Shown piece by piece: positions 1-64,000 of a stretch of DNA of 64,000 nucleotides; positions within the stretch are counted from its first letter, which is position 1; each line of letters begins with the position of its first letter. The DNA is from Parabacteroides chinchillae (GTDB taxonomy: Bacteria; Bacteroidota; Bacteroidia; Bacteroidales; Tannerellaceae). The position numbers and the translations under genes are program-made. Location: positions 248,001-312,000 of the forward strand of contig NZ_FNVS01000001.1 in the NCBI RefSeq assembly GCF_900108035.1, written 5' to 3'. The notes under the pieces were generated by a model. The model did no database searches. It had not been told where the DNA came from and was given only the letters and a program-made list of their open reading frames with translations.

Positions 1-589
1 TACCATTATGTACAGTCTTAACAAAATGCCCTGAACCACCCGGACCAATCCATTGGCAGCACGGAGTCCCATCATCCAATTTTGCTGCTATAGCCTGCAG
101 GATATCTTTTACCAACGGCCAGGCTGCAGGCGAACCACCCGGCATAATAGAAGGTCCATACAATGCCCCGATTTCGCCACCCGATATACCGGTACCAATA
201 AAATACATTCCTAAACTTTCAACCTCCTTTACACGGCGTTCTGTATCAAGAAAATCCGAATTGCCTCCGTCAATGATAACATCGCCGGGAGATAAATACG
301 GAACAAGTTGTACTATCAGTTCATCAACCGGAGAACCGGCTTTAACCATCATCATTATTTTGCGGGGTCTGCTAACTGACTCAACCAAATCTTTTATAGA
401 AAAGGCTCCTATAAAGTTTTTCCCTTTCCCCCGTCCTTCAAGGAAACGGCCAACAACTCCTTCCTCACCAGGAGCTGTCCGGTTATATACAGAGACTTTA
501 AAACCTTTACTTTCCATATTCAGGGCCAAGTTTTCACCCATCACGGCTAAACCAATCAGTCCAATATCAGATTTTTCAAAATTATCCAT
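1..589 (-). CDS. gnd: 6-phosphogluconate dehydrogenase, decarboxylating (N-terminal part; runs off the window)
   Basis: Oxidative decarboxylation of 6-phosphogluconate to ribulose-5-phosphate with formation of NADPH, in the cytosolic pentose phosphate pathway. Reading leftward from the ATG at 589, about 196 residues are present. They start MDNFEKSDIGLIGLAVMGEN, a dinucleotide-binding turn. Further on are IIDGGNSDFLDTERR, the family segment FIGTGISGGEIGALYGPS, and at the window edge HFVKTVHNG, which holds the substrate-binding Lys and Asn. The C-terminal two thirds lie outside the window. The start is 12 bp after the stop of the upstream flavoprotein gene, so the two are probably co-transcribed. 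That would link NADPH supply to an oxidative-stress reductase (inference). Confidence 0.95.
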   Translation of the reverse strand, partial: MDNFEKSDIGLIGLAVMGENLALNMESKGFKVSVYNRTAPGEEGVVGRFLEGRGKGKNFIGAFSIKDLVESVSRPRKIMMMVKAGSPVDELIVQLVPYLSPGDVIIDGGNSDFLDTERRVKEVESLGMYFIGTGISGGEIGALYGPSIMPGGSPAAWPLVKDILQAIAAKLDDGTPCCQWIGPGGSGHFVKTVHNG

Positions 590-601
590 ATCATTGTTAT
601 T

Positions 602-1981
602 TTAATTTATCATAGAAAACAAATCATTCAATGCTTCACTCATTGAAGGATGAGTAAAAATATTATCTCTAAGAAATGTATAGTTTTCACCTGTCCGCAC
701 AGCTAAAGACACTATATTTATAACTTCACTAGAATCGGCACAGAAAAGGGTACACCCCAGAATACATCCTGTATCTTTATCCACAACCGCTTTCAATAAG
801 CCTTCCGGCTGGCCGAGAGTCCGACTTCTGGGATTAGCAGCCGAAAGCATTCTGGCTACTTTTATATTCTTACCCATTTTCAAGGCTTCTTCTTCACTTA
901 CTCCGACACGGGACAAAGGAGGGTCTATAAAAACAGAATATGCAATTGCTTGCCTATCGTCCAAGTTACGATGCCCGTTACCAAACAATTCTTCCTTGAT
1001 AATCCGGTAATCGTCCAAAGATAAATAGGTAAATTGAAGTCCTCCATGTACATCTCCAACCGCCCAGATATTCTCTACATTTGTACGTAAATGCTTGTCT
1101 ACAACTATAGCACCTCTACTATCTGTTTTAATACCAGCTGCCTCTAAGTCCAAACTTTTTGTGTTAGGACGACGACCTGTTGCCAATAAAATAGCATCCG
1201 CATTTACTTTTGTTGTTTCGCCTGTTATCGCATCCCTGTAAATAACAGATGCTTTTTTAGAATCATGCTCTATAGTCTGAACAATTGCATTCAGATGGAT
1301 ATTTATTCCCTTTTTTTCCAATACTTCTTTGACTGCCGCAGCAATGTCTCTATCTTCCCGGGGAATAAAATGTTCACCTGCCTCTAAAACAGTAACTTTT
1401 GAACCAAATCCTGTAAACATTGAAGCAAACTCCAACCCTACATACCCTCCACCTATAATAGCCAAACGCTTGGGCAATTTATTCAGTTCCATAATTGATG
1501 TACTTGTATAAACATAAGGATTTCCCTTTATACCGTTTATATTAGGAATAATTGTCGAAGCCCCTGTATTAATAAAAATTCTCTCTCCTTCAATTTGTAT
1601 GGTTTCTTTAGAAGACTTCACTAAAATTTCATAAGGAGAACGGAATGAAGCCTCACCTGTGTAAACAATTACATTATCTTTTGTATTTAATTTTTCGTAA
1701 TTTACTTTACGGAGAAAAGAAGTTAAATCATTTTTAGCTTTGACCGCTTTTTTATATTCTTCTGCATATTGATCAAAACTAGCAGGTCTCCGATACTCCG
1801 AAACTTTAGACAAGTGTACCAGTGTTTTCGTCGGAATACAACCAATATTAATACAAGTCCCGCCATACATTTTTGATGAACGTTCAATAATTGCAACACT
1901 CCATCCGCGAGACGCAAACTCTGCAGCTAATGTTTTTCCTGCTTTACCAAAACCTATAATTATTGCATTATATCTTTTCAT
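602..1981 (-). CDS. rclA: RclA-type FAD-dependent pyridine nucleotide-disulfide oxidoreductase
   Basis: 459-residue flavoprotein of the glutathione/mercuric reductase superfamily. Residues 10-15 form the FAD GxGxxG (GFGKAG). The redox pair is Cys43 and Cys48 in GGTCINIGCIPTK. An NAD-binding motif GGGYVGLEFA lies near residue 177, the second FAD motif is AVGDVHGGLQFTY, and the C-terminal dimer interface carries HPSMSE (444-449). Start, redox motif, LQFTYxSLDDYRI and the THPSMSE-LNDLFS end closely follow E. coli RclA, a cupric reductase of the reactive-chlorine response, from memory of that sequence. The neighbourhood agrees: an rclC remnant and two AraC regulators lie directly upstream. A purine-rich ribosome site (GGAGAAAGGA) precedes the ATG. 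Other class I disulfide reductases are a weaker alternative. Confidence 0.88.
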   Translation of the reverse strand: MKRYNAIIIGFGKAGKTLAAEFASRGWSVAIIERSSKMYGGTCINIGCIPTKTLVHLSKVSEYRRPASFDQYAEEYKKAVKAKNDLTSFLRKVNYEKLNTKDNVIVYTGEASFRSPYEILVKSSKETIQIEGERIFINTGASTIIPNINGIKGNPYVYTSTSIMELNKLPKRLAIIGGGYVGLEFASMFTGFGSKVTVLEAGEHFIPREDRDIAAAVKEVLEKKGINIHLNAIVQTIEHDSKKASVIYRDAITGETTKVNADAILLATGRRPNTKSLDLEAAGIKTDSRGAIVVDKHLRTNVENIWAVGDVHGGLQFTYLSLDDYRIIKEELFGNGHRNLDDRQAIAYSVFIDPPLSRVGVSEEEALKMGKNIKVARMLSAANPRSRTLGQPEGLLKAVVDKDTGCILGCTLFCADSSEVINIVSLAVRTGENYTFLRDNIFTHPSMSEALNDLFSMIN

Positions 1982-2043
1982 TGCCGTCCTTTCTCCTATT
2001 ATTAACTATTAAAACAACACTTATTTTAACCTAATTGTTCGTA

Positions 2044-2212
2044 TTATTTCTTTAAAAGTCTTCGAGCCGTATCAGAAAGAAGAATAAGGGCTCCGGCTAA
2101 AATAGCTATATCTTTTATCACTAATCTGCCTGCTCCTGAAAGTAAAGGTACGATTAGAAGATGCTGCTAAATGAAGAAACTCGTTGTAAAAAGCTGTTAC
2201 TTTTGTTTTCAT
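2044..2212 (-). pseudogene. rclC (DUF417, YkgB-type) deletion remnant
   Basis: An ATG at 2212 opens a frame MKTKVTAFYNEFLHLAASSN that soon loses sense. In another frame the segment from about 2149 down to the stop at 2044-2046 reads PLLSGAGRLVIKDIAIL followed by AGALILLSDTARRLLKK. This matches the C-terminus of E. coli RclC/YkgB (LSGAGRLVLKDTLMLAGA, from memory). The two pieces are joined at about 2150 by a frameshifting internal deletion that removed the central membrane segments of a protein normally near 190 residues. The remnant lies between the regulators and rclA, where an rclC would be expected, and keeps a good -7 box upstream, so it probably now serves as the leader of rclA. Confidence 0.75.
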
Positions 2213-2247
2213 AATCACTTATATTCAGGTATTAATATTATTATTGC

Positions 2248-2255
2248 AAAAGTAA
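2248..2255 (-). promoter_or_regulatory. -7 promoter box for the rclC remnant/rclA transcript
   Basis: Minus-strand TACTTTTG fits the Bacteroidota -7 consensus TAnnTTTG. It lies 36 bp upstream of the remnant ATG at 2212 and predicts a start of transcription near 2242. No convincing -33 TTTG is visible, which fits an activator-dependent promoter. Confidence 0.55.
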
Positions 2256-2283
2256 CGGCTGCTCTATACGTAAGAAATGGTTA

Positions 2284-2315
2284 TTTTCCTATTATAATTT
2301 GCAATTTTTCCTATT
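2284..2315 (-). promoter_or_regulatory. Direct repeat, candidate AraC-family operator
   Basis: The 10-mer TTTTCCTATT occurs exactly twice, at 2284-2293 and 2306-2315, 22 bp apart (two helical turns). On the minus strand this is AATAGGAAAA twice, at roughly -42 to -51 and -64 to -73 from the predicted start. Paired same-direction sites two turns apart next to the polymerase are the usual arrangement for AraC-family activators, and the gene ending inside this element is one. Confidence 0.5.
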
Positions 2316-3168
2316 CTAAAACTTTCTCAGCTTTATTTTTATAGACAGAACGATAATTTGAAGTACTCAGGCCCGTTGTTTTTTTAAAGAAGCGGCTAAA
2401 AGTTGCCTGATCTTCAAATCCTAAAATTACAGCTATTTCCTTCGCACTTTTATTGGAATAAAGTAATAATCGTTCAGCTTCTGCCTTAATCCGATCATGT
2501 ATAATACGGATGGCTGAAGGCTGATGGTAAGAAGATAATATATTAGCCAAAGTTTTAGGAGATTTATTCAACATATCTGCATATTCCTGGACCTGTTTCT
2601 TTTCTTTATAATATGTATCCACTAATACATGAAATTTCCGGATTATTTCAAATTGTGAGCCATTTTCCGGAGCTACACCATGACGGTTCTCAGCAATACG
2701 GGTACAAAGAATTATAAAACGTTTTAAAAGAACCCGAAGCATTTCTTCCTGCAAATGGTCACAATCTTCAAACTCCACTTGCATAATGCCTAACAAAGTT
2801 TCCAACTTATCACGTTCTTTTTCTTTTAAGTCAAAAATAACTATTTGAGACGATCCATGAAACAATAAGCCATTACACGAAACTTCGTGATCATTTCCAT
2901 GTATACAATAAAAATTACTATTGAATAATAAAGCAATATATTCACCTTCTATCCGTACAAACTCCAAACGGTACAAATGAGATAAAGACATCAACTGATT
3001 AGCTTTCAATATAACCCTTTGATGATCAATTTCCAGTTCAATCTCACCAGAAAGTATCCATATAAATTTATAAAATTCTTTATCTCTCAAAGCGGTGTTG
3101 TTTTCATGCAAAGTATTACAGAGAAGTATTTTCCCTTTCATTTTTGCGTTTTCAAAAAGTAGATTCAT
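2311..3168 (-). CDS. AraC-family transcriptional regulator (proximal to rclA)
   Basis: 285 residues. The first about 170 form an effector-binding region resembling a cupin-type sensor, though weakly conserved. The last about 100 are the two helix-turn-helix AraC domain, with the typical second-helix block AKEIAVILGFEDQATFSRFFKKTTG. The sensor part holds several cysteines (LLCNTLHE, FYCIHGN, VSCNGLLF, FEDCDHL). This is notable because RclR of E. coli senses hypochlorous acid through cysteines; whether these do so is inference. The gene starts 22 bp after the stop of a second AraC gene and ends on the candidate operator, so it is the likely activator of the rcl-like operon. Confidence 0.85.
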   Translation of the reverse strand: MNLLFENAKMKGKILLCNTLHENNTALRDKEFYKFIWILSGEIELEIDHQRVILKANQLMSLSHLYRLEFVRIEGEYIALLFNSNFYCIHGNDHEVSCNGLLFHGSSQIVIFDLKEKERDKLETLLGIMQVEFEDCDHLQEEMLRVLLKRFIILCTRIAENRHGVAPENGSQFEIIRKFHVLVDTYYKEKKQVQEYADMLNKSPKTLANILSSYHQPSAIRIIHDRIKAEAERLLLYSNKSAKEIAVILGFEDQATFSRFFKKTTGLSTSNYRSVYKNKAEKVLE

Positions 3169-3190
3169 AATATATTTGTTTTATAATTAT

Positions 3191-4003
3191 TCATTTCCAT
3201 TCGGATGGGAATTCTCCCGTCAGCCGCCGAAACCATCTGGAGAATGTATCTTGGTTCGAAAATCCCAGCATAATAGCAATTTGCGACGGACGTAAACGTG
3301 TTTTACGAAGTAGATCCTTTGCCTCCAACAATACATAATCTGCAATCCATTCCACAGCTGTCATTTGAGAATATTGACGGCATTTCATATTAAATTCCGG
3401 TGAACTCAATCCTAATTTTTCTGCATAAAAATAAGCCGGAGAATGATGGTAACGACTAATCAATAAAGCCAAATCATGGAAAAAAAGAGGAATATCATCC
3501 CTCTCTATTCTCTCTTCATGCACAGAATACTGTAAACCGATAACTAAAGCTCTCAACAAAGATTCAATTACCTTAGCCCGTATTTCCCTGGGAGTATTCA
3601 ATTGCGACTCTATTAAGTTAAGCATAGTCATTGCTTCATTTATTTCTTTCTCAGTAATATCCCGAATAATCAAACGTTGCCGGTTAATCAAAAATTCCTC
3701 CGAGACAAAGACAACTATACCGCTAAAGTTAGTTTCTATAAATGATTTTACACTTGTTACACCTTCACCTGCAGCAAGTAAAACCTGTCCCTTTACTATA
3801 TTACAATCGTCTTTATTTACCTTACAAGAAAAAGAGCCTCCGGTACAAATCACAACTAATGTACCTGTTTCAAAAGAAGGCAAAGCCTCTCCCTTCCCAT
3901 CTTTCACATGATATATTTTTAATGCTCGTTCCAGTACTAATTCAGGTACAGAAACCATATGATATAGGTCTATTGGCAATATTCTATTTATACTATTCCC
4001 CAT
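3191..4003 (-). CDS. AraC-family transcriptional regulator (distal)
   Basis: 270 residues with the same plan as the gene downstream: an N-terminal sensing region to about residue 165, then an AraC DNA-binding domain ending PSQIAIMLGFSNQDTFSRWFRRLTG. Cysteines cluster in VICTGGSFSCKVNKDDCN. The two tandem regulators are similar in architecture but clearly diverged, as expected of an old duplication. They are probably co-transcribed (22-bp gap). No TAnnTTTG box was found in the 177 bp upstream. The ATG at 4003 is the first in frame. An effector cannot be named from sequence. Confidence 0.83.
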   Translation of the reverse strand: MGNSINRILPIDLYHMVSVPELVLERALKIYHVKDGKGEALPSFETGTLVVICTGGSFSCKVNKDDCNIVKGQVLLAAGEGVTSVKSFIETNFSGIVVFVSEEFLINRQRLIIRDITEKEINEAMTMLNLIESQLNTPREIRAKVIESLLRALVIGLQYSVHEERIERDDIPLFFHDLALLISRYHHSPAYFYAEKLGLSSPEFNMKCRQYSQMTAVEWIADYVLLEAKDLLRKTRLRPSQIAIMLGFSNQDTFSRWFRRLTGEFPSEWK

Positions 4004-4175
4004 ATATTATGCATTTAAAGAATTGATTTGCTCAATAAACATTTAAAGATAGTTATTAGTTTTGATCAGATACCGCATTTCATAATTATTCAAATAAAAA
4101 AGCACTATCTAAAATACTTATAAGTGAATCAAGTTTATTTATAAAGTCTGAACATTCAAACATCCTTATTAGTTC

Positions 4176-4183
4176 TATATTTG
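4176..4183 (+). promoter_or_regulatory. -7 promoter box that fixes the start of the DUF2156 gene
   Basis: TATATTTG matches TAnnTTTG. A possible TTG start at 4181 overlaps this box and could not be in the mRNA, so the gene must start at the ATG at 4211. Confidence 0.6.
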
Positions 4184-4210
4184 CACACTATAAAAAGAAC
4201 AAACAAAACA

Positions 4211-5122
4211 ATGGAAATATTTTTCAAACCTATAACATTGGATGACAGAGAAGTTATCACTTCATTCACTTTTCCAAGCGATTATCGCAACTGTGATTTT
4301 TCGTTCGCCAACATGTGTAGTTGGCGATTTCTATATAATAGCGAATTTGCTATCGTAGAAGGATATCTTTTAATCCGTTTCTGGCTTGAAGATAAAAGTA
4401 GAATTGCATATATGATGCCAGTAGGTAAAGGAGACCTAAAATCTATAATTAATCTATTAGAAGAAGATTCTCTAAAACACGGTCATCCTCTATGTATGCT
4501 AGGAATTACTCCTGACGCAAAAACAGAATTAGAAAGGGTTTTACCTAAAGATTTTTATTACATTCCTGAACGAGACTATTATGACTATATATATCTTCGT
4601 GAGAATTTGGCTTCTCTGAAAGGAAAAAAATACCAATCCAAACGCAATCATATCAATAATTTTAAAAAGCAATATTCTTATGAATATATGCCTATCACCC
4701 CAGATATAGTTCCTCAATGCCTCGAATTAGAATGCAAATGGTATAAAGCCAACCTAACAGAGAAAGATGACGAAGAATTAAATGACGAACGTCGTTCACT
4801 GACTTATGCCCTCCATCATTACAATGAATTGGGACTAATTGGAGGAGCCATCTGTGTCGCAGGAGAGATTGTGGCATTTTCTTTTGGAGCACCGGTCAAT
4901 CACAACACATTTGCTGTTCATGTAGAAAAAGCTGATGTAAATTATGATGGAGCATACACCTTAGTAAATCAAGAATTTGCATCTCATCTGCCCGAACAAT
5001 ATATATATGTCAACCGGGAAGAAGATTTAGGTATACCAGGTCTGCGCCAAGCCAAGCTTTCTTATAACCCTACTATTCTACTTGAAAAATGTGCCGCTAT
5101 AAAAAAACCAATACTAAAATAA
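4211..5122 (+). CDS. DUF2156 / phosphatidylglycerol lysyltransferase C-terminal-like protein
   Basis: About 303 residues from the ATG at 4211. The protein has the double GNAT-like fold of the DUF2156 family, related to the aminoacyl-transferase domain of MprF. Visible family-like blocks are FTFPSDYRNCDFSFANMCSW near the start, a basic stretch KKYQSKRNHINNFKK in the middle, GGAICVAGEIVAFSFGAPVN, and the late block YIYVNREEDLGIPGLRQAK. There is no membrane segment, so unlike MprF it is soluble. A GNAT gene follows after 7 bp and ends in a shared terminator, giving a two-gene operon. The substrate is unknown; lipid or peptidoglycan-precursor aminoacylation is only a family-based possibility. Confidence 0.8.
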   Translation: MEIFFKPITLDDREVITSFTFPSDYRNCDFSFANMCSWRFLYNSEFAIVEGYLLIRFWLEDKSRIAYMMPVGKGDLKSIINLLEEDSLKHGHPLCMLGITPDAKTELERVLPKDFYYIPERDYYDYIYLRENLASLKGKKYQSKRNHINNFKKQYSYEYMPITPDIVPQCLELECKWYKANLTEKDDEELNDERRSLTYALHHYNELGLIGGAICVAGEIVAFSFGAPVNHNTFAVHVEKADVNYDGAYTLVNQEFASHLPEQYIYVNREEDLGIPGLRQAKLSYNPTILLEKCAAIKKPILK

Positions 5123-5129
5123 TAGCGTT

Positions 5130-6086
5130 ATGAACAAAAAACAACAAGTAAAAGATTTATGGAGAACATGTTTCGGTGATTCCGAAGCATTTATAGACCT
5201 TTATTTTGATCGCGTATATCAAGATGATAATACGCTAACAATCGAAAGAAACGGACAAATTGTTTCTGCATTACAAATGCTCCCATACACAATGACCTAC
5301 TTTGGTACCGAAATTTCGGTAGCATATATATCAGGTGCATGTACAGTTCCTGAACAACGTGGTCAAGGATTAATGAAACAATTGCTACAAGAAGCTTTTG
5401 AAGAAATGAAAAAACGGGATGTTGCAATAACTGCATTAATACCTGCAAACACAAGGTTATTCAATTACTACCGTGAACAGGGTTACATCGAGGCCTTCGA
5501 TTATACAACAGAAACCTATATCCGTCCTCAAATAGTCGTTCAAAAGCCATTATTAACAGTAGTTCCTCCTGAGGTCGATTCAATGAACACATTGTATAAA
5601 TACTTCGATAAAAAACTCAGGGAGCGTACATGCTGCGTATTACATACTTATGACGATTTTGTAACTATTCTTCGTGACCTGGCACTTAATGGAGGACAAA
5701 TGCTTACGGCACTCAATGAAAACGAACAACCTGTAGGTATGATCTTCCTTCATTTATTTATAGACTCAAACGGACAAAAAAATATTTACGCAAAAGAGTT
5801 GATGTATGACAATGAAGATATAAAAGCTCTTTTACTTCAGGAAGCCACATTACAAAACAATGTAAATCAAGCAATCTGCGAAATATCACCAACTCCTCCC
5901 AGTACAATGCCCAAAGGTATGGCTAAAGTAATAGATACAAAACGACTTATACATCACTGGCATTCCAAACACCCTCATAGTCCTTTATCTAAAAGTGATT
6001 TAGAGAATATGGACATTCAAACATTAACACAGCATTTGTTGGATTATCCTGACAAAAAAGCATTTATCAGTTTAATGCTTGATTAA
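5130..6086 (+). CDS. GNAT-family N-acetyltransferase
   Basis: 318 residues. The N-terminal half is a GNAT domain. The acetyl-CoA binding motif A is seen in YISGACTVPEQRGQGLMKQLLQEAF (R/Q-x-x-G-x-G/A at about residues 76-81), followed by TALIPANTRLFNYYREQGYIEAF (motif B). The C-terminal half (about 160-318) resembles the second domain found in Eis-like and enhanced-intracellular-survival-type acetyltransferases, with no recognised catalytic motif. It follows the DUF2156 gene by 7 bp. The acceptor substrate is not predictable. Confidence 0.82.
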   Translation: MNKKQQVKDLWRTCFGDSEAFIDLYFDRVYQDDNTLTIERNGQIVSALQMLPYTMTYFGTEISVAYISGACTVPEQRGQGLMKQLLQEAFEEMKKRDVAITALIPANTRLFNYYREQGYIEAFDYTTETYIRPQIVVQKPLLTVVPPEVDSMNTLYKYFDKKLRERTCCVLHTYDDFVTILRDLALNGGQMLTALNENEQPVGMIFLHLFIDSNGQKNIYAKELMYDNEDIKALLLQEATLQNNVNQAICEISPTPPSTMPKGMAKVIDTKRLIHHWHSKHPHSPLSKSDLENMDIQTLTQHLLDYPDKKAFISLMLD

Positions 6087-6136
6087 ATAAATAAAAAAGG
6101 TTTCGGAGATTGCTTCCGAAACCTTTTTTATTTATT
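6086..6136. terminator. Bidirectional intrinsic terminator
   Basis: A 22-bp perfect stem (6086-6107 with 6115-6136) has a 7-nt loop. A-rich sequence on the left arm and T-rich on the right let it work on both strands. It ends the GNAT operon (stop 6084-6086) and the converging LruC gene (stop 6132-6134); both stop codons touch the stem. Confidence 0.85.
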
Positions 6137-8402
6137 CAGTGAATACTTTATCATCCACCGGATGTTTATACCAATCAGTATCCTGTGTCCCTCCGGATTT
6201 GCACCAATTTGCAAACGTAGGATAAGCCTCCATAATATTTATACCTTCCAATGGATATTTAAAATCATCGTATGGAATCATAAAGCCCCACATCATGTTA
6301 TCATCCGACTTATATCCATTAGTATCACCTTTCACCTTTTCTGTTGGAATCCGACCTGCTAAATGCACTTCTGATCTGTTGTTCGAATCACCTCCATTCA
6401 CAATAAAGAAATTCAACGCATTTACATTTACGTTCTCCATAGCTACCGGTGCCGTAAAATCTATTTTACATAGAATGTTTCCAGAAACAACCGCATCCGC
6501 ACCTTTATATGTATTTGTTATTTGTCCGTTTGGCACTCCAAATGCAGCATGCGCATTACCAAACAACGGAATTACGGCATATGATGAGCCTTCAACCCCA
6601 TTTCCGGAAGAAACAAAATAATTATTTACAGAAATATCATTCAATGCAGTCCTAGTTACACTTTTAATCGAAGATGGGATTACTTTATCCAATTGCACAC
6701 CAGCCCCTAACTTTTTAGTAGCCCCCAAAGCTCTCATGTCTAAATTAATTTCCATCGAAACGACATTGTTATCCTTATCTTGAGAATAAATAAAGTTTTT
6801 CACACCTAAAACCAAATCATTCATATCATAGTCGCTATTCCCTGGCCAGCCATCTTCCATAGCAAAAATATAATATGTAGAAAGAGCAACTTCTATTGGA
6901 AACTTCGGATCGGAAGGTGTTCCGCTTCCCGGGTTTTCTTCTATTCCGTCATCATTACAAGTTGTCGGAGCTACTGCATTAACAGGAACACGTGATAAAG
7001 TCACCCCTTGTTCCATTTTACAATCTCCCGAAAAATCAGATAAACAAATCAAATTTAATATTCCACCAAAAAAGGCGGAACCTTCACCACTTCCCCCAAT
7101 ATATGATTTCATCATTATTGTAGGTATAAATTGATCAACATTATGTCCGATTATTTTATTATTCCATACAAAAGTCGCTGATTTTTCAATTTTCACAACA
7201 GCAGAGCCAAACATATTGACGTTAAGACCATTACCTTTAAATTCGTCACATTTAAACAAACTACCGTCTACCAATTCAATATCCGTACCATCACAATACA
7301 TTTTATTTTCTATATCCAAGCTGCAACTATTAATCAGTATAGCTCCCTGAACAGACCCAAAAGTTGCTGATGAACAATGCCCATTATTTTCAAAATAAGA
7401 AGTACTACCTGCCATTACCAATGACGCGTTACGCAATAATTGATCAAAATTTCCACCACTTCCATTTTTTGTAATCTCCATGGTACCATTATTAATAACC
7501 TTTCCGTTGATTTTTAAGGTTTTTGCGATCAAAGTACCATCATTAATTATAGTAGCACCAGGATCAACTTGAATGCTTCCTGATGTAAATTCTATACTGC
7601 CTTCCGACTTAGAAGCAGTAGAGCCATGCACAGCAACCATAGTATTCGACTGGCCAATTGTCCCTCCAGACATACTATTTATAATAACTTTTCCTCCAGG
7701 TAAAACAATAATTTTATCATTATTGGCCATATACCAATTGGTTAAAGTTACTGTCCCGGCAACATATAAAGCTGAATTTCCTGCCCAATATGATTTTAGT
7801 TTACTAGCATTTAATAAGACACCTTCCGGAATATAATAATTTCCATTTTGTAACTGATAACCATCAGATACGTCAGATAAATCCGTATAATCAGCAGGCA
7901 AAGGATAATCTGAAGCAGATAAAACTGTTCCGCTACGCAAATTAGTATCAGACAGGCTTTTTGTTGCAGCAACAGAGCCAAATGTACAATTTATTACGTC
8001 AACTGTCGCATCACAAGCTTTCACGCTCTCACGTTGAAGAGGATCTGTTTGCTTTACATATACGTTTTTTAAAATAAGAGGATAGATTAAATCCACAACA
8101 AAAGGAGCATCTTTTTTACCAACTCCTTTCCCTAACAGATTAGCACTTTTTGATGCAAAAGGATTTGCATCATATACCTCCACAACATAAAAATATTTCC
8201 CATTGAACTGATCATTTACATCTACAGTCAATTTCGCTTTTTTTACAGTTGTAAAATCAAAATCATCAGGAATGCCACTAGTATTACCTGAATCCGGTTT
8301 TTTAGGATCTTCACCTTCATATACGTCTTTTGTACATGCAAAAAACAGTATCATCAGTACAGGAATGAAAAAGATCGCCCTCTTTTTTAATATGCACTTC
8401 AT
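6132..8402 (-). CDS. LruC domain-containing surface lipoprotein
   Basis: About 756 residues from the ATG at 8402. An upstream in-frame ATG at 8477 is rejected because it lies ahead of the -7 box at 8435-8442. A lipoprotein signal peptide ends in the lipobox LFFAC, with a charged, Pro-rich linker behind it (EGEDPKKPDSG). The long middle region is Gly/Asn/Thr-rich with recurring short beta-strand patterns (GTIGQSNTMVAVHG, GTLIAKTLKINGKVINNGT), suggesting a beta-helix or adhesin-like stalk. From about residue 530 the LruC (DUF4842-type) domain is recognisable: WPGNSDYDMNDLVL, LGAGVQLD, VHLAGRIPTEKV. LruC proteins are common in Bacteroidota and their function is not established. It is monocistronic. 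Confidence 0.85.
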   Translation of the reverse strand: MKCILKKRAIFFIPVLMILFFACTKDVYEGEDPKKPDSGNTSGIPDDFDFTTVKKAKLTVDVNDQFNGKYFYVVEVYDANPFASKSANLLGKGVGKKDAPFVVDLIYPLILKNVYVKQTDPLQRESVKACDATVDVINCTFGSVAATKSLSDTNLRSGTVLSASDYPLPADYTDLSDVSDGYQLQNGNYYIPEGVLLNASKLKSYWAGNSALYVAGTVTLTNWYMANNDKIIVLPGGKVIINSMSGGTIGQSNTMVAVHGSTASKSEGSIEFTSGSIQVDPGATIINDGTLIAKTLKINGKVINNGTMEITKNGSGGNFDQLLRNASLVMAGSTSYFENNGHCSSATFGSVQGAILINSCSLDIENKMYCDGTDIELVDGSLFKCDEFKGNGLNVNMFGSAVVKIEKSATFVWNNKIIGHNVDQFIPTIMMKSYIGGSGEGSAFFGGILNLICLSDFSGDCKMEQGVTLSRVPVNAVAPTTCNDDGIEENPGSGTPSDPKFPIEVALSTYYIFAMEDGWPGNSDYDMNDLVLGVKNFIYSQDKDNNVVSMEINLDMRALGATKKLGAGVQLDKVIPSSIKSVTRTALNDISVNNYFVSSGNGVEGSSYAVIPLFGNAHAAFGVPNGQITNTYKGADAVVSGNILCKIDFTAPVAMENVNVNALNFFIVNGGDSNNRSEVHLAGRIPTEKVKGDTNGYKSDDNMMWGFMIPYDDFKYPLEGINIMEAYPTFANWCKSGGTQDTDWYKHPVDDKVFTE

Positions 8403-8434
8403 AATCAAACATTTTATTATATTTACCCTCGCTG

Positions 8435-8442
8435 CAAATATA
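8435..8442 (-). promoter_or_regulatory. -7 promoter box of the LruC lipoprotein gene
   Basis: Minus-strand TATATTTG, 33 bp upstream of the ATG at 8402. It excludes the upstream ATG at 8477 as the start. Confidence 0.6.
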
Positions 8443-8620
8443 GTAGAATAAAAACTATCGATGCATACAAAAAACAAAGGAAATCAATACTTATAACATT
8501 TATTCACAATTAAGAAAAACAGATTATATCATATAAAAAACAAAGGAGATCAGAAAATACGCAACGCAATATGTTTATTATAGATTTATTAAATTTACAA
8601 AAAAACATTATTCTTAAAAA

Positions 8621-9955
8621 TTAATCCAATTGATAAAGTTTCAGTTTATTATAGAGAGTCTTTCTATCAATTCCCAATAACTGGGCAGCACGTGTTTTAT
8701 TATATCCGGCTTCTATCAATGCTTTTTTAATTAAATCCCTTTCATGCGTTTCATTTTTCAATTGAATATTAGAAAAAGACTGTTCCGGAATTTTTAATTC
8801 CTCCGGCAACTCCGCACATGTAATGTAGCGGCCGGCCGCAAGCAAAGTTGCATATTTAATAACATTCTTCATCTGGCGCAAATTACCCGGCCATGAATAA
8901 GTTTGGAATAAATGCAAAGTAGCACTATCAAATCCGATTATATTTTTATTCAATTCATTATTTGCCAAATCAAGAAAATGATTTGCATATAACAATAAAT
9001 CTTCTTTTCTTTCTTTTAAATCCGGAATCCGGATAGTAAATTCATTTATACGGTGATAAAGATCTTCACGAAAATCCCCTTTATCTATAGCCTGGCGCAA
9101 ATTTTCATTAGTAGCAGAAATAAGGCGTACATTTATAGCTATTTCCTGATTACTGCCAATAGGCTTCACTTTTCTTTCCTGAAGAGCACGTAATAATTGT
9201 ATCTGAACTTCATAAGATAAATTTCCTATTTCATCCAAAAATATCGTACCCCCTTGTGCCGCAACGAAAGCACCCGTCTTATTTTCTATTGCTCCGGTAA
9301 ATGAGCCTTTCACATGTCCGAAAAATTCTGAGACTGCCAATTCTTTTGGAATAGCTCCACAATCCACCGCTATAAATGGAGCTTTACTATGGTTGCTCTG
9401 CTCATGAATACGACGTGCTATATGCTCTTTGCCTGTACCGCTTGCTCCCATTATCAATACAGACATATCCGTAGGGGCAACCAAACGAATATGTTCATAC
9501 ATTTGTTGTGAAGCCAAACTTTGTCCTTCTATATATAAAGAACTCTGAGATTCATTAACAGATTTAACAACAGGCGGTTCTATCGTCTTATTTCCAGAAG
9601 ATTTGAATACCTCATTTATTTTATTTAATAAATCTTCCGGGTTCAGAGGTTTTGCTATATAATCTGCCGCTCCTAATTTCATAGCCTGTACAGCAGTTTG
9701 AATCTCCGCATAACTAGTCATCATGATCAAAGGTAATACGGGATATTTCCCTTTCAACCATCTTAATAATGAAATACCATCCTCATCCGGCAAACGCAAA
9801 TCTGATACAACAAGGTCATATTTACCACCTTCTATTTTTTGCCTTGCTTCCGAAACAGATGCCGCACTTGCCGTTTCAAAACCTTTTTTGCCAAGCCATG
9901 TCGTCAGCATCAGGGAGAAAGTTATATCATCTTCAACTATAAGGATTGATGGCAT
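8621..9955 (-). CDS. NtrC-family sigma-54-dependent response regulator
   Basis: 444 residues in three domains. The receiver (1-120) has acidic pocket EDD at 8-10, phospho-acceptor Asp52 in VVSDLRLPDEDG, Thr80 and Lys102. The AAA+ sigma-54 interaction domain (about 140-370) has Walker A GASGTGKE (170-177), the sigma-contacting loop GSFTGA at 217-222 (Ser in place of the commoner Ala of GAFTGA), and Walker B TIFLDE ending at 242. The C-terminus is a Fis-type helix-turn-helix, NKTRAAQLLGIDRKTLYNKL. It activates sigma-54 promoters after phosphorylation. The likely partner is the hybrid kinase at 11213-13678, whose HPt domain could pass phosphate to Asp52 (inference from proximity). Confidence 0.95.
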   Translation of the reverse strand: MPSILIVEDDITFSLMLTTWLGKKGFETASAASVSEARQKIEGGKYDLVVSDLRLPDEDGISLLRWLKGKYPVLPLIMMTSYAEIQTAVQAMKLGAADYIAKPLNPEDLLNKINEVFKSSGNKTIEPPVVKSVNESQSSLYIEGQSLASQQMYEHIRLVAPTDMSVLIMGASGTGKEHIARRIHEQSNHSKAPFIAVDCGAIPKELAVSEFFGHVKGSFTGAIENKTGAFVAAQGGTIFLDEIGNLSYEVQIQLLRALQERKVKPIGSNQEIAINVRLISATNENLRQAIDKGDFREDLYHRINEFTIRIPDLKERKEDLLLYANHFLDLANNELNKNIIGFDSATLHLFQTYSWPGNLRQMKNVIKYATLLAAGRYITCAELPEELKIPEQSFSNIQLKNETHERDLIKKALIEAGYNKTRAAQLLGIDRKTLYNKLKLYQLD

Positions 9956-9978
9956 AATTATACGTTTTAAATGTTACA

Positions 9979-9986
9979 CAAAGGTA
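9979..9986 (-). promoter_or_regulatory. -7 promoter box of the sigma-54 response regulator
   Basis: Minus-strand TACCTTTG (TAnnTTTG), 24 bp upstream of the ATG at 9955, giving a leader of under 20 nt. Confidence 0.55.
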
Positions 9987-10013
9987 TTAAAGGAATTTTG
10001 AAAAGACAAACAA

Positions 10014-10041
10014 AAAGGGCATCCAATATGGAATGCCCTTT
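10014..10041 (-). terminator. Intrinsic terminator without an obvious gene
   Basis: The arms AAAGGGCAT (10014-10022) and ATGCCCTTT (10033-10041) form a strong stem that continues inward through CC/GG past a one-base bulge. A T-tract follows on the minus strand (TTTTTGTTTG). No minus-strand gene lies directly upstream: the next gene to the right is on the plus strand. Confidence 0.6.
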
Positions 10042-10382
10042 CATTTTACAGACTTAATAGAATATTCGGACTTGCGAATCTTTTGTTTATAACGGTTTAA
10101 ATGTAGAAACGCCAATTTTCGATTTCAGTTAAATCAATTCCAATTTCGTGCCAAAGTCTGCCAAAAGCACGCCTTTAAATCCATAAAATACTATCTATGA
10201 ACAGATAAGTAGCATATAATGTTTCCTTACATAAAAATTCTTTTCTTATTTATGTAGAATACCCTTCCACAATTGTAGAATTTATCCACACCTGCTATCA
10301 CACATTTTGTTCACTCTTATTATTTTTTAGTTTTAACTCCTGTTTGACTTATTAGCAAAAAAGTCTTATCTTAGACGATAAG
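10042..10382. other. Intergenic region, no gene recognised
   Basis: 341 bp without a credible coding frame. It holds a tandem TGCCAAA at 10149-10155 and 10159-10165, flanked by the inverted pair CGTGC (10147-10151) and GCACG (10167-10171). A small inverted repeat CTTATC/GATAAG (10365-10370/10377-10382) abuts the ATG at 10383. No TAnnTTTG box is seen for the plus-strand gene. Confidence 0.5.
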
Positions 10383-11216
10383 ATGAATACTAAATTACCA
10401 GACATATCCAAAGAGGTTGAAAAACTCATATTTGACAAATTAGAGACATTCAACAAAGGAAAAATAACCGACAAAAGTTGTTATTATATTCTTGTTCCTA
10501 ATAATAAAACACTTTATTACACGCTTTGGTTTTTTAATCTTAATGCTGTTCACCATCCATCCGTATATATTTCCAATTTAGAATTAAATGCAATCAGTTC
10601 AATAAACAAAGCTATTCACATGGTGGCAAACTCCTTTTTACCGCTATACATAACCGACAAAACAGATTCTTTTTTTAGCCATGGCGATGACATTATTTCT
10701 TTCGGAAAATACAGAGGGCATCACTTACAGGATATTTACACAATAGATCCACGGTATGTATGCTGGCTTGCCGATAAATATGAGGCACAGACAAAAAGTG
10801 AACATAGATTTAAAGAGATAGCTGTCACTTATAGCCAGATATATATAGATTTATATACCCGCAAAAAATACAAAACGCCAATAAGTTCTTTTGTTGGAAC
10901 TCCTGGTGATAAGCTCACCAACCTAAATCTGACAATAACAAAAGTACGGATTGAAGATGACCCTTATAAAACAAGGATAGAGAACGGGAGTACTTATTTT
11001 TACGTAGATCAACTTATTACTGCTATAGACACAGATAAAAATTTATTCCTGTTTACATACAAAGCAAAAGAGCACAGTTTCGAATCACGTGTTTTAAGTT
11101 GTTATACCCATGCATACAAAGTGGAAGAAAAAATACATTTATTGTCAGCAAGAATCTTAAAACATATTGAAATACGAGGCATAAAATATACCAAATTAGG
11201 ATACATCAAATTCTAA
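10383..11216 (+). CDS. Uncharacterised protein with an ExoX C-terminal-like segment
   Basis: 277 residues, not recognised as a whole. Residues about 103-135 read ISFGKYRGHHLQDIYTIDPRYVCWLADKY in sense: an FGK-x-RG turn, then an I-x-DP-x-Y-x-x-W-L helix. This is the pattern of the small exodeoxyribonuclease X-like C-terminal module. No exonuclease catalytic DEDD domain is present. The N-terminal 100 residues and the beta-rich C-terminal half match nothing I know. The stop overlaps that of the converging hybrid kinase by 3-4 bp. The gene separates the response regulator from its kinase on the opposite strand, suggesting a later insertion. A nucleic-acid role is a guess from the one module. Confidence 0.7.
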   Translation: MNTKLPDISKEVEKLIFDKLETFNKGKITDKSCYYILVPNNKTLYYTLWFFNLNAVHHPSVYISNLELNAISSINKAIHMVANSFLPLYITDKTDSFFSHGDDIISFGKYRGHHLQDIYTIDPRYVCWLADKYEAQTKSEHRFKEIAVTYSQIYIDLYTRKKYKTPISSFVGTPGDKLTNLNLTITKVRIEDDPYKTRIENGSTYFYVDQLITAIDTDKNLFLFTYKAKEHSFESRVLSCYTHAYKVEEKIHLLSARILKHIEIRGIKYTKLGYIKF

Positions 11217-13678
11217 TTTCCTGTTACCTGTTTTACTATAACAACAGCCTGCTCTATAACTTCGGACAACAAATGCATCCAACCGGTATCAGACAACTCT
11301 TCATCGTTTTTTTCAAGCAACCTTAGCTGCTGAACCAATGTATTAGCGCCTAACATCGTAAAAAGAGGTATTAATTTATGAGACAATCGTGCTACTTCCT
11401 CCCTATTATGTTTAGATTTTGCTTCTTGCAAAAGTACTATGCTTTTATTCGTTTCCTCCGAAAACGTATGAAGAATAGAAGCCGATGCTTCTTTATCCTC
11501 TCCTGCAAATGCTGTTAATGACGAAAAGTTCAATTCCGTCTTTACTTCAAGATTTATAGTCAACAACTTATTCAACAAAGATATTAACTGTGTAGCTGTA
11601 AACGGCTTATTAAGAAAAGCCGTAAACCCTGCATCCAAATAATGATCATGTTCTTTTGACACACTCGCAGAAAGAGCAATAACAGGTACTTTTTCCGTAC
11701 CTTGTATGCCCGAAGTCCGTATCATGTCCAACAAATGGAAACCATCCATACCAGGCATTTGAATATCCGTAATTATTGCATCAAAAAAAGTATTTTTCAA
11801 TAACTCAGGTACCGAATGCGGATTTGTACAGCATACTACTTTTACATGGCTTTGTTTCAAAAGTTCTTCTGTCAAAGCTAGCTGTAAAGGATCGTCATCT
11901 ACAAGAAGACAACAGATATCCCGTTTATCAAAAGTATGAACAACATTACCATTCTCCCGTTCCTGAGTTGGAGATTGAACAGGTATATCCGATAAAGAAA
12001 GTGGTAAAATCACAGTAAAATCACTTCCTTCCCCCAATGTACTTTGTAATGATAATTCTCCACCCATTAATGATATAAGTTTATGGGTAATTGATAACCC
12101 CAAACCAAACCCTTCTTCCTCATCCGTTTCCGGCAAACGGGTAAATTCGCCAAAAATACGGCCTTGTTCCTCCGTGGGTATACCCGGTCCCGAATCACAA
12201 ACTATGACAGAAAGCTGATAAACCGCCTCATTTTCATTAATAGAGACAACCATCACAACCCGCCCCTCTTGAGTAAATTTAATGGCATTGGACAAAAGAT
12301 TACCAATTATTTGACGTATACGGATAGGATCTCCTACATAAGCTTTATCCATAAACCGGTCTTTCAGGTTCATGACAAATTGCAATTTTTTCGCATCTGC
12401 CAGAGGCTTGAAACTCGTATATATCTCATTAAATAGTGTGGCTACATTAAATGGAACACGATGTATCTCCATTCGCCCGGATTCCAACCGATGAAAATCC
12501 AGTAAATCGTTTACTAATGACAAAATATGATTGGAAGAACCAGTCATATTTTCCAGATAATACCTTTGACGTTCATCCGGATGCAAATTCAATAACAATT
12601 GAATATAACCTATTATGGATGAAAGCGGAGCACGTATATCATGGCTGATTGTCAACATTAATTTCTCGCGGCTGCGCAAAAGATTTTCAGCGTATTGTTT
12701 CGCCTTTTCCAACTGCAAACGATAATACTGGCTACGTGAAATATCGCGACCGATAAAGAATAAAAATAGTACTGCAATAATAACCGAAATAATAGCTATG
12801 CCTGCGATTAAATGGGAAGTTTCACGAAGCAAATCCTGTTTTTTAGTCATCCGCCCAAGAGAAGCGTTAACCTCTTCCTCTTCAATATCGCGTAACATTT
12901 GATTTATCTTACTAGTTATCACGCTATTGTTATAACGCAAGTTCGCAGCACGCACCATTAAAAGATCTATTAATTGTTTACGTTGCCCGGCTACACTATC
13001 CTGTATGCTTTTTAATACACTTACAATCGTATCAGATGGACTAAAAGCATTTAAAAGTGTATCCGATACAATCTCGCGCGTAGTATTCACTACGATGTTC
13101 GTATCTTGTTTAGAAGGAGAAAAAGCCTCAGCCAGACGTCGAAAAAAGCCCCGGCGTTTCTGAGGAATCACAACTGTATCTTTTTTTATATGAATCCGAT
13201 CCTGCAACTCAACCCGTTCTTCCACAGTATCTTGTATGGCTATTACTTTTTCTATATTTTCAGTATATAGACGTTCTGCATTAGCTTCATTCCAGGTTTC
13301 CAACAGATTGAGAGTATTCCGGCGTTTCTGCTCCAACATCATATCTATTGAATCTATTTTTGCTTGTTGTTGCAAATCCGATATCAGCACACGCAACGTA
13401 TCCATATTCTGATGGGCTTTGTTAAGTGTTCGGTTAAAATGCGTCAAATCATTATCCGGTATTCCCACCAGTTGTCCCAAAGCTTCACTTTCATACAAAA
13501 GAGACAAAGTATTCGTAACATAATAGACTTTACGCCTTGAAGTACTGTCTGGCTGCTCTTCTCCGGCCACTTGCTGCACAATCCGATAAGTGTAAGCAAC
13601 AGAACATACAGCTATACTTATCAATAATATATAGCCGAAAACAACTTTACTTGTTATATGTCTGTTTTGACTACTCAT
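11213..13678 (-). CDS. Hybrid sensor histidine kinase with receiver and HPt domains
   Basis: 821 residues. TM1 is at 11-30, followed by a large periplasmic sensor (about 33-285, helical, no named domain) and TM2 at 288-310. Then HisKA with His346 in MLTISHDIRAPLSSIIGYIQ; HATPase with N-box QIIGNLLSNAIKF (456-468), G1 DSGPGI and G2 GFGLGLSI; receiver with Asp638 in IITDIQMPGMDG and Lys691; and C-terminal HPt with His767 in EVARLSHKLIPLFTMLGA. The complete His-Asp-His relay implies transfer to a separate regulator, most likely the sigma-54 regulator at 8621-9955. It starts 11 bp after an EptA-like gene, so envelope lipid modification and the kinase are co-transcribed. The signal is unknown. Confidence 0.95.
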   Translation of the reverse strand: MSSQNRHITSKVVFGYILLISIAVCSVAYTYRIVQQVAGEEQPDSTSRRKVYYVTNTLSLLYESEALGQLVGIPDNDLTHFNRTLNKAHQNMDTLRVLISDLQQQAKIDSIDMMLEQKRRNTLNLLETWNEANAERLYTENIEKVIAIQDTVEERVELQDRIHIKKDTVVIPQKRRGFFRRLAEAFSPSKQDTNIVVNTTREIVSDTLLNAFSPSDTIVSVLKSIQDSVAGQRKQLIDLLMVRAANLRYNNSVITSKINQMLRDIEEEEVNASLGRMTKKQDLLRETSHLIAGIAIISVIIAVLFLFFIGRDISRSQYYRLQLEKAKQYAENLLRSREKLMLTISHDIRAPLSSIIGYIQLLLNLHPDERQRYYLENMTGSSNHILSLVNDLLDFHRLESGRMEIHRVPFNVATLFNEIYTSFKPLADAKKLQFVMNLKDRFMDKAYVGDPIRIRQIIGNLLSNAIKFTQEGRVVMVVSINENEAVYQLSVIVCDSGPGIPTEEQGRIFGEFTRLPETDEEEGFGLGLSITHKLISLMGGELSLQSTLGEGSDFTVILPLSLSDIPVQSPTQERENGNVVHTFDKRDICCLLVDDDPLQLALTEELLKQSHVKVVCCTNPHSVPELLKNTFFDAIITDIQMPGMDGFHLLDMIRTSGIQGTEKVPVIALSASVSKEHDHYLDAGFTAFLNKPFTATQLISLLNKLLTINLEVKTELNFSSLTAFAGEDKEASASILHTFSEETNKSIVLLQEAKSKHNREEVARLSHKLIPLFTMLGANTLVQQLRLLEKNDEELSDTGWMHLLSEVIEQAVVIVKQVTGN

Positions 13679-13689
13679 TTATAAAAAAA

Positions 13690-15408
13690 TCAGTCTTTAT
13701 CGTAAGCAATGTTCCATTTATCCATCATTATAAAGTCTGCTTTTTTCAAGCCTACTTTCCAAAATGGTATCGGGTCGTCATGATCCCCTAAATACATCCG
13801 GTCACGGATTATATAAGCATGATTCGACACGGCCAGTGTCGAATCGGCAACAGAAGTACGTACTCCTGCTATATCCAGCATAGTATGGAAAACCGTATTT
13901 GTACTCACCGGTATAGATTGATGAGCCATTACGGTCTGGTATTTCTCCTGATATACTTCACGATATTCCGGAGAAAACCAAATCAATAAAGGTATATGCA
14001 ACTGATAATAAGTCGGTATCAGAGAAGCATGAAGATAACGGTTGCGGGAATCATCAAATATATCTTCTCCATGATCACTCAGATACATCATGGAAGCACA
14101 TGCATTCGTCTTCCCTAAAATTTCAACAATTCCATTCAATACATAATCCGTATACCTTATCGAATTATCATAAGCATTCCGCAATATCTTTTTGTGTGAT
14201 GCCCGTATACCCTCTACCTGGTCGGGGTTATATATTGAAAATTCCTTCGGATAACGTTCATGATAATTAAAATGAGAGCCATAAGTATGAAGTACCACAA
14301 ATACGTTTCCTTTCGATTTATCCAGTTCCTTTTGCAAATACGGTAAAATAGCACCGTCATGCAAAGATGTTAAATAAGAACCTGCCTTAAACTGGCTCAT
14401 GTCTATAAAAGTATCGGCTTCCCGGTAAAAAGCCCCGATCATAGAAGTAGTTAGTTTCTGATTGGCTATCACAAGCGTATGAAAACCTGCTTCTTTAAAA
14501 GCCGTAACAATACTTTTTCCGCTATATATAACTCCGTAATCTTCTGCCGATGCTGCCGAAAGGATAATAGGCACACTTTTATGCGTATTATTCGATTGAG
14601 TAACCACGTCCGTAAAATGTGCTAATCCTGCAAGTTTTTCCATATAAGGGGTCGTTTCGCGGTCATAGCCATAAAGACTCCACTCCATTGCTCTTGAAGT
14701 CTCGCCTACTACCAATATATATATTTCACGCCGCCCCTCCGCCTGCACAGGCTTCGTTGCATCAAACTTAAAATTTGCAGATGTTTTCGAATAATTCGCA
14801 TTTTTCTCCGCTTTGTTTATAGCAAAATACAAATTGTATAAAGCATTTGCCGGATAAATATCATCTTTAAGAGAAAAACGATAATCTTGTAAAGGAGATA
14901 AAAAACAGAATACAACGCCTGTAATAAACATAAGCAAACTTATTTTCGCCCATTTTTTTCTAAAAGAAGCAGATAGAACTTTTTTAGAACGAATCGATCT
15001 GAAAGCTAACCATAAAGTAGGAAGCGTATACAAAAAGAACACACAACTTATTATCAAAATTAAGTTCCCCAACAACTCACTGGCCTCCGATGCATCAGAG
15101 CTTGTCAGGTTAAGAAACATATCTACGGCTATTACAGACTGGCCGAAAACATACAATAATACTAATTGCCCCCCATCCAATATCACTTTAGGTAAAAAGC
15201 ACCAGACTACAATGCCCGGCTTGCGGGTCAACAATAATAATCCCATCCAGAAAGCTAACGGCAATAGTATAGAAGCCACTCCAACCGTTATTGGCAAGGA
15301 TTCCGTAAAGAATAACACAAAATTAGGCACAACAAATAAAAAAGCAAAAACAAAAAAAAGATGCTTCTGCAAAGAAATCCAATGTACCAACTTATCACAA
15401 CGCCTCAT
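13690..15408 (-). CDS. EptA-like phosphoethanolamine transferase (sulfatase-fold)
   Basis: 572 residues. The N-terminal part has about five hydrophobic segments (for example LFFVFAFLFVVPNFVLFF and FLYTLPTLWLAF). The soluble periplasmic domain from about 215 has the alkaline-phosphatase/sulfatase fold: YILVVGETSRAMEWSLYGY with the first metal-binding Glu, the nucleophile region TQSNNTHKSVPIILS with the catalytic Thr, and a distal metal site YLSDHGEDIFD. The family moves phosphoethanolamine from phosphatidylethanolamine to lipid A or related glycolipids in the inner membrane. It heads the operon with the hybrid kinase. A different phospho-head-group acceptor cannot be excluded. Confidence 0.9.
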   Translation of the reverse strand: MRRCDKLVHWISLQKHLFFVFAFLFVVPNFVLFFTESLPITVGVASILLPLAFWMGLLLLTRKPGIVVWCFLPKVILDGGQLVLLYVFGQSVIAVDMFLNLTSSDASEASELLGNLILIISCVFFLYTLPTLWLAFRSIRSKKVLSASFRKKWAKISLLMFITGVVFCFLSPLQDYRFSLKDDIYPANALYNLYFAINKAEKNANYSKTSANFKFDATKPVQAEGRREIYILVVGETSRAMEWSLYGYDRETTPYMEKLAGLAHFTDVVTQSNNTHKSVPIILSAASAEDYGVIYSGKSIVTAFKEAGFHTLVIANQKLTTSMIGAFYREADTFIDMSQFKAGSYLTSLHDGAILPYLQKELDKSKGNVFVVLHTYGSHFNYHERYPKEFSIYNPDQVEGIRASHKKILRNAYDNSIRYTDYVLNGIVEILGKTNACASMMYLSDHGEDIFDDSRNRYLHASLIPTYYQLHIPLLIWFSPEYREVYQEKYQTVMAHQSIPVSTNTVFHTMLDIAGVRTSVADSTLAVSNHAYIIRDRMYLGDHDDPIPFWKVGLKKADFIMMDKWNIAYDKD

Positions 15409-15480
15409 TATCTATACTATATATCATCCATTTAACCCAACATACGACTTCTGATCCGGAAAACGAATTTCTGGAACTGA

Positions 15481-15488
15481 CAAAAATA
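15481..15488 (-). promoter_or_regulatory. -7 promoter box of the EptA/hybrid kinase operon
   Basis: Minus-strand TATTTTTG (TAnnTTTG), 73 bp upstream of the ATG at 15408. Confidence 0.5.
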
Positions 15489-15527
15489 GTTGTTATCTAT
15501 TGGATAATAACTGTACAGAGACACAAA

Positions 15528-15571
15528 AAAAGTTATTTCAACAGGATTAAAATCCCATTAAAATAACTTTT
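15528..15571 (-). terminator. Intrinsic terminator of the DUF4838 operon
   Basis: An 11-bp stem (AAAAGTTATTT 15528-15538 with AAATAACTTTT 15561-15571) has an inner GGATT/AATCC pairing. A minus-strand T-run TTTTTTTG follows directly. It lies 22 bp past the stop of the DUF4838 gene. Confidence 0.75.
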
Positions 15572-15592
15572 CACTTATTTATACGCAAGATA

Positions 15593-17785
15593 TTACCTTA
15601 CCGTTACCTCATCTATAAAGAACCAGGCCGGGTAACCTACCCCGTAGTGCCATGACGGACATGTCTTCACACCTTCTATCTCTACCTTTATATAACGGGC
15701 TGTCACTGGTGCATCCGCTTCACATTTTACCTGGACAAATTTTACCTGGACAGACCGGTCTTCATCCAGAGACTTTGCTCCGAAAGGTTGATATGTCTTG
15801 TTATCGGCAGATACCGAATAAGTAACGCTTTTAGGCAGCAGCACCCATTGCCCCAGTTGATGCAAGAAGTCGCTTTCAATTGACGAAAATTCCGTTTCTT
15901 TTCCCATATCCAGAATAAAAGCGCCATCTACGCCTTCCCAACCTACCCAGCTTTCCACAAAGGTAGTTCCGCCAAACAGTTCATCAGTAAGGGCTGTTTC
16001 TCCTGTTGCTTTGTATTTGCCGGAAGGGGGTGTCAGCCAGATCACTTTCGCTGCCTTTGCCAGATTGGTTGCCTTACCCGGAAGATAACGTTCCGTATAT
16101 AACTGACAATATTCGTGAGGTGAATTGCTCCGTTCGTTCAGCGTAGGCACGTTGAAGTAAGCCGTTCTTTCATCGAACAAGGCCAACTTTGCCTTTATCT
16201 CATCTACATCATGCCCGCCCTCAGCACGTGCAATTTCAAGTTCTGCATATTGCAATGGCAAACGCGAAAGACGTACACGGTCTAACAGAGTTTTATCTGA
16301 TACAACCGCCTGTTCTGCCTGGTCAAACAATTCATTATAGCGTTTACGGCATTTGGCATTCAACATGCCATCTTTATGCGTAACAGGAGAATCATATATC
16401 CATAAATCCACATTACTTGCCAGCAGACCACCTTCCAACAGTTTTTCATATTGATAAATATATGGAGCAGCAGCACCATAATAACCATCCATAAAGGCTT
16501 GCATCAGCGAATCTGTATTAAGATATGGGTTCCACATCAGTTTGCTCACCATATAAGCACGCATTTCCGGAAAATCGCCACCTTTGGAGCCTCCTATCTG
16601 CGAAAAATGCATTGTTGCATTATGTTCTTTGAATAGCTGAATATTCTTCTGCAATATCGGGAAATTAGGGAACGGAGAGACAAAATTGTCAAAATTGATT
16701 CCATAATCCCATACAAATATATTTTTACTGATAGCAGACCAACCTTCCATTGCTTTCATAAAGTCCTGTCCCGATTCGTTATCCGTCAACGGAACTTCAC
16801 GTTTGCAATCAATATCACAAAGCATGATATTTACATTAGGTAATGGTTTCACTTGCTTTGGAGGATGCATTGTGTACAGATAAGCCAAAGTAGAGAATTC
16901 CTTGTCTGGAAAACGCTCGGCCAGTTTATTCAAAAAATAGATAAGGCTTCCCGAAGGTCCTCCCTCCCGGTCATCCAAAGCTTTACAAGCCGGACAAGTA
17001 CAATTGGTATGATTCCCGTCATTTTGGCTAACCGAAATCATATTCATCCCAGGATTTGCTTTAAAAATAGAATCTATTTTCTGTGCTACCACTTCAAACA
17101 ACTCAGGATTTGTCAAACACCACTGACTGGCTTTGCCCGGACGGCGTTCTCCATTAATAAACGAATAATATTCCGGATGGGAAACTCCGTATATATCCGA
17201 TGGTAATATTTTGTCGAACGTATGCACCCAATAACCTCCTGCAAATACTTCCTGAGGTTCCTCAAAACGAAACCAAAGTTTATAAACCGGATCATCTTTC
17301 AAAGCATAACACTGACTCTGGCGATAACGGAATGCAGGATTTTCCGCACGGTTCAGTTCCGGCAAAATTATAGTAGACTGCTCTTTAACTGTATAGGTAT
17401 CTGCCGTATAATATGCAACTCCCAGGTAATCCTCCAGTAATGTTACGACCCCGTAAATAGAACCTTTATCTCCTCCGCTACTAATGTAAAGAATCCCCTG
17501 ATCCGTCGCCAGGCGGAAACCGTCTTCGGTTAATCCCGAAGTATCTCCTTTTCCTACTACGACATCCCCCGGTTTTGCCTTTTTACTATAAACTATAGGT
17601 AACTTTGCTCCGCTTATCCGGGTCACAAAATCCTGCAATAAAAGTGCAGCCTGGTCATCCACAGCATTTTGTTTGTCTACAATAATCCTCGAAACGGGTT
17701 TATTGTCTTTTACCAACTGAATTTGTGCATTTATTCCTGTCGCCACTAACAAGAGCAGGGCTGCACACGTGTTTTTTAGTTTCAT
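15593..17785 (-). CDS. DUF4838 domain-containing secreted protein (probable glycan-active enzyme or binder)
   Basis: 730 residues with an N-terminal signal peptide (LKNTCAALLLLVATGINAQ). Residues about 25-135 resemble the alpha-glucuronidase-type N-terminal domain that often precedes DUF4838 (SRIIVDKQNAVDDQAALLLQ, YGVVTLLEDYLGV). The DUF4838 barrel-like core follows, with HPEYYSFINGERR, SVSQNDGNHTNCTCPACKALDDREG and VFVWDYGINFDNFVSPFPN. The last about 140 residues form a discoidin/CBM32-like beta-sandwich (SWVGWEGVDGAFILDMGKE to FIDEVTVR). The four closely placed cysteines near C-T-C-P-A-C are typical of the family. It probably acts on host or plant glycans outside the cytoplasm. No sulfatase, SusC or SusD gene is adjacent. 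Confidence 0.85.
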   Translation of the reverse strand: MKLKNTCAALLLLVATGINAQIQLVKDNKPVSRIIVDKQNAVDDQAALLLQDFVTRISGAKLPIVYSKKAKPGDVVVGKGDTSGLTEDGFRLATDQGILYISSGGDKGSIYGVVTLLEDYLGVAYYTADTYTVKEQSTIILPELNRAENPAFRYRQSQCYALKDDPVYKLWFRFEEPQEVFAGGYWVHTFDKILPSDIYGVSHPEYYSFINGERRPGKASQWCLTNPELFEVVAQKIDSIFKANPGMNMISVSQNDGNHTNCTCPACKALDDREGGPSGSLIYFLNKLAERFPDKEFSTLAYLYTMHPPKQVKPLPNVNIMLCDIDCKREVPLTDNESGQDFMKAMEGWSAISKNIFVWDYGINFDNFVSPFPNFPILQKNIQLFKEHNATMHFSQIGGSKGGDFPEMRAYMVSKLMWNPYLNTDSLMQAFMDGYYGAAAPYIYQYEKLLEGGLLASNVDLWIYDSPVTHKDGMLNAKCRKRYNELFDQAEQAVVSDKTLLDRVRLSRLPLQYAELEIARAEGGHDVDEIKAKLALFDERTAYFNVPTLNERSNSPHEYCQLYTERYLPGKATNLAKAAKVIWLTPPSGKYKATGETALTDELFGGTTFVESWVGWEGVDGAFILDMGKETEFSSIESDFLHQLGQWVLLPKSVTYSVSADNKTYQPFGAKSLDEDRSVQVKFVQVKCEADAPVTARYIKVEIEGVKTCPSWHYGVGYPAWFFIDEVTVR

Positions 17786-17817
17786 GTTATTTAGATTTAG
17801 AAATATATCGATTTATA

Positions 17818-18168
17818 TCAGGCTTTTGAAATTTTCCGGACAATAGCAATAAATTCATCATTCGTAATAATAAATTCCGGCTCCTTATAGTTAACATAAT
17901 CCTCAAAATAATCGCTCGCAATATCAGCAACTATATTTTCCCCATCCAGCCCGAAAGAATTTACTAAACATTTTACTTTCGCACGTATCTGACGAATCAT
18001 CTGCAATCTGTCTTCATAACGTTCAGGTTTCTCAATATCCGTTATATGTTCATTACGGGCAATAAGATAAACCACCGTATAAAAAGTATCTATATCACCA
18101 AAAACAGGTATAAACTGTATTTTTTTATCTTCCGGCAGTGCAGCCAGTGTTTCTTGTATTTTTGTCAT
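17818..18168 (-). CDS. Small conserved protein of unknown function
   Basis: 116 residues, acidic and predicted mostly helical, no signal peptide or membrane segment. I do not recognise the family. It begins MTKIQETLAALPEDKKIQFI, and the middle (EKPERYEDRLQMIRQIRAKVK) is amphipathic helix. It has its own -7 box at 18206-18213, and the DUF4838 gene starts only 32 bp after its stop, so it leads that operon. Coding statistics and a sensible start support a real gene. Confidence 0.7.
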   Translation of the reverse strand: MTKIQETLAALPEDKKIQFIPVFGDIDTFYTVVYLIARNEHITDIEKPERYEDRLQMIRQIRAKVKCLVNSFGLDGENIVADIASDYFEDYVNYKEPEFIITNDEFIAIVRKISKA

Positions 18169-18205
18169 AAACCGTAATTCTATAATATCATTCTACAGGA
18201 TTATG

Positions 18206-18213
18206 CAAATATA
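18206..18213 (-). promoter_or_regulatory. -7 promoter box of the small gene/DUF4838 operon
   Basis: Minus-strand TATATTTG, 38 bp upstream of the ATG at 18168. Confidence 0.6.
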
Positions 18214-18278
18214 CTGTTTTTCGCCGTAATCTACGAATCTTTTATCCAATGAGGTATTACAAATAATATCACAAAAAC

Positions 18279-18374
18279 AAATCATCCTGATGAATTTTTA
18301 ATTTCATCGGGATGGTTTTGAAAAAAGATCGGGATGATTTCGGAAAATGACAAAGAAGTACCTACATGTAGGTA
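18279..18374. promoter_or_regulatory. Symmetric repeats between divergent promoters (candidate operators)
   Basis: Left arm CATCCTGATGAA (within 18279-18294) is inverted against TTCATCGGGATG (within 18303-18318) with two G-T mismatches. The core ATCGGGATG recurs as a direct copy, 18306-18314 and 18328-18336, 22 bp apart. A separate perfect 16-bp palindrome TACCTACATGTAGGTA spans 18359-18374. All lie between the minus -7 box (18206-18213) and the plus -7 box (18436-18443), so they are outside both predicted transcripts and more likely DNA sites than RNA structures. Confidence 0.5.
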
Positions 18375-18435
18375 TTTATGACATATTTTAATCAATAATT
18401 AATATAGAACAGCTCTTTTTCCTTACAATTATTAA

Positions 18436-18443
18436 TACCTTTG
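18436..18443 (+). promoter_or_regulatory. -7 promoter box of the M24 peptidase/alkaline phosphatase operon
   Basis: TACCTTTG (TAnnTTTG), 33 bp ahead of the ATG at 18476. Confidence 0.6.
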
Positions 18444-18475
18444 ATGCTTGAATAAAAATAAAAAGTTCCAAAAAA

Positions 18476-19651
18476 ATGATACAAGAAGAATTGATTGGTG
18501 ACCTGAAATTAAAATGGAAACGCATACAACAAGCTATGCAAAAAATAGAAGCAGACGGATGCTTACTTACCGTAGATGTTAATCTATATTATACGACCGG
18601 TCGCATTTACAGCGGATATTTTTACATACCGGCAGAAGGGACTCCCTGGTTCTTTGTAAAACGGCCAAACGGGTTATCAGGCAATAACGTAGTTTATATA
18701 CGCAAACCGGAACAGATAACAGAAACTTTTGCAAAACAAGGACTAAAAATGCCTGGCAAACTGCTATTGGAAGCAGACGAATTAACTTATAATGATTTCG
18801 TCCGGTTGCAGTCTGTTTTTAATCCAAAAGAAACAGGCAATGCAACCACTCTGATGCGTACGCTACGGATGATAAAGACACCCCGGGAAATTTCACAATT
18901 CCGGATATCAGCCCAAAACCACGTTGCTACTTATGCGGAAATTCCGGAATGCTTCCATCCCGGAATGACAGACCTGGAACTGCAGTATGAAATAGAAAAG
19001 CGAATGAGAAAAAACGGATCGATAGGTTTATTCAGGGCATTCGGCGCCAATATGGACATATTCATGGGAAGTATTCTGGCCGGAGAAAATGCAGAAGTCC
19101 CTTCTCCTTTTGATTTTGCTTTAGGTGGAGCTGGAATGGATGCATCGTGTCCTTTGGGGGCAAACGGAACGGTTTTAAAAGAAGGAACAGCCATCATGGT
19201 AGATATGGCAGGGAACTATACTCCATATATGACTGACATGACACGCGTTTTCTCCGTTGGGAAACTTACAGACCTGGCCTACCGCGCCCATCAGGTTGCC
19301 CTTACCATACAAAATAAAATAGAAAGTAATGCTAAGCCAGGAACAGCCTGTGCAGATTTATATAATGCGGCAATGGAAATCGTGGAGAAAGAAGGCCTTT
19401 CCCCCTATTTCATGGGAACAAAGCAACAAGCTAAGTTTATAGGGCATGGCATCGGTATCCAAATAAACGAATTGCCTGTACTAACACCCCGTTCTAAAGA
19501 AGAACTAGCCCCCAATATGGTATTTGCCCTGGAACCGAAATTTGTTATTCCCGGCGTAGGAGCTGTGGGTATAGAAAATAGTTTTCTGGTGACTGATACC
19601 GGTATTGAAAAGTTGACCCGCTGCAATGAAGAAATAATCGAGTTATCTTAA
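18476..19651 (+). CDS. M24-family (Xaa-Pro aminopeptidase-like) metallopeptidase
   Basis: 391 residues. The N-terminal creatinase-like domain (about 1-145) is followed by the pita-bread catalytic domain. All five metal ligands of the family can be placed: the two Asp in VDMAGNYTPYMTDMTRVFS, His in GHGIGIQINELP, Glu in FALEPKFVIPG, and Glu in GVGAVGIENSFLV. The fold removes an N-terminal residue before proline, or in related members acts on other N-terminal dipeptides. No signal peptide, so cytoplasmic. The alkaline phosphatase gene starts 21 bp downstream and is probably co-transcribed. Confidence 0.9.
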   Translation: MIQEELIGDLKLKWKRIQQAMQKIEADGCLLTVDVNLYYTTGRIYSGYFYIPAEGTPWFFVKRPNGLSGNNVVYIRKPEQITETFAKQGLKMPGKLLLEADELTYNDFVRLQSVFNPKETGNATTLMRTLRMIKTPREISQFRISAQNHVATYAEIPECFHPGMTDLELQYEIEKRMRKNGSIGLFRAFGANMDIFMGSILAGENAEVPSPFDFALGGAGMDASCPLGANGTVLKEGTAIMVDMAGNYTPYMTDMTRVFSVGKLTDLAYRAHQVALTIQNKIESNAKPGTACADLYNAAMEIVEKEGLSPYFMGTKQQAKFIGHGIGIQINELPVLTPRSKEELAPNMVFALEPKFVIPGVGAVGIENSFLVTDTGIEKLTRCNEEIIELS

Positions 19652-19672
19652 ACTTACATTAATTTTATACAT

Positions 19673-21373
19673 ATGAAAAAGACAATAGCTATTTTGCTTT
19701 TATTGGCATTAATCATAGTGCCATCAAAAGCAGCTGATGTTGAGAATGTGAAACCAGTCAAGAACGTGATAGTCCTTATACCGGACGGCACTTCACTTGC
19801 CACCGTATCTATGGCACGCTGGTTGCAATGGTACACAAATCCGGATAAACCGAAGTTGAACATCGACCCGTATTTATGCGGAACCGTACGTACGCATTCA
19901 TCCAATGCACCTATCGGCGACTCTGCACCCACTACATCCTGTTATATGACCGGCCAACCGAGCCGTACGGGCTATGTGTCTACTTATCCTGAAAATGACG
20001 GCGATAACGACATTTATCCTACTGACCCGTCCCGTGCATTCCAACCGCTGACAACCGTACTCGAAGCGGCTAAAATATTACAAGGCAAATCAACAGGTTT
20101 AGTATTTACATGCGAATTTCCACACGCAACTCCGGCTGACTGTTCCGCCCATAGTTATAACCGCGGAAAATATGAATGGATCGCACCGCAGATGGTACAT
20201 AATGACCTGAATGTAGTTATCGGAGGAGGCGTTTCCATCCTAAACAAAGAGATGGAAGATTACCTGCTTGCTAACGGTTACAGCGTATATAAAAACGATC
20301 TTAACGGCATGCGTGCCGATAGCAAAGACAAAATGTGGGCGCTATACGGAGAAAAAGAAATGGCATACGACATTGACCGTAACCCGGACGAACAACCTTC
20401 ATTAGAAGAAATGACCCGCAAAGCAATAGATAAACTATCCAGAAATCAGAATGGTTTCTTCCTGATGGTAGAAGGCAGTAAGGTAGACTGGGCTGCCCAC
20501 GGAAATGATCCGGTTGGTATGGCTACAGACATGTTGGCATTTGACCGCGCTTGCGGTGCTGCTTTGGAATTTGCACGCCAGAATGGAGAAACAGCTGTTG
20601 TTATTATGCCCGATCATGGAAACAGCGGTATCAGCATAGGAAAAGCCAGTTGCAAAGGTTATGATAAACTAACCAAAGATCAGCTATTCCACCAATTTTC
20701 ACTGTATAAGCTGACAGCCGAAGGTTTTGCCAAGAAATTAAACAGCGAACCGAACTCGGAAGTACAAAACATTTTCCGTAAATATGCAGGTTTTGAACTG
20801 ACACCGGAAGAACTGGATGCTTTAAACAACAACCCTGACTACAAGAACAGTCCTATTCCGGCTGATCAACGCAAATCGGACGACAATTCTTCTTTATACA
20901 GCGGCTCTTTAACCGGTCTTATGGCTCATATCCTGACATCAAGAACCTGCTTCGGTTTCACAACAAGCGGACATACCGGAGAAGAAGTATTTTTAGCAGC
21001 TTATCATCCACAGGGAACTTTACCGATCGGTATGCATACAAATATAGAAATAAACGAATATTTGTGCTCTCTGCTCGGATTAACTCATAATACACTGGAA
21101 GAGTTAACAAGCAAGAATTTTGCCCGCCATATGGATGTATTCAAGGATTATACTTGCAAAATAATTCCTGCCACTCACGAAAAAGGCTCTCCTACATTAG
21201 TTGTAACCAACAAGAAAGACAAGAAAAAACAACTGACAATCACCCCTTTCTCAAACATTATAAAAATGGGTAAAAAAGGAGAAAACGAAATAAGGCTCAA
21301 CTCTGTAGTTGTATATGTTGACAAAAACAACACATTCTATTTACCGGAAAGCCTGACGGACTACCTGAAATAA
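19673..21373 (+). CDS. Alkaline phosphatase, PhoA-type superfamily (secreted)
   Basis: 566 residues with a signal peptide (KKTIAILLLLALIIVPSKA). The active site is readable: Asp38 in VLIPDGTSLA, nucleophile Ser84 in IGDSAPTTSCYMTGQ, metal ligands in MVEGSKVDWAAHGND, a further Asp-His in VIMPDHGNSG, and the last His in TTSGHTGEEVFLAAYHP. These are the two-zinc plus magnesium pocket of periplasmic phosphomonoesterases. The length exceeds E. coli PhoA by about 95 residues, mostly an insert at 330-400 and a C-terminal beta-rich tail. It probably supplies inorganic phosphate in the periplasm. No phosphate-regulon site was identified. Confidence 0.93.
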   Translation: MKKTIAILLLLALIIVPSKAADVENVKPVKNVIVLIPDGTSLATVSMARWLQWYTNPDKPKLNIDPYLCGTVRTHSSNAPIGDSAPTTSCYMTGQPSRTGYVSTYPENDGDNDIYPTDPSRAFQPLTTVLEAAKILQGKSTGLVFTCEFPHATPADCSAHSYNRGKYEWIAPQMVHNDLNVVIGGGVSILNKEMEDYLLANGYSVYKNDLNGMRADSKDKMWALYGEKEMAYDIDRNPDEQPSLEEMTRKAIDKLSRNQNGFFLMVEGSKVDWAAHGNDPVGMATDMLAFDRACGAALEFARQNGETAVVIMPDHGNSGISIGKASCKGYDKLTKDQLFHQFSLYKLTAEGFAKKLNSEPNSEVQNIFRKYAGFELTPEELDALNNNPDYKNSPIPADQRKSDDNSSLYSGSLTGLMAHILTSRTCFGFTTSGHTGEEVFLAAYHPQGTLPIGMHTNIEINEYLCSLLGLTHNTLEELTSKNFARHMDVFKDYTCKIIPATHEKGSPTLVVTNKKDKKKQLTITPFSNIIKMGKKGENEIRLNSVVVYVDKNNTFYLPESLTDYLK

Positions 21374-21392
21374 AAACAGGACGAATATTTAT

Positions 21393-21439
21393 AAAAAACA
21401 GAGCACAACAAATATTTAGTTTGTTGTGCTCTGTTTTTT
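21393..21439 (+). terminator. Intrinsic terminator after alkaline phosphatase
   Basis: A perfect 20-bp stem (21393-21412 with 21420-21439), 7-nt loop, core CAGAGCACAACAAA, ending in a T-run. Confidence 0.9.
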
Positions 21440-21480
21440 TACAAATCCCCCTAAACGAACAAAAATATCGATTTTATAGT

Positions 21481-21488
21481 TATATTTG
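21481..21488 (+). promoter_or_regulatory. -7 promoter box of the AAA15/RloB pair
   Basis: TATATTTG. A possible TTG start at 21486 overlaps the box, so translation must begin at the ATG at 21516. Confidence 0.6.
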
Positions 21489-21515
21489 CCAAGTAATAGC
21501 AAATCCGGAATAAAT

Positions 21516-22835
21516 ATGATCGTAAATTTCAGCATTCAGAATTATGGTTCTATAAAAGACACCATCTGTTTATCTTTCGAAGCAACCAATTCAAAAGATC
21601 TGGAAGAATATTATGTCATACCGGTTGAACTCAGTAACGGAAAATCTATCAGGTTATTAAAGCTAGGATTGATCTACGGTGCAAATGCATCGGGCAAGAC
21701 AACAATACTAAAATCACTCAATTTCTTACGTAGAACTATTTTAAAGCCTCTTGACAAGAAAGATAGTAAATTCAACTTTGAACCGTTTCTTCTTGATAAT
21801 ACCAGTTCTTCGCAGCCAACTTCTTTCGCATTGGAGTTTATACAGAATAAAGTAAAATATCTGTACGAGATTCAATTGACGAAGTATGCTGTCATCAGTG
21901 AAAAATTATATATATATAACCCCAGTAAGTCTTTAGTTTACGAAAGAGCTACCAATCTAGAAAAACAACTGACCAGCATTTCACTGGGAAACAAAATATC
22001 ATTAAAAAAAGAATTTTTAAATTCATTGGAAGCAAATACTTTATGGAATAACACCGTATTGGGAGGCTTCCAAAAAACGAATATAGACTTTAATGAGTTA
22101 CATGAAGTAACCCGTTGGTTCAAAGACAACTTATTACCTATTATAACACCAAAAACAAATTTATTCAGTTATATATCAAGCAGAATTGAAACAAAAGAAA
22201 TAAATAAAAACAACGTTGTTTCTTTACTGAAAAAAGCCGATTTCAATATTTCCGATATTCTTATAGAAGAAACTACGCGAATATTAAACCAAGATGTATT
22301 AAGGCAGTTATTTCTACTTTCGGATATAAAAAATGAAGAAGACACATTGGATGAAACAAAAAAAACATATCCGGTAAAAGAAAAAAGAATACTTCTTCAA
22401 CATCATATCGGCAACGACTCATATAGCTTAAAATATGAGCAAGAATCTGCAGGAACACAACGGTATTATCAGTTTTGCGGTTTACTGGATTTATTAATAC
22501 GAAAGAATAAGATTCTGCCAATAGACGAAGTAGAATCTTCACTTCATCCGGATTTGTTAAAGTATTTTCTATTAACATTCTTAACAAACAGCAAACACTC
22601 ACAGTTAATACTTACTACCCACTTCCGGGAATTCCTTTTAGAAAAAGACATCTTCAGGAATGACATGATCTGGTTCACCGAAAGAAAAGAGGACAGCAGT
22701 ACAGATTTGTATTCATTAGATGACTTCAATACTTCGGTAATCCGGAATACAAGTTCCGTATATAATGCATACAAGATAGGAAAGTTAGGAGCAACACCGA
22801 ATTTGGGTGATTATTACATTGAACTTGAAGAATGA
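21516..22835 (+). CDS. AAA15/OLD-type ATPase, partner of RloB (RloA-like)
   Basis: 439 residues from the ATG at 21516. An ABC/SMC-like ATPase: Walker A YGANASGKTTILKSL (Lys61), a long variable helical insert (about 95-320), signature-like segment LKYEQESAGTQRYY, Walker B LPIDEVESSLHPDLL, and a terminal switch histidine in LILTTHFREFLL. This is the COG1106 group found in phage-defence and abortive-infection pairs. The downstream gene overlaps by ATGA and encodes a Toprim-like RloB protein. Such ATPase/Toprim pairs (Rlo, and by analogy PARIS and OLD/Gabija) restrict phage. Its activity here is inference. The pair sits alone, promoter to terminator, between two housekeeping operons. Confidence 0.88.
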   Translation: MIVNFSIQNYGSIKDTICLSFEATNSKDLEEYYVIPVELSNGKSIRLLKLGLIYGANASGKTTILKSLNFLRRTILKPLDKKDSKFNFEPFLLDNTSSSQPTSFALEFIQNKVKYLYEIQLTKYAVISEKLYIYNPSKSLVYERATNLEKQLTSISLGNKISLKKEFLNSLEANTLWNNTVLGGFQKTNIDFNELHEVTRWFKDNLLPIITPKTNLFSYISSRIETKEINKNNVVSLLKKADFNISDILIEETTRILNQDVLRQLFLLSDIKNEEDTLDETKKTYPVKEKRILLQHHIGNDSYSLKYEQESAGTQRYYQFCGLLDLLIRKNKILPIDEVESSLHPDLLKYFLLTFLTNSKHSQLILTTHFREFLLEKDIFRNDMIWFTERKEDSSTDLYSLDDFNTSVIRNTSSVYNAYKIGKLGATPNLGDYYIELEE

Positions 22836-23461
22836 TGGAAAGAGCCAAGAGAACTAAAAGGGATGGAAAACAGATACACCTGATCGTTGTAGACGGAAAA
22901 ACAGAAAAATGGTATCTCGATTTGTATAAAGAAAAGAATTCATTGAAAAACTTCAAGGTAGATCCTGAATTATGCAAAAAAAGAACCTTAAAAGAACAAT
23001 TTCAAACTATAGAAGAAAACCTCAATAATTATCTGAGTATCATCTGGGTTATTGACTTCGATGTCATTCTGAAAGAAACTTGCGAAACTCCCAAAGGAGA
23101 AAAAACAAAAATATCAGAGTTCAGAGAATATATGGAACTTTTGAAAAAGCATGAAAATGTACATATACTTATTAATGTACCATGCCTTGAATACTGGTAT
23201 CTTTTGCATATAAAAAACACTAGTAAATATTATACCTGTTACAATGACTTAGAAAAAGAATTCAAAAACACCATACTTGATGGTTATGAGAAAACGGAGA
23301 AATTCTATAAGCAGAAGAACAAGGATATTTACACAAAACTTCAACCCTTTTTGGAAAAGGCAATAACCAATGCCAAACAACTGGGTGACATAAATATTTA
23401 CGATATGGAAAAAGGGAAGGCCGAAATATATAAGCTTTTCAGTATTTTAAATAAGAAATAA
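22832..23461 (+). CDS. RloB-family protein with Toprim-like catalytic residues
   Basis: 209 residues. The N-terminal half carries the Toprim pattern: a glutamate in HLIVVDGKTEKWYL (Glu25) and the DxD pair in SIIWVIDFDVIL (Asp75 and Asp77). This suggests Mg-dependent nucleic-acid cleavage. The middle block LINVPCLEYWYLLH (the E-x-W-x-LLH helix) and the C-terminal YNDLEKEFK and TNAKQL segments are family features. Its ATG overlaps the stop of the ATPase gene (ATGA), implying translational coupling and a fixed ratio. A second ATG at 22835 is an equally possible start. RloB was named from restriction-modification-linked rlo genes; none of hsdR, hsdM or hsdS is in this window. Confidence 0.88.
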   Translation: MMERAKRTKRDGKQIHLIVVDGKTEKWYLDLYKEKNSLKNFKVDPELCKKRTLKEQFQTIEENLNNYLSIIWVIDFDVILKETCETPKGEKTKISEFREYMELLKKHENVHILINVPCLEYWYLLHIKNTSKYYTCYNDLEKEFKNTILDGYEKTEKFYKQKNKDIYTKLQPFLEKAITNAKQLGDINIYDMEKGKAEIYKLFSILNKK

Positions 23462-23464
23462 AAT

Positions 23465-23497
23465 AAAGCGGAGGCAAGCCAGTCTCCGCTTTTTTTA
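23465..23497 (+). terminator. Intrinsic terminator after the RloB gene
   Basis: A 9-bp stem AAAGCGGAG (23465-23473) / CTCCGCTTT (23484-23492) with a continuing T-run. It isolates the ATPase/RloB pair from pyrB. Confidence 0.85.
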
Positions 23498-23505
23498 TAC
23501 ATTTG
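23498..23505 (+). promoter_or_regulatory. -7 promoter box of the pyrBI operon
   Basis: TACATTTG follows the terminator T-run directly. It rules out a TTG start at 23503 and gives a leader of about 20 nt, too short for the UMP-controlled attenuator known from enteric pyrBI. Confidence 0.6.
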
Positions 23506-23532
23506 CATACACAAGACAGATATACACAATCT

Positions 23533-24453
23533 ATGAAGAGTAAAAGTTTAGTTTCTATCGATCAATGTTCTAAAGAGGACATTCTTCGTATACTGGATAA
23601 TGCCAGAAAGTTTGAGGAGAATCCGAATCGTAAGTTGCTGGAAGGAAAAGTAGCAGCAACTCTGTTCTTCGAACCCTCTACACGTACACGATTGAGCTTT
23701 GAAACAGCAGTAAACCGTCTCGGAGGACGCGTAATCGGATTCCAGGATGCCTCTACTACCAGTTCGTCCAAAGGAGAGACATTAAAAGATACCATCCTGA
23801 TGGTAAGCAATTACGTAGACCTTATCATCATGAGACATCATTTGGAAGGAGCAGCACGTTATGCATCGGAAGTAACAAACATCCCGATTATCAATGCCGG
23901 AGACGGAGCCAATCAACATCCGTCACAAACAATGCTGGATCTATATTCCATCCTTAAAACACAAGGCCGTCTGGATAATCTGACCATCACAATGGTAGGC
24001 GACCTGAAGTATGGACGAACCGTGCATTCTTTGATTGTAGGAATGTCCCATTTCAATCCTACCTTCCATTTCATCGCTCCAAAAGAGCTTAAAATGCCGG
24101 ATGAACAAAAAAATTTCTGTGACAAACACGGCATTAAGTATTATGAACATACGGACTTCACGGAAGAGATAATCAACCAGACTGATATTTTATATATGAC
24201 TCGTGTACAACGCGAACGTTTTACCGATTTGGAAGAATATGAACGCGTAAAGAATGTGTATATCTTACGTAACGACATGCTGAAAAACAGTCGCGAAAAT
24301 CTTCGCATACTTCACCCTCTTCCCCGGGTAAACGAAATAGCTTATGACGTAGACGATAATCCGAAAGCTTATTATATCCAGCAAGCACGCAACGGTTTAT
24401 TTGCACGTCAGGCTATCATTTGTGAAGTACTTAATATTCCAATCGAAAATTAA
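23533..24453 (+). CDS. pyrB: Aspartate carbamoyltransferase catalytic subunit
   Basis: 306 residues from the ATG at 23533. Condenses carbamoyl phosphate with aspartate, the committed step of pyrimidine synthesis. The carbamoyl-phosphate loop is [15 protein letters not shown]; further signatures are [33 protein letters not shown] and [15 protein letters not shown]. The regulatory subunit gene follows after 6 bp, so the enzyme is the class B type with catalytic and regulatory chains. An upstream TTG start at 23503 is rejected because it overlaps the promoter. Confidence 0.97.
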
Positions 24454-24459
24454 TTAGCT

Positions 24460-24924
24460 ATGTCAACAGAAAAGAAAAGAGAATTGCTGGTTGCCGCACT
24501 TGAAAACGGCACGGCCATAGATCATATTCCTCCCAGCCAGCTTTTTAAAGTGGCATCACTTCTGGGATTGGAAAAAATGAATAATACAATCACAATCGGA
24601 AATAATTTTCACAGCAGCAAAATGGGATGTAAAGGCGTAATAAAAATCGCCAATAAATTCTTTGAAGAGGATGAAATTAACCGTATTGCCTTGATTGCTC
24701 CTAATGTTATATTAAACATTATCCGCGATTATGAGGTTGTAGAAAAGAAGACTGTTACTCTTCCCGACGAACTGGTTGGGTTAGTGAAATGTAACAATCC
24801 GAAATGTATCACCAATAATGAGCCGATGCTTTCACGTTTCAGCGTTATTGACAAAGAAAAAGGTACCATCAAATGCCGTTATTGCGAACGTAAGATTAAC
24901 AAAGAAGACATTATAATCAAATGA
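24460..24924 (+). CDS. pyrI: Aspartate carbamoyltransferase regulatory subunit
   Basis: 154 residues, standard for the family. An N-terminal allosteric nucleotide-binding domain ([19 protein letters not shown]) is followed by a C-terminal zinc domain with four cysteines, CNNPKCITN and CRYCERK, that docks to PyrB. It binds CTP/ATP to set the activity of the holoenzyme. Its TGA overlaps the ATG of the next gene (ATGA). Confidence 0.97.
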
Positions 24925-25487
24925 AACACGATTGGAAACCGGGAACAATGATTTATCCGTTACCTGCCGTAATGGTAAGTTGCGGAAATAATCCATCCGA
25001 ATACAATATTATAACCGTATCATGGGTTGGCACAATTTGTACCAACCCTCCGATGTGTTATATATCCGTTCGTCCGGAAAGATATTCATACCCTATCCTG
25101 AAAAAGAATATGGAATTTGTAATCAATCTGACGACTCGGGATCTGGCGTACGCAACCGACTGGTGTGGCGTAAACTCAGGAAAAGACCATCACAAATTTG
25201 AAGAAATGAATCTTACTCCGGGAAAAGCTTCTATTGTAAACGCACCCATTATAGAAGAATCGCCTTTGTGTATAGAATGTAGGGTGAAAGAGGTGGTTGC
25301 TTTAGGTAGCCACGACATGTTTATTGCCGATGTAGTAAATGTGCTGGCAGATGATAAATACCTGGACCCCGAAACCAAAGCTTTTAATTTACAAATGGCT
25401 GACATATTAGCTTATTCACACGGAAAATATTATGGGTTAGGTGATTTTGTGGGTAAATTCGGTTGGTCTGTACAAAAGAAAAAATAG
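24921..25487 (+). CDS. Flavin reductase-like FMN-binding protein
   Basis: 188 residues of the flavin reductase/FMN-binding split-barrel family. Seen are the N-terminal [40 protein letters not shown] core and [12 protein letters not shown], with [11 protein letters not shown] near the end. It probably reduces or binds FMN in the cytoplasm; the partner enzyme is unknown. Translationally coupled to pyrI by ATGA overlap. This may connect to flavin-dependent pyrimidine steps such as dihydroorotate dehydrogenase, but that is only suggested by position. Confidence 0.88.
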
Positions 25488-25491
25488 GGCT

Positions 25492-26220
25492 ATGAAAAAA
25501 ATCTACCTTCTGTTTGCTTTTTTCCTGCTTTGTTTGCCGGGTAAAGCCGAAAATCTTTTATACCTGAAAGATAAAGCTTTTAACTTTGGCGGCAAAGTAG
25601 GATTCAATGCTACGTTTCCGATTGTCAACTCTCTTTCTGTATATGGTGTTGAAGCTACGGATATACGTGTAGAATATAAGGTAGGATATATAGCAGCCGT
25701 TTTTTGCCGTGTCAACATTGAACGCTTTTTCTTACAGCCCAGTCTTGCCTGGCACCGTTCGGAAGGCGAAATCCACTTTAATATTCCTGAAGAAGATATA
25801 ACAAATGGAGTACCGGACATTAACGTTATTGATCCGAAAAATGACCTGAATATGAAAACCAGCTCCCTGGAACTTCCCATTTTGGTAGGATATAATTTTG
25901 TAAAAGAAGGTCCTTACGGACTAAGTTTAATGCTAGGTCCAAAACTCAAATACAACTACAAAGTGGCTTACACATCCAATTTTGCCAATGCATCGCCACA
26001 TGAATATATTAGTGACAGTACTCCTTTCGGCATCAATCTCTCAGCCGGACTGGGAGTAAGCATCGGACGGCTTTTCTTTGACTTTGCTTACGAGTTTGGT
26101 CTGAATGAGGTAGAATCGGACTTTAAAGACAAAGCCCCTATAGCTCCTTCCGAAAAGAACAACATCCGGATAGACAAACGCACCAATGTTATGAGTTTCT
26201 CATTAGGTTTCCTTTTCTGA
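25492..26220 (+). CDS. Outer-membrane beta-barrel protein (PorT/OmpA-barrel-like)
   Basis: 242 residues from the ATG at 25492, 4 bp after the preceding stop. A signal peptide (KKIYLLFAFFLLCLPGKAE) is followed by alternating amphipathic strands: FNFGGKVGFNATFP, RVNIERFFLQPSLAWH, SSLELPILVGYNF, PYGLSLMLGPKLKYNY, FGINLSAGLGVSIGRLFFDFAYEFG. The C-terminal strand VMSFSLGFLF ends on the phenylalanine typical of barrel insertion. It fits the small PorT-like barrels of Bacteroidota. Its stop lies 1 bp from that of the converging nuclease gene, with no terminator between. Confidence 0.85.
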   Translation: MKKIYLLFAFFLLCLPGKAENLLYLKDKAFNFGGKVGFNATFPIVNSLSVYGVEATDIRVEYKVGYIAAVFCRVNIERFFLQPSLAWHRSEGEIHFNIPEEDITNGVPDINVIDPKNDLNMKTSSLELPILVGYNFVKEGPYGLSLMLGPKLKYNYKVAYTSNFANASPHEYISDSTPFGINLSAGLGVSIGRLFFDFAYEFGLNEVESDFKDKAPIAPSEKNNIRIDKRTNVMSFSLGFLF

Positions 26221-26221
26221 T

Positions 26222-29128
26222 TTATTTCCCGCAGATTCCTTTAAATGGGCAATATATACATGCTTTCTCTATAGGAGTTTGACTAAATGGTACTTTAGGA
26301 TCAAACATTTCATCCAGGCAATCATACAATCCTTTCTCAAAAGTTCCGATATATTCAATAAAATCATTCACCGGAAGTTTTTCACGTCCCGAACGGGAAT
26401 AGACAGAAGGGTCAAACGCCGGAGTAAAAAGCGTACGCATATAATAAATGCCTGGCTTAACCAACATACCTTTTCTATCTTTGGCATGGCTATACATCCA
26501 AGCATACATAAACACCTGCATGATTGCTTTAGGACGTTCCTTTTCCGTTTTATCAAAAAGACTCTCCATACTGCCGAAAGCTGAAAGCCCTGAACCTGTT
26601 TTGTAATCGATAATACGAACCGTATCACCCACCTGATCGATCCGGTCAATAAATCCCTTTAAGCGAATTTCTTTCTTGCATTTCGGAAGCATAATCTGGT
26701 GATTAATCTTTTTCTCTGATTCCAAATACAAGAAAGGCGTTAGCTTACCGTCCTGTTCCAATATCTTTTCCGCATATTTACGAATCATTTCTCCGATCAG
26801 AAAGTTTTGTCCCGTAAGCGGACGAATTACATCGGTCTTAAAGAATTCTTCAGCAAAGGCACGGGCAATAACACCAGTCAACATTACAGTGTCTTTCCGT
26901 ATCAACTTTAATAAATCGGCTGTCACCATTTTACCACAGAACGGCTGGTATAACTCTTCCATCACTTTATGCAGAATACGGCCGAACATACTGCTTTCAA
27001 TAGTTTCATTCACTTCCTCTTCTTCTTCCACGCCTTCAATCACTGAAAAATAAAATTTAAGAGGACAATCTAAATATGTATTAATAGTACTGGCAGAAAT
27101 AGCCTTATTACCTCCAAAACAGAACTCATCCAATTGCTTCATCACTTCCTCATTTTTCTTTACTTCCAGAGGCGGAGTTTTAGAAGAGGATACGTTATAC
27201 ACTACAATTTTTTGAGCCAACGGCATCTCATAATGATAGCGCAACTGATGGACAAAACGGCTTACCTCTCCAGTCTGCAAACCATTACTTCGTGTATCAT
27301 ACAAAAGACTCACGTGGCTGGCTCTATAAATAAGACGATAAAAATGGTAAGCCCAAACACTATCTTGGTGTTCATAAGTAGGCAATCCAAAACCACGTCT
27401 GAGATTATAAGGAATAAACGAATTAGCCGCCTTACGGAGTGGAAAAACACCTTCATTCATCGAAAGGATAATCAGACGGTCAAAATCCAAAGCACGTGTT
27501 TCCAGCACCCCCATAATCTGCAGGCCCGAAAGCGGTTCACCCTGAAAAGGAATAGTTATCATATCCGTCATCCGCTTCAAAAGACGGAAATAAGTATCAA
27601 TTTTCATATTTATGCCAGCTTCCAACATAACTTCTTTCATGCGGTTGACTGTGGTAAAATAATGAAACAGGAACTCTTGTTCTATATCGGCAGACCGTTG
27701 GCAACTAATTTCGTTTTCACCATCTTCATTTTCCTCCTTCGGATTAATCATCTTATTAAGTTCCTGAAGTACCCGGATTAAGTAATCTGAAAACTCATAT
27801 ACACCAGTAACCGGAATAAATAAGATATTTAATAAATGTGTTTTATTCAGTTCCTCTTGATAAATATATATCTTATTATTTTCAGTAATATCTTTTACCA
27901 AAACAGTTATTATATCCGGATTTATTGTGGTTACATAACGATGGTTCAAAACAGGCAGTACATCCCTAAAATAAAACGCAGGTCGTCCGTCTACATACCG
28001 TACGTTCTTTTGTAAAGCCAGAATATATTCCATTAGAGAAGCCACTGGAGTTCCTGCCAACGGATAACCCATTGTTACATTAATACGGCGTATTTGTTCA
28101 GGAATAGCATTCAATACCGGAATCAACAAATTTTCGTCCGGTAAAATTATCGCGGTTCGCAACGCTTTTTCCGCACTCAACTCTTGTTGCTTGCATAAAT
28201 CCTCCAATAATGAATAAACATGTTTGGCCTGGCCTATACCGGAAGGTATTCCTATCACTTCTATAGTTTTTGACCCCGTAGTATTACCGTCTGTCCACTT
28301 ATTTACATCAACTGCCAATTGAGAAGGAAAGTTTTTCAGATTCCGCTCAACAAAATAGGAAGCCTTATTATCAGGATCTGTTACTTTATCGGAAGCATAA
28401 TCCCAATAAAAATCGGCAATACCCATTTTTTGCAACTGCAACAAAAAATGCTCTTCAGCTACCGACAATGCATTCAGACCGATAAAAACGACTTTATCAT
28501 AAGGTAAGTCATAGGCTTGTCCTTTTTCCAACTGTTCCACAACTTCACGGAATATCATGCCTTCATAGCCTTTTCCTTCAGCATCCAATGTTTTCCGTAA
28601 TTCTGCATATAGCCCATAAAGGATTTGCCAAACGGCCAGAAAACTCTGTTGATTGGGAGTATCACTTTTGGGATAAAATGAAGACCAGAAAGTTTGTATA
28701 GCAGCAATCTGCTCTTCACTTAAAAAAGAAAAACCATCTTCTATTTCTTTCAGATCGGTCAGGTTAGTAAAAAGCATGCGGGCATCAGCCATATATTTAT
28801 CTATATCATCAAAATCGTTCAGTAACATTTCGCCCCAATAAAAAAATTCATCGAACGTTTCAGTAGAGCCACTCTGCTTAATATATATATCATATAAAGT
28901 AAAAAGCATATCAATACGATCGGCAGACTGCTTACCGCTTAACTGAACAAATAAATCATTGATTGTAAGAATAGTTGGTGAGAACAACGGCTTTTCAGCC
29001 ACTTCAGAAAGATACTTCTGAAAAAAGAGTCCTGCACGACGATTTGGAAATACAAATGCTAAACGGCTCACATCCGCCCCACATTCTTGATAGAAAAGTT
29101 CCGCTATCTGATATAAGAATGGTTTCAT
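26222..29128 (-). CDS. AddB/RexB-like PD-(D/E)XK nuclease
   Basis: 968 residues. The N-terminal region looks like an inactivated helicase (LAFVFPNRRAGLFFQKYL, a degenerate Walker A region). The middle has RALDFDRLIILSMNEGVFPLRKAANSFIPY, typical of AddB. The C-terminal nuclease has IRLKGFIDRID and the catalytic IIDYKTGSG (D-x-K). Cysteines in TYLDCPLKFYF and CIYCPFKGICG match the iron-sulfur staple of AddB. This is the second subunit of the AddAB double-strand-break repair helicase-nuclease. The AddA helicase gene is not adjacent on either side in this window. A -7 box is at 29228-29235. Confidence 0.88.
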   Translation of the reverse strand: MKPFLYQIAELFYQECGADVSRLAFVFPNRRAGLFFQKYLSEVAEKPLFSPTILTINDLFVQLSGKQSADRIDMLFTLYDIYIKQSGSTETFDEFFYWGEMLLNDFDDIDKYMADARMLFTNLTDLKEIEDGFSFLSEEQIAAIQTFWSSFYPKSDTPNQQSFLAVWQILYGLYAELRKTLDAEGKGYEGMIFREVVEQLEKGQAYDLPYDKVVFIGLNALSVAEEHFLLQLQKMGIADFYWDYASDKVTDPDNKASYFVERNLKNFPSQLAVDVNKWTDGNTTGSKTIEVIGIPSGIGQAKHVYSLLEDLCKQQELSAEKALRTAIILPDENLLIPVLNAIPEQIRRINVTMGYPLAGTPVASLMEYILALQKNVRYVDGRPAFYFRDVLPVLNHRYVTTINPDIITVLVKDITENNKIYIYQEELNKTHLLNILFIPVTGVYEFSDYLIRVLQELNKMINPKEENEDGENEISCQRSADIEQEFLFHYFTTVNRMKEVMLEAGINMKIDTYFRLLKRMTDMITIPFQGEPLSGLQIMGVLETRALDFDRLIILSMNEGVFPLRKAANSFIPYNLRRGFGLPTYEHQDSVWAYHFYRLIYRASHVSLLYDTRSNGLQTGEVSRFVHQLRYHYEMPLAQKIVVYNVSSSKTPPLEVKKNEEVMKQLDEFCFGGNKAISASTINTYLDCPLKFYFSVIEGVEEEEEVNETIESSMFGRILHKVMEELYQPFCGKMVTADLLKLIRKDTVMLTGVIARAFAEEFFKTDVIRPLTGQNFLIGEMIRKYAEKILEQDGKLTPFLYLESEKKINHQIMLPKCKKEIRLKGFIDRIDQVGDTVRIIDYKTGSGLSAFGSMESLFDKTEKERPKAIMQVFMYAWMYSHAKDRKGMLVKPGIYYMRTLFTPAFDPSVYSRSGREKLPVNDFIEYIGTFEKGLYDCLDEMFDPKVPFSQTPIEKACIYCPFKGICGK

Positions 29129-29227
29129 ACTTTTACTGGGTTCAAAAAAATTCCTTCCGAATGAAAATATAAATTCTCTCGAAAGGAACTGGTATTTCTT
29201 CCGAAAAGGATATTTTTATCGGCTATA

Positions 29228-29235
29228 CAAACGTA
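29228..29235 (-). promoter_or_regulatory. -7 promoter box of the AddB-like gene
   Basis: Minus-strand TACGTTTG (TAnnTTTG), 100 bp upstream of the ATG at 29128. Confidence 0.4.
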
Positions 29236-29451
29236 CGCAAATATTTCCTATTTCAGAAAGCTCATATAAAAGAAAAGGTCATCCTCACGGACAACCAATC
29301 TCATTGTTAACCTTAAATCTAATACCATGAAAAACACAGTGTAAAGATATGAATTTTATGCTGTGCAACACTAATATTTATTTGGATTTCTCGTCAATTT
29401 AACCTGATTTAACTACACTGTGTTATAAAACATGTTTTCAATCATAAAAAA

Positions 29452-29477
29452 ACAGCTTGCAGAAATCTGCAAGCTGT
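29452..29477 (-). terminator. Intrinsic terminator of grpE-dnaJ
   Basis: Arms ACAGCTTGCAGA and TCTGCAAGCTGT form a 12-bp perfect inverted repeat. A minus-strand run of seven T follows directly, 28 bp past the dnaJ stop. Confidence 0.9.
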
Positions 29478-29504
29478 CCTCCATACCATATTATCAAATA
29501 AACA

Positions 29505-30662
29505 TTAATCAAATAAATTTCTGAACCGGCTGAATATTTTTTCTTTCATGGATTTATTCGGTTGGAAATTAGGAGAATTCTCCAATCCCGTCAACATATC
29601 TTTTTCGGAAGACGACAAAGATTCCGGAATATACACACTCACATTCACCAACAAATCACCTGTGCCATAGCTATTAACAGAAGGCAATCCTTTATTACGC
29701 AGACGAAGCACTTTACCTGGTTGCGTACCCGGTTCAATCTTAACTTTCGCTTTACCGTCAATCGTAGGCACTTCAACCGTTCCTCCCAAAGCAGCCTGAG
29801 GAACACTTAACAACAGATTGTATAGCAAATCATTTTCGTCACGAATCAGTTCAGGATGCTCTTCCTCTTCTATAAGAATCAACAAATCGCCATTAATACC
29901 CCCATGACGTGCCGCATTTCCTTTTCCATTCATGGAAAGCTGCATACCTTCAGCAACACCTGCCGGAATGTTTATAGTAATGACCTCTTCATCACGTACA
30001 ATACCTTCACCATTACACTCAGGGCATTTCTTAGTAATTACCTTACCTTCTCCACCACATGTAGGACATGTAGATTGTGTTTGCATTTGTCCCAAAATTG
30101 TATTGGCTATACGCGTTACAACCCCACTACCCTTACATGTTGAACATGTAGTTGAGCCATCGTCACCGTCTGCTCCATTGCCATGACATTTATTACAAGA
30201 AACGTATTTCTTGACCTTAATTTTTTTCTCAACGCCGTTGGCTATTTCCTTCAAATTCAACTTCACTTTTACACGCAAATCCGAGCCACGATTTACGCGT
30301 CGTCCGCCGCGTGTGTTTCCTCCAAAGCCACTAAATCCGCCAAAACCGCCAAAATGACCACCAAAGATATCGCCAAACTGAGAGAATATATCTTCCATTG
30401 ACATACCGCCCCCAAAGCCACCTCCTTGTGAAGCACCTCCTACCCCGGCATGACCAAACTGATCGTAACGTTGACGTTTCTGAGGATCACTCAATACATC
30501 ATAGGCTTCTGCAGCTTCTTTAAAATTTTCTTCCGCCTGCTTGTCCCCCGGATTCTTATCGGGATGGAACTGTATAGCCTTCTTGCGGTATGCTTTCTTT
30601 ATTTCTTCTGCCGATGCATTTTTATCAATGCCCAACACTTCATAATAATCTCTTTTAGCCAT
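29505..30662 (-). CDS. dnaJ: Chaperone DnaJ (Hsp40)
   Basis: 385 residues, full length. J domain at 1-70 with the HPD tripeptide in [14 protein letters not shown] Gly/Phe-rich linker ([22 protein letters not shown]) follows. The zinc-finger region has four CxxCxGxG repeats ([32 protein letters not shown]), then the C-terminal substrate-binding beta domains. It stimulates DnaK ATPase. It lies 29 bp after grpE. dnaK and hrcA are not in this window. Confidence 0.98.
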
Positions 30663-30691
30663 CTTAGTATTTGTTATTTGCTTCTTTTTGC

Positions 30692-31285
30692 TTATTCACC
30701 TACTACGACCTTTGCATGACGAATCACTTTGTCGTTCAATGTATATCCTGTTTGTACACAATCCAACACTTTACCTTTCATTTCAGTGTCAGGGGCAGGA
30801 ATAGTAGCGATAGCTTCGAACATTTCCGTATCAAAAGGTTTTCCAACAGCTTCTATTGCTTTTACACCTTGTTGCGACAAATATGACACAAATTTATTAT
30901 AAATCAGTTCAACACCATCCACAATAGCCTTTATGTCATTCGCCTCTTCTGACTTATGAATATTTTGCAGTGCACGTTCAAAATCATCAATTACAGGAAG
31001 AAGCTCTATTATGGCCTTTTCACCTCCATTTTTTATAAGTTCCGATTTTTCACGCAAAGTACGTTTACGATAATTGTCAAACTCAGCCATCAAACGCAAA
31101 TGCGAGTCATTTAACTCATCATATTTTCTTTTTAGCGCATTCAATTCATCCGACACTTTGGCAGAAGCGTCAGTTTCTTCTGTCGCATTTGTCTGTTCAT
31201 CCTGCAAATTTGTCGCATCCTCATTTGCCATCTGTTCATTTTTCGGAGAAGTTTCTTTCTTCCCGTTAGGATTCATCTTGCTCAT
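30692..31285 (-). CDS. grpE: GrpE nucleotide-exchange factor
   Basis: 197 residues. An acidic, Asn/Glu-rich tail (about 1-50) is followed by a long dimerisation coiled coil ([34 protein letters not shown]). The C-terminal beta domain has the signature [27 protein letters not shown] and ends [11 protein letters not shown]. It releases ADP from DnaK. First gene of the grpE-dnaJ operon. No CIRCE element (TTAGCACTC/GAGTGCTAA) was found upstream. Confidence 0.97.
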
Positions 31286-31400
31286 AATTTATTTTATTTT
31301 TTTATTACTATCTAATTGTAAGCAATATACACCATTATACACCTACTTTTTCAAAGCATGCAGATAATGCCGTCCATACTGTCTTTCACCAGAATAGCAT

Positions 31401-31408
31401 CAAATATA
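31401..31408 (-). promoter_or_regulatory. -7 promoter box of grpE-dnaJ
   Basis: Minus-strand TATATTTG, 116 bp upstream of the grpE ATG; the leader would be about 110 nt. Confidence 0.5.
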
Positions 31409-31439
31409 TTGCCAACTATTCTATATAAGAAAAAATCTT

Positions 31440-31447
31440 TACCTTTG
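31440..31447 (+). promoter_or_regulatory. -7 promoter box of the PDZ/mutS2/corA operon
   Basis: TACCTTTG (TAnnTTTG), 45 bp ahead of the ATG at 31492. Confidence 0.6.
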
Positions 31448-31491
31448 CATATATTTAGGCTTAAAATAAAAACATAAGAATTTTAGATATT

Positions 31492-32916
31492 ATGAAGAGA
31501 GCGATTCTGTCAGCATTGTTGTTATTTGCTTTTCTTATAGGTTTTGCACAAAACCGTAACGGAGTAGTTTGTCGTTTAGGTTTCACATACGATATAAGTA
31601 CAAACAATAACTGGGGAAAAGGAAAGCCGGTTATTAAAAGTGTTATTCCATACACGCCTGCCGAACAAGCCGGTATTAGTCAAAGCGATATTATAGAAGA
31701 AATTGACGGAATTCGTGTTATTGACCTTTCGGCAAACGAAATCAGCCAATTACTTAATCCTGCCGAAAAGAACGACGTAGTGTTAACAATCAGTAATCTT
31801 TCTACGCCATTCAAGCAAGCTATCGTAAAAAAAGAATGTAAAAAAAGTAATTCTATAACAGAAGATCAATTGGCTTCGGCTTTTGCCATGTATAGTCTGG
31901 AAACAACCAGCGACCGTGAATTTACATGTCCTTTCAAAACGATTGTGACTCCAGATTCTGTGAACTTCGCCAGGTTTAAAACTTTTGCATTCGCTCCGAT
32001 TGATCAGAACAACCATAAATTAGAAACGGCAATCAATGAATCTATCGAAAAAGAATTTACAAAAAAAGGCATGACTCTCGATAATAAGCAACCGGACATA
32101 CTGATACAAACATTCTATTTCTTTGATAAAAACCCAAATTACAAAGGTGCAAACAAAGTATTAGTAAACAAGGAACCTACTTACCGTTATAATTATTCAC
32201 TCAACAAAATGGAAAAGTTTCCATTTCTGAATGGTTCTGCAAATGAATCCGAAGCCGAATATTTGCTGCAATTCGGATTCCGCCTGATAGACCAGAAAGA
32301 CATCCCCGGGCGTGTATTATGGGAATGTGAAGCAAACGAACTACTGGAAAATTCCTATCGATTGGATACATATGCCCAAATTCATGTTCCTTTAATGTGC
32401 ATGCAATATCCATACATAAAATATACCCACAATGTAAAATTCGGTGTCAATAATAAATCATATAATTATACAGGTATCAGTTATGATATAGATCGCCTGG
32501 AATTGATCAGTGATGTAAACCGCAATTCTCCCGCTTATGCAGCCGGACTTCGTCCGAAAGACATAATTGAGAAAATAGGCCGTAACAAAATGGATCATTC
32601 TGCAGAAGAATTTTCTTCCGCATATAAAAAATTCATAACGAACACGATGCCATTTCGTGATCCAAAAACTCGGTTTACCGATGCAAACGGTTTCACGCGT
32701 TGTATGCTATGGGATACATTCAAATATCCGCAAATAGCAGATGAAATACAGAACCCCAACTATCTGGGAGCATTCTCTTATTTATACAATTTTGCACCTT
32801 ATATTAATCCGTCAGGGCTCAACACCTGCACGTTTTATATAAAACGAGGTAAAACCAAACTGGAAGTTATTATCCGTCCTACCATCCGAACAGAATCGAC
32901 GGTAGAGATTAAATAA
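31492..32916 (+). CDS. Secreted two-PDZ-domain protein (DUF4136-like centre)
   Basis: 474 residues with a signal peptide (KRAILSALLLFAFLIGFAQ). PDZ 1 is at about 35-105: YTPAEQAGISQSDIIEEIDGIRV. A middle domain resembles DUF4136 (FARFKTFAFAPIDQNN to PDILIQTFYFFDKNP). PDZ 2 is at about 325-385: NSPAYAAGLRPKDIIEKIGRNKM. No protease domain is present, so it is likely a periplasmic binding or scaffold protein. mutS2 follows after 14 bp and corA after that, with no terminator between. Confidence 0.82.
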   Translation: MKRAILSALLLFAFLIGFAQNRNGVVCRLGFTYDISTNNNWGKGKPVIKSVIPYTPAEQAGISQSDIIEEIDGIRVIDLSANEISQLLNPAEKNDVVLTISNLSTPFKQAIVKKECKKSNSITEDQLASAFAMYSLETTSDREFTCPFKTIVTPDSVNFARFKTFAFAPIDQNNHKLETAINESIEKEFTKKGMTLDNKQPDILIQTFYFFDKNPNYKGANKVLVNKEPTYRYNYSLNKMEKFPFLNGSANESEAEYLLQFGFRLIDQKDIPGRVLWECEANELLENSYRLDTYAQIHVPLMCMQYPYIKYTHNVKFGVNNKSYNYTGISYDIDRLELISDVNRNSPAYAAGLRPKDIIEKIGRNKMDHSAEEFSSAYKKFITNTMPFRDPKTRFTDANGFTRCMLWDTFKYPQIADEIQNPNYLGAFSYLYNFAPYINPSGLNTCTFYIKRGKTKLEVIIRPTIRTESTVEIK

Positions 32917-32930
32917 ATGAATTCAAACAC

Positions 32931-35399
32931 GTGATATATCCACAAAATTTTGAACAGAAGACAGGGTTTGATAAAATCCGTCACTTAATTACAGACAAAT
33001 GCCTTAGCCCGCTCGGTGAAGAGCGGGTTGCCGAAATGGAATTCTCGGCAAATTATAAAACCGTAACCGAACGATTACAACAAACTGAGGAATTTCTCAA
33101 AATCATAAACGGTGAAGATGAATTTCCAGCCAATTATTTCTTTGACGTACGCCACTCTTTAAAACGGATACGCCCGGAAGGAACCTGGTTGGACGAAAAA
33201 GAACTGTTTGATCTTAAACGATCTTTGCAAACAATCAATGATATTGTCAGTTTTTTCCGCCCCACAAACGACGAAGAGATAAAATATCCGGCACTTACAG
33301 AGTTAGCCGGCGATATTTTAGTTTTTCCTCAACTGATAGGAAAAATAGACACAATATTAGATAAGTTCGGAAAAGTAAAAGACAATGCATCCCCCACACT
33401 GGCTCAAATACGCAAAGACATCACTTCAACAATGAGTGGTATCTCACGAAGCTTGCAATCCATACTTCGCTCCGCACAATCAGAAGGGGTTGTAGATAAA
33501 GATGTAACTCCCACCATGCGGGATGGCCGCCTGATGATTCCTGTAGCTCCAGCTTTTAAGCGAAAAATAAAAGGAATTGTGCATGACGAATCAGCCAGTG
33601 GAAAAACAGTCTTTATCGAACCGGAAGTAGTTGTAGAAGCCAATAACCGTATCAGGGAACTGGAAGGAGATGAAAAACGGGAAATCATCCGTATTCTAAC
33701 GGAATTTACCAATACAGTCCGTCCGATAGCATCAGACATACTACAATCTTACGAATTTCTGGCAGAAATAGACTTCATCCGCGCAAAAGCACTCTTTGCC
33801 AACCAGATAAACGCAATCAAGCCTATTTTAGAAGATAAGCAACAACTTGATTGGGCTCAGGCAAAACATCCTTTGCTCTATTTATCACTGCAGAAACAAG
33901 GGAAACAAGTCGTTCCTCTGGATATTTACCTGGATGAAATAAAGCGTATTTTAATTATATCCGGACCGAATGCAGGAGGCAAATCAGTCTGCCTGAAAAC
34001 CGTAGGTTTACTACAGTACATGCTACAATGCGGATTGCTGATTCCGATACATGAAAGTTCGCGAACCGGAATCTTCTCACATATTTTTATTGATATAGGT
34101 GATGAACAAAGTATTGAAAATGACTTGAGTACTTACAGTTCCCACCTTACAAACATGAAATATTTCGTAAAGAATTGCAACGAAAAGACAATCATTCTGA
34201 TTGACGAATTTGGCAGCGGAACGGAACCTCAGATCGGTGGAGCAATTGCAGAATCCCTATTAGACCGTTTCAACCGTAACAAAAGCTTCGGAGTAATTAC
34301 GACCCACTATCAAAATCTGAAACATTTTGCAAAAGATACGGAAGGTGTTGTAAATGGAGCCATGTTGTATGATCGTCACATGATGCAACCTTTATTTAAA
34401 CTTTCCATTGGCAATCCGGGAAGCTCGTTCGCTATCGAAATTGCCAGAAAGATAGGGCTACCGGAAGACGTCATAGCCGATGCTTCCGAAAAAGTAGGAT
34501 CAGACTATATCGACATGGATAAATATTTGCAAGATATTGTCCGTGACAAACGATACTGGGAAAGCAAACGGCAAAATATACGTCAGCGGGAGAAAAAGCT
34601 GGAAGAAATAACTGCCCGTTACGAACAAGACCTGGAAGCTGTAAACAAACAGCGGAAAGAAATCATGCGAGAGGCAAAAAACGCTGCCGAACGTATTCTT
34701 TCCGAGGCTAATGCAAGAATTGAAAATACAATTCGCGAAATAAAAGAAGCACAAGCCGAAAAGGAACAGACAAAGCTGGCACGAAAAGCTTTGGAAGAAT
34801 TTAAAACCTCTATACAAACTACCGAAGAGGAGGACGGGAAGATAGCCCGCAAAATGGCTAAACTTCAAGAACGCAATGAACGAAAAAAACAAAAGCAAAA
34901 AACGACAAGCCAACCTGCATTTAATAAAGACATAATAGAAGTTGGCGACAACGTTCGTTTAAAAGGGCAAGTATCGGCTGGAACTGTTATGGAATTACAA
35001 GGCAAACAAGCAGTTGTGGCCTTCGGTATGATAAAAAGCACTGTAAAGCTAGAACAGCTGGAAAAAGTTAGCAAAGGACAAATCAAGCGTGAAATCCAGA
35101 AAAGCACCTTTGTCAGCAACCAGACGTCCGACCATATGCACGAAAAGAAATTGAACTTTAAGCAGGAAATAGATGTTCGAGGTATGAGGGGTGATGAAGC
35201 TTTGCAAACAGTAACGTATTTCATTGACGATGCTATTCAGGTTGGCGTCGGCCGTGTCCGTATCCTGCATGGAACAGGAACCGGAATATTACGGCAATTA
35301 ATACGGGACTATTTGCGTACAGTACCCGGAGTGCACCATTTCCAGGATGAGCATGTGCAATTCGGCGGAGCCGGTATTACCGTAGTAGAACTAGAATAA
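32931..35399 (+). CDS. mutS2: MutS2, Smr-domain MutS-family ATPase
   Basis: 822 residues. The start is the GTG at 32931; the nearby ATG at 32917 is out of frame and stops after five codons. The MutS clamp/lever core is followed by the ATPase, with Walker A IISGPNAGGKSVCLKT and Walker B IILIDEFGSGTEPQIGG. A long charged coiled coil (about 515-650) follows. The C-terminal Smr endonuclease domain has IDVRGMRGDEALQTV and RILHGTGTGILRQLI. It lacks the mismatch-recognition domain of MutS. Family members suppress recombination or rescue collided ribosomes, so the role may be in either. It lies within the PDZ-mutS2-corA operon. Confidence 0.96.
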   Translation: MIYPQNFEQKTGFDKIRHLITDKCLSPLGEERVAEMEFSANYKTVTERLQQTEEFLKIINGEDEFPANYFFDVRHSLKRIRPEGTWLDEKELFDLKRSLQTINDIVSFFRPTNDEEIKYPALTELAGDILVFPQLIGKIDTILDKFGKVKDNASPTLAQIRKDITSTMSGISRSLQSILRSAQSEGVVDKDVTPTMRDGRLMIPVAPAFKRKIKGIVHDESASGKTVFIEPEVVVEANNRIRELEGDEKREIIRILTEFTNTVRPIASDILQSYEFLAEIDFIRAKALFANQINAIKPILEDKQQLDWAQAKHPLLYLSLQKQGKQVVPLDIYLDEIKRILIISGPNAGGKSVCLKTVGLLQYMLQCGLLIPIHESSRTGIFSHIFIDIGDEQSIENDLSTYSSHLTNMKYFVKNCNEKTIILIDEFGSGTEPQIGGAIAESLLDRFNRNKSFGVITTHYQNLKHFAKDTEGVVNGAMLYDRHMMQPLFKLSIGNPGSSFAIEIARKIGLPEDVIADASEKVGSDYIDMDKYLQDIVRDKRYWESKRQNIRQREKKLEEITARYEQDLEAVNKQRKEIMREAKNAAERILSEANARIENTIREIKEAQAEKEQTKLARKALEEFKTSIQTTEEEDGKIARKMAKLQERNERKKQKQKTTSQPAFNKDIIEVGDNVRLKGQVSAGTVMELQGKQAVVAFGMIKSTVKLEQLEKVSKGQIKREIQKSTFVSNQTSDHMHEKKLNFKQEIDVRGMRGDEALQTVTYFIDDAIQVGVGRVRILHGTGTGILRQLIRDYLRTVPGVHHFQDEHVQFGGAGITVVELE

Positions 35400-35412
35400 A
35401 AGCAGATAATAT

Positions 35413-36489
35413 ATGAGACGGAAAGAGGCAAATTCGCACAAAAGAAGACGCATGTCAAATAGAAATTTATCAGACAAGTATTTCTATGTCGGCGAACACG
35501 AAACAGTAACCGGCATCCGTCTCACACAATATAATGAAACGACCATACATACGCGTGAAATCAAAACAACGGATACTTTCAACAAATTAGTTGACACTAA
35601 CTATATGAATTGGTTTCAGGTAAGCGGATTAACAGATGCAGAAGCCATCACCCGCATTGTACAAGACTTTGGTTTGCATAATCTGGACGCTAAAGATATC
35701 CTGACCCCTCAACATGTAGTGAAGATAGAAGAATATGAAAGCCGTTTGCTTATCATTCTGAATTCGTGTTACTACGATGCTAACACAGAAATAAGAACCG
35801 AACATATCAGTATCCTGGTAGCCGGAGATACGGTAATAACTTTTACAGAAAGCAGTAATCCAGTATTTGAAGCCACTTATAAAGCTCTCGAGTCCAATAT
35901 GCTTAGTATTCGCAAAAAAGGTAGCGGATTATTATTGGCATTCCTGTTAAATACAATAATTGCAAACATTGTCGAAAGTGTAACGAAAGTGGAAGAAATG
36001 CTGGAAGATATAGAAGAAACTTTGCTGGATATAAAAAACAGCCAGGAAAACATGGGTTCACTTATCCAGCAACGCCGGCATGAATACATGATTATCCGAA
36101 AAAACAGCCAACCATTAAAAGAACAGTTTTCCAAATTACTACGCAGTGAAAATGGAATTATCAGCTCTGATATACTTCCGGTTTACAATGATCTGGCAGA
36201 TCAACTATCATTCATCATACAGTCTTCGGAAAGTTGCAGGGAGATCATTTCATCATTAGTGGATCTTTACATATCCAACAATGATTTACGCATGAATGCA
36301 ATTATGAAACGGCTCACCATTGTATCTACCCTATTCATTCCACTTACATTCCTGGTAGGTGTTTGGGGCATGAATTTCAAATTCATGCCTGAGTTGGATT
36401 GGAGGTACGGTTATATTATAGCATGGTCTATTATGGTAATATGCGGAGTCATCACCTGGCTCTACATGAAGAAAAAAGACTGGTATTAA
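35413..36489 (+). CDS. corA: CorA-family magnesium/cobalt transporter
   Basis: 358 residues. The long N-terminal cytoplasmic funnel has the helix VEEMLEDIEETLLDIKNSQENMGSLIQ. Two C-terminal membrane helices follow, the first ending in the family signature WGMNFKFMPELDW (GMN), the second being YIIAWSIMVICGVITWLY with a basic tail KKKDWY. It forms a pentameric Mg channel in the inner membrane. A second ATG 13 codons later (MSNRNL) is a possible alternative start, since the first residues are very basic. The stop directly abuts that of the converging recombinase-like gene. Confidence 0.94.
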   Translation: MRRKEANSHKRRRMSNRNLSDKYFYVGEHETVTGIRLTQYNETTIHTREIKTTDTFNKLVDTNYMNWFQVSGLTDAEAITRIVQDFGLHNLDAKDILTPQHVVKIEEYESRLLIILNSCYYDANTEIRTEHISILVAGDTVITFTESSNPVFEATYKALESNMLSIRKKGSGLLLAFLLNTIIANIVESVTKVEEMLEDIEETLLDIKNSQENMGSLIQQRRHEYMIIRKNSQPLKEQFSKLLRSENGIISSDILPVYNDLADQLSFIIQSSESCREIISSLVDLYISNNDLRMNAIMKRLTIVSTLFIPLTFLVGVWGMNFKFMPELDWRYGYIIAWSIMVICGVITWLYMKKKDWY

Positions 36490-37089
36490 TTACAATCCGT
36501 AGTTCTTCTTGAATTTATAGAATGTATTCTTAGATACATTATAATACTTACAAATGGAAGTCACCGTTTCGCCACGTTCAAACATGCTGATAATTTCTTC
36601 TTTGCTAGCATCTAAAAAAAGCTGCTTAGACTCAGAACCTTTCGGACGGCCCAGTTTTTTCCCCGCATGTTTCAACTCGATAAGTGAGTCCTTTGTACGC
36701 ATAGATATCAAAGCATGGTCAATAGATTCGGTCAGTTTAAAAGCCTCGACCATCTTTTTACTATCCATGCTCGAATCAAATATATAACGGTCTTCAATAC
36801 ACCAAAGAGAAACTTTTTTCGTCAGACACAAAGACAATATCTCCATCATTTCGAAAACAGAGCGGCTAAGACGCGTAATATCTGATACGATCAATATATC
36901 ACCTTCGTTCACGCGGTCTAATGTATCTTTAAGATTCTGCCCCATTTGTTTTGCTTTCTCTCCTGTTACATCAGTTATCCATTTATCAACTTGCAAATTA
37001 TCTTTTGTAGCAACAAATTTGGTTATTATATCACGCTGAATATCCAAATGATTTCTGTCCGTTCCTACACTTAAATACGCTATCACCAT
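36490..37089 (-). CDS. Mpi-type serine-recombinase relative lacking the catalytic serine
   Basis: 199 residues with the full layout of the Bacteroides master invertase (Mpi) group. A resolvase domain (1-140) is followed by a Lys-Leu-Gly-Arg-Pro-Lys-Gly hinge and a small helix-turn-helix (about 172-199, VTSICKYYNVSKNTFYKF). The family N-terminus is MVIAYLRVST, with Ser9 as nucleophile and Arg7 in the active site. Here it reads MVIAYLSVGT, so both are replaced (Ser7, Gly9; codons AGT and GGA). The rest is intact, including DITRLSRS at 70-77 and SMRTKDSL. The frame is otherwise undamaged over its full length. It is probably DNA-binding but unable to recombine by the normal mechanism. Confidence 0.88.
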   Translation of the reverse strand: MVIAYLSVGTDRNHLDIQRDIITKFVATKDNLQVDKWITDVTGEKAKQMGQNLKDTLDRVNEGDILIVSDITRLSRSVFEMMEILSLCLTKKVSLWCIEDRYIFDSSMDSKKMVEAFKLTESIDHALISMRTKDSLIELKHAGKKLGRPKGSESKQLFLDASKEEIISMFERGETVTSICKYYNVSKNTFYKFKKNYGL

Positions 37090-37212
37090 AAAAATACCTC
37101 TTTAATGAATTAAAGAACAATAATATATTAGATTTTGTTGGTGAAGATACAAAAAGATATGGAGTCATCTGCATTTCTATATTTAAACTTTACAGTCAAA
37201 TCCAATCAAACG

Positions 37213-38178
37213 TTATATAAGAACATCATCTATCGGTTTTCGCAAAGAATAAGGCATTTTCTTACCATACCCAATCCGTATCAATATGGCAGGATATTCT
37301 TTTTCCAATAATAAAGACCGTGCCATACCAACCGAAAGGGGCTTCACTTCACATGGTTGATTAAGAAATGCATAAGCAATACCCCGGCTCGTCAATTCCA
37401 GAAGGAACCGTTCTAATGTGCGACCTAAATTTATCCAGTCAACGACCGAATCATTCCGGGTTGTAAATAAAATAAAATGAGAAGAAGACTGTATTTTTTT
37501 CTTATCGCCTTTATTCTGCATAAAAGGATTCAGGAAACTCTTCATGATCAATTCAGACATCCACCTGGGAAAATCGGGCGCTCCAAAAGCCTCATAACTC
37601 AACCCATCCCGGGTTTGCAACGTATGCGACCTATTATACCTGATCCAATCGGACAGTTCTTTCTTAAACTCTTTACTCTTCATTTGAATCTCATTTCCTC
37701 TCAAAACATAATCGGCTATCACACAAAATTCAGGACTACCATTCAACCACATATATACATTTGCATTATCTACTTTCCCAATCTCCTGCAATGAATAAAT
37801 AAGGCTTTCTTTTAAAACCGATCCATTGTACACACTTCTGTTTGTCTGCCGTTCTCCTATCTGTTTAAATAAAGCATGCTCCTTTACAGAGTCGGAAAAG
37901 GTAAATTGCACCGTAATAACTCCATCTTCCGTAATACTTACATCCAAAGAATATCCTTTCGAAGAAGCTGCCAAAGACAAATTTTCAACAGCACATCCCA
38001 AAGAAATGAATAATTCCCTCCTATCCGTATCCACCACTTTCAGCTCCTTATCTGCATTTGGATATAATTCTACTTTGTCTTCATTTTCAAGTAAACGAAA
38101 CAGCCACGGCTGCGTATTATGCCCCGAAGGTGCTTTCACAGCCTGTTCTATCATAAATAACAAATCATTGCGTTTCAT
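37213..38178 (-). CDS. Nitroreductase-fold (Acg-like) protein
   Basis: 321 residues. The N-terminal motif AVKAPSGHNTQPWLFRL is the FMN-site start of the nitroreductase superfamily. DRRELFISLGCAVENLSLAA and GERQTNRS are typical of the Acg-like subgroup, which has two degenerate nitroreductase halves. The C-terminus has LTSRGIAYAFLNQPCEV and PAILIRIGYGKKMPYSLRKP. No signal peptide. Function is unproven; family members bind FMN, and some are thought to store it or reduce quinones. It is divergent from glycerate kinase across a region rich in inverted repeats. Confidence 0.85.
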   Translation of the reverse strand: MKRNDLLFMIEQAVKAPSGHNTQPWLFRLLENEDKVELYPNADKELKVVDTDRRELFISLGCAVENLSLAASSKGYSLDVSITEDGVITVQFTFSDSVKEHALFKQIGERQTNRSVYNGSVLKESLIYSLQEIGKVDNANVYMWLNGSPEFCVIADYVLRGNEIQMKSKEFKKELSDWIRYNRSHTLQTRDGLSYEAFGAPDFPRWMSELIMKSFLNPFMQNKGDKKKIQSSSHFILFTTRNDSVVDWINLGRTLERFLLELTSRGIAYAFLNQPCEVKPLSVGMARSLLLEKEYPAILIRIGYGKKMPYSLRKPIDDVLI

Positions 38179-38263
38179 AATTATTCTCCTTTCTTTAATG
38201 AGATATTTATCCCAATTTTCCTTACCTGCAAATGTTGAGACCTACAAGGAATACCCACTAAGA

Positions 38264-38271
38264 CAAAGATA
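38264..38271 (-). promoter_or_regulatory. -7 promoter box of the nitroreductase-like gene
   Basis: Minus-strand TATCTTTG (TAnnTTTG), 86 bp upstream of the ATG at 38178. Confidence 0.5.
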
Positions 38272-38315
38272 ACATTTACAAACCAGAATCGCTACAATTG
38301 CATTTAACAAAAAAA

Positions 38316-38379
38316 GAACTCATAGTAATGATTTTGAAAAATCATTACTATGAATCAAAAAAATCATAACTATGAGTTC
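38316..38379. promoter_or_regulatory. Three-armed inverted repeat between divergent promoters (candidate operator)
   Basis: Arm A (38316-38335, GAACTCATAGTAATG plus ATTTT) is inverted perfectly over 15 bp by arm B (38338-38352, AAAATCATTACTATG). It is also inverted over 20 bp with one mismatch by arm C (38360-38379, AAAATCATAACTATG plus AGTTC). B and C are direct copies 22 bp apart. The element lies between the minus -7 box (38264-38271) and the plus -7 box (38404-38411) and reaches the -33 region of the latter. Confidence 0.6.
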
Positions 38380-38403
38380 ATCTACCAGAACAAGAATATT
38401 TAC

Positions 38404-38411
38404 TACATTTG
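38404..38411 (+). promoter_or_regulatory. -7 promoter box of the glycerate kinase gene
   Basis: TACATTTG. A possible TTG start at 38409 overlaps it, so the ATG at 38442 is the start. Confidence 0.6.
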
Positions 38412-38441
38412 AAATCTAATACAAACACCGGTTCATCGTAC

Positions 38442-39584
38442 ATGAAAAAAGTTGTCATTGCTATCGATTCATTTAAAGGTTGCCTCAGTTCTTTTGAAAC
38501 CGGAAAGGCTGCTGCAGAAGGAGTGAAACGTGTTTATCCTGCATGTGAAGTTATACAATTGCCTATTGCCGATGGAGGCGAAGGTATATTAAATATCCTA
38601 ATGTCTGCAGCCCGTGGAAAATACATCCGGTTAACAGCCCACAACCCGTTAATGGAAATAATTGAAACACAATATGGCATATCCGGTGATGGCAAAACGG
38701 CATTTATCGAAATGGCGACCATTAGCGGCCTGCCACTTATTCCTTCCGAAAAAAGGAATCCTATGATTACTACAAGCTATGGGACAGGCGAACTGATTAA
38801 AGACGCTTTAAACAAAGGATGCCGGCAATTTATTATAGGCATAGGAGGAAGTGCCACGAACGATGCCGGACTTGGCATGCTGCAAGCGTTGGGATTCCGT
38901 TTTCTCGATAATGAAAATAATATCCTGGGAGCCGGAGGCAGAATAATGGATAAGGTTGCTATAATCGATATGTCGCATGTACACCCGGATCTGAAAAATT
39001 CACACTTTACCATAGCATGCGATGTCCATAATCCATTTTGCGGGCCAAACGGGGCTGCTTGCATTTTTGCCAGCCAAAAAGGGGCCGACCCTACTATGAT
39101 ACAATTGCTGGATAAAGGCATGTATTCTCTTGCAAATGTAATCCTTTCCACTACAGGCAAAGACATAACAATGATACCTGGTACCGGAGCCGCAGGAGGA
39201 ATGGGCGGAGGCTTTCTGGCCTTTTTAGACGCAACACTCAAGCCCGGCATACAGCTTTTATTGGAAACACTCGATTTCAGTAACCACATTAAAAATGCAG
39301 ATATCATCATCACCGGCGAAGGTAAAGTAGACAAACAAACCATTATGGGGAAAGTTCCTTCAGGTATTTTAAGCGAAGCACAGAAACAAAACATTCCGGT
39401 TGTCGTTATAGCCGGAAGTGTCGAAAATGCAGAAGAAATCAGCAAAGCCGGATTTCAGGGCATATTTTCTATCACTCCTGCTCCTATTACTTTAGAAAAA
39501 GCAATGGATGCTAACTATGCAAAAGAGAACATTACAAACTTGGTTAGCCAGCTATGCAGATTCATTTATCCGTTCACTACTTAA
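38442..39584 (+). CDS. Glycerate kinase (GlxK/GarK family)
   Basis: 380 residues from the ATG at 38442. Phosphorylates D-glycerate, normally to 2-phosphoglycerate in this family. Signatures: VVIAIDSFKGCLSSFETGKAAAEGV at the N-terminus, LPIADGGEG, FIIGIGGSATNDAGLGMLQALG, GTGAAGGMGGGFLAFL, and ADIIITGEGKVDKQTIMGKVP. It feeds glycolysis from glycerate or glyoxylate metabolism. It stands alone, with no terminator seen within the 101 bp to the next (converging) gene. Regulation is probably by whatever binds the adjacent inverted repeats. Confidence 0.94.
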   Translation: MKKVVIAIDSFKGCLSSFETGKAAAEGVKRVYPACEVIQLPIADGGEGILNILMSAARGKYIRLTAHNPLMEIIETQYGISGDGKTAFIEMATISGLPLIPSEKRNPMITTSYGTGELIKDALNKGCRQFIIGIGGSATNDAGLGMLQALGFRFLDNENNILGAGGRIMDKVAIIDMSHVHPDLKNSHFTIACDVHNPFCGPNGAACIFASQKGADPTMIQLLDKGMYSLANVILSTTGKDITMIPGTGAAGGMGGGFLAFLDATLKPGIQLLLETLDFSNHIKNADIIITGEGKVDKQTIMGKVPSGILSEAQKQNIPVVVIAGSVENAEEISKAGFQGIFSITPAPITLEKAMDANYAKENITNLVSQLCRFIYPFTT

Positions 39585-39685
39585 ATCCGGTAACAACAAA
39601 GGCAACAATTCTTCTTCAAAAATTTGCCTGCAGACGTTGTGTCACTGATAATATGTCCGGGGCCGAACTTATCCTGAAAAAATTC

Positions 39686-40462
39686 TTATATAATACTATA
39701 TATAGCCTTTCCCCACAACTCACCTAATGATAGAGCCCCCTTTTGGTTAGGATGCAAAAGAAAGATTCCGGCATTGCCTTGCTCTTTTTGTAATTCCTCC
39801 TCAGCATGTTTTTTAAAATAATCGAAACCAAGTGTATCTCCCAGATATACACGTCCCGGATTTATTTCACTGTAATAAGAAACCAACCTCCTCAACTCTG
39901 GATAATACGCTTGAAGCCGTTCCAGGCCTTCCTGTAAATACATAGCTCCGTTATAGGTATTTGGGCTGTACCATACCGGGCGATTCACAACTACTATGCA
40001 AGAAGGATAAAGAACCAGCAACCTATCAATAATTTTTCGCATATTAACCTGATATTGCTCTGGAGAAACAGGACAACCATTTGTACCTTTTACGGCACTA
40101 TCGTTAGTGCCTAACATAATAGAAAAGATCATCATTGAGCCTTTATCATCTTTAAATTTATCAGCAACTTTCTGCATGCCCGAAAACAATGTTCCCGTTT
40201 CCGGCAAATAATCAACCGTCGTACAACCGCTGACACCCATATTTGCAAACTTTACAGACGCAATCCCCGGTTGTTTTTCCAAATACATGGCAGCTTTTAC
40301 AGGAGGAGCATCATGCTTAGGATCAGACAAACCCGCACCATATGTTATACTGTTGCCGATAAAAACAATATTAAGTACTTTTTTTTCTCCTGTATTTGCG
40401 ATTATTTGACCGGAAACCAGGCAAAAAAGCAACAATACTAAAATCAAATCCGTTCGTTTCAT
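39686..40462 (-). CDS. Secreted SGNH/GDSL hydrolase
   Basis: 258 residues with a signal peptide (LILVLLLFCLVSGQIIANT). All four SGNH blocks are present: Ser in IVFIGNSITYGAG, Gly in ANMGVSGCTTVDYL, Asn in IMLGTNDSAVKG, and the catalytic Asp/His pair near the end in FLLHPNQKGALSLGELW. It probably removes acetyl or other acyl groups from glycans in the periplasm; the substrate is unknown. The -7 box lies so close to the ATG that the mRNA would be nearly leaderless. Confidence 0.9.
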   Translation of the reverse strand: MKRTDLILVLLLFCLVSGQIIANTGEKKVLNIVFIGNSITYGAGLSDPKHDAPPVKAAMYLEKQPGIASVKFANMGVSGCTTVDYLPETGTLFSGMQKVADKFKDDKGSMMIFSIMLGTNDSAVKGTNGCPVSPEQYQVNMRKIIDRLLVLYPSCIVVVNRPVWYSPNTYNGAMYLQEGLERLQAYYPELRRLVSYYSEINPGRVYLGDTLGFDYFKKHAEEELQKEQGNAGIFLLHPNQKGALSLGELWGKAIYSII

Positions 40463-40470
40463 AATGAAGA

Positions 40471-40478
40471 CAAATGTA
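40471..40478 (-). promoter_or_regulatory. -7 promoter box almost touching the SGNH hydrolase ATG
   Basis: Minus-strand TACATTTG. Its last base is only 9 bp from the A of the ATG at 40462, predicting a leader of a few nt. Confidence 0.45.
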
Positions 40479-40547
40479 TTTTATTTAGTCTGAACTTCCA
40501 AATACAATAATAATACGGCATATCGCTCAACCGTTGAAATAAAATAT

Positions 40548-40889
40548 TTGTTTCATATAAAAAATTTCCGCGAATTACTTGAAATGCTGCAAAACGACCC
40601 GCAAACCGAAACTATAGCAATGATAGACGAAACAGGCGGAAATGCCGAAGAATTGGCTGCTCAGTATATCCGAGATTCTGTTACCAAACCTGTCGTAGCA
40701 TTTATTGCCGGTCAGTCTGCTCCTCCTGGCAAGCAGATGGGACATGCCGGAGCTATCATTTCAGGAGGATCGGGGTCGGCAACCGAAAAAATTGCAACAC
40801 TGCAAGTTGCCGGCATCAAAATAGCAAATGAACCATCTGAAATTCCCGCTTTATTAAAAGCCGGGCTTCATCAAAAATCAACCCGCTAA
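40548..40889 (+). pseudogene. 3' fragment of a succinyl-CoA synthetase alpha subunit gene (sucD-like)
   Basis: The about 110 residues match only the C-terminal ligase part of SucD-like proteins: LLEMLQNDPQTETIAMIDETGGNAEELAA, then KPVVAFIAGQSAPPGKQMGHAGAIISGG. The His of GHAGA, which carries the phosphoryl group, is kept. The CoA-binding Rossmann half (about 170 residues) is absent. No proper ATG or promoter precedes the fragment; the frame opens with TTG and homology begins a few codons later. No beta subunit (sucC) is near. This is a truncated relic, or a transferred end piece, between two unrelated genes, and ends at a strong hairpin. Confidence 0.8.
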
Positions 40890-40929
40890 AATTTCAAATC
40901 CGTTTGTTGAATCAAACGGATTTGAAATT
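40890..40929. terminator. Hairpin between the sucD fragment and the serine hydrolase gene
   Basis: A perfect 17-bp stem (40890-40906 with 40913-40929; core TCAAATCCGTTTG) lies between converging stops (40887-40889 and 40933). The T-tract is weak on either side, so termination may be less efficient. Confidence 0.7.
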
Positions 40930-40932
40930 CAT

Positions 40933-42474
40933 CTATTCTATATGAGCTTTCATTCTGACATCCGGCAGTTTCGTATCAGAAGTTCTATATAATGTAACTG
41001 TAGCTTCTTCTCCATCATCAGAAATAGAAAATGTTTCAAAAGTATTGTCTTCCAAATACAGTAACCTTATCTGCAATACATTTTTATTTTTCCAGGCAAA
41101 ACATCCGGCTATATCAAACGGAGACAAACCCGAAGAATTATGCCGCAAAGAAACAAAATAAGGGCTTTTACGCTCTGTTTTATCATAAATCCATTGACCG
41201 TTACCACAAACAAATTCGTGTGAAGCATCGTCTGTCACCAATGTCATAAAACATTTATCATCTGCAACCTTAACAGAAATATGATTGATATGTAGCTCAT
41301 TTGGCTCTACCGAATAATGACGCACCACTGTTTTATCATCTAGCAGAGTAGTTTTATCAAAAGGCATAGGCAAGCTAAGAGTAGCCATCTTCGACATCAA
41401 AGCATTATATGCGTCCTTATCATTCGGGAGTTTTTTATCTTTCACAGCAGGAAGAAAATATTTCCATACCAGATTTAGTTCTTCCTTCATATCCGGAGAT
41501 TCGGAAGTAATAGCCATTACCATATCCTGATCAGGCATTACTATTATATATTGTCCGGAGGACCCGTCTGCACGAAACGCATTATTACAACATCTCCATA
41601 TATAATAACCATACCCTTGTGCCCAATCATTTGCTGTACATTTATCGGGGGATAAATCCGGTTGCGGGCTAATATGAGAAGTTGTTGCCTCTTCTATCCA
41701 GGATGCAGAAAGGAGTTGCTTTCCCTGCCATTTACCTCTTTGCAAATACAATTGCCCCAGTTTAGCCAAATCGGAAGTTTTCAACCTTAACCCCCATCCT
41801 CCGCAATTAATACCAGCTGGACTTTCTTCCCATAAAACAGCATAAATACCTAAAGGCTCGAATAAACGAGGCCTTAAATAGTCACGGACAGGCTGCCCTG
41901 TAACTCTCTGTAAAATAGCAGAAACCATATAAGTCGCATACGAACTATATACAAATTTGCTGCCCGGTTTATTTACAAGCGGCGTTGCCAGAAACGCCTT
42001 CACCCAGTTTCCGTCTGCAGAAGTAAATACGGGAGCAGGTTCATTACCTGCCGACATGGTAAGAAGATGTCTGATTGTCAATTGTTCGAGGTAGGGAGTG
42101 ATTGTATCCGGTAAATATTCCGGAAAAAAACACATCACCTTATCATCTAAAGTCATCAGTTTTTCATCGATAGCAAAACCAACAGCGGTTGATACAAACA
42201 TTTTGCTGACAGAATGTACAATATGTCTTAATTCCGGTTGATAAGGTTTCCACCAGCCTTCAGCAATAACCTTTCCGTGACGGAGCAGCATAAAACTATG
42301 CATGCCTAAATTTTTCTTCTCTACAGCATCAATATATTGAAGAATTGCCGAAGAAGATATGCCTTCAGCTTCAGGCGTACTACGTTGCAGACCATCAGCT
42401 TTTATGTTTTTTGCCCATACAGAAGGGCATAAAAGCTGTATTCCTAATAGCATAGATATTAAACAGGTTTTCAT
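40933..42474 (-). CDS. Secreted serine hydrolase of the beta-lactamase/PBP fold (class C-like)
   Basis: 513 residues with a signal peptide (CLISMLLGIQLLCPSVWAK). The SxxK motif is in IVHSVSKMFVST. A Tyr motif is likely at FVYSSYATYMVSA. The third element is FRADGSSGQYIIVMPD, where an HTG/KTG-like turn is replaced by SSG. A C-terminal about 110-residue beta domain follows. More likely an esterase or D-amino peptidase than an antibiotic beta-lactamase. It is the last gene of the operon with the nuclease-phosphatase fusion, permease and xpt, only 3 bp after xpt. Confidence 0.85.
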   Translation of the reverse strand: MKTCLISMLLGIQLLCPSVWAKNIKADGLQRSTPEAEGISSSAILQYIDAVEKKNLGMHSFMLLRHGKVIAEGWWKPYQPELRHIVHSVSKMFVSTAVGFAIDEKLMTLDDKVMCFFPEYLPDTITPYLEQLTIRHLLTMSAGNEPAPVFTSADGNWVKAFLATPLVNKPGSKFVYSSYATYMVSAILQRVTGQPVRDYLRPRLFEPLGIYAVLWEESPAGINCGGWGLRLKTSDLAKLGQLYLQRGKWQGKQLLSASWIEEATTSHISPQPDLSPDKCTANDWAQGYGYYIWRCCNNAFRADGSSGQYIIVMPDQDMVMAITSESPDMKEELNLVWKYFLPAVKDKKLPNDKDAYNALMSKMATLSLPMPFDKTTLLDDKTVVRHYSVEPNELHINHISVKVADDKCFMTLVTDDASHEFVCGNGQWIYDKTERKSPYFVSLRHNSSGLSPFDIAGCFAWKNKNVLQIRLLYLEDNTFETFSISDDGEEATVTLYRTSDTKLPDVRMKAHIE

Positions 42475-42477
42475 AAT

Positions 42478-43044
42478 TTATCGAACACTAATCTTACAAT
42501 TGTCCAAATTCTCTATAATAGCTAAGCTTTCAACATGAATTCCCATATTACGCAATGTTTTTCCTCCATCCTGAAATGCTTTTTCTATAATAAATCCCAT
42601 ACCGGAGATCTTTGCTCCTGCCTGACGAACCAGTTCAACCATTCCTATAGCAGCATTTCCAAAAGCAAGAAAATCATCAATAAAAAGGACGTTATCTGCC
42701 GGAGTCAGGAAACTGTTACTAATACAAACACTGTAATCCCGGTCTTTCGTAAACGAATGGACCGTTGTTGAAAGCATATTATCCATTGTTTTTGGTTTTT
42801 TCTTTTTCACAAAAACAACAGGCAATTGCATAATATAGCCAACCATAATAGCCGGAGCTATGCCACTAGCTTCTATTGTTACTATTTTATTTATTTCTGT
42901 TCCCTTAAAACGACGGATAAACTCTTCAGCAATCTTATACATTAACATCGGATCCATCTGATGATTAATAAAACTATCCACTTTGAGAATTCCGCCTGGA
43001 TAGCACCTTCCATCTTGTAAAATACGTTGTTTAAGTAAATCCAT
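42478..43044 (-). CDS. xpt: Xanthine phosphoribosyltransferase
   Basis: 188 residues, near-collinear with B. subtilis Xpt. The N-terminal [31 protein letters not shown], and the PRPP-binding signature [17 protein letters not shown] followed by [15 protein letters not shown]. It converts xanthine plus PRPP to XMP in the cytoplasm. The gene for a xanthine/uracil permease ends 7 bp upstream, as xpt-pbuX pairs do in other bacteria (order reversed here). No purine riboswitch is visible at the operon head. Confidence 0.95.
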
Positions 43045-43051
43045 AAGGCTT

Positions 43052-44425
43052 CTATTTTATTTTTTCTTCCTTTACTCTAATAAATATATTTGCAAAAATG
43101 GCTGTTAATCCTCCGGTTGTTATTCCGGAAGAAAATATACCTTTAATGGTTTCCGGAGCTGTTTTAAGAATATCAGGCATTAACTCCACACCTAACCCCA
43201 ATGATAAGCTGACAGCTAATACTAAGGTTGCTTTTCTGTTTATTTCTTGAGCCGCAATAATACGAATGCCTGCAGCAGCAACCGTTCCGAACATTAATAA
43301 TGTAGCACCTCCCAATACAGGATCCGGCATTAATGAAAAAACAGTGCCTACTATAGGGAAAAGTCCCAACAAGATCAATATTCCTGCTATATAATAGCCT
43401 ACATAACGACTGGCAACACCTGTTAGCTGAATTATTCCATTATTCTGCGCAAAGATGGAATTAGGAAAAGAGTTAAATATGGCTGCAATAAAAGAATTCA
43501 TACCATCAGCAAACACGCCTCCGGAAATCCGTTTCAAATACTCTTTTCCCTCTATAGGTTTACCGGATATCATAGAATTGGCCGTTATATCACCCGTTGC
43601 TTCTATCGCCGTAATCAAATAGACTAAACCTATCGCAATAACAGAAGAAATACTAAATTCAATACCGTACTTAAACGGTACCGGAATATTAAAGCCCATC
43701 TGGGATTGTCCAAGAACAGCTGAAGTATCTACCATACCCAAAGCAAAAGCTAATCCATAACCAATACATAATCCAAGAACGATTGAACTCATTCTTAAAT
43801 ATTTATTTTTACAACGATTAAAGAATAGCACACTAAATAATACAATTGCAGCAACACCTATATTGCGAATACTTCCAAAAGTACCATTGTCCATGGCCGC
43901 ATATCCACCCCCACAAGCTACCACACCGACTTTTACCAAGCTAAGCCCGATTAACAATACAACAATACCCGATACTAAAGGTGTTATTATATTACGCATA
44001 TATTTAAATGTACGGCTAATTATCATTTCAACCGGAGCTGCAGCCAGGCATGCTCCAAAAATCATAGGTAAACCACCAATCATCCCTGTGGCAATTATAG
44101 GGCCAATAAAAGAGAAGCTGGTTCCTTGTATACATAAAAGCCCGGCCCCCACACCTCCAATACGTCTGCATTGTACAAAAGTTGACACACCGGATGCAAA
44201 AAGAGCCATAGAAACCAAGAAACCTGTTGTCTCCAAATCCAACTTTAAAGCCCCACCAATAATAAGAGGCGGGGTTATAATTGCTACAAAAATAGCCAGT
44301 AAATGCTGTATAGCAGCAAATAGAGTTTCCTTCAGAGGAGGACGATCATCTATTCCATATATAAGATCAGTCTCTTGTACAGGTTGTATGGCCTCAACGA
44401 ATTGCTCCTCATTATTCATATTCAT
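43052..44425 (-). CDS. NCS2-family uracil/xanthine permease
   Basis: 457 residues with about 14 hydrophobic segments. The family signature is seen in [22 protein letters not shown] (Q-N-x-G-x4-T), preceded by the substrate-site helix [19 protein letters not shown]. It imports nucleobases by proton symport across the inner membrane. Its link to xpt makes xanthine the likelier substrate, though family members also carry uracil or urate. It is in an operon between the nuclease-phosphatase fusion (11 bp upstream) and xpt (7 bp downstream). Confidence 0.93.
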
Positions 44426-44436
44426 TTCCGGGACTC

Positions 44437-46296
44437 TTATAGTTTTATATCAAGTAACGTTTCTCCTTTTACATTTAATACCTGCAAAGTCATATTTTTG
44501 CCATTCTTTCTCAACACCATGACAGTTGCACCATCAGAGTGATTGCTTCCTCCCACAATTACGGGGAAATTATTACCTATCGACCCTTTAGGATGATATA
44601 CATAACGATGGGTATGTGCACTGATATTGACATCAAACGGAGCTTTAGCCAATATTTCACCCCAAATTTCAGTACAAGGTTGATATTTATCTCCGTTTCC
44701 ATAAAGAGGAACATGCCCTAATAAAACTTTCTTCGAAGCTTTCTTAAACGCCTTGCTTTTAAGTTCATTAGTTAGAAATCCAAGCTGTTCCTGTCGTAAC
44801 CCCGTAAAATCATTCAATCCATAATAAACCCATGTCGTATCCGGTTTATCTTCACCACAATCCAACATCACGAAACGGCTGTCACCCCAATTAAACGCGC
44901 CATAGGTTTTATCGCCAACATAATCAAACAAGCTGCGTAACCCGATTGAAAAGGCATCTCGAATTTCATGATTACCGCGAATATAAAAAACAGGTACCTG
45001 ACTGGCATTCACCTTTTCATTCAGGTATGTTAAGAATGACAAAGCCTCTTCTTCCGTATGCGATTCTGCAACGCAATCACCATTAAAAACCACAAAGCTA
45101 TAAGGTATATTTTTTACCTGTTCATACAAAGCATCCAATGTTGAGACATTTTTATGTAAATCATTAAATACCAACATTGTAAAATCAGTATCGTCAGCTT
45201 TTGGCAAAGTAAAGGAATAGAAAGGAGACACCGCTGTTTCTCCAAACTCTTTTTTATAGGCCTGATAAAGCATTATTTCCTGAGAATAAACACGATAATA
45301 ATATTTCTGGCCGGCCTGTATATTCTCCAGCCGTATTTTATTATGCAAATCATTACATATAACCTGCCCGTCAACCAAAGTACGTGCACGTTTCAGATTC
45401 AATGTATCTGTACCATATTCTACCCAACTATAACACGGTACTGTAGTCTGCCACATAACCGTAATACCTCCCTCTAGCGGATTTTGCAAATAAGGAGCAG
45501 ACAAAAATATGTCTTCTTTATTTGATTTAAATACAATATCAGCAATAACCGGACGATGATCCGAAGCTACCGGTTCATTACAAACAAAACAAGACAAACG
45601 GGTAAATGGAAGATTTTCCGTTTTATATGCAGCGATATAATCCAAACAGCTATCTGGCTCATCTGCAGGAAAAGTAGGTTGCTTCGGGTTTGTTATAATT
45701 GTAAAATCTTTCTGGATGTCAGCCAGTAAAGATGATGCTGCTGTTGCATTCCAATCACCGGCGATAAAAAAAGGTTTATTGGATTCTTGTGCAACTTTAC
45801 GAATTATAGGTAATGAAAGTTCTTGATCAGCAGGTGTAAGAGACAGATGCGTACAACAAAATATATACTTTTCAAATTCCACAACGAGTAATGCCCGGGC
45901 TTCTTCCCTGCCGGGAAGCGGAAAACGTTGGACACTAACAGGTTTTTCTTTACTTAACACACCAATCCCATACTTGCCTCCGTTATAATCAATAGCGGGA
46001 GCAAAAGTCCGGAACATCAATGTACGTTCTGATAATTCCTGAAGAACATTTGTTTGTCCACTGCGCCCTGTCACACTATCAACTTCCTGCACTGCAACCA
46101 CGTCCGGTTTCATCCGGTTTATTACATCTGCTATACGCTGATAATTTGTTACATTATCCATACCTTTTCCATTACGTATATTGTAACTCATGATACGCAA
46201 TGTGTTTCTTTCCTGTTGGTTATTCCCAGCCAACAAGGTTTCACTGACAGGTAACAACAATAAAACAGTTGCAGCCCACAAAATCAAATTTTTCAT
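44437..46296 (-). CDS. Secreted fusion of endonuclease/exonuclease/phosphatase and calcineurin-like phosphoesterase domains
   Basis: 619 residues with a signal peptide. Domain 1 (about 32-255) is an EEP/DNase I fold: Asn39 in IMSYNIRNGKG, Glu71 in VAVQEVDS, His150, Asp181/Asn183 in AGDWNA, and the final Asp246-His247 in SDHRPVIADI. A fibronectin-like purple-acid-phosphatase N-terminal domain (about 265-365) follows. Domain 3 (about 370-619) is a metallophosphatase: Asp379/His381 in FNDLH, Asp407 in FNGD, RGNHEIRD, GHVP and the metal-binding SAHTHRY. Both active sites look complete. It heads an operon with a nucleobase permease and xpt, which suggests breakdown of nucleic acid or nucleotides outside the cytoplasm (inference). 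An unusually strong SD-like AAGGGGGA precedes the ATG. Confidence 0.9.
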   Translation of the reverse strand: MKNLILWAATVLLLLPVSETLLAGNNQQERNTLRIMSYNIRNGKGMDNVTNYQRIADVINRMKPDVVAVQEVDSVTGRSGQTNVLQELSERTLMFRTFAPAIDYNGGKYGIGVLSKEKPVSVQRFPLPGREEARALLVVEFEKYIFCCTHLSLTPADQELSLPIIRKVAQESNKPFFIAGDWNATAASSLLADIQKDFTIITNPKQPTFPADEPDSCLDYIAAYKTENLPFTRLSCFVCNEPVASDHRPVIADIVFKSNKEDIFLSAPYLQNPLEGGITVMWQTTVPCYSWVEYGTDTLNLKRARTLVDGQVICNDLHNKIRLENIQAGQKYYYRVYSQEIMLYQAYKKEFGETAVSPFYSFTLPKADDTDFTMLVFNDLHKNVSTLDALYEQVKNIPYSFVVFNGDCVAESHTEEEALSFLTYLNEKVNASQVPVFYIRGNHEIRDAFSIGLRSLFDYVGDKTYGAFNWGDSRFVMLDCGEDKPDTTWVYYGLNDFTGLRQEQLGFLTNELKSKAFKKASKKVLLGHVPLYGNGDKYQPCTEIWGEILAKAPFDVNISAHTHRYVYHPKGSIGNNFPVIVGGSNHSDGATVMVLRKNGKNMTLQVLNVKGETLLDIKL

Positions 46297-46322
46297 AATG
46301 TCCCCCTTCTATGTATTTGGAA

Positions 46323-46330
46323 CAAAAATA
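46323..46330 (-). promoter_or_regulatory. -7 promoter box of the nuclease-phosphatase/permease/xpt operon
   Basis: Minus-strand TATTTTTG (TAnnTTTG), 27 bp from the ATG at 46296. The short leader leaves no room for a riboswitch. Confidence 0.55.
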
Positions 46331-46414
46331 CAAAAAATATCATTTAGGCAGACTGCACAACAAGTCTTTCAATCAGGATAATTAAATAATCAAAAAACAA
46401 ACCTCTATATTCAG

Positions 46415-47437
46415 TTATGCAAATATTTCTTTTAATACTTGTTCAAAATGAGCTATATCTTCTCCCGTTGTATCCCACGATGTCACAAGGCGAACTTCAT
46501 TTATCTCTTCATTCCACATATAAAAGAAATATTCCTCTTGCAATTTTTTCAAAGCTTCGGAAGGTATTGTAAAAAACAATTGATTAGATTCTATCTTCTG
46601 AGTAAACTTAACCTGGGGATATTGCTTCAGTATTTCAGCCAATTTACCTGCACTGATATTTGCTCTCAATGCATTTTCCAACCACAAATTATTCTCTAAA
46701 TACGGAATAAATTGAGCTGACAAATAACGAAGTTTGGAAGCCAGTTGTGCAGACTGTTTCCTATAATATTGTAAATTTTCGGTTATTTCAGGGCGGAAAG
46801 AAACAACAGCTTCCCCCATCATCATCCCATTCTTAGTGCCGCCAAAACTTAAAATATCCACACCTGCATCAACTGTCAATTGCTTCATCGAACACTTCAA
46901 ATAGGCACAGGCATTAGCTAAACGCGCTCCATCCATATGCAAATACATACTATTAGAATGAAGCAAATCGGCGATAGCCTTAACTTCTTCTATCGTATAG
47001 ACGGTTCCCAATTCTGAAACCTGAGATATATAAACTGCCTTCGGTTGAGAATGATGACAGACACCAAAATTGTGTAACCGAGGCTTTATTAACTCTGGTG
47101 TCAATTTTCCATCCGGTGTAGAAATTGTTACAACAGCACACCCTGTCATTCGTGCAGGAGCACCACATTCATCTACATTTATATGTGCCGTCTCAGCACA
47201 TATAATACTGTTAAATGGACGAGTAACGGCCTGCAGAGCTATTGAGTTCGCTCCTGTTCCATTAAAAACGAAAAAAGGAGATGCTACTTCTCCAAACACA
47301 CTTTTAATTTTATTAACTGCGTCAGTGGTCCATGGATCATCGCCATAACCTATAGCATGATTATCATTTGCATTTACTACAGCATCCATAACTAAAGGAT
47401 GCACTCCTGAATTATTATCACTTGCAAAACTTCTCAT
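46415..47437 (-). CDS. Low-specificity L-threonine aldolase (PLP-dependent)
   Basis: 340 residues from the ATG at 47437 (MRSFASDNNSGVHPLVMDA). An upstream TTG at 47458 is rejected as part of the promoter. Fold type I beta-eliminating lyase group. The PLP lysine is in DILSFGGTKNGMMMGEA; other blocks are GTGANSIALQAVTRP, CAETAHINVDECGAP and YLHMDGARLANACAYL. It cleaves threonine or allo-threonine to glycine and acetaldehyde. Single gene; no terminator seen at its end. Confidence 0.93.
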   Translation of the reverse strand: MRSFASDNNSGVHPLVMDAVVNANDNHAIGYGDDPWTTDAVNKIKSVFGEVASPFFVFNGTGANSIALQAVTRPFNSIICAETAHINVDECGAPARMTGCAVVTISTPDGKLTPELIKPRLHNFGVCHHSQPKAVYISQVSELGTVYTIEEVKAIADLLHSNSMYLHMDGARLANACAYLKCSMKQLTVDAGVDILSFGGTKNGMMMGEAVVSFRPEITENLQYYRKQSAQLASKLRYLSAQFIPYLENNLWLENALRANISAGKLAEILKQYPQVKFTQKIESNQLFFTIPSEALKKLQEEYFFYMWNEEINEVRLVTSWDTTGEDIAHFEQVLKEIFA

Positions 47438-47455
47438 CTTATTCCAATTTTGCAC

Positions 47456-47463
47456 CAAAATTA
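47456..47463 (-). promoter_or_regulatory. -7 promoter box of the threonine aldolase gene
   Basis: Minus-strand TAATTTTG. It overlaps a TTG codon at 47456-47458 and so fixes the start at the ATG at 47437. Confidence 0.6.
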
Positions 47464-47512
47464 CAGATTTATTTAAAAGTATATCTTAAATAGCAACTAT
47501 TTAAAACAAAAA

Positions 47513-47544
47513 AGCCGCCCTACTAACTACAGTAAGACGACTTA
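47513..47544 (-). terminator. Intrinsic terminator of the ECF sigma gene
   Basis: Arms 47513-47524 and 47533-47544 pair fully only on the minus strand, where G-U pairs replace the mismatches. TTTTGTTTT follows. It is 20 bp past the sigma gene stop. Confidence 0.7.
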
Positions 47545-47563
47545 AATTATGTTGTGTAATTAT

Positions 47564-48073
47564 TTAACCATGCCTGAAATCTTTTAAAATTTTCTGCAGT
47601 TCCTGACGGGCAAAGAAAATACGGCTCTTCACTGTTCCCAGAGGTACATTCAGTTTATCTGCGATCTCATTATATTTATAACCACTCAAAAACATAGAAA
47701 ACGGTATCTTCAATTCATTATTCAAACTATTAATAGCTTTCGTAATTTCCTGAATCTGGTAAGCGCCGTCCGGCGTATCGAATCCCGAATCATTCACAAC
47801 ATCCAAATTGTACAGATCCACTCCTTGGTCTACAACCGTTTGTGTTCTTACAATTTTATGATAATTGTTTATAAAAATATTACGCATAACTGTCAAAACC
47901 CAACCCTTGAAATTGATATTATCAACAAATTTTTCCTGATTATCCAATACCTTCAGCGTTGTGTCTTGCATCAAATCTTGAGCATCGTCTCTGTTTGCTG
48001 TGAGCATTAATGCAAAATTCATCATATTTTCTTGCATGCTCAATAATTTTTTCTGAAATTGCAATGCATTCAT
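47564..48073 (-). CDS. ECF-type RNA polymerase sigma factor
   Basis: 169 residues from the ATG at 48073 (MNALQFQKKLLSMQ). Longer in-frame starts up to 48172 are rejected because a -7 box lies at 48138-48145. Region 2 has ANRDDAQDLMQDTTLKVLDN and NFKGWVLTVMRNIFINNYHK. Region 4 has SGYKYNEIADKLNVPLGTVKSRIFFARQELQ. No anti-sigma factor or zinc-binding partner is adjacent, unlike many ECF genes, so control may be transcriptional or by a distant gene. Confidence 0.93.
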   Translation of the reverse strand: MNALQFQKKLLSMQENMMNFALMLTANRDDAQDLMQDTTLKVLDNQEKFVDNINFKGWVLTVMRNIFINNYHKIVRTQTVVDQGVDLYNLDVVNDSGFDTPDGAYQIQEITKAINSLNNELKIPFSMFLSGYKYNEIADKLNVPLGTVKSRIFFARQELQKILKDFRHG

Positions 48074-48137
48074 ACTAAGTTTATAATTAAAGGTTAAATA
48101 CCTGAAAAGTATTATCCTTTCACTGTTGAAGGATGTA

Positions 48138-48145
48138 CAAATGTA
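48138..48145 (-). promoter_or_regulatory. -7 promoter box of the ECF sigma gene
   Basis: Minus-strand TACATTTG, 65 bp upstream of the ATG at 48073. It excludes the upstream starts. Confidence 0.55.
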
Positions 48146-48333
48146 AATATAATATTTGAAATAAATATCCATTTGAGAAATATTAATATTAAAAATCGTA
48201 ACTTAATATTTTAACAATAAAACTTACTGAAAATGAGCAGAATTTACAACAAAACCGGGCCTTAAAATTCAATATTTACAAGTAGAATATTACAAAATGC
48301 AACATAACAAAAAAACAAGAAGAATTAAGCTAA

Positions 48334-49713
48334 ATGAGAAGTCTATTAACATTCATTTTACTCGGATTATTTTATCCTTCTATTCTATTGCTAACCAACG
48401 CAAATGAAAAAACAATCATATATCAAATCGATATAAAAAAAGAAATAGATAATACCACCCGTCTATATCTTAGTAACGGATTGATAGAAGCACAAAGGCT
48501 AAAAGCAAAGGCTGTCTTAATCCATTTAAACACATACGGAGGATTATTAGAAGCAGCCGATTCTATGCGGACATCTATTCTTTACAGTCCGATCCCGGTA
48601 TATGTGTTTATCGATAACAACGCAGCTTCGGCTGGTGCACTCATTTCCATTGCATGTAAAAAGATATATATGCGCAAAGGAGCCAATATAGGAGCTGCAA
48701 CCGTAGTAAATCAAACGGGAGCAGCCATGCCTGATAAATATCAGTCATACATGCGTTCTATGATACGTTCTACGGCCGAAGCTCTCGGAAAAGACACTAT
48801 TATACAACAAGGAGATACGATCTACAAATGGAAAAGAGACCCTCGTATTGCCGAAGCTATGGTAGACGAACGAGTAGTAATACCCAACCTGATAGATACA
48901 GGAAAGGTTCTGACTTTCACGGCTGATGAAGCCCGGAAATGGGGTTACTGCGACGGTATAGCAGAATCGACAGACGAAGTAATAACCAAATATCTAGGAT
49001 TCCAAAATTACAAACTTGAATCATATACGCCATCCTGGTTCGACAATATCAAAGGGTTCCTTATGAATCCGATGGTTCAATCCATACTTATTATCATTAT
49101 TATCGGAGGAATTTATTTTGAAATGCAAAGTCCAGGTTTAGGATTTCCGTCTATAGCCTCCCTTATTGCAGCTATACTCTATTTTGCACCTTTGTATATA
49201 GATGGATTAGCTCAGAACTGGGAAATTCTGGTATTTATAGCCGGCGTTATATTAATCGTTGCTGAAATATTTATCATTCCGGGATTCGGAATAGCTGGCA
49301 TTAGTGGGATCATTTGTATAATAGCCGGACTCACCATGAGTCTTTTGAACAACACAGACTTCAACTTTGAAGGAGTTTCCGGGACCGAAGTAGGAAGGGC
49401 ATCCCTTACCGTCCTCATGGGGATTGGAATCAGTTTTGTACTAAGTATCTGGATATCGAGTAAAATAGGAACCAAAGGCATATTTAAGAAAGTAGCATTA
49501 AATGCAGATTTGGAAAAGGCTGTATCTACTCCCATATTTAACAACTTAATAGGGAAAGAAGGCATTGCCGCCACCATCCTGCGTCCTTCCGGGAAAGTAA
49601 ATATTGACAACGAATTATACGATGGTGTTTCCGAGAGTGGTTTTATAGAAAAAGGGCAACGGGTAAAAGTTATTCGTTTTGAAAATGCCCAAGTATACGT
49701 AGAAACAATATAA
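48334..49713 (+). CDS. NfeD-family membrane-bound serine protease
   Basis: 459 residues. A signal peptide (LLTFILLGLFYPSILLLTNA) is followed by a ClpP/SppA-like protease domain (about 25-225). The nucleophile Ser is in NNAASAGALISIACKKIY and the expected Lys later in YMRSMIRSTAEALGKD. Four or five membrane helices follow (SILIIIIIGGIYF to VLMGIGISFVLSIWI). The C-terminal OB-fold (GKEGIAATILRPSGKVNI to GQRVKVIRFENAQVYVE) completes the long NfeD1b form. Such proteins, usually paired with a stomatin, process membrane proteins. No stomatin-like gene is adjacent here. Confidence 0.9.
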   Translation: MRSLLTFILLGLFYPSILLLTNANEKTIIYQIDIKKEIDNTTRLYLSNGLIEAQRLKAKAVLIHLNTYGGLLEAADSMRTSILYSPIPVYVFIDNNAASAGALISIACKKIYMRKGANIGAATVVNQTGAAMPDKYQSYMRSMIRSTAEALGKDTIIQQGDTIYKWKRDPRIAEAMVDERVVIPNLIDTGKVLTFTADEARKWGYCDGIAESTDEVITKYLGFQNYKLESYTPSWFDNIKGFLMNPMVQSILIIIIIGGIYFEMQSPGLGFPSIASLIAAILYFAPLYIDGLAQNWEILVFIAGVILIVAEIFIIPGFGIAGISGIICIIAGLTMSLLNNTDFNFEGVSGTEVGRASLTVLMGIGISFVLSIWISSKIGTKGIFKKVALNADLEKAVSTPIFNNLIGKEGIAATILRPSGKVNIDNELYDGVSESGFIEKGQRVKVIRFENAQVYVETI

Positions 49714-49723
49714 AAACAATGTA

Positions 49724-49771
49724 AAACAGTTAGATAAATTTGATTATACAATCTACTTTATCTAACTGTTT
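49724..49771. terminator. Bidirectional intrinsic terminator
   Basis: A 15-bp perfect stem AAACAGTTAGATAAA (49724-49738) / TTTATCTAACTGTTT (49757-49771) lies between the converging NfeD and AlbA_2 genes. It includes the stop of the latter. Confidence 0.8.
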
Positions 49772-50399
49772 GTTTCTGATAAACAATATGTTTTTCTACG
49801 ACAATATAATGTAAGGTACCCATAGCCATCAAATCACTTAAAATATTTTTTGCGGTATAGTAATTAACATGAGCAACTCGGCAGAATTGGGCAATACTTA
49901 TACTATCATGTTTATCCAGCCAGGCAAACAACTTTTCAACAGGTTTGCCTATTTTTAATAAAGTACCTTCCGGCTTCGACTTTTTCTTCCACGAAAGTAC
50001 CAAAACTTCATTTGCCAGTATATTCTCATCTGCAACACGTATATAGGCTTTATATTTGTCTTCCTTATCCAGAGCACAATAAGGCTTATCCATGCCCGGT
50101 GCTATATAAACTTCGAGCACAATTTTACCATTAATATCCCATTTGGTTGCAGTAAAAGGCACTTCGGGACGAGTATACATTTTCGATGCAGCTTCTATCA
50201 TATAATACTCTTCTTCACTCCTTATACCCGATATAGCTCCGTTGTCTTTCACTCCTATCAGTAAACGCCCTCCATCCGTATTCGCAAAAGCGCTCAAAGT
50301 ACGTGCTATTTTTTTACTATCACTTACTTCAAATTTAAAATCGAGTTGCTGATGCTCTCCTTGTTCTATCAATGTTTCTATTGGATGCCTCTTCTTCAT
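49758..50399 (-). CDS. AlbA_2/Schlafen-type ATP-binding or nucleic-acid-binding protein
   Basis: 213 residues from the ATG at 50399. A TTG at 50423 is rejected because it overlaps the -7 box. The N-terminal AlbA_2 (SLFN-like) domain reads HQQLDFKFEVSDSKKIARTLSAFANTDGGRLLIGVKDNGAISGI. It is followed by YKAYIRVADENILA and a C-terminal winged-helix segment (SIAQFCRVAHVNYYTAKNILSDLMAMG). The fold is found in transcriptional regulators and in some RNases. It is divergent from the antiporter gene, whose promoter box is 12 bp away, so it could control it (inference). Confidence 0.85.
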   Translation of the reverse strand: MKKRHPIETLIEQGEHQQLDFKFEVSDSKKIARTLSAFANTDGGRLLIGVKDNGAISGIRSEEEYYMIEAASKMYTRPEVPFTATKWDINGKIVLEVYIAPGMDKPYCALDKEDKYKAYIRVADENILANEVLVLSWKKKSKPEGTLLKIGKPVEKLFAWLDKHDSISIAQFCRVAHVNYYTAKNILSDLMAMGTLHYIVVEKHIVYQKQTVR

Positions 50400-50420
50400 T
50401 TTGGCAGAGTTTTTGACCTG

Positions 50421-50428
50421 CAAAATTA
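50421..50428 (-). promoter_or_regulatory. -7 promoter box of the AlbA_2 gene
   Basis: Minus-strand TAATTTTG, ending 22 bp upstream of the ATG at 50399. Confidence 0.6.
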
Positions 50429-50439
50429 AAATAAATACA

Positions 50440-50447
50440 TAACTTTG
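50440..50447 (+). promoter_or_regulatory. -7 promoter box of the CPA2 antiporter gene
   Basis: TAACTTTG (TAnnTTTG), 24 bp ahead of the ATG at 50471. Back to back with the AlbA_2 promoter, 11 bp between boxes, so the two must compete or share control. Confidence 0.6.
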
Positions 50448-50470
50448 CCAATTGAAAAATCAACGAAACT

Positions 50471-52735
50471 ATGTCCCAAATAGCTCCGCTAATATCCGAC
50501 CTTGCTGTAATACTTATATCTGCCGGGCTAGTAACCTTGTTATTCAAATGGTTAAAGCAACCGGTTGTTTTAGGCTACATTGTTGCCGGAATACTCGCCG
50601 GACCGGCTATAGAACAAATTCCAACAGTATCCGATATAGAAAGCATTCATATCTGGGCAGATATTGGTGTCATTTTTCTTCTTTTTGCCTTAGGGCTGGA
50701 TTTCAGTTTTAAGAAATTAATGAAAGTCGGCGGAACAGCCGTCATCGGAGCAATTACTGTTGTTATCGGCATGATGACAGTGGGTTATATAACCGGGCTC
50801 TCTCTTGGATGGGGGCACATGAACAGTCTCTTTTTAGGAGGTATGCTTTCCATGTCATCCACAACGATCATTTTTAAAGCTTTTGATGATATGGGACTTC
50901 GTAACCAACGTTTTGCCGGTGTTGTTTTCGGCATATTGGTTGTCGAGGACTTATTTGCCGTCTTACTAATGGTATTACTTTCTACCCTTGCCGTCAGTAA
51001 ACATGTAGAAGGCCTTGAATTACTTAACAGTGTAATAAAACTAGGAGCATTCCTTCTTTTCTGTTTTGTTGTCGGTATTTATCTAATTCCTTCCTTTTTG
51101 AAAAAAGCACGGGGTTTTCTAAATGATGAAACATTATTAATCGTTAGTATCGGGCTTTGCCTCGGCATGGTTATAATAGCAACGAAAGCCGGATTTTCTG
51201 CTGCACTCGGAGCATTCGTTATGGGTTCTATCCTAGCTGAAACAGTTGAAGCCGAAAACATCGAACACCTTGTAAAACCGGTAAAAAACTTATTCGGTGC
51301 CGTCTTTTTCGTATCTGTTGGAATGTTAATAGACCCAGTGCTATTATGGCAATATAAAGTACCGATCATCATATTGACACTAGTAGTAATGATAGGACAA
51401 ATCGGATTTGCTTCTTTCGGCGTATTACTATCAGGCCAACCATTAAAAATAGCAATACAATCAGGTTTTTCCTTAGCTCAAATCGGAGAGTTTGCATTTA
51501 TTATCGCTTCTTTAGGATTAACGCTGAAAGTAACAGATCATTATTTATATCCTATAGTGGTTGCTGTATCTGTAATAACCACATTCTTTACGCCCTACAT
51601 GATCCGGCTTGCCGAACCTGCGTACAAAATAGCAGACCGGGTCATACCTAATTCCTGGAAAAAATTTTTGGTACGCTACTCTTCCGGCTCCAATACAATC
51701 CGGCAAAAAAGCGCATGGGATAAACTTCTCAAAGCATTAATGCGTATTGTTGGAACTTATACAGCCGTATCATTAGTACTTATCTTTATATGGCTCGAGT
51801 TTGTGGCACCTCTTATCACCAGGGAAATACCCGGTATCAAAGGAGCTATATTAGCATTATGCCTCATTCTTGCTTTGATTTCCCCTATGCTACGGGCTAT
51901 TATGATGAAAAAAAACCACTCGGAAGAATTTCTACAATTATGGAATGACAGTAAATACAACCGGGGACCTCTGGTTTCGCTTATCATACTTCGTATACTT
52001 TTATGCATAGGTATGGTTATGCTCCCCGTTGCCCAACTATTAAATTTGAAAGTGGGGATTGTATTGTCGGTTGCCTCTGCCGTGATCGCTATAATTATAT
52101 TCTCAAAAAAATTAAAAAAACAGTCCATTTTAATGGAGCGTCATTTTTTCAGCAATTTAACTGCCCGCGAAACAGAAGCAGAGAAAAAAGCTCCGATCAA
52201 TCAACGCTTTGCCAACCATTTACTAGAGAGAGACCTTCACTTAGCCGATTTTGAAGTTCGTCCCAACTCACCCAGTATGGGCAAAACATTACTGGAACTC
52301 AATTTCAGACAAAAATGCAATGTAAACATTGTAACTATTATACGTGGAAACAAGCGGATTAATATTCCGGGAGGCAATGAACGCTTATATCCATACGACA
52401 AATTAGTTGTTGTAGGAGGAGACGACGATCTGGAACACTTTCGCAAGTATATAGAAGAACGATACCGTTTATCCAATACCAATACAATCTCCGGCAATAC
52501 CGAAGAAATAAATATGGAACAGTTCACCATCGTATCCGGCTCACGATTAATCGGAAGAACCATTGTTGAATCAGGAATACGAGACAAAGCCGCTTGTCTG
52601 GTCATTGGTATCGAACGAGGAACTACATCCATCATGAACCCGCCTCCCAGTACAGTTTTTGAAGAAGGCGATATTATCTGGATCGTTGGAGAACGGGAAA
52701 AAGTTCTCCGCCTGAGCGAAGGTAAAAAATTATAA
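50471..52735 (+). CDS. CPA2-family cation/proton antiporter with two RCK-C (TrkA-C) domains
   Basis: 754 residues. The N-terminal 12-13 membrane segments form a KefB-type exchanger (FKWLKQPVVLGYIVAGILAGPAIEQ, FLLFALGLDFSFKKLM, KAGFSAALGAFVMGSILAE). A second hydrophobic block (about 425-550) of four or five segments follows. The C-terminus has two RCK-C-like domains (NSPSMGKTLLELNFRQKCNVNIV to YDKLVVVGGDDDLE, and SRLIGRTIVESGIRDKAACLVIG to EGDIIWIVG). The nucleotide-binding RCK-N domain normal for KefB is absent. Ion specificity (K or Na) is not predictable. Confidence 0.9.
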   Translation: MSQIAPLISDLAVILISAGLVTLLFKWLKQPVVLGYIVAGILAGPAIEQIPTVSDIESIHIWADIGVIFLLFALGLDFSFKKLMKVGGTAVIGAITVVIGMMTVGYITGLSLGWGHMNSLFLGGMLSMSSTTIIFKAFDDMGLRNQRFAGVVFGILVVEDLFAVLLMVLLSTLAVSKHVEGLELLNSVIKLGAFLLFCFVVGIYLIPSFLKKARGFLNDETLLIVSIGLCLGMVIIATKAGFSAALGAFVMGSILAETVEAENIEHLVKPVKNLFGAVFFVSVGMLIDPVLLWQYKVPIIILTLVVMIGQIGFASFGVLLSGQPLKIAIQSGFSLAQIGEFAFIIASLGLTLKVTDHYLYPIVVAVSVITTFFTPYMIRLAEPAYKIADRVIPNSWKKFLVRYSSGSNTIRQKSAWDKLLKALMRIVGTYTAVSLVLIFIWLEFVAPLITREIPGIKGAILALCLILALISPMLRAIMMKKNHSEEFLQLWNDSKYNRGPLVSLIILRILLCIGMVMLPVAQLLNLKVGIVLSVASAVIAIIIFSKKLKKQSILMERHFFSNLTARETEAEKKAPINQRFANHLLERDLHLADFEVRPNSPSMGKTLLELNFRQKCNVNIVTIIRGNKRINIPGGNERLYPYDKLVVVGGDDDLEHFRKYIEERYRLSNTNTISGNTEEINMEQFTIVSGSRLIGRTIVESGIRDKAACLVIGIERGTTSIMNPPPSTVFEEGDIIWIVGEREKVLRLSEGKKL

Positions 52736-52769
52736 CTTTACTATTACAAAGTACATAAATCATATAAAT

Positions 52770-53525
52770 ATGAAATTTATAGGAATTATACCCGCACGAT
52801 ACGCTTCCACCCGCTTTCCGGGAAAGCCTTTAGCCGATATGGGAGGAAAACCCATGATCCAACGTGTTTACGAACAAGTGCAAAACGTATTGGACGCTGT
52901 TTGTGTTGCCACAGACGATAGTCGGATTGAAAATGCAGTAAAGGCATTCGGAGGTAACGTTGTTATGACCTCCGACCAACACCGTAGTGGAACAGATCGT
53001 TGCTACGAAGCCTTTTGTAAAACAGGCAATGGATATGATATTGTCGTAAATATCCAAGGCGACGAACCATTTATTCAACCCAAACAAATAGAAACAGTCA
53101 AAGCTTGTTTTTCCGATGACAGTGTCCAAATTGCAACTTTGGTGAAGCCATTCCGTCCCGATGACGATTTCGAAACCACACTGTTCAATGCCAATTCTCC
53201 AAAGGTTGTATTAAACAAGAACAATGAAGCCATGTACTTCAGTCGTTCTATAATTCCTTATATGAGAGGAAAAAAATATACGGAATGGTTACCCAATCAT
53301 ACCTATTATAAACATATCGGTTTATATGCATACCGTGCAAATGTTCTTAAAGAAATCACCTGTTTACCGCAATCTCCCTTAGAATTGGCGGAAAGTCTGG
53401 AACAACTGCGCTGGTTGGAAAACGGATATAAGATTAAAGTAGGAATTACTGAACTGGAGACAATCGGCATAGACACTCCCGAGGATATGGAAAAAGCCCT
53501 TGAATTCCTTGCCTCCCACAAATAA
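52770..53525 (+). CDS. kdsB: 3-deoxy-manno-octulosonate cytidylyltransferase (CMP-KDO synthetase)
   Basis: 251 residues, full length. Activates KDO with CTP for lipid A-core assembly. Signatures: GIIPARYASTRFPGKPLADMGGKPMIQRVYEQ, VATDDSRIENAVKAFGG, DQHRSGTDRCYEA, VVNIQGDEPFI, YFSRSIIPYMRGKKY and IGLYAYRANVLKEIT, ending IGIDTPEDMEKAL. It follows the antiporter by 34 bp. A converging truncated gene reads antisense through its last about 220 bp. Confidence 0.96.
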   Translation: MKFIGIIPARYASTRFPGKPLADMGGKPMIQRVYEQVQNVLDAVCVATDDSRIENAVKAFGGNVVMTSDQHRSGTDRCYEAFCKTGNGYDIVVNIQGDEPFIQPKQIETVKACFSDDSVQIATLVKPFRPDDDFETTLFNANSPKVVLNKNNEAMYFSRSIIPYMRGKKYTEWLPNHTYYKHIGLYAYRANVLKEITCLPQSPLELAESLEQLRWLENGYKIKVGITELETIGIDTPEDMEKALEFLASHK

Positions 53526-54412
53526 GAATCGGTAATAGCCTTAACCAGGCCTATAGCATCCGGAGAACTAAATTTCTTCTGGATGCACTTTCTTTGTGCA
53601 TTAGTTCCTGCAATCAGGATAAAGACCAACAATATAATTAAGAAAGAAGCAGACTTTACATTCAATTTTATTTTTCTGACAGTTCGTATCTGCAATACCA
53701 GCAAACCAAATACTAAAACCATGGCAGGCACCATAGCCCGTATCATTATGTAAGGATACAGATAAGCCTCTTCTTCCGAGATATCATAATAGCAAGCACC
53801 CAAAACAGGAAACAAATAACTCAAAACCAAAAGTATCACCCAATATATCCAACGAACCCTGCCACTTTCCGCTTCGTATAGAAGAACCATTAAAGAAAAA
53901 GCTATCAGACGTCCGCCCGCCACAAAATAAATCAATGGAAGCACTGCAATCCCAAGAATAAGAGACGCCCACTTTCCTTTTATTTTTGCATAAAGATAAA
54001 ATGCAACCAAAGCAATCATTATCGACAAGGTGGAAGATAGCGAATTTGACAATTGGCAATAGAATATCCATTCAAATACAACCGGAAAAAGAGCATACAA
54101 AATAGCAATATTCCCAATATTGAATTTATTCAACATCTTGGTAATGATAAACCACTCAACTAAGAAAACCAAAGTTATTACACTCGCTGCCACAGTAGGC
54201 GAAGAAAACCGAGAACTCAAGAAATCTCCTATAAAACTAGCTAATACAGCAGGTTTATCCAAATAGGAAGACAAATCGGAAATAGGCACCGGAACAGGCA
54301 TTTGCCCTGAGTGGAACAAATAAAACGGATAGGAATAATTAAAAAACAAAAAACACGCAGTTACAAATATCACAGCAACTACTCCCCTCAACACAATTAT
54401 CTTTTTTGCCAT
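53306..54412 (-). pseudogene. Truncated DUF6057-like membrane protein
   Basis: The frame begins at the ATG at 54412 with MAKKIIVLRGVVAVIFVTACFLFF and continues with about nine hydrophobic segments to residue 280 (FLIILLVFILIAGTNAQ). This resembles the membrane half of Bacteroidota DUF6057 proteins, from memory of that family. Those continue with a long soluble C-terminal region. Here the frame instead runs from about 53525 down to 53306 antisense through the conserved end of kdsB, giving low-complexity residues. The 3' half has therefore been lost, probably by a deletion joining the gene to kdsB. Only about 53530-54412 is likely authentic sequence. Confidence 0.7.
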
Positions 54413-54584
54413 TATTTACGAATAATATGGTAGGAAAGGCCCAACGTTTTTTTAATTCCAACACACCAGGACCTTATTTCTATTACGGTGCAAACGAATT
54501 ATCTATATATATTATACAAATTAGGCTATACAAATGTTCACAGTTTTTACTGGAAAATATCAATCATATTTAAAAATTCAAGAA

Positions 54585-54624
54585 AAAAAGGAGAAACCGA
54601 TTCATACATCCGTTTCTCCTTTTT
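54585..54624 (-). terminator. Intrinsic terminator of pyrG-yidC
   Basis: A 13-bp stem AAAAAGGAGAAAC (54585-54597) / GTTTCTCCTTTTT (54612-54624). The minus strand continues into TTCTTGAA after T-rich sequence. It is 25 bp past the yidC stop. Confidence 0.85.
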
Positions 54625-54648
54625 CAATTTGAATATTCGTGTCGTACT

Positions 54649-56550
54649 TTATTTCCTTTTCTGCTGTTTTTGTTTTTCCAACTGAGCCTGCTGAACTTTC
54701 TGAGCCTCTTCCAGACGCTTCATAAAGCTAGATTTTTTAACGGGCTTCCTTTTATTGGCTTCCAATTTAGCCAGCAGCTTATCTTCGTTAATAGTATAAC
54801 GGAATACAAGTGTCTGGATAATAGTTATCAATGTAGAAATAAAATAGTAATATGTCAAACCGGATGCATAGTTATTAAAAATAAACAAGAACATCAACGG
54901 CATCATATACATCATAACCTTCATACCCGGCATCTGTTGTTGTCCTGTATTGGTCATTTCCATATTATACTTTGTATATATAATATTGGTAATAGTCATC
55001 AACAAACAGAACAAACTGATATGATTACCAAAATAGGTCGAGATTATAGGTATCTGCGTATTCCAGCTTACAATAGCGTCGTACGTAGATAAATCGTGCG
55101 CCCAAAGGAAACTCTGGTGACGTAATTCAATAGCCGACGGAAAGAACATAAACAGAGCAACCAAAACCGGCATCTGCAATAACATCGGCAAACAGCCACT
55201 CATCGGGCTGGCTCCGGCACGACTATATAATTCCATCGTTGCCTTCTGACGCTCCACAGCCTTATCCTGTCCCGGATATTTAGCATTAATCTCTTCTACC
55301 TGCGGACGCAATACACGCAGTTTGGCAGAAGACATATACGACTTATAAGTCAGCGGGAACAAAATAATCTTCACTATTAATGTTAACAAGAATATTATCA
55401 ATCCGTAGCTATGGATAAACGAACCCAAAAAATCAAACAACGGAATAACAAAATACTGGTTTACCCAACGGAAAATACCCCAACCCAGCGGAACCAGCTT
55501 TTCCAGATCCAACTGCTGGTCTTCCACTTTTACATCTTTATCAAAAGATTTTAACAAAGCGAATTTATTAGGACCGAAATAGAAACGGAAGTCTGTAGAT
55601 TCTTTTCCCTGCAAATCGAACGGAACGGACGTAGTCGCTTTAAACCGCTTCAATATGTCGCCACTGGGAACCACTTCCGAGTCCAAAGTAGTTGCTTCAA
55701 AGCCTGTATCCGAAATCAATACTGTCGAAAAAAACATATCCTTATAACCAATCCATCTCAGACGGTTCGGGATCTGCTTGCTGTCGCTTTTAGATTCACT
55801 CAAGTATTCTACATTATCGGATATAAATTTATAGTACAATCCCACATAACGGTCTTCAAACTTACGTCCTTTCTCCTGCTGGATAATACCTTGCTGCCAC
55901 ATCAAATCAAGAGAGTTGGTAGACGGTGCCAACACGCCGTTCATGCCTGTACCCTTTACTGAAAAAGAAAGCATATAATCATCCGGCTTTAATGTATACG
56001 TAAAGTCCAAAGAACTTCCTTCGCCCGTACTAAGGCGCATTGTTATTGTGTTCGGGTCATTACCTTTTACCGGAGTAAAATACAATTCGCTTGTATTGAC
56101 AACACGGTTTGTAGCCGTTACCAGTGTAAAGTTAAACTTAGAATCATTTTCATCAAAAAGAACAAGAGGTTTCGAATCATAAGTATCATATTCCTTCAGA
56201 CGTGCATAACTGACACGTCCCCCTTTATTACTCAAATGAAGTTCTACCAGATCGTTTTCCAATACAGTATAGCTGTCTGTTCCTACCATAGCCTCAGCAA
56301 ATACGCCGAAACTTTTCTCCAAACGGGCTACACGTACAGAATCGGGTAAGCTTTCTAATGCCTCCTCGGCATCAGCCGTCTTATTTTCCTGTTTTTGTAA
56401 TTCTTGCTGTTGAGCATATTCAATCTTCGCGATCGAATCATTATAACGGCGTTGTGCCTCCAACTGCTCCGGCGAAGGCTGGTTCAGCCAGCTAAACCCA
56501 AATAAGACTACGCCTATTAGCAGGAAACCTATTATTGTATTTTTGTCCAT
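54649..56550 (-). CDS. yidC: Membrane protein insertase YidC
   Basis: 633 residues. An N-terminal anchor helix (TIIGFLLIGVVLFGFSWLN) is followed by a large periplasmic domain (about 60-345). The conserved insertase core has IFRWVNQYFVIPLFDFLGSF, the cytoplasmic hairpin YKSYMSSAKLRVLRPQVEEINAKY, and membrane helices through YYYFISTLITIIQTLVFRYTI. A basic C-terminal tail (KKQQKRK), which in this family can contact the ribosome, ends the protein. It inserts inner-membrane proteins with or without SecYEG. It starts 3 bp after the pyrG stop; this pairing is common in Bacteroidota. Confidence 0.97.
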   Translation of the reverse strand: MDKNTIIGFLLIGVVLFGFSWLNQPSPEQLEAQRRYNDSIAKIEYAQQQELQKQENKTADAEEALESLPDSVRVARLEKSFGVFAEAMVGTDSYTVLENDLVELHLSNKGGRVSYARLKEYDTYDSKPLVLFDENDSKFNFTLVTATNRVVNTSELYFTPVKGNDPNTITMRLSTGEGSSLDFTYTLKPDDYMLSFSVKGTGMNGVLAPSTNSLDLMWQQGIIQQEKGRKFEDRYVGLYYKFISDNVEYLSESKSDSKQIPNRLRWIGYKDMFFSTVLISDTGFEATTLDSEVVPSGDILKRFKATTSVPFDLQGKESTDFRFYFGPNKFALLKSFDKDVKVEDQQLDLEKLVPLGWGIFRWVNQYFVIPLFDFLGSFIHSYGLIIFLLTLIVKIILFPLTYKSYMSSAKLRVLRPQVEEINAKYPGQDKAVERQKATMELYSRAGASPMSGCLPMLLQMPVLVALFMFFPSAIELRHQSFLWAHDLSTYDAIVSWNTQIPIISTYFGNHISLFCLLMTITNIIYTKYNMEMTNTGQQQMPGMKVMMYMMPLMFLFIFNNYASGLTYYYFISTLITIIQTLVFRYTINEDKLLAKLEANKRKPVKKSSFMKRLEEAQKVQQAQLEKQKQQKRK

Positions 56551-56553
56551 CTA

Positions 56554-58182
<1,629 letters not shown>

Positions 58183-58222
58183 TTAGTTATCTTATTATTA
58201 GCATATTTGTATTTCAAAACTG

Positions 58223-58230
58223 CAAAGTTA
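58223..58230 (-). promoter_or_regulatory. -7 promoter box of pyrG-yidC
   Basis: Minus-strand TAACTTTG (TAnnTTTG), 53 bp upstream of the pyrG ATG at 58170. Confidence 0.55.
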
Positions 58231-58654
58231 GTGATTTTCATTTACACATACCAACAAGTAAACCATATTTATATTTTTCAAAACTTATAAGATACATTCC
58301 AAAACTAACATTCAACAATGATTGTATATGCCATTATACACACCAATAAATAAAAATATAATTACCCATTAAAATACCCCACCGACTATTTATATAAAAA
58401 ATCCTGTACTTTTATTCTTTTGACCTAGGACAAAATTAAATTCGCCCCGGGTCAAAATTAATTTTTAGCAAGGTAGTAATTAATTTTGCGCTTGGTAAAA
58501 AGAATAAATATCCGTATCGTTTTCAATAAATTGTGCGATACAATAAATCAAACCACAAAGGGTCGAATGACAACGACAGAAGCTCATATAAAATCATCCA
58601 GATGAAAAGATTGTTATATGATGTAAAAGATTAGTAGATATCATTCTTTTTGGC
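58231..58654. other. Long AT-rich intergenic region between divergent pyrG and DUF3078 genes
   Basis: 424 bp without a credible gene on either strand. The left half is AT-rich and featureless. The centre holds a 22-bp-period degenerate repeat (58424-58511, listed separately). The right part (58512-58654) has no recognised element. Confidence 0.5.
58424..58511. repeat. Degenerate tandem repeat with a 22-bp period (four units)
   Basis: Units start at 58424, 58446, 58468 and 58490. Each opens with a CCnnGG-like box (CCTAGG, CCCGGG, GCAAGG, GCTTGG). The first three continue with an AATTAA core (ACAAAATTAAATTCGC, TCAAAATTAATTTTTA, TAGTAATTAATTTTGC). The fourth unit keeps only the box and an A-rich tail. 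The spacing is exactly 22 bp each time, two helical turns. Confidence 0.65.
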
Positions 58655-58662
58655 TAATTTTG
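58655..58662 (+). promoter_or_regulatory. -7 promoter box of the DUF3078 gene
   Basis: TAATTTTG (TAnnTTTG), 35 bp ahead of the ATG at 58697. Confidence 0.6.
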
Positions 58663-58696
58663 CACGCATTATAGCTAACAAATGTAAAACGGTATT

Positions 58697-60247
58697 ATGA
58701 TGATGAAAGGGTATAGCGCATGTGTATTATTGGGACTATTGTCCATGCTGCACTTCACAACGAAGGCTCAGGAATCTAATATTCTAACAGGCAATGCCAT
58801 ACAGCAGGCATCACAGGCAGAAATCATAACAGACACAATTCCTTCCGTCAACCTTGACGACAAGAACTTAAATAAAATTGTAGATATCCGTTCCCAATTC
58901 GAAAAGCAAAATAAAACCTATTCCGCCCCATCTGTTCCAAACGAAAGCCTGCTCCGTTTTCTGAAAAAGGATGAATTGGAACTTTCCGAAGAAGCATTGT
59001 ATTGGGCACACCTGGTACGTGATGCCTCTACAGCTTTTAATGAAAACATGACTTTCAAAGATACAATTATTGTAAACCCGTTGTTTATGCCAATCGTCTT
59101 CAAAGGAGAAGTTCTTCCTAAAGACTTGAACTTCTTTGATCCGAATTCCCTGAAACCAAAAAGCATATTAAAACCTCTTGTCCAAACTGATACAATTTTT
59201 AAAAATGAACTATTGAATCGTAAGATAGAAGATCTGGCATATCAATATGTACAAAATAACTATCCAACTTATTTCCGCTATTCATTAAATGATTTGCCCA
59301 AGGACGTCATAAAACCAAAGGCTATCAAGAAAACGACTTACGAAGATTTACCTCTAAAAATAGAAAACGAAGCTAGCTTCAGCGATGTCGATGCTCCGGT
59401 TAAATTCATCCCGGAAAGACGTTACTGGATATCACATTTTGAAAGCGCCATCCAGTTTGCACAAAATTATATCTCGCCGAACTGGCATAAAGGAGGTGTA
59501 AGTACTTTAAACCTGACAAACCGCCAATACTTCGTATACAATTATAATAAAGACAAAATACAGTTTACCAACGAACTGGAGTGGAAAACGAATCTATACA
59601 CAGCGCCAAAGGATACTTTGCGCGATTATAAAATAGGCGATGACGTATTCCGCGTCCACAGCAACTTTGGTTACAGAGCATTCAATAAATGGTATTATAC
59701 ATTTGATGCCACATTCCAGACGCAGTTATTTTCCAATTATCAGGAAAACACAAATAACATAATGGCTGCTCTTTTAGCACCATTCAGTGTTAACCTCGGT
59801 CTCGGTATGAAATATGACCTGAATAAAAAATTTGCGAACAAACGTCATAAAAACCTGACGATGTCTATAAATCTCGCACCTCTTTCTTATACATTTATGT
59901 ATAGTATAGATAAGGATATCGATTTAGGACGCCACGGTTTCAAAAAAGACGAAGCAACCGGAAAGTTCAACAACAAGTTAAGCCAGTTCGGTTCTACGGT
60001 CAATGCTACTGCTACATTCCAGTTTAACCGTAATGTAAGCTGGTATTCGCGTTTTTACTACTTCACCAGTTACGACCGCATATTGGGCGAATTTGAAAAC
60101 CGGTTAACAATGGCTATCAGCCGGTTCTTCTCAACCACTATATCTTTAAACCTCCGTTATGACGACGCTGTTGCCAAAAACGAAGACTTCGATTCTTATC
60201 TTCAAATTAATGAGTTGCTTAGTTTCGGGTTTAATTACAAATGGTAA
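58697..60247 (+). CDS. DUF3078 domain-containing outer-membrane barrel protein
   Basis: 516 residues with a signal peptide (KGYSACVLLGLLSMLHFTTKAQ). Three ATGs lie close together (58697, 58700, 58703), so the exact start is open by two codons. The first 240 residues are polar. The rest is beta-rich with many aromatic strand ends: ISHFESAIQFAQNYISPNWHKGGVSTLNLTNRQYFVYN, IQFTNELEWKTNLYT, SNFGYRAFNKWYYTFDATFQTQLF, ending LLSFGFNYKW. WHKGG with the barrel pattern is typical of DUF3078. Function unknown. Single gene between the repeat region and the rnf cluster. Confidence 0.85.
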   Translation: MMMKGYSACVLLGLLSMLHFTTKAQESNILTGNAIQQASQAEIITDTIPSVNLDDKNLNKIVDIRSQFEKQNKTYSAPSVPNESLLRFLKKDELELSEEALYWAHLVRDASTAFNENMTFKDTIIVNPLFMPIVFKGEVLPKDLNFFDPNSLKPKSILKPLVQTDTIFKNELLNRKIEDLAYQYVQNNYPTYFRYSLNDLPKDVIKPKAIKKTTYEDLPLKIENEASFSDVDAPVKFIPERRYWISHFESAIQFAQNYISPNWHKGGVSTLNLTNRQYFVYNYNKDKIQFTNELEWKTNLYTAPKDTLRDYKIGDDVFRVHSNFGYRAFNKWYYTFDATFQTQLFSNYQENTNNIMAALLAPFSVNLGLGMKYDLNKKFANKRHKNLTMSINLAPLSYTFMYSIDKDIDLGRHGFKKDEATGKFNNKLSQFGSTVNATATFQFNRNVSWYSRFYYFTSYDRILGEFENRLTMAISRFFSTTISLNLRYDDAVAKNEDFDSYLQINELLSFGFNYKW

Positions 60248-60310
60248 GAAGAATTGAAAATATTCACATACTAAACTTTGTTAATCATGACATAATATCT
60301 AAATAATGAC

Positions 60311-60318
60311 TATTTTTG
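60311..60318 (+). promoter_or_regulatory. -7 promoter box of the rseC-rnf operon
   Basis: TATTTTTG. A TTG at 60316 overlaps it, so the first gene starts at the ATG at 60349. Confidence 0.6.
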
Positions 60319-60348
60319 CCCCGGTTTTGCAATGTCGAGATTACAAAT

Positions 60349-60765
60349 ATGAGTGATAGCATAAATCATAACGGAGTAATAGAAAAGATAGAAGGAAACC
60401 TCGTCTTTGTCAGAATTACACAACAATCGGCCTGTTCAGGATGCCATGCAAAGTCTATGTGTGCAGCATCCGAATGTAAAGACAAAATTATTGAAGTTCC
60501 CGACTATACCGGAAAATTCCGGATAAACGAAAACGTTACGATTTGCGGGCAAAGTTCATTAGGTCTTCAAGCTGTGTTGCTGGCTTTTATTCTTCCCTTG
60601 ATTATTGTTGTCATCGCCATAGTTATGGGCAACAACCTGCAATGGAAAGAAACCATCAGTGGACTTTGCGGCCTTTTTGTATTAGCGGTGTATTATTGCA
60701 TCTTATATTTTTTACGCGATAAACTAAAAAAACGATTTATTTTTACTTTGAAAAAACTTAATTGA
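60349..60765 (+). CDS. RseC/SoxR-reducing-system family protein, first gene of the rnf operon
   Basis: 138 residues from the ATG at 60349. The cysteine-rich N-terminal part (QSACSGCHAKSMCAASECKDK) and the two central membrane helices (AVLLAFILPLIIVVIAIVMG, ISGLCGLFVLAVYYCILYF) define the RseC_MucC family. A basic C-terminus ends it. In E. coli RseC works with the Rsx (Rnf) complex in reducing SoxR. Here it directly precedes rnfB (10 bp), the usual Bacteroidales arrangement, and may help assemble or tune the complex. Confidence 0.9.
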   Translation: MSDSINHNGVIEKIEGNLVFVRITQQSACSGCHAKSMCAASECKDKIIEVPDYTGKFRINENVTICGQSSLGLQAVLLAFILPLIIVVIAIVMGNNLQWKETISGLCGLFVLAVYYCILYFLRDKLKKRFIFTLKKLN

Positions 60766-60775
60766 TAATAATATC

Positions 60776-61714
60776 ATGATTTTAATTGCCGTTATTTCTT
60801 TAGGAGTAATTGGAGCAATCGGTGCTTTGTTATTATACGCCGCCTCCAAAAAATTTGAAGTTTATGAAGATCCCCGTATTGCACAGGTTCAGGAAGCTTT
60901 ACCGGGTGCAAACTGTGGAGGTTGCGGATATCCGGGATGTTCAGGCTTTGCAGGAGCTTGCGTAAAAGCTGATACTTTAGACGGGCTGTTATGTCCGGTC
61001 GGTGGAGCACCTACAATGGCAAAAGTTGCATCTATCCTGGGTAAAGAAGCCGCAAGTGCGGAACCGATGGTTGCAGTTGTCCGTTGTAACGGTACATGCT
61101 CGGTCCGCCCACGCAATAATCAATACGACGGATCTCAAAGCTGTGCCATAGCATCCACATTATATGGAGGGGAAACAGGTTGTTCCTTCGGTTGTCTGGG
61201 CTACGGAGACTGTGTAAACGTCTGTACATTCGATGCTATTCATATCAATATAGAAACCGGACTACCGGAAGTAGACGAAGAAAAATGTACCTCTTGCGGT
61301 GCCTGCGTAAAGGCTTGTCCAAAGAACATCATCGAACTGCGTAAAAAAGGCCCGAAATCCCGCCGTATTTATGTCAGCTGCGTAAATAAAGACAAAGGAG
61401 CTGTTGCAAGAAAAGCATGTACAAACGCTTGTATAGGTTGCGGTAAATGTGAGAAAGAATGTCCGTTCGAGGCAATAACCGTTACAAATAATCTTGCTTA
61501 TATCGACTATACCAAATGCCGTTTATGCCGCAAGTGTGTAGCCGTATGTCCGACCGGCGCTATCCACGAATTGAACTTCCCGCCCCGCAAGGAAGCTGCG
61601 ACGGACACAAAAACCGGAGCTGATAAACCAACACCTGCTCCAAAAACAGAAAAGACGCCGGTAACAAAGGAAGTTGCCGCCCCACAAGAAAAGGTCAAAG
61701 AAAAAACAAATTAA
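60776..61714 (+). CDS. rnfB: Rnf complex ferredoxin subunit RnfB
   Basis: 312 residues. One N-terminal membrane helix is followed by the first cluster motif ANCGGCGYPGCSGFAGAC (Cys47, Cys50, Cys55, with the fourth Cys in LLCPVGG). Ferredoxin-type clusters follow: CTSCGACVKACPKN, CIGCGKCEKECPFEA and CRLCRKCVAVCPTGAI. It passes electrons between ferredoxin and the membrane part of Rnf, coupled to ion pumping. The last about 45 residues are a Lys/Pro/Thr/Ala-rich tail of low complexity. Confidence 0.97.
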   Translation: MILIAVISLGVIGAIGALLLYAASKKFEVYEDPRIAQVQEALPGANCGGCGYPGCSGFAGACVKADTLDGLLCPVGGAPTMAKVASILGKEAASAEPMVAVVRCNGTCSVRPRNNQYDGSQSCAIASTLYGGETGCSFGCLGYGDCVNVCTFDAIHINIETGLPEVDEEKCTSCGACVKACPKNIIELRKKGPKSRRIYVSCVNKDKGAVARKACTNACIGCGKCEKECPFEAITVTNNLAYIDYTKCRLCRKCVAVCPTGAIHELNFPPRKEAATDTKTGADKPTPAPKTEKTPVTKEVAAPQEKVKEKTN

Positions 61715-61730
61715 AATAAAATCTAATAGT

Positions 61731-63062
61731 ATGCTAAGGACATTTCGAATCGGAGGTATACATCCGCCCGAAAATAAACTGTCTGCCGGTAAAAAGATTA
61801 CAACGCTAGCTGCACCTAAACAGGTTATCATACCGTTAGGACAGCATATCGGTGCTCCGGCTGTTGCAGTAGTAAAGAAGGGTGACACGGTAAAAGTCGG
61901 TACGCTTCTGGCCAAAGCCGGTGGCTTTGTATCGGCCAATATCCACTCATCAGTTTCCGGCAAAGTAAATAAAATAGATAACGCTCTCGACGCAAGCGGT
62001 TACAGACGTCCCGCTATCTATATAGATGTAGAAGGAGATGATTGGGAAGAATCCATCGACCGCAACGAAACGTTGGTTAAGGATTGCAAACTATCATCTA
62101 AAGAAATCGTAGATAAAATAGCTGCTGCCGGAGTCGTAGGCTTGGGAGGGGCTACCTTCCCTACTCAGGTAAAGCTTACTCCGCCTCCGGGCAATAAGGC
62201 AGAAATTGTTATTATCAATGCTGTTGAATGCGAACCTTACCTTACATCCGACCATTCGTTGATGATGGAAAAAGGAGAACAGATCCTGGTAGGCGTTACC
62301 CTGCTAATGAAAGCTGTCAATGTGAGCAAAGCTATTATAGGCATCGAAAACAATAAACCGGATGCAATCGCTCACCTACAAAAGTTAGCAGCCAATTTCA
62401 ACGGGATCGAAATCATGCCTTTGAAAGTTCAATATCCGCAAGGAGGAGAAAAACAACTGATCGACGCCGTTATCCGCCGTCAGGTGAAAAGCGGTGCACT
62501 TCCTATCTCTGCCGGAGCAGTGGTACAGAATGTAGGAACAGCTTATGCCGTTTATGAAGCAGTACAAAAGAACAAACCGTTGTTTGAACGCGTAGTTACC
62601 GTTACAGGTAAAGGCGTAGCCAATCCTTCCAACTTGTTGGTTCGCATCGGCACTCCTATCCAGGAATTGATCAATGCGGCCGGCGGTATTCCTGAAAACA
62701 CAGGCAAGATTATCGGTGGCGGCCCGATGATGGGAAAAGCTTTAATCAGCGCAGAAGTACCGGTAACAAAAGGCAGCTCCGGTGTGCTGATTATGAATAA
62801 GGAAGAATCCGTACGTAAACCTATGCGCGACTGCATCCGCTGTGCCAAATGTGTCAGTGTATGTCCAATGGGTTTAAATCCAACTCTATTGATGAACTCT
62901 ACCGAATTCACAAATTGGGAACTCGCAGAAAAGAATTATATAACAGACTGTATTGAATGCGGCTCATGTAGCTATACATGTCCGGCCAATCGTCCGTTAC
63001 TGGACTATATCCGTTTGGGTAAAGGTAAAGTAATGGGAATTATCAGGGCAAGAAAGTCATAA
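61731..63062 (+). CDS. rnfC: Rnf complex NADH-binding subunit RnfC
   Basis: 443 residues from the ATG at 61731 (MLRTFRIGGIHPPENK). An earlier in-frame ATG at 61674 lies inside rnfB and is rejected. Visible are GLGGATFPTQVKL (FMN/NADH site), INAVECEPYLTSDHSLM, and two 4Fe-4S motifs, CIRCAKCVSVCPMGLNP and CIECGSCSYTCPANRPL. It oxidises or reduces NAD at the cytoplasmic face. It starts 16 bp after rnfB. Confidence 0.97.
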   Translation: MLRTFRIGGIHPPENKLSAGKKITTLAAPKQVIIPLGQHIGAPAVAVVKKGDTVKVGTLLAKAGGFVSANIHSSVSGKVNKIDNALDASGYRRPAIYIDVEGDDWEESIDRNETLVKDCKLSSKEIVDKIAAAGVVGLGGATFPTQVKLTPPPGNKAEIVIINAVECEPYLTSDHSLMMEKGEQILVGVTLLMKAVNVSKAIIGIENNKPDAIAHLQKLAANFNGIEIMPLKVQYPQGGEKQLIDAVIRRQVKSGALPISAGAVVQNVGTAYAVYEAVQKNKPLFERVVTVTGKGVANPSNLLVRIGTPIQELINAAGGIPENTGKIIGGGPMMGKALISAEVPVTKGSSGVLIMNKEESVRKPMRDCIRCAKCVSVCPMGLNPTLLMNSTEFTNWELAEKNYITDCIECGSCSYTCPANRPLLDYIRLGKGKVMGIIRARKS

Positions 63063-63073
63063 AAAAGAGCAAT

Positions 63074-64000
63074 ATGGAAAACAAATTATACGTATCGCCT
63101 TCGCCTCACATTCACGGTGGCGACAGCATAAGCAAAAATATGTACGGTGTACTGATTGCCCTTATTCCGGCTTTTCTGGTATCGCTTTACTTTTTCGGAC
63201 TGGGAGCGCTCATTGTTACTGTAACATCTGTTGTCTCCTGCCTGGTATTCGAATATCTGATCCAAAAATTCCTGATGAAAAAGGAAGCAACACTATATGA
63301 CGGGTCAGCTATATTAACCGGCGTTTTACTGGCATTTAATCTGCCGTCCAACCTTCCGGTCTGGATCATCGTAATCGGAGCTTTAGCAGCTATCGGTATT
63401 GGAAAAATGTCATTCGGAGGTTTGGGCAACAATATATTTAACCCGGCATTGGTAGGACGTGTATTCCTGCTGATTTCCTTCCCCGCACAAATGACTACAT
63501 GGCCGGTTACCGGCGAACTGCCTATGACCTATACGGATGCTCAAACCGGAGCAACCGTATTATCATTAATGAACGAAGGAATAACCCAATTACCTTCCTA
63601 CGGTAATATGTTATTGGGAAATATGGGCGGTAGTTTAGGCGAAGTCAGTGCTGTTGCATTAATACTGGGACTTATCTATATGTTATGGAAAAAAATCATT
63701 ACCTGGCATATCCCGGTTTCAATACTGGCAACTGTATTTGTATTCACCGGTATTATGTATCTGGTAAATCCGCTGCAGTATGCAAATCCGTTTGTACACT
63801 TACTATCAGGAGGTTTATTATTAGGTTCCATATTCATGGCAACAGATTATGTAACATCCCCTATGAGTAAGAACGGAATGCTGGTTTACGGTGTAGGAAT
63901 CGGTATTTTAACTACGGTTATCCGTTTGTTTGGTTCCTATCCGGAAGGCATGTCATTTGCCATTCTCATTATGAATGCATTTACTCCGTTGATTAACAGT
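63074..64000 (+). CDS. rnfD: Rnf complex membrane subunit RnfD (5' part; runs off the window)
   Basis: About 309 residues are visible, starting MENKLYVSPSPHIHGGDSIS 11 bp after rnfC. Several membrane helices follow (MYGVLIALIPAFLVSLYF, VWIIVIGALAAIGIG). The covalent flavin site is TDAQTGATVLSLM, where the Thr of S/T-G-A-T carries FMN. Later segments GGLLLGSIFMATDYVTSP are typical of RnfD/NqrB. The remaining rnfG, rnfE and rnfA would be expected beyond 64000. Confidence 0.96.
   Translation, partial: MENKLYVSPSPHIHGGDSISKNMYGVLIALIPAFLVSLYFFGLGALIVTVTSVVSCLVFEYLIQKFLMKKEATLYDGSAILTGVLLAFNLPSNLPVWIIVIGALAAIGIGKMSFGGLGNNIFNPALVGRVFLLISFPAQMTTWPVTGELPMTYTDAQTGATVLSLMNEGITQLPSYGNMLLGNMGGSLGEVSAVALILGLIYMLWKKIITWHIPVSILATVFVFTGIMYLVNPLQYANPFVHLLSGGLLLGSIFMATDYVTSPMSKNGMLVYGVGIGILTTVIRLFGSYPEGMSFAILIMNAFTPLINS

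Follow-up and report, generated by a model that had tools for sequence, protein, structure and literature searches.

What is the role of a gene that encodes a relative of the Mpi-type DNA invertases in which the catalytic serine is missing? This question is raised by a reading frame on the minus strand (36490..37089) of a 64,000-nucleotide stretch of the Parabacteroides chinchillae genome (contig NZ_FNVS01000001.1, positions 248,001 to 312,000), here called the window. The frame starts with ATG, encodes 199 amino acids followed by the stop codon (36490-36492) and has zero internal stops, confirming that it is open as originally predicted. The protein has the domain layout of serine-recombinase resolvases/invertases, with an N-terminal resolvase domain (PF00239, 65.7 bits; cut-off 23.3) and a C-terminal helix-turn-helix (HTH) domain (HTH_7, 26.4 bits; cut-off 23.8). 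The predicted monomer has a resolvase-like fold plus HTH (mean pLDDT 79.8, pTM 0.56), and a structure search with it gave Tn3 and gamma-delta resolvases as top PDB matches at about 20% identity. The HTH (residues 143-199; 36493..36663, minus strand) was delimited by Pfam, conservation and the structure model, and is the better conserved half of the protein and its orthologues.

The defining catalytic serine is absent, and the set of active-site arginines is incomplete. For the alignment with gamma-delta resolvase, from which all gamma-delta residue numbers were counted, we take R8, S10, R45, R68 and R71 to be the catalytic and active-site residues. The N-terminus reads MVIAYLSVGTD, and codons 7-9 (Ser-Val-Gly; 37063..37071, minus strand) place Ser7 opposite R8 and Gly9 opposite the nucleophile S10. 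Translation and alignment thus confirmed the predicted exchanges of Ser9 to Gly and Arg7 to Ser. The accompanying claim that all other motifs are intact has to be corrected because the counterpart of R45 is gone as well: codons 42-54 (TGEKAKQMGQNLK; 36928..36966, minus strand) form a degenerate counterpart of the SG...RxLG motif (gamma-delta S39/R45) of serine-bearing relatives and read TG...QNLK. R45 lies opposite Gln48 in the gamma-delta alignment and opposite Gln51 in the wider alignment of all collected rows. The window protein has therefore exchanged R8 for Ser and R45 for Gln, and has retained R68 and R71.

The loss is not private to one strain. An orthologue was found in 14 of 38 Parabacteroides genomes, one in each (E <1e-50; next best match 3.5e-42), and this group is referred to as clade A. 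A profile built from the 14 proteins gave 314-349 bits for its own members; the best other protein in 123 genomes of the family reached 222 bits, and no further match above 228 bits was obtained in 393 genomes drawn from the order. With the window protein alone as query, the genome-contig scan gave one relative, from P. bouchesdurhonensis (77%). The clade A protein of genome G003 is identical to that of a P. distasonis record, and the P. distasonis orthologue WP_005856646.1 is annotated as 'recombinase family protein'. All 14 proteins lack the catalytic serine, which is replaced by Gly (6), Ala (4) or Thr (4), and erosion of the active site extends across the clade: R8 is kept in 8/14, R45 in 4/14 (judged by eye), R71 in 10/14 and R68 in 14/14. 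Among 54 other collected rows, which are the best matches to the profiles of clade A and of the second group described below rather than a sample of all recombinases, none is serine-less; one of these rows is a distant resolvase, and the N-terminally truncated protein L042 was excluded. Since 14/14 orthologues lack the serine compared with 0/54 other rows, its loss exceeds what chance or a sequencing slip would give. The expectation of a conserved SVGT clade under purifying selection (see below) was borne out as far as a serine-less clade in 14 of 38 genomes is concerned; the SVGT spelling itself is confined to the window genome, and the relatives read NVGT, NVAT, RVGT, RVTT, RVTI or RVTM.

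Could the nucleophile have been displaced or replaced, leaving an active recombinase? Every clade A member has Thr at residue 9 or 10, and for the Thr9 subgroup (4 genomes) a strict lack of a nucleophile may not be called from the sequence. Against such an enzyme, no Ser, Thr or Tyr occupies one position throughout the clade, the Thr is an ordinary Thr10 in 11/14, and 6, 10 and 4 of the 14 members lack the counterparts of R8, R45 and R71, respectively. A shifted nucleophile in particular is unlikely, given that the clade has no conserved Ser anywhere in residues 7-12. We regard an active clade A recombinase as highly improbable; the loss of the nucleophile predicts that these proteins would not invert DNA.

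Phylogenetically, clade A is monophyletic (100/100 support) amid serine-bearing Mpi proteins (support of the enclosing forks, 83/85 and 90/88); L042 (truncated) and L117 and L119 (disrupted copies of the second group) were excluded from the tree and from the conservation counts. Judged by sequence, clade A derives from the Mpi group and fails the catalytic feature that defines it. With the model NF009949 (cut-off 272 bits), the window protein scored 163.8 bits and the five clade A proteins tested 157-201, all below the cut-off, compared with 323 for serine-bearing Mpi paralogues from clade A genomes (set C). This cut-off alone cannot divide dead from active proteins because two serine-bearing Mpi-type proteins also miss it (249 and 253 bits). 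Clade A resembles Mpi of Bacteroides fragilis, a member of the NF009949 group, in length and in the combination of resolvase domain and C-terminal HTH, and stands among proteins of the YLRVSTGKQ kind; it differs from B. fragilis Mpi by the missing catalytic Ser, the loss of more active-site residues and the better conservation of the HTH half. With the Tn3 and gamma-delta resolvases it shares the fold. Unlike clade A, these resolvases retain Ser10 and recombine DNA, and the chromosomal stretches read around the clade A genes contain no transposon. The window genome also carries a serine-bearing Mpi protein of the YVRVSTD type (L004; G000:C16:41324-41911), which scores above the NF009949 cut-off. 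This protein falls in a different clade, represented in several genera of the family, and no obvious invertible repeat pair lies next to its gene.

The locus of clade A is constant on one side. In the window, the gene is convergent with corA (35413..36489, plus strand; delimited by ORFs and record annotation), the stop codons of the two genes abutting each other, and mutS2 follows beyond; the same arrangement was found in 13/13 other genomes. A P. distasonis record shows it too, and its annotation supplied the names corA, mutS2 and DUF4136. Where the retrieved stretch extends far enough, a DUF4136/PDZ gene follows beyond mutS2, as do dnaJ and grpE homologues, named from their sequences; at two loci, an antisense ORF was called where grpE is expected. 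The far flank differs among subgroups. Genome G061, which belongs to a different genus of the family, has a clade A relative (L072; G061:C139, 3460-4000, minus strand) whose frame is disrupted and whose HTH is similar. Judged by eye, this copy lies directly behind a mutS2-like gene, and the locus may therefore predate the genus. Several related lineages seem to have lost clade A, which is therefore not essential. An origin from a mobile element was considered and rejected: among the 10 of 2379 plasmid matches listed, one P. distasonis record reached 59% and carries the corA/mutS2 context, with the others at 36% or less; the best of the 10 listed phage matches (of 16) had 38%; and the scan of viral contigs gave two partial matches (23%).

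Upstream of the gene, comparison of the orthologues revealed a promoter -7-like element, TATCTTCAC (37141..37149, minus strand), with the form TA[CT]CTT[CT]AC in 14/14 orthologues, beginning 31-64 bases from the gene. The Bacteroides -7 consensus is given as TAnnTTTG (PMC4747536), which the element resembles with an incomplete match. The same comparison showed a perfect 8+2+8 palindrome, TCTTTAATTCATTAAAGA (37099..37116), just upstream of the start codon in the window. This 18-bp palindrome is a possible operator; it stands alone, and no palindrome is common to the upstream regions of the 14 orthologues. Among the inverted repeats in the window between 28000 and 48000 (the 25 longest of 60 pairs), none made a convincing case for an invertible promoter; the strong pairs were short-spaced, and the same was observed around serine-bearing Mpi genes in two genomes. 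Elsewhere in the window, three copies of AAAATCATNACTATGA, one of them inverted, lie at 38316-38379 between two divergent genes that we take to be nitroreductase-like and glycerate-kinase-like. No further copy within two mismatches was found in the window, the pattern being derived from its own three copies, and an equal number of copies turned up in 3 of 100 shuffles; the cluster is a candidate for an operator or a group of hairpins. At 21486-23461, an AAA ATPase (Pfam AAA_21; PADLOC AbiLi, 240 bits) adjoins an RloB-like protein (81.5 bits; PADLOC AbiLii, 63 bits), which makes the two genes a candidate AbiL/RloAB-type defence pair.

Catalytic residues are also lost when a gene simply decays, and the copy in G061 is indeed frame-disrupted. 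Plain decay of an invertase into a pseudogene is nevertheless hardly credible for clade A, as neither relaxed selection nor broken frames were found: the frame is open in 14/14 genomes, and NG86 omega values were 0.015-0.18 in 12 pairs with dS <1.1. The dN/dS values were drawn from the 22 pairs of lowest dS per clade, and the 12 counted clade A pairs exclude the window copy. For the latter, comparison with its nearest relative in P. bouchesdurhonensis gave a pN of 0.126 and a pS of 0.724 with dS near saturation, which also speaks for constraint. The promoter-like element kept in 14/14 orthologues and the better conserved HTH half likewise stand against decay. In 10 of the 12 close pairs, dN of the HTH was lower than dN of the catalytic domain, and the HTH half was more conserved than the N-domain in 88/91 pairs within clade A, compared with 0/55 pairs of set C and 1/78 pairs of a serine-bearing Mpi-type set (set M), the pairs within each of these sets being non-independent. 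Mean conservation of the N and C halves was 0.53 and 0.67 in clade A versus 0.89 and 0.65 in set C, so that conservation in clade A is reversed toward the HTH half to a large extent. The dimerisation helix has drifted: conservation was 0.51 within clade A compared with 0.82 within the serine-bearing Mpi-type set, and the values between sets were 0.41 (A-C) and 0.43 (A-M). This argues against the old architecture having been retained in full.

The reading that we consider likely is that clade A, a branch of the Mpi group that has lost catalysis, has been inherited vertically and kept as a sequence-specific DNA-binding regulator. Tn3 and gamma-delta resolvases also repress transcription by binding to their res sites, which provides an earlier example of a recombinase with a repressor role, and nucleophile mutants of resolvase-type enzymes still bind DNA. 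A protein that has lost the nucleophile and kept the fold and the HTH could still form dimers and hold a palindromic site; on these grounds, clade A is taken as a trans-acting regulator. We infer a loss of catalysis combined with dimer formation, DNA binding and regulation: the proteins would most likely dimerise via the remnant recombinase domain, the conserved HTH would bind to palindromic sites, and the dimer would serve as a trans-acting transcriptional regulator or architectural factor that leaves the DNA uncut. In the open-access literature, no report of a serine-less Mpi protein or of a dead serine invertase as regulator was found, and absence there is not proof.

The original prediction had also proposed that the protein might compete with active invertases. 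Such a decoy or dominant-negative protein would occupy the sites of active Mpi-type invertases or form mixed tetramers with them and thereby set inversion rates. It would fit with the descent of clade A from Mpi-type invertases and with the presence of an RVST-bearing paralogue in 11/14 clade A genomes, which make up set C; two more genomes (G001 and G013) have a further match whose sequence was not read, and G021 has no match. Common recombination sites are unlikely because the HTH of clade A is 35% identical to that of the serine-bearing Mpi protein in the window genome and on average 29% to that of set C; identity to set M was 38%. The drift of the dimerisation helix also speaks against the decoy, and of the 8 genomes that lack clade A and its serine-less counterpart inside the clade A-bearing part of the genus tree, 7 still have an Mpi relative. 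The sequence ARACGTWCGT, which we take to be the consensus of the B. fragilis Mpi-type repeats, was not enriched in the window genome (31 matches compared with 60 for the reversed-pattern control; weak evidence, as this consensus is an assumed one), and the closest two matches were 5.6 kb apart. Competition is thus unsupported, and we regard the decoy as rather unlikely. What stands of the earlier proposal is selection as a DNA-binding regulator instead of decay, which agrees with the purifying selection, the single locus and the better conserved HTH.

A second serine-less group, clade B, occurs in the same genomes. Its member in the window genome (L074; G000:C5:245-844, minus strand) was found by profile search on another contig than clade A, and its relatives are L076, L077, L079-L085, L089, L091 and L118; identical sequences were merged, so that the conservation set contains L118 without L077 and the alignment L077 without L118. 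Clade B forms a 100/100 clade of its own that is sister (98/93) to a serine-bearing protein of another genus. As it stands apart from clade A in the tree, the catalytic serine has been lost at least twice. Clade B is likewise a serine-less Mpi relative under purifying selection (omega 0-0.21 in the 11 lowest-dS pairs), present in the same 14 genomes of the genus; two of its proteins scored 186-189 bits with NF009949, and the structure model of a clade B protein had a pLDDT of 73.6. In contrast to clade A, it has an invariant Tyr, retains Arg7, has a shortened SG loop, and shows about equal conservation of its catalytic and HTH halves (0.63 versus 0.60). Tyr9 at the site of the catalytic Ser is found in all 12 aligned proteins and is likewise present in G035, G021 and G061, whose copies are divergent or damaged. 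This could point to a replaced nucleophile; against this, R71 is lost in 2/12 and the loop of the SG motif is shortened in 12/12, with SG retained only in the copy of the window genome, so that we give an active enzyme as little credit here as in clade A.

The joint distribution of the two clades raises the further question of whether they work together. A clade B match (E up to 1e-50) was present in 14/14 clade A-bearing genomes and in 0/24 other genomes of the genus. This count is confounded by descent, and therefore contrasts on a tree were used instead. The tree was based on PyrG and YidC of 30 of the 38 genomes, with clade B labelled by a match at E up to 1e-50 and the presence of Mpi relatives and corA taken from genome searches. 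The clade A label changes 6 times on this tree, with at least 4 changes forced by well supported branches. Clade B changed together with clade A in 4/4 supported independent contrasts, compared with 0.6/4 for other Mpi relatives and 1.6/4 for corA; four contrasts are too few for significance (sign test, p 0.125). The branch delimiting the clade A-bearing part of the tree is weak (65/96), and a corA-only tree and a 36-genome tree also place clade A-lacking genomes interspersed among the bearing ones. In G020, corA is followed directly, as seen by eye, by the gene that stands beyond clade A in G013, a junction that looks like a deletion.

This shared presence and absence suggests a partnership of A and B, in agreement with the state of G061, where both copies are disrupted, that of clade B (L117) by a premature stop. 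The two proteins might be halves of one regulatory device, as a heteromer or through a shared target, an idea that is compatible with the regulator reading and that we hold as a tentative possibility. Several observations speak against it. Apart from the small number of contrasts, the genes are not adjacent, lying more than 300 kb apart in the 7 genomes where both are on one contig and on separate contigs in the other 7, and the fragmented genome G021 has an intact clade A gene and a frameshifted clade B gene. Furthermore, of the 8 genomes that fall within the A-bearing portion of the tree and lack both A and B, three (G010, G017 and G020) have a completeness of 90% or more and five fall below 90%; joint loss through genome reduction is a fair alternative. 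A more specific version, which we consider somewhat more doubtful still, is that two independently retired invertases form a paired, perhaps heteromeric device that does not cut DNA, controls surface or phase-variation genes, and is acquired and lost as a whole, the cutting invertase being separate.

A serine-less recombinase that is kept under selection and whose nucleophile was lost at least twice would show enzymes of phase variation becoming fixed regulators. Serine-less proteins annotated as recombinases could be miscounted as invertases in phase-variation surveys of gut commensals. Because the serine was lost independently in two lineages that share their presence and absence among genomes, the question is directly open to experiment in P. 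distasonis, where relatives of both clades are on record.
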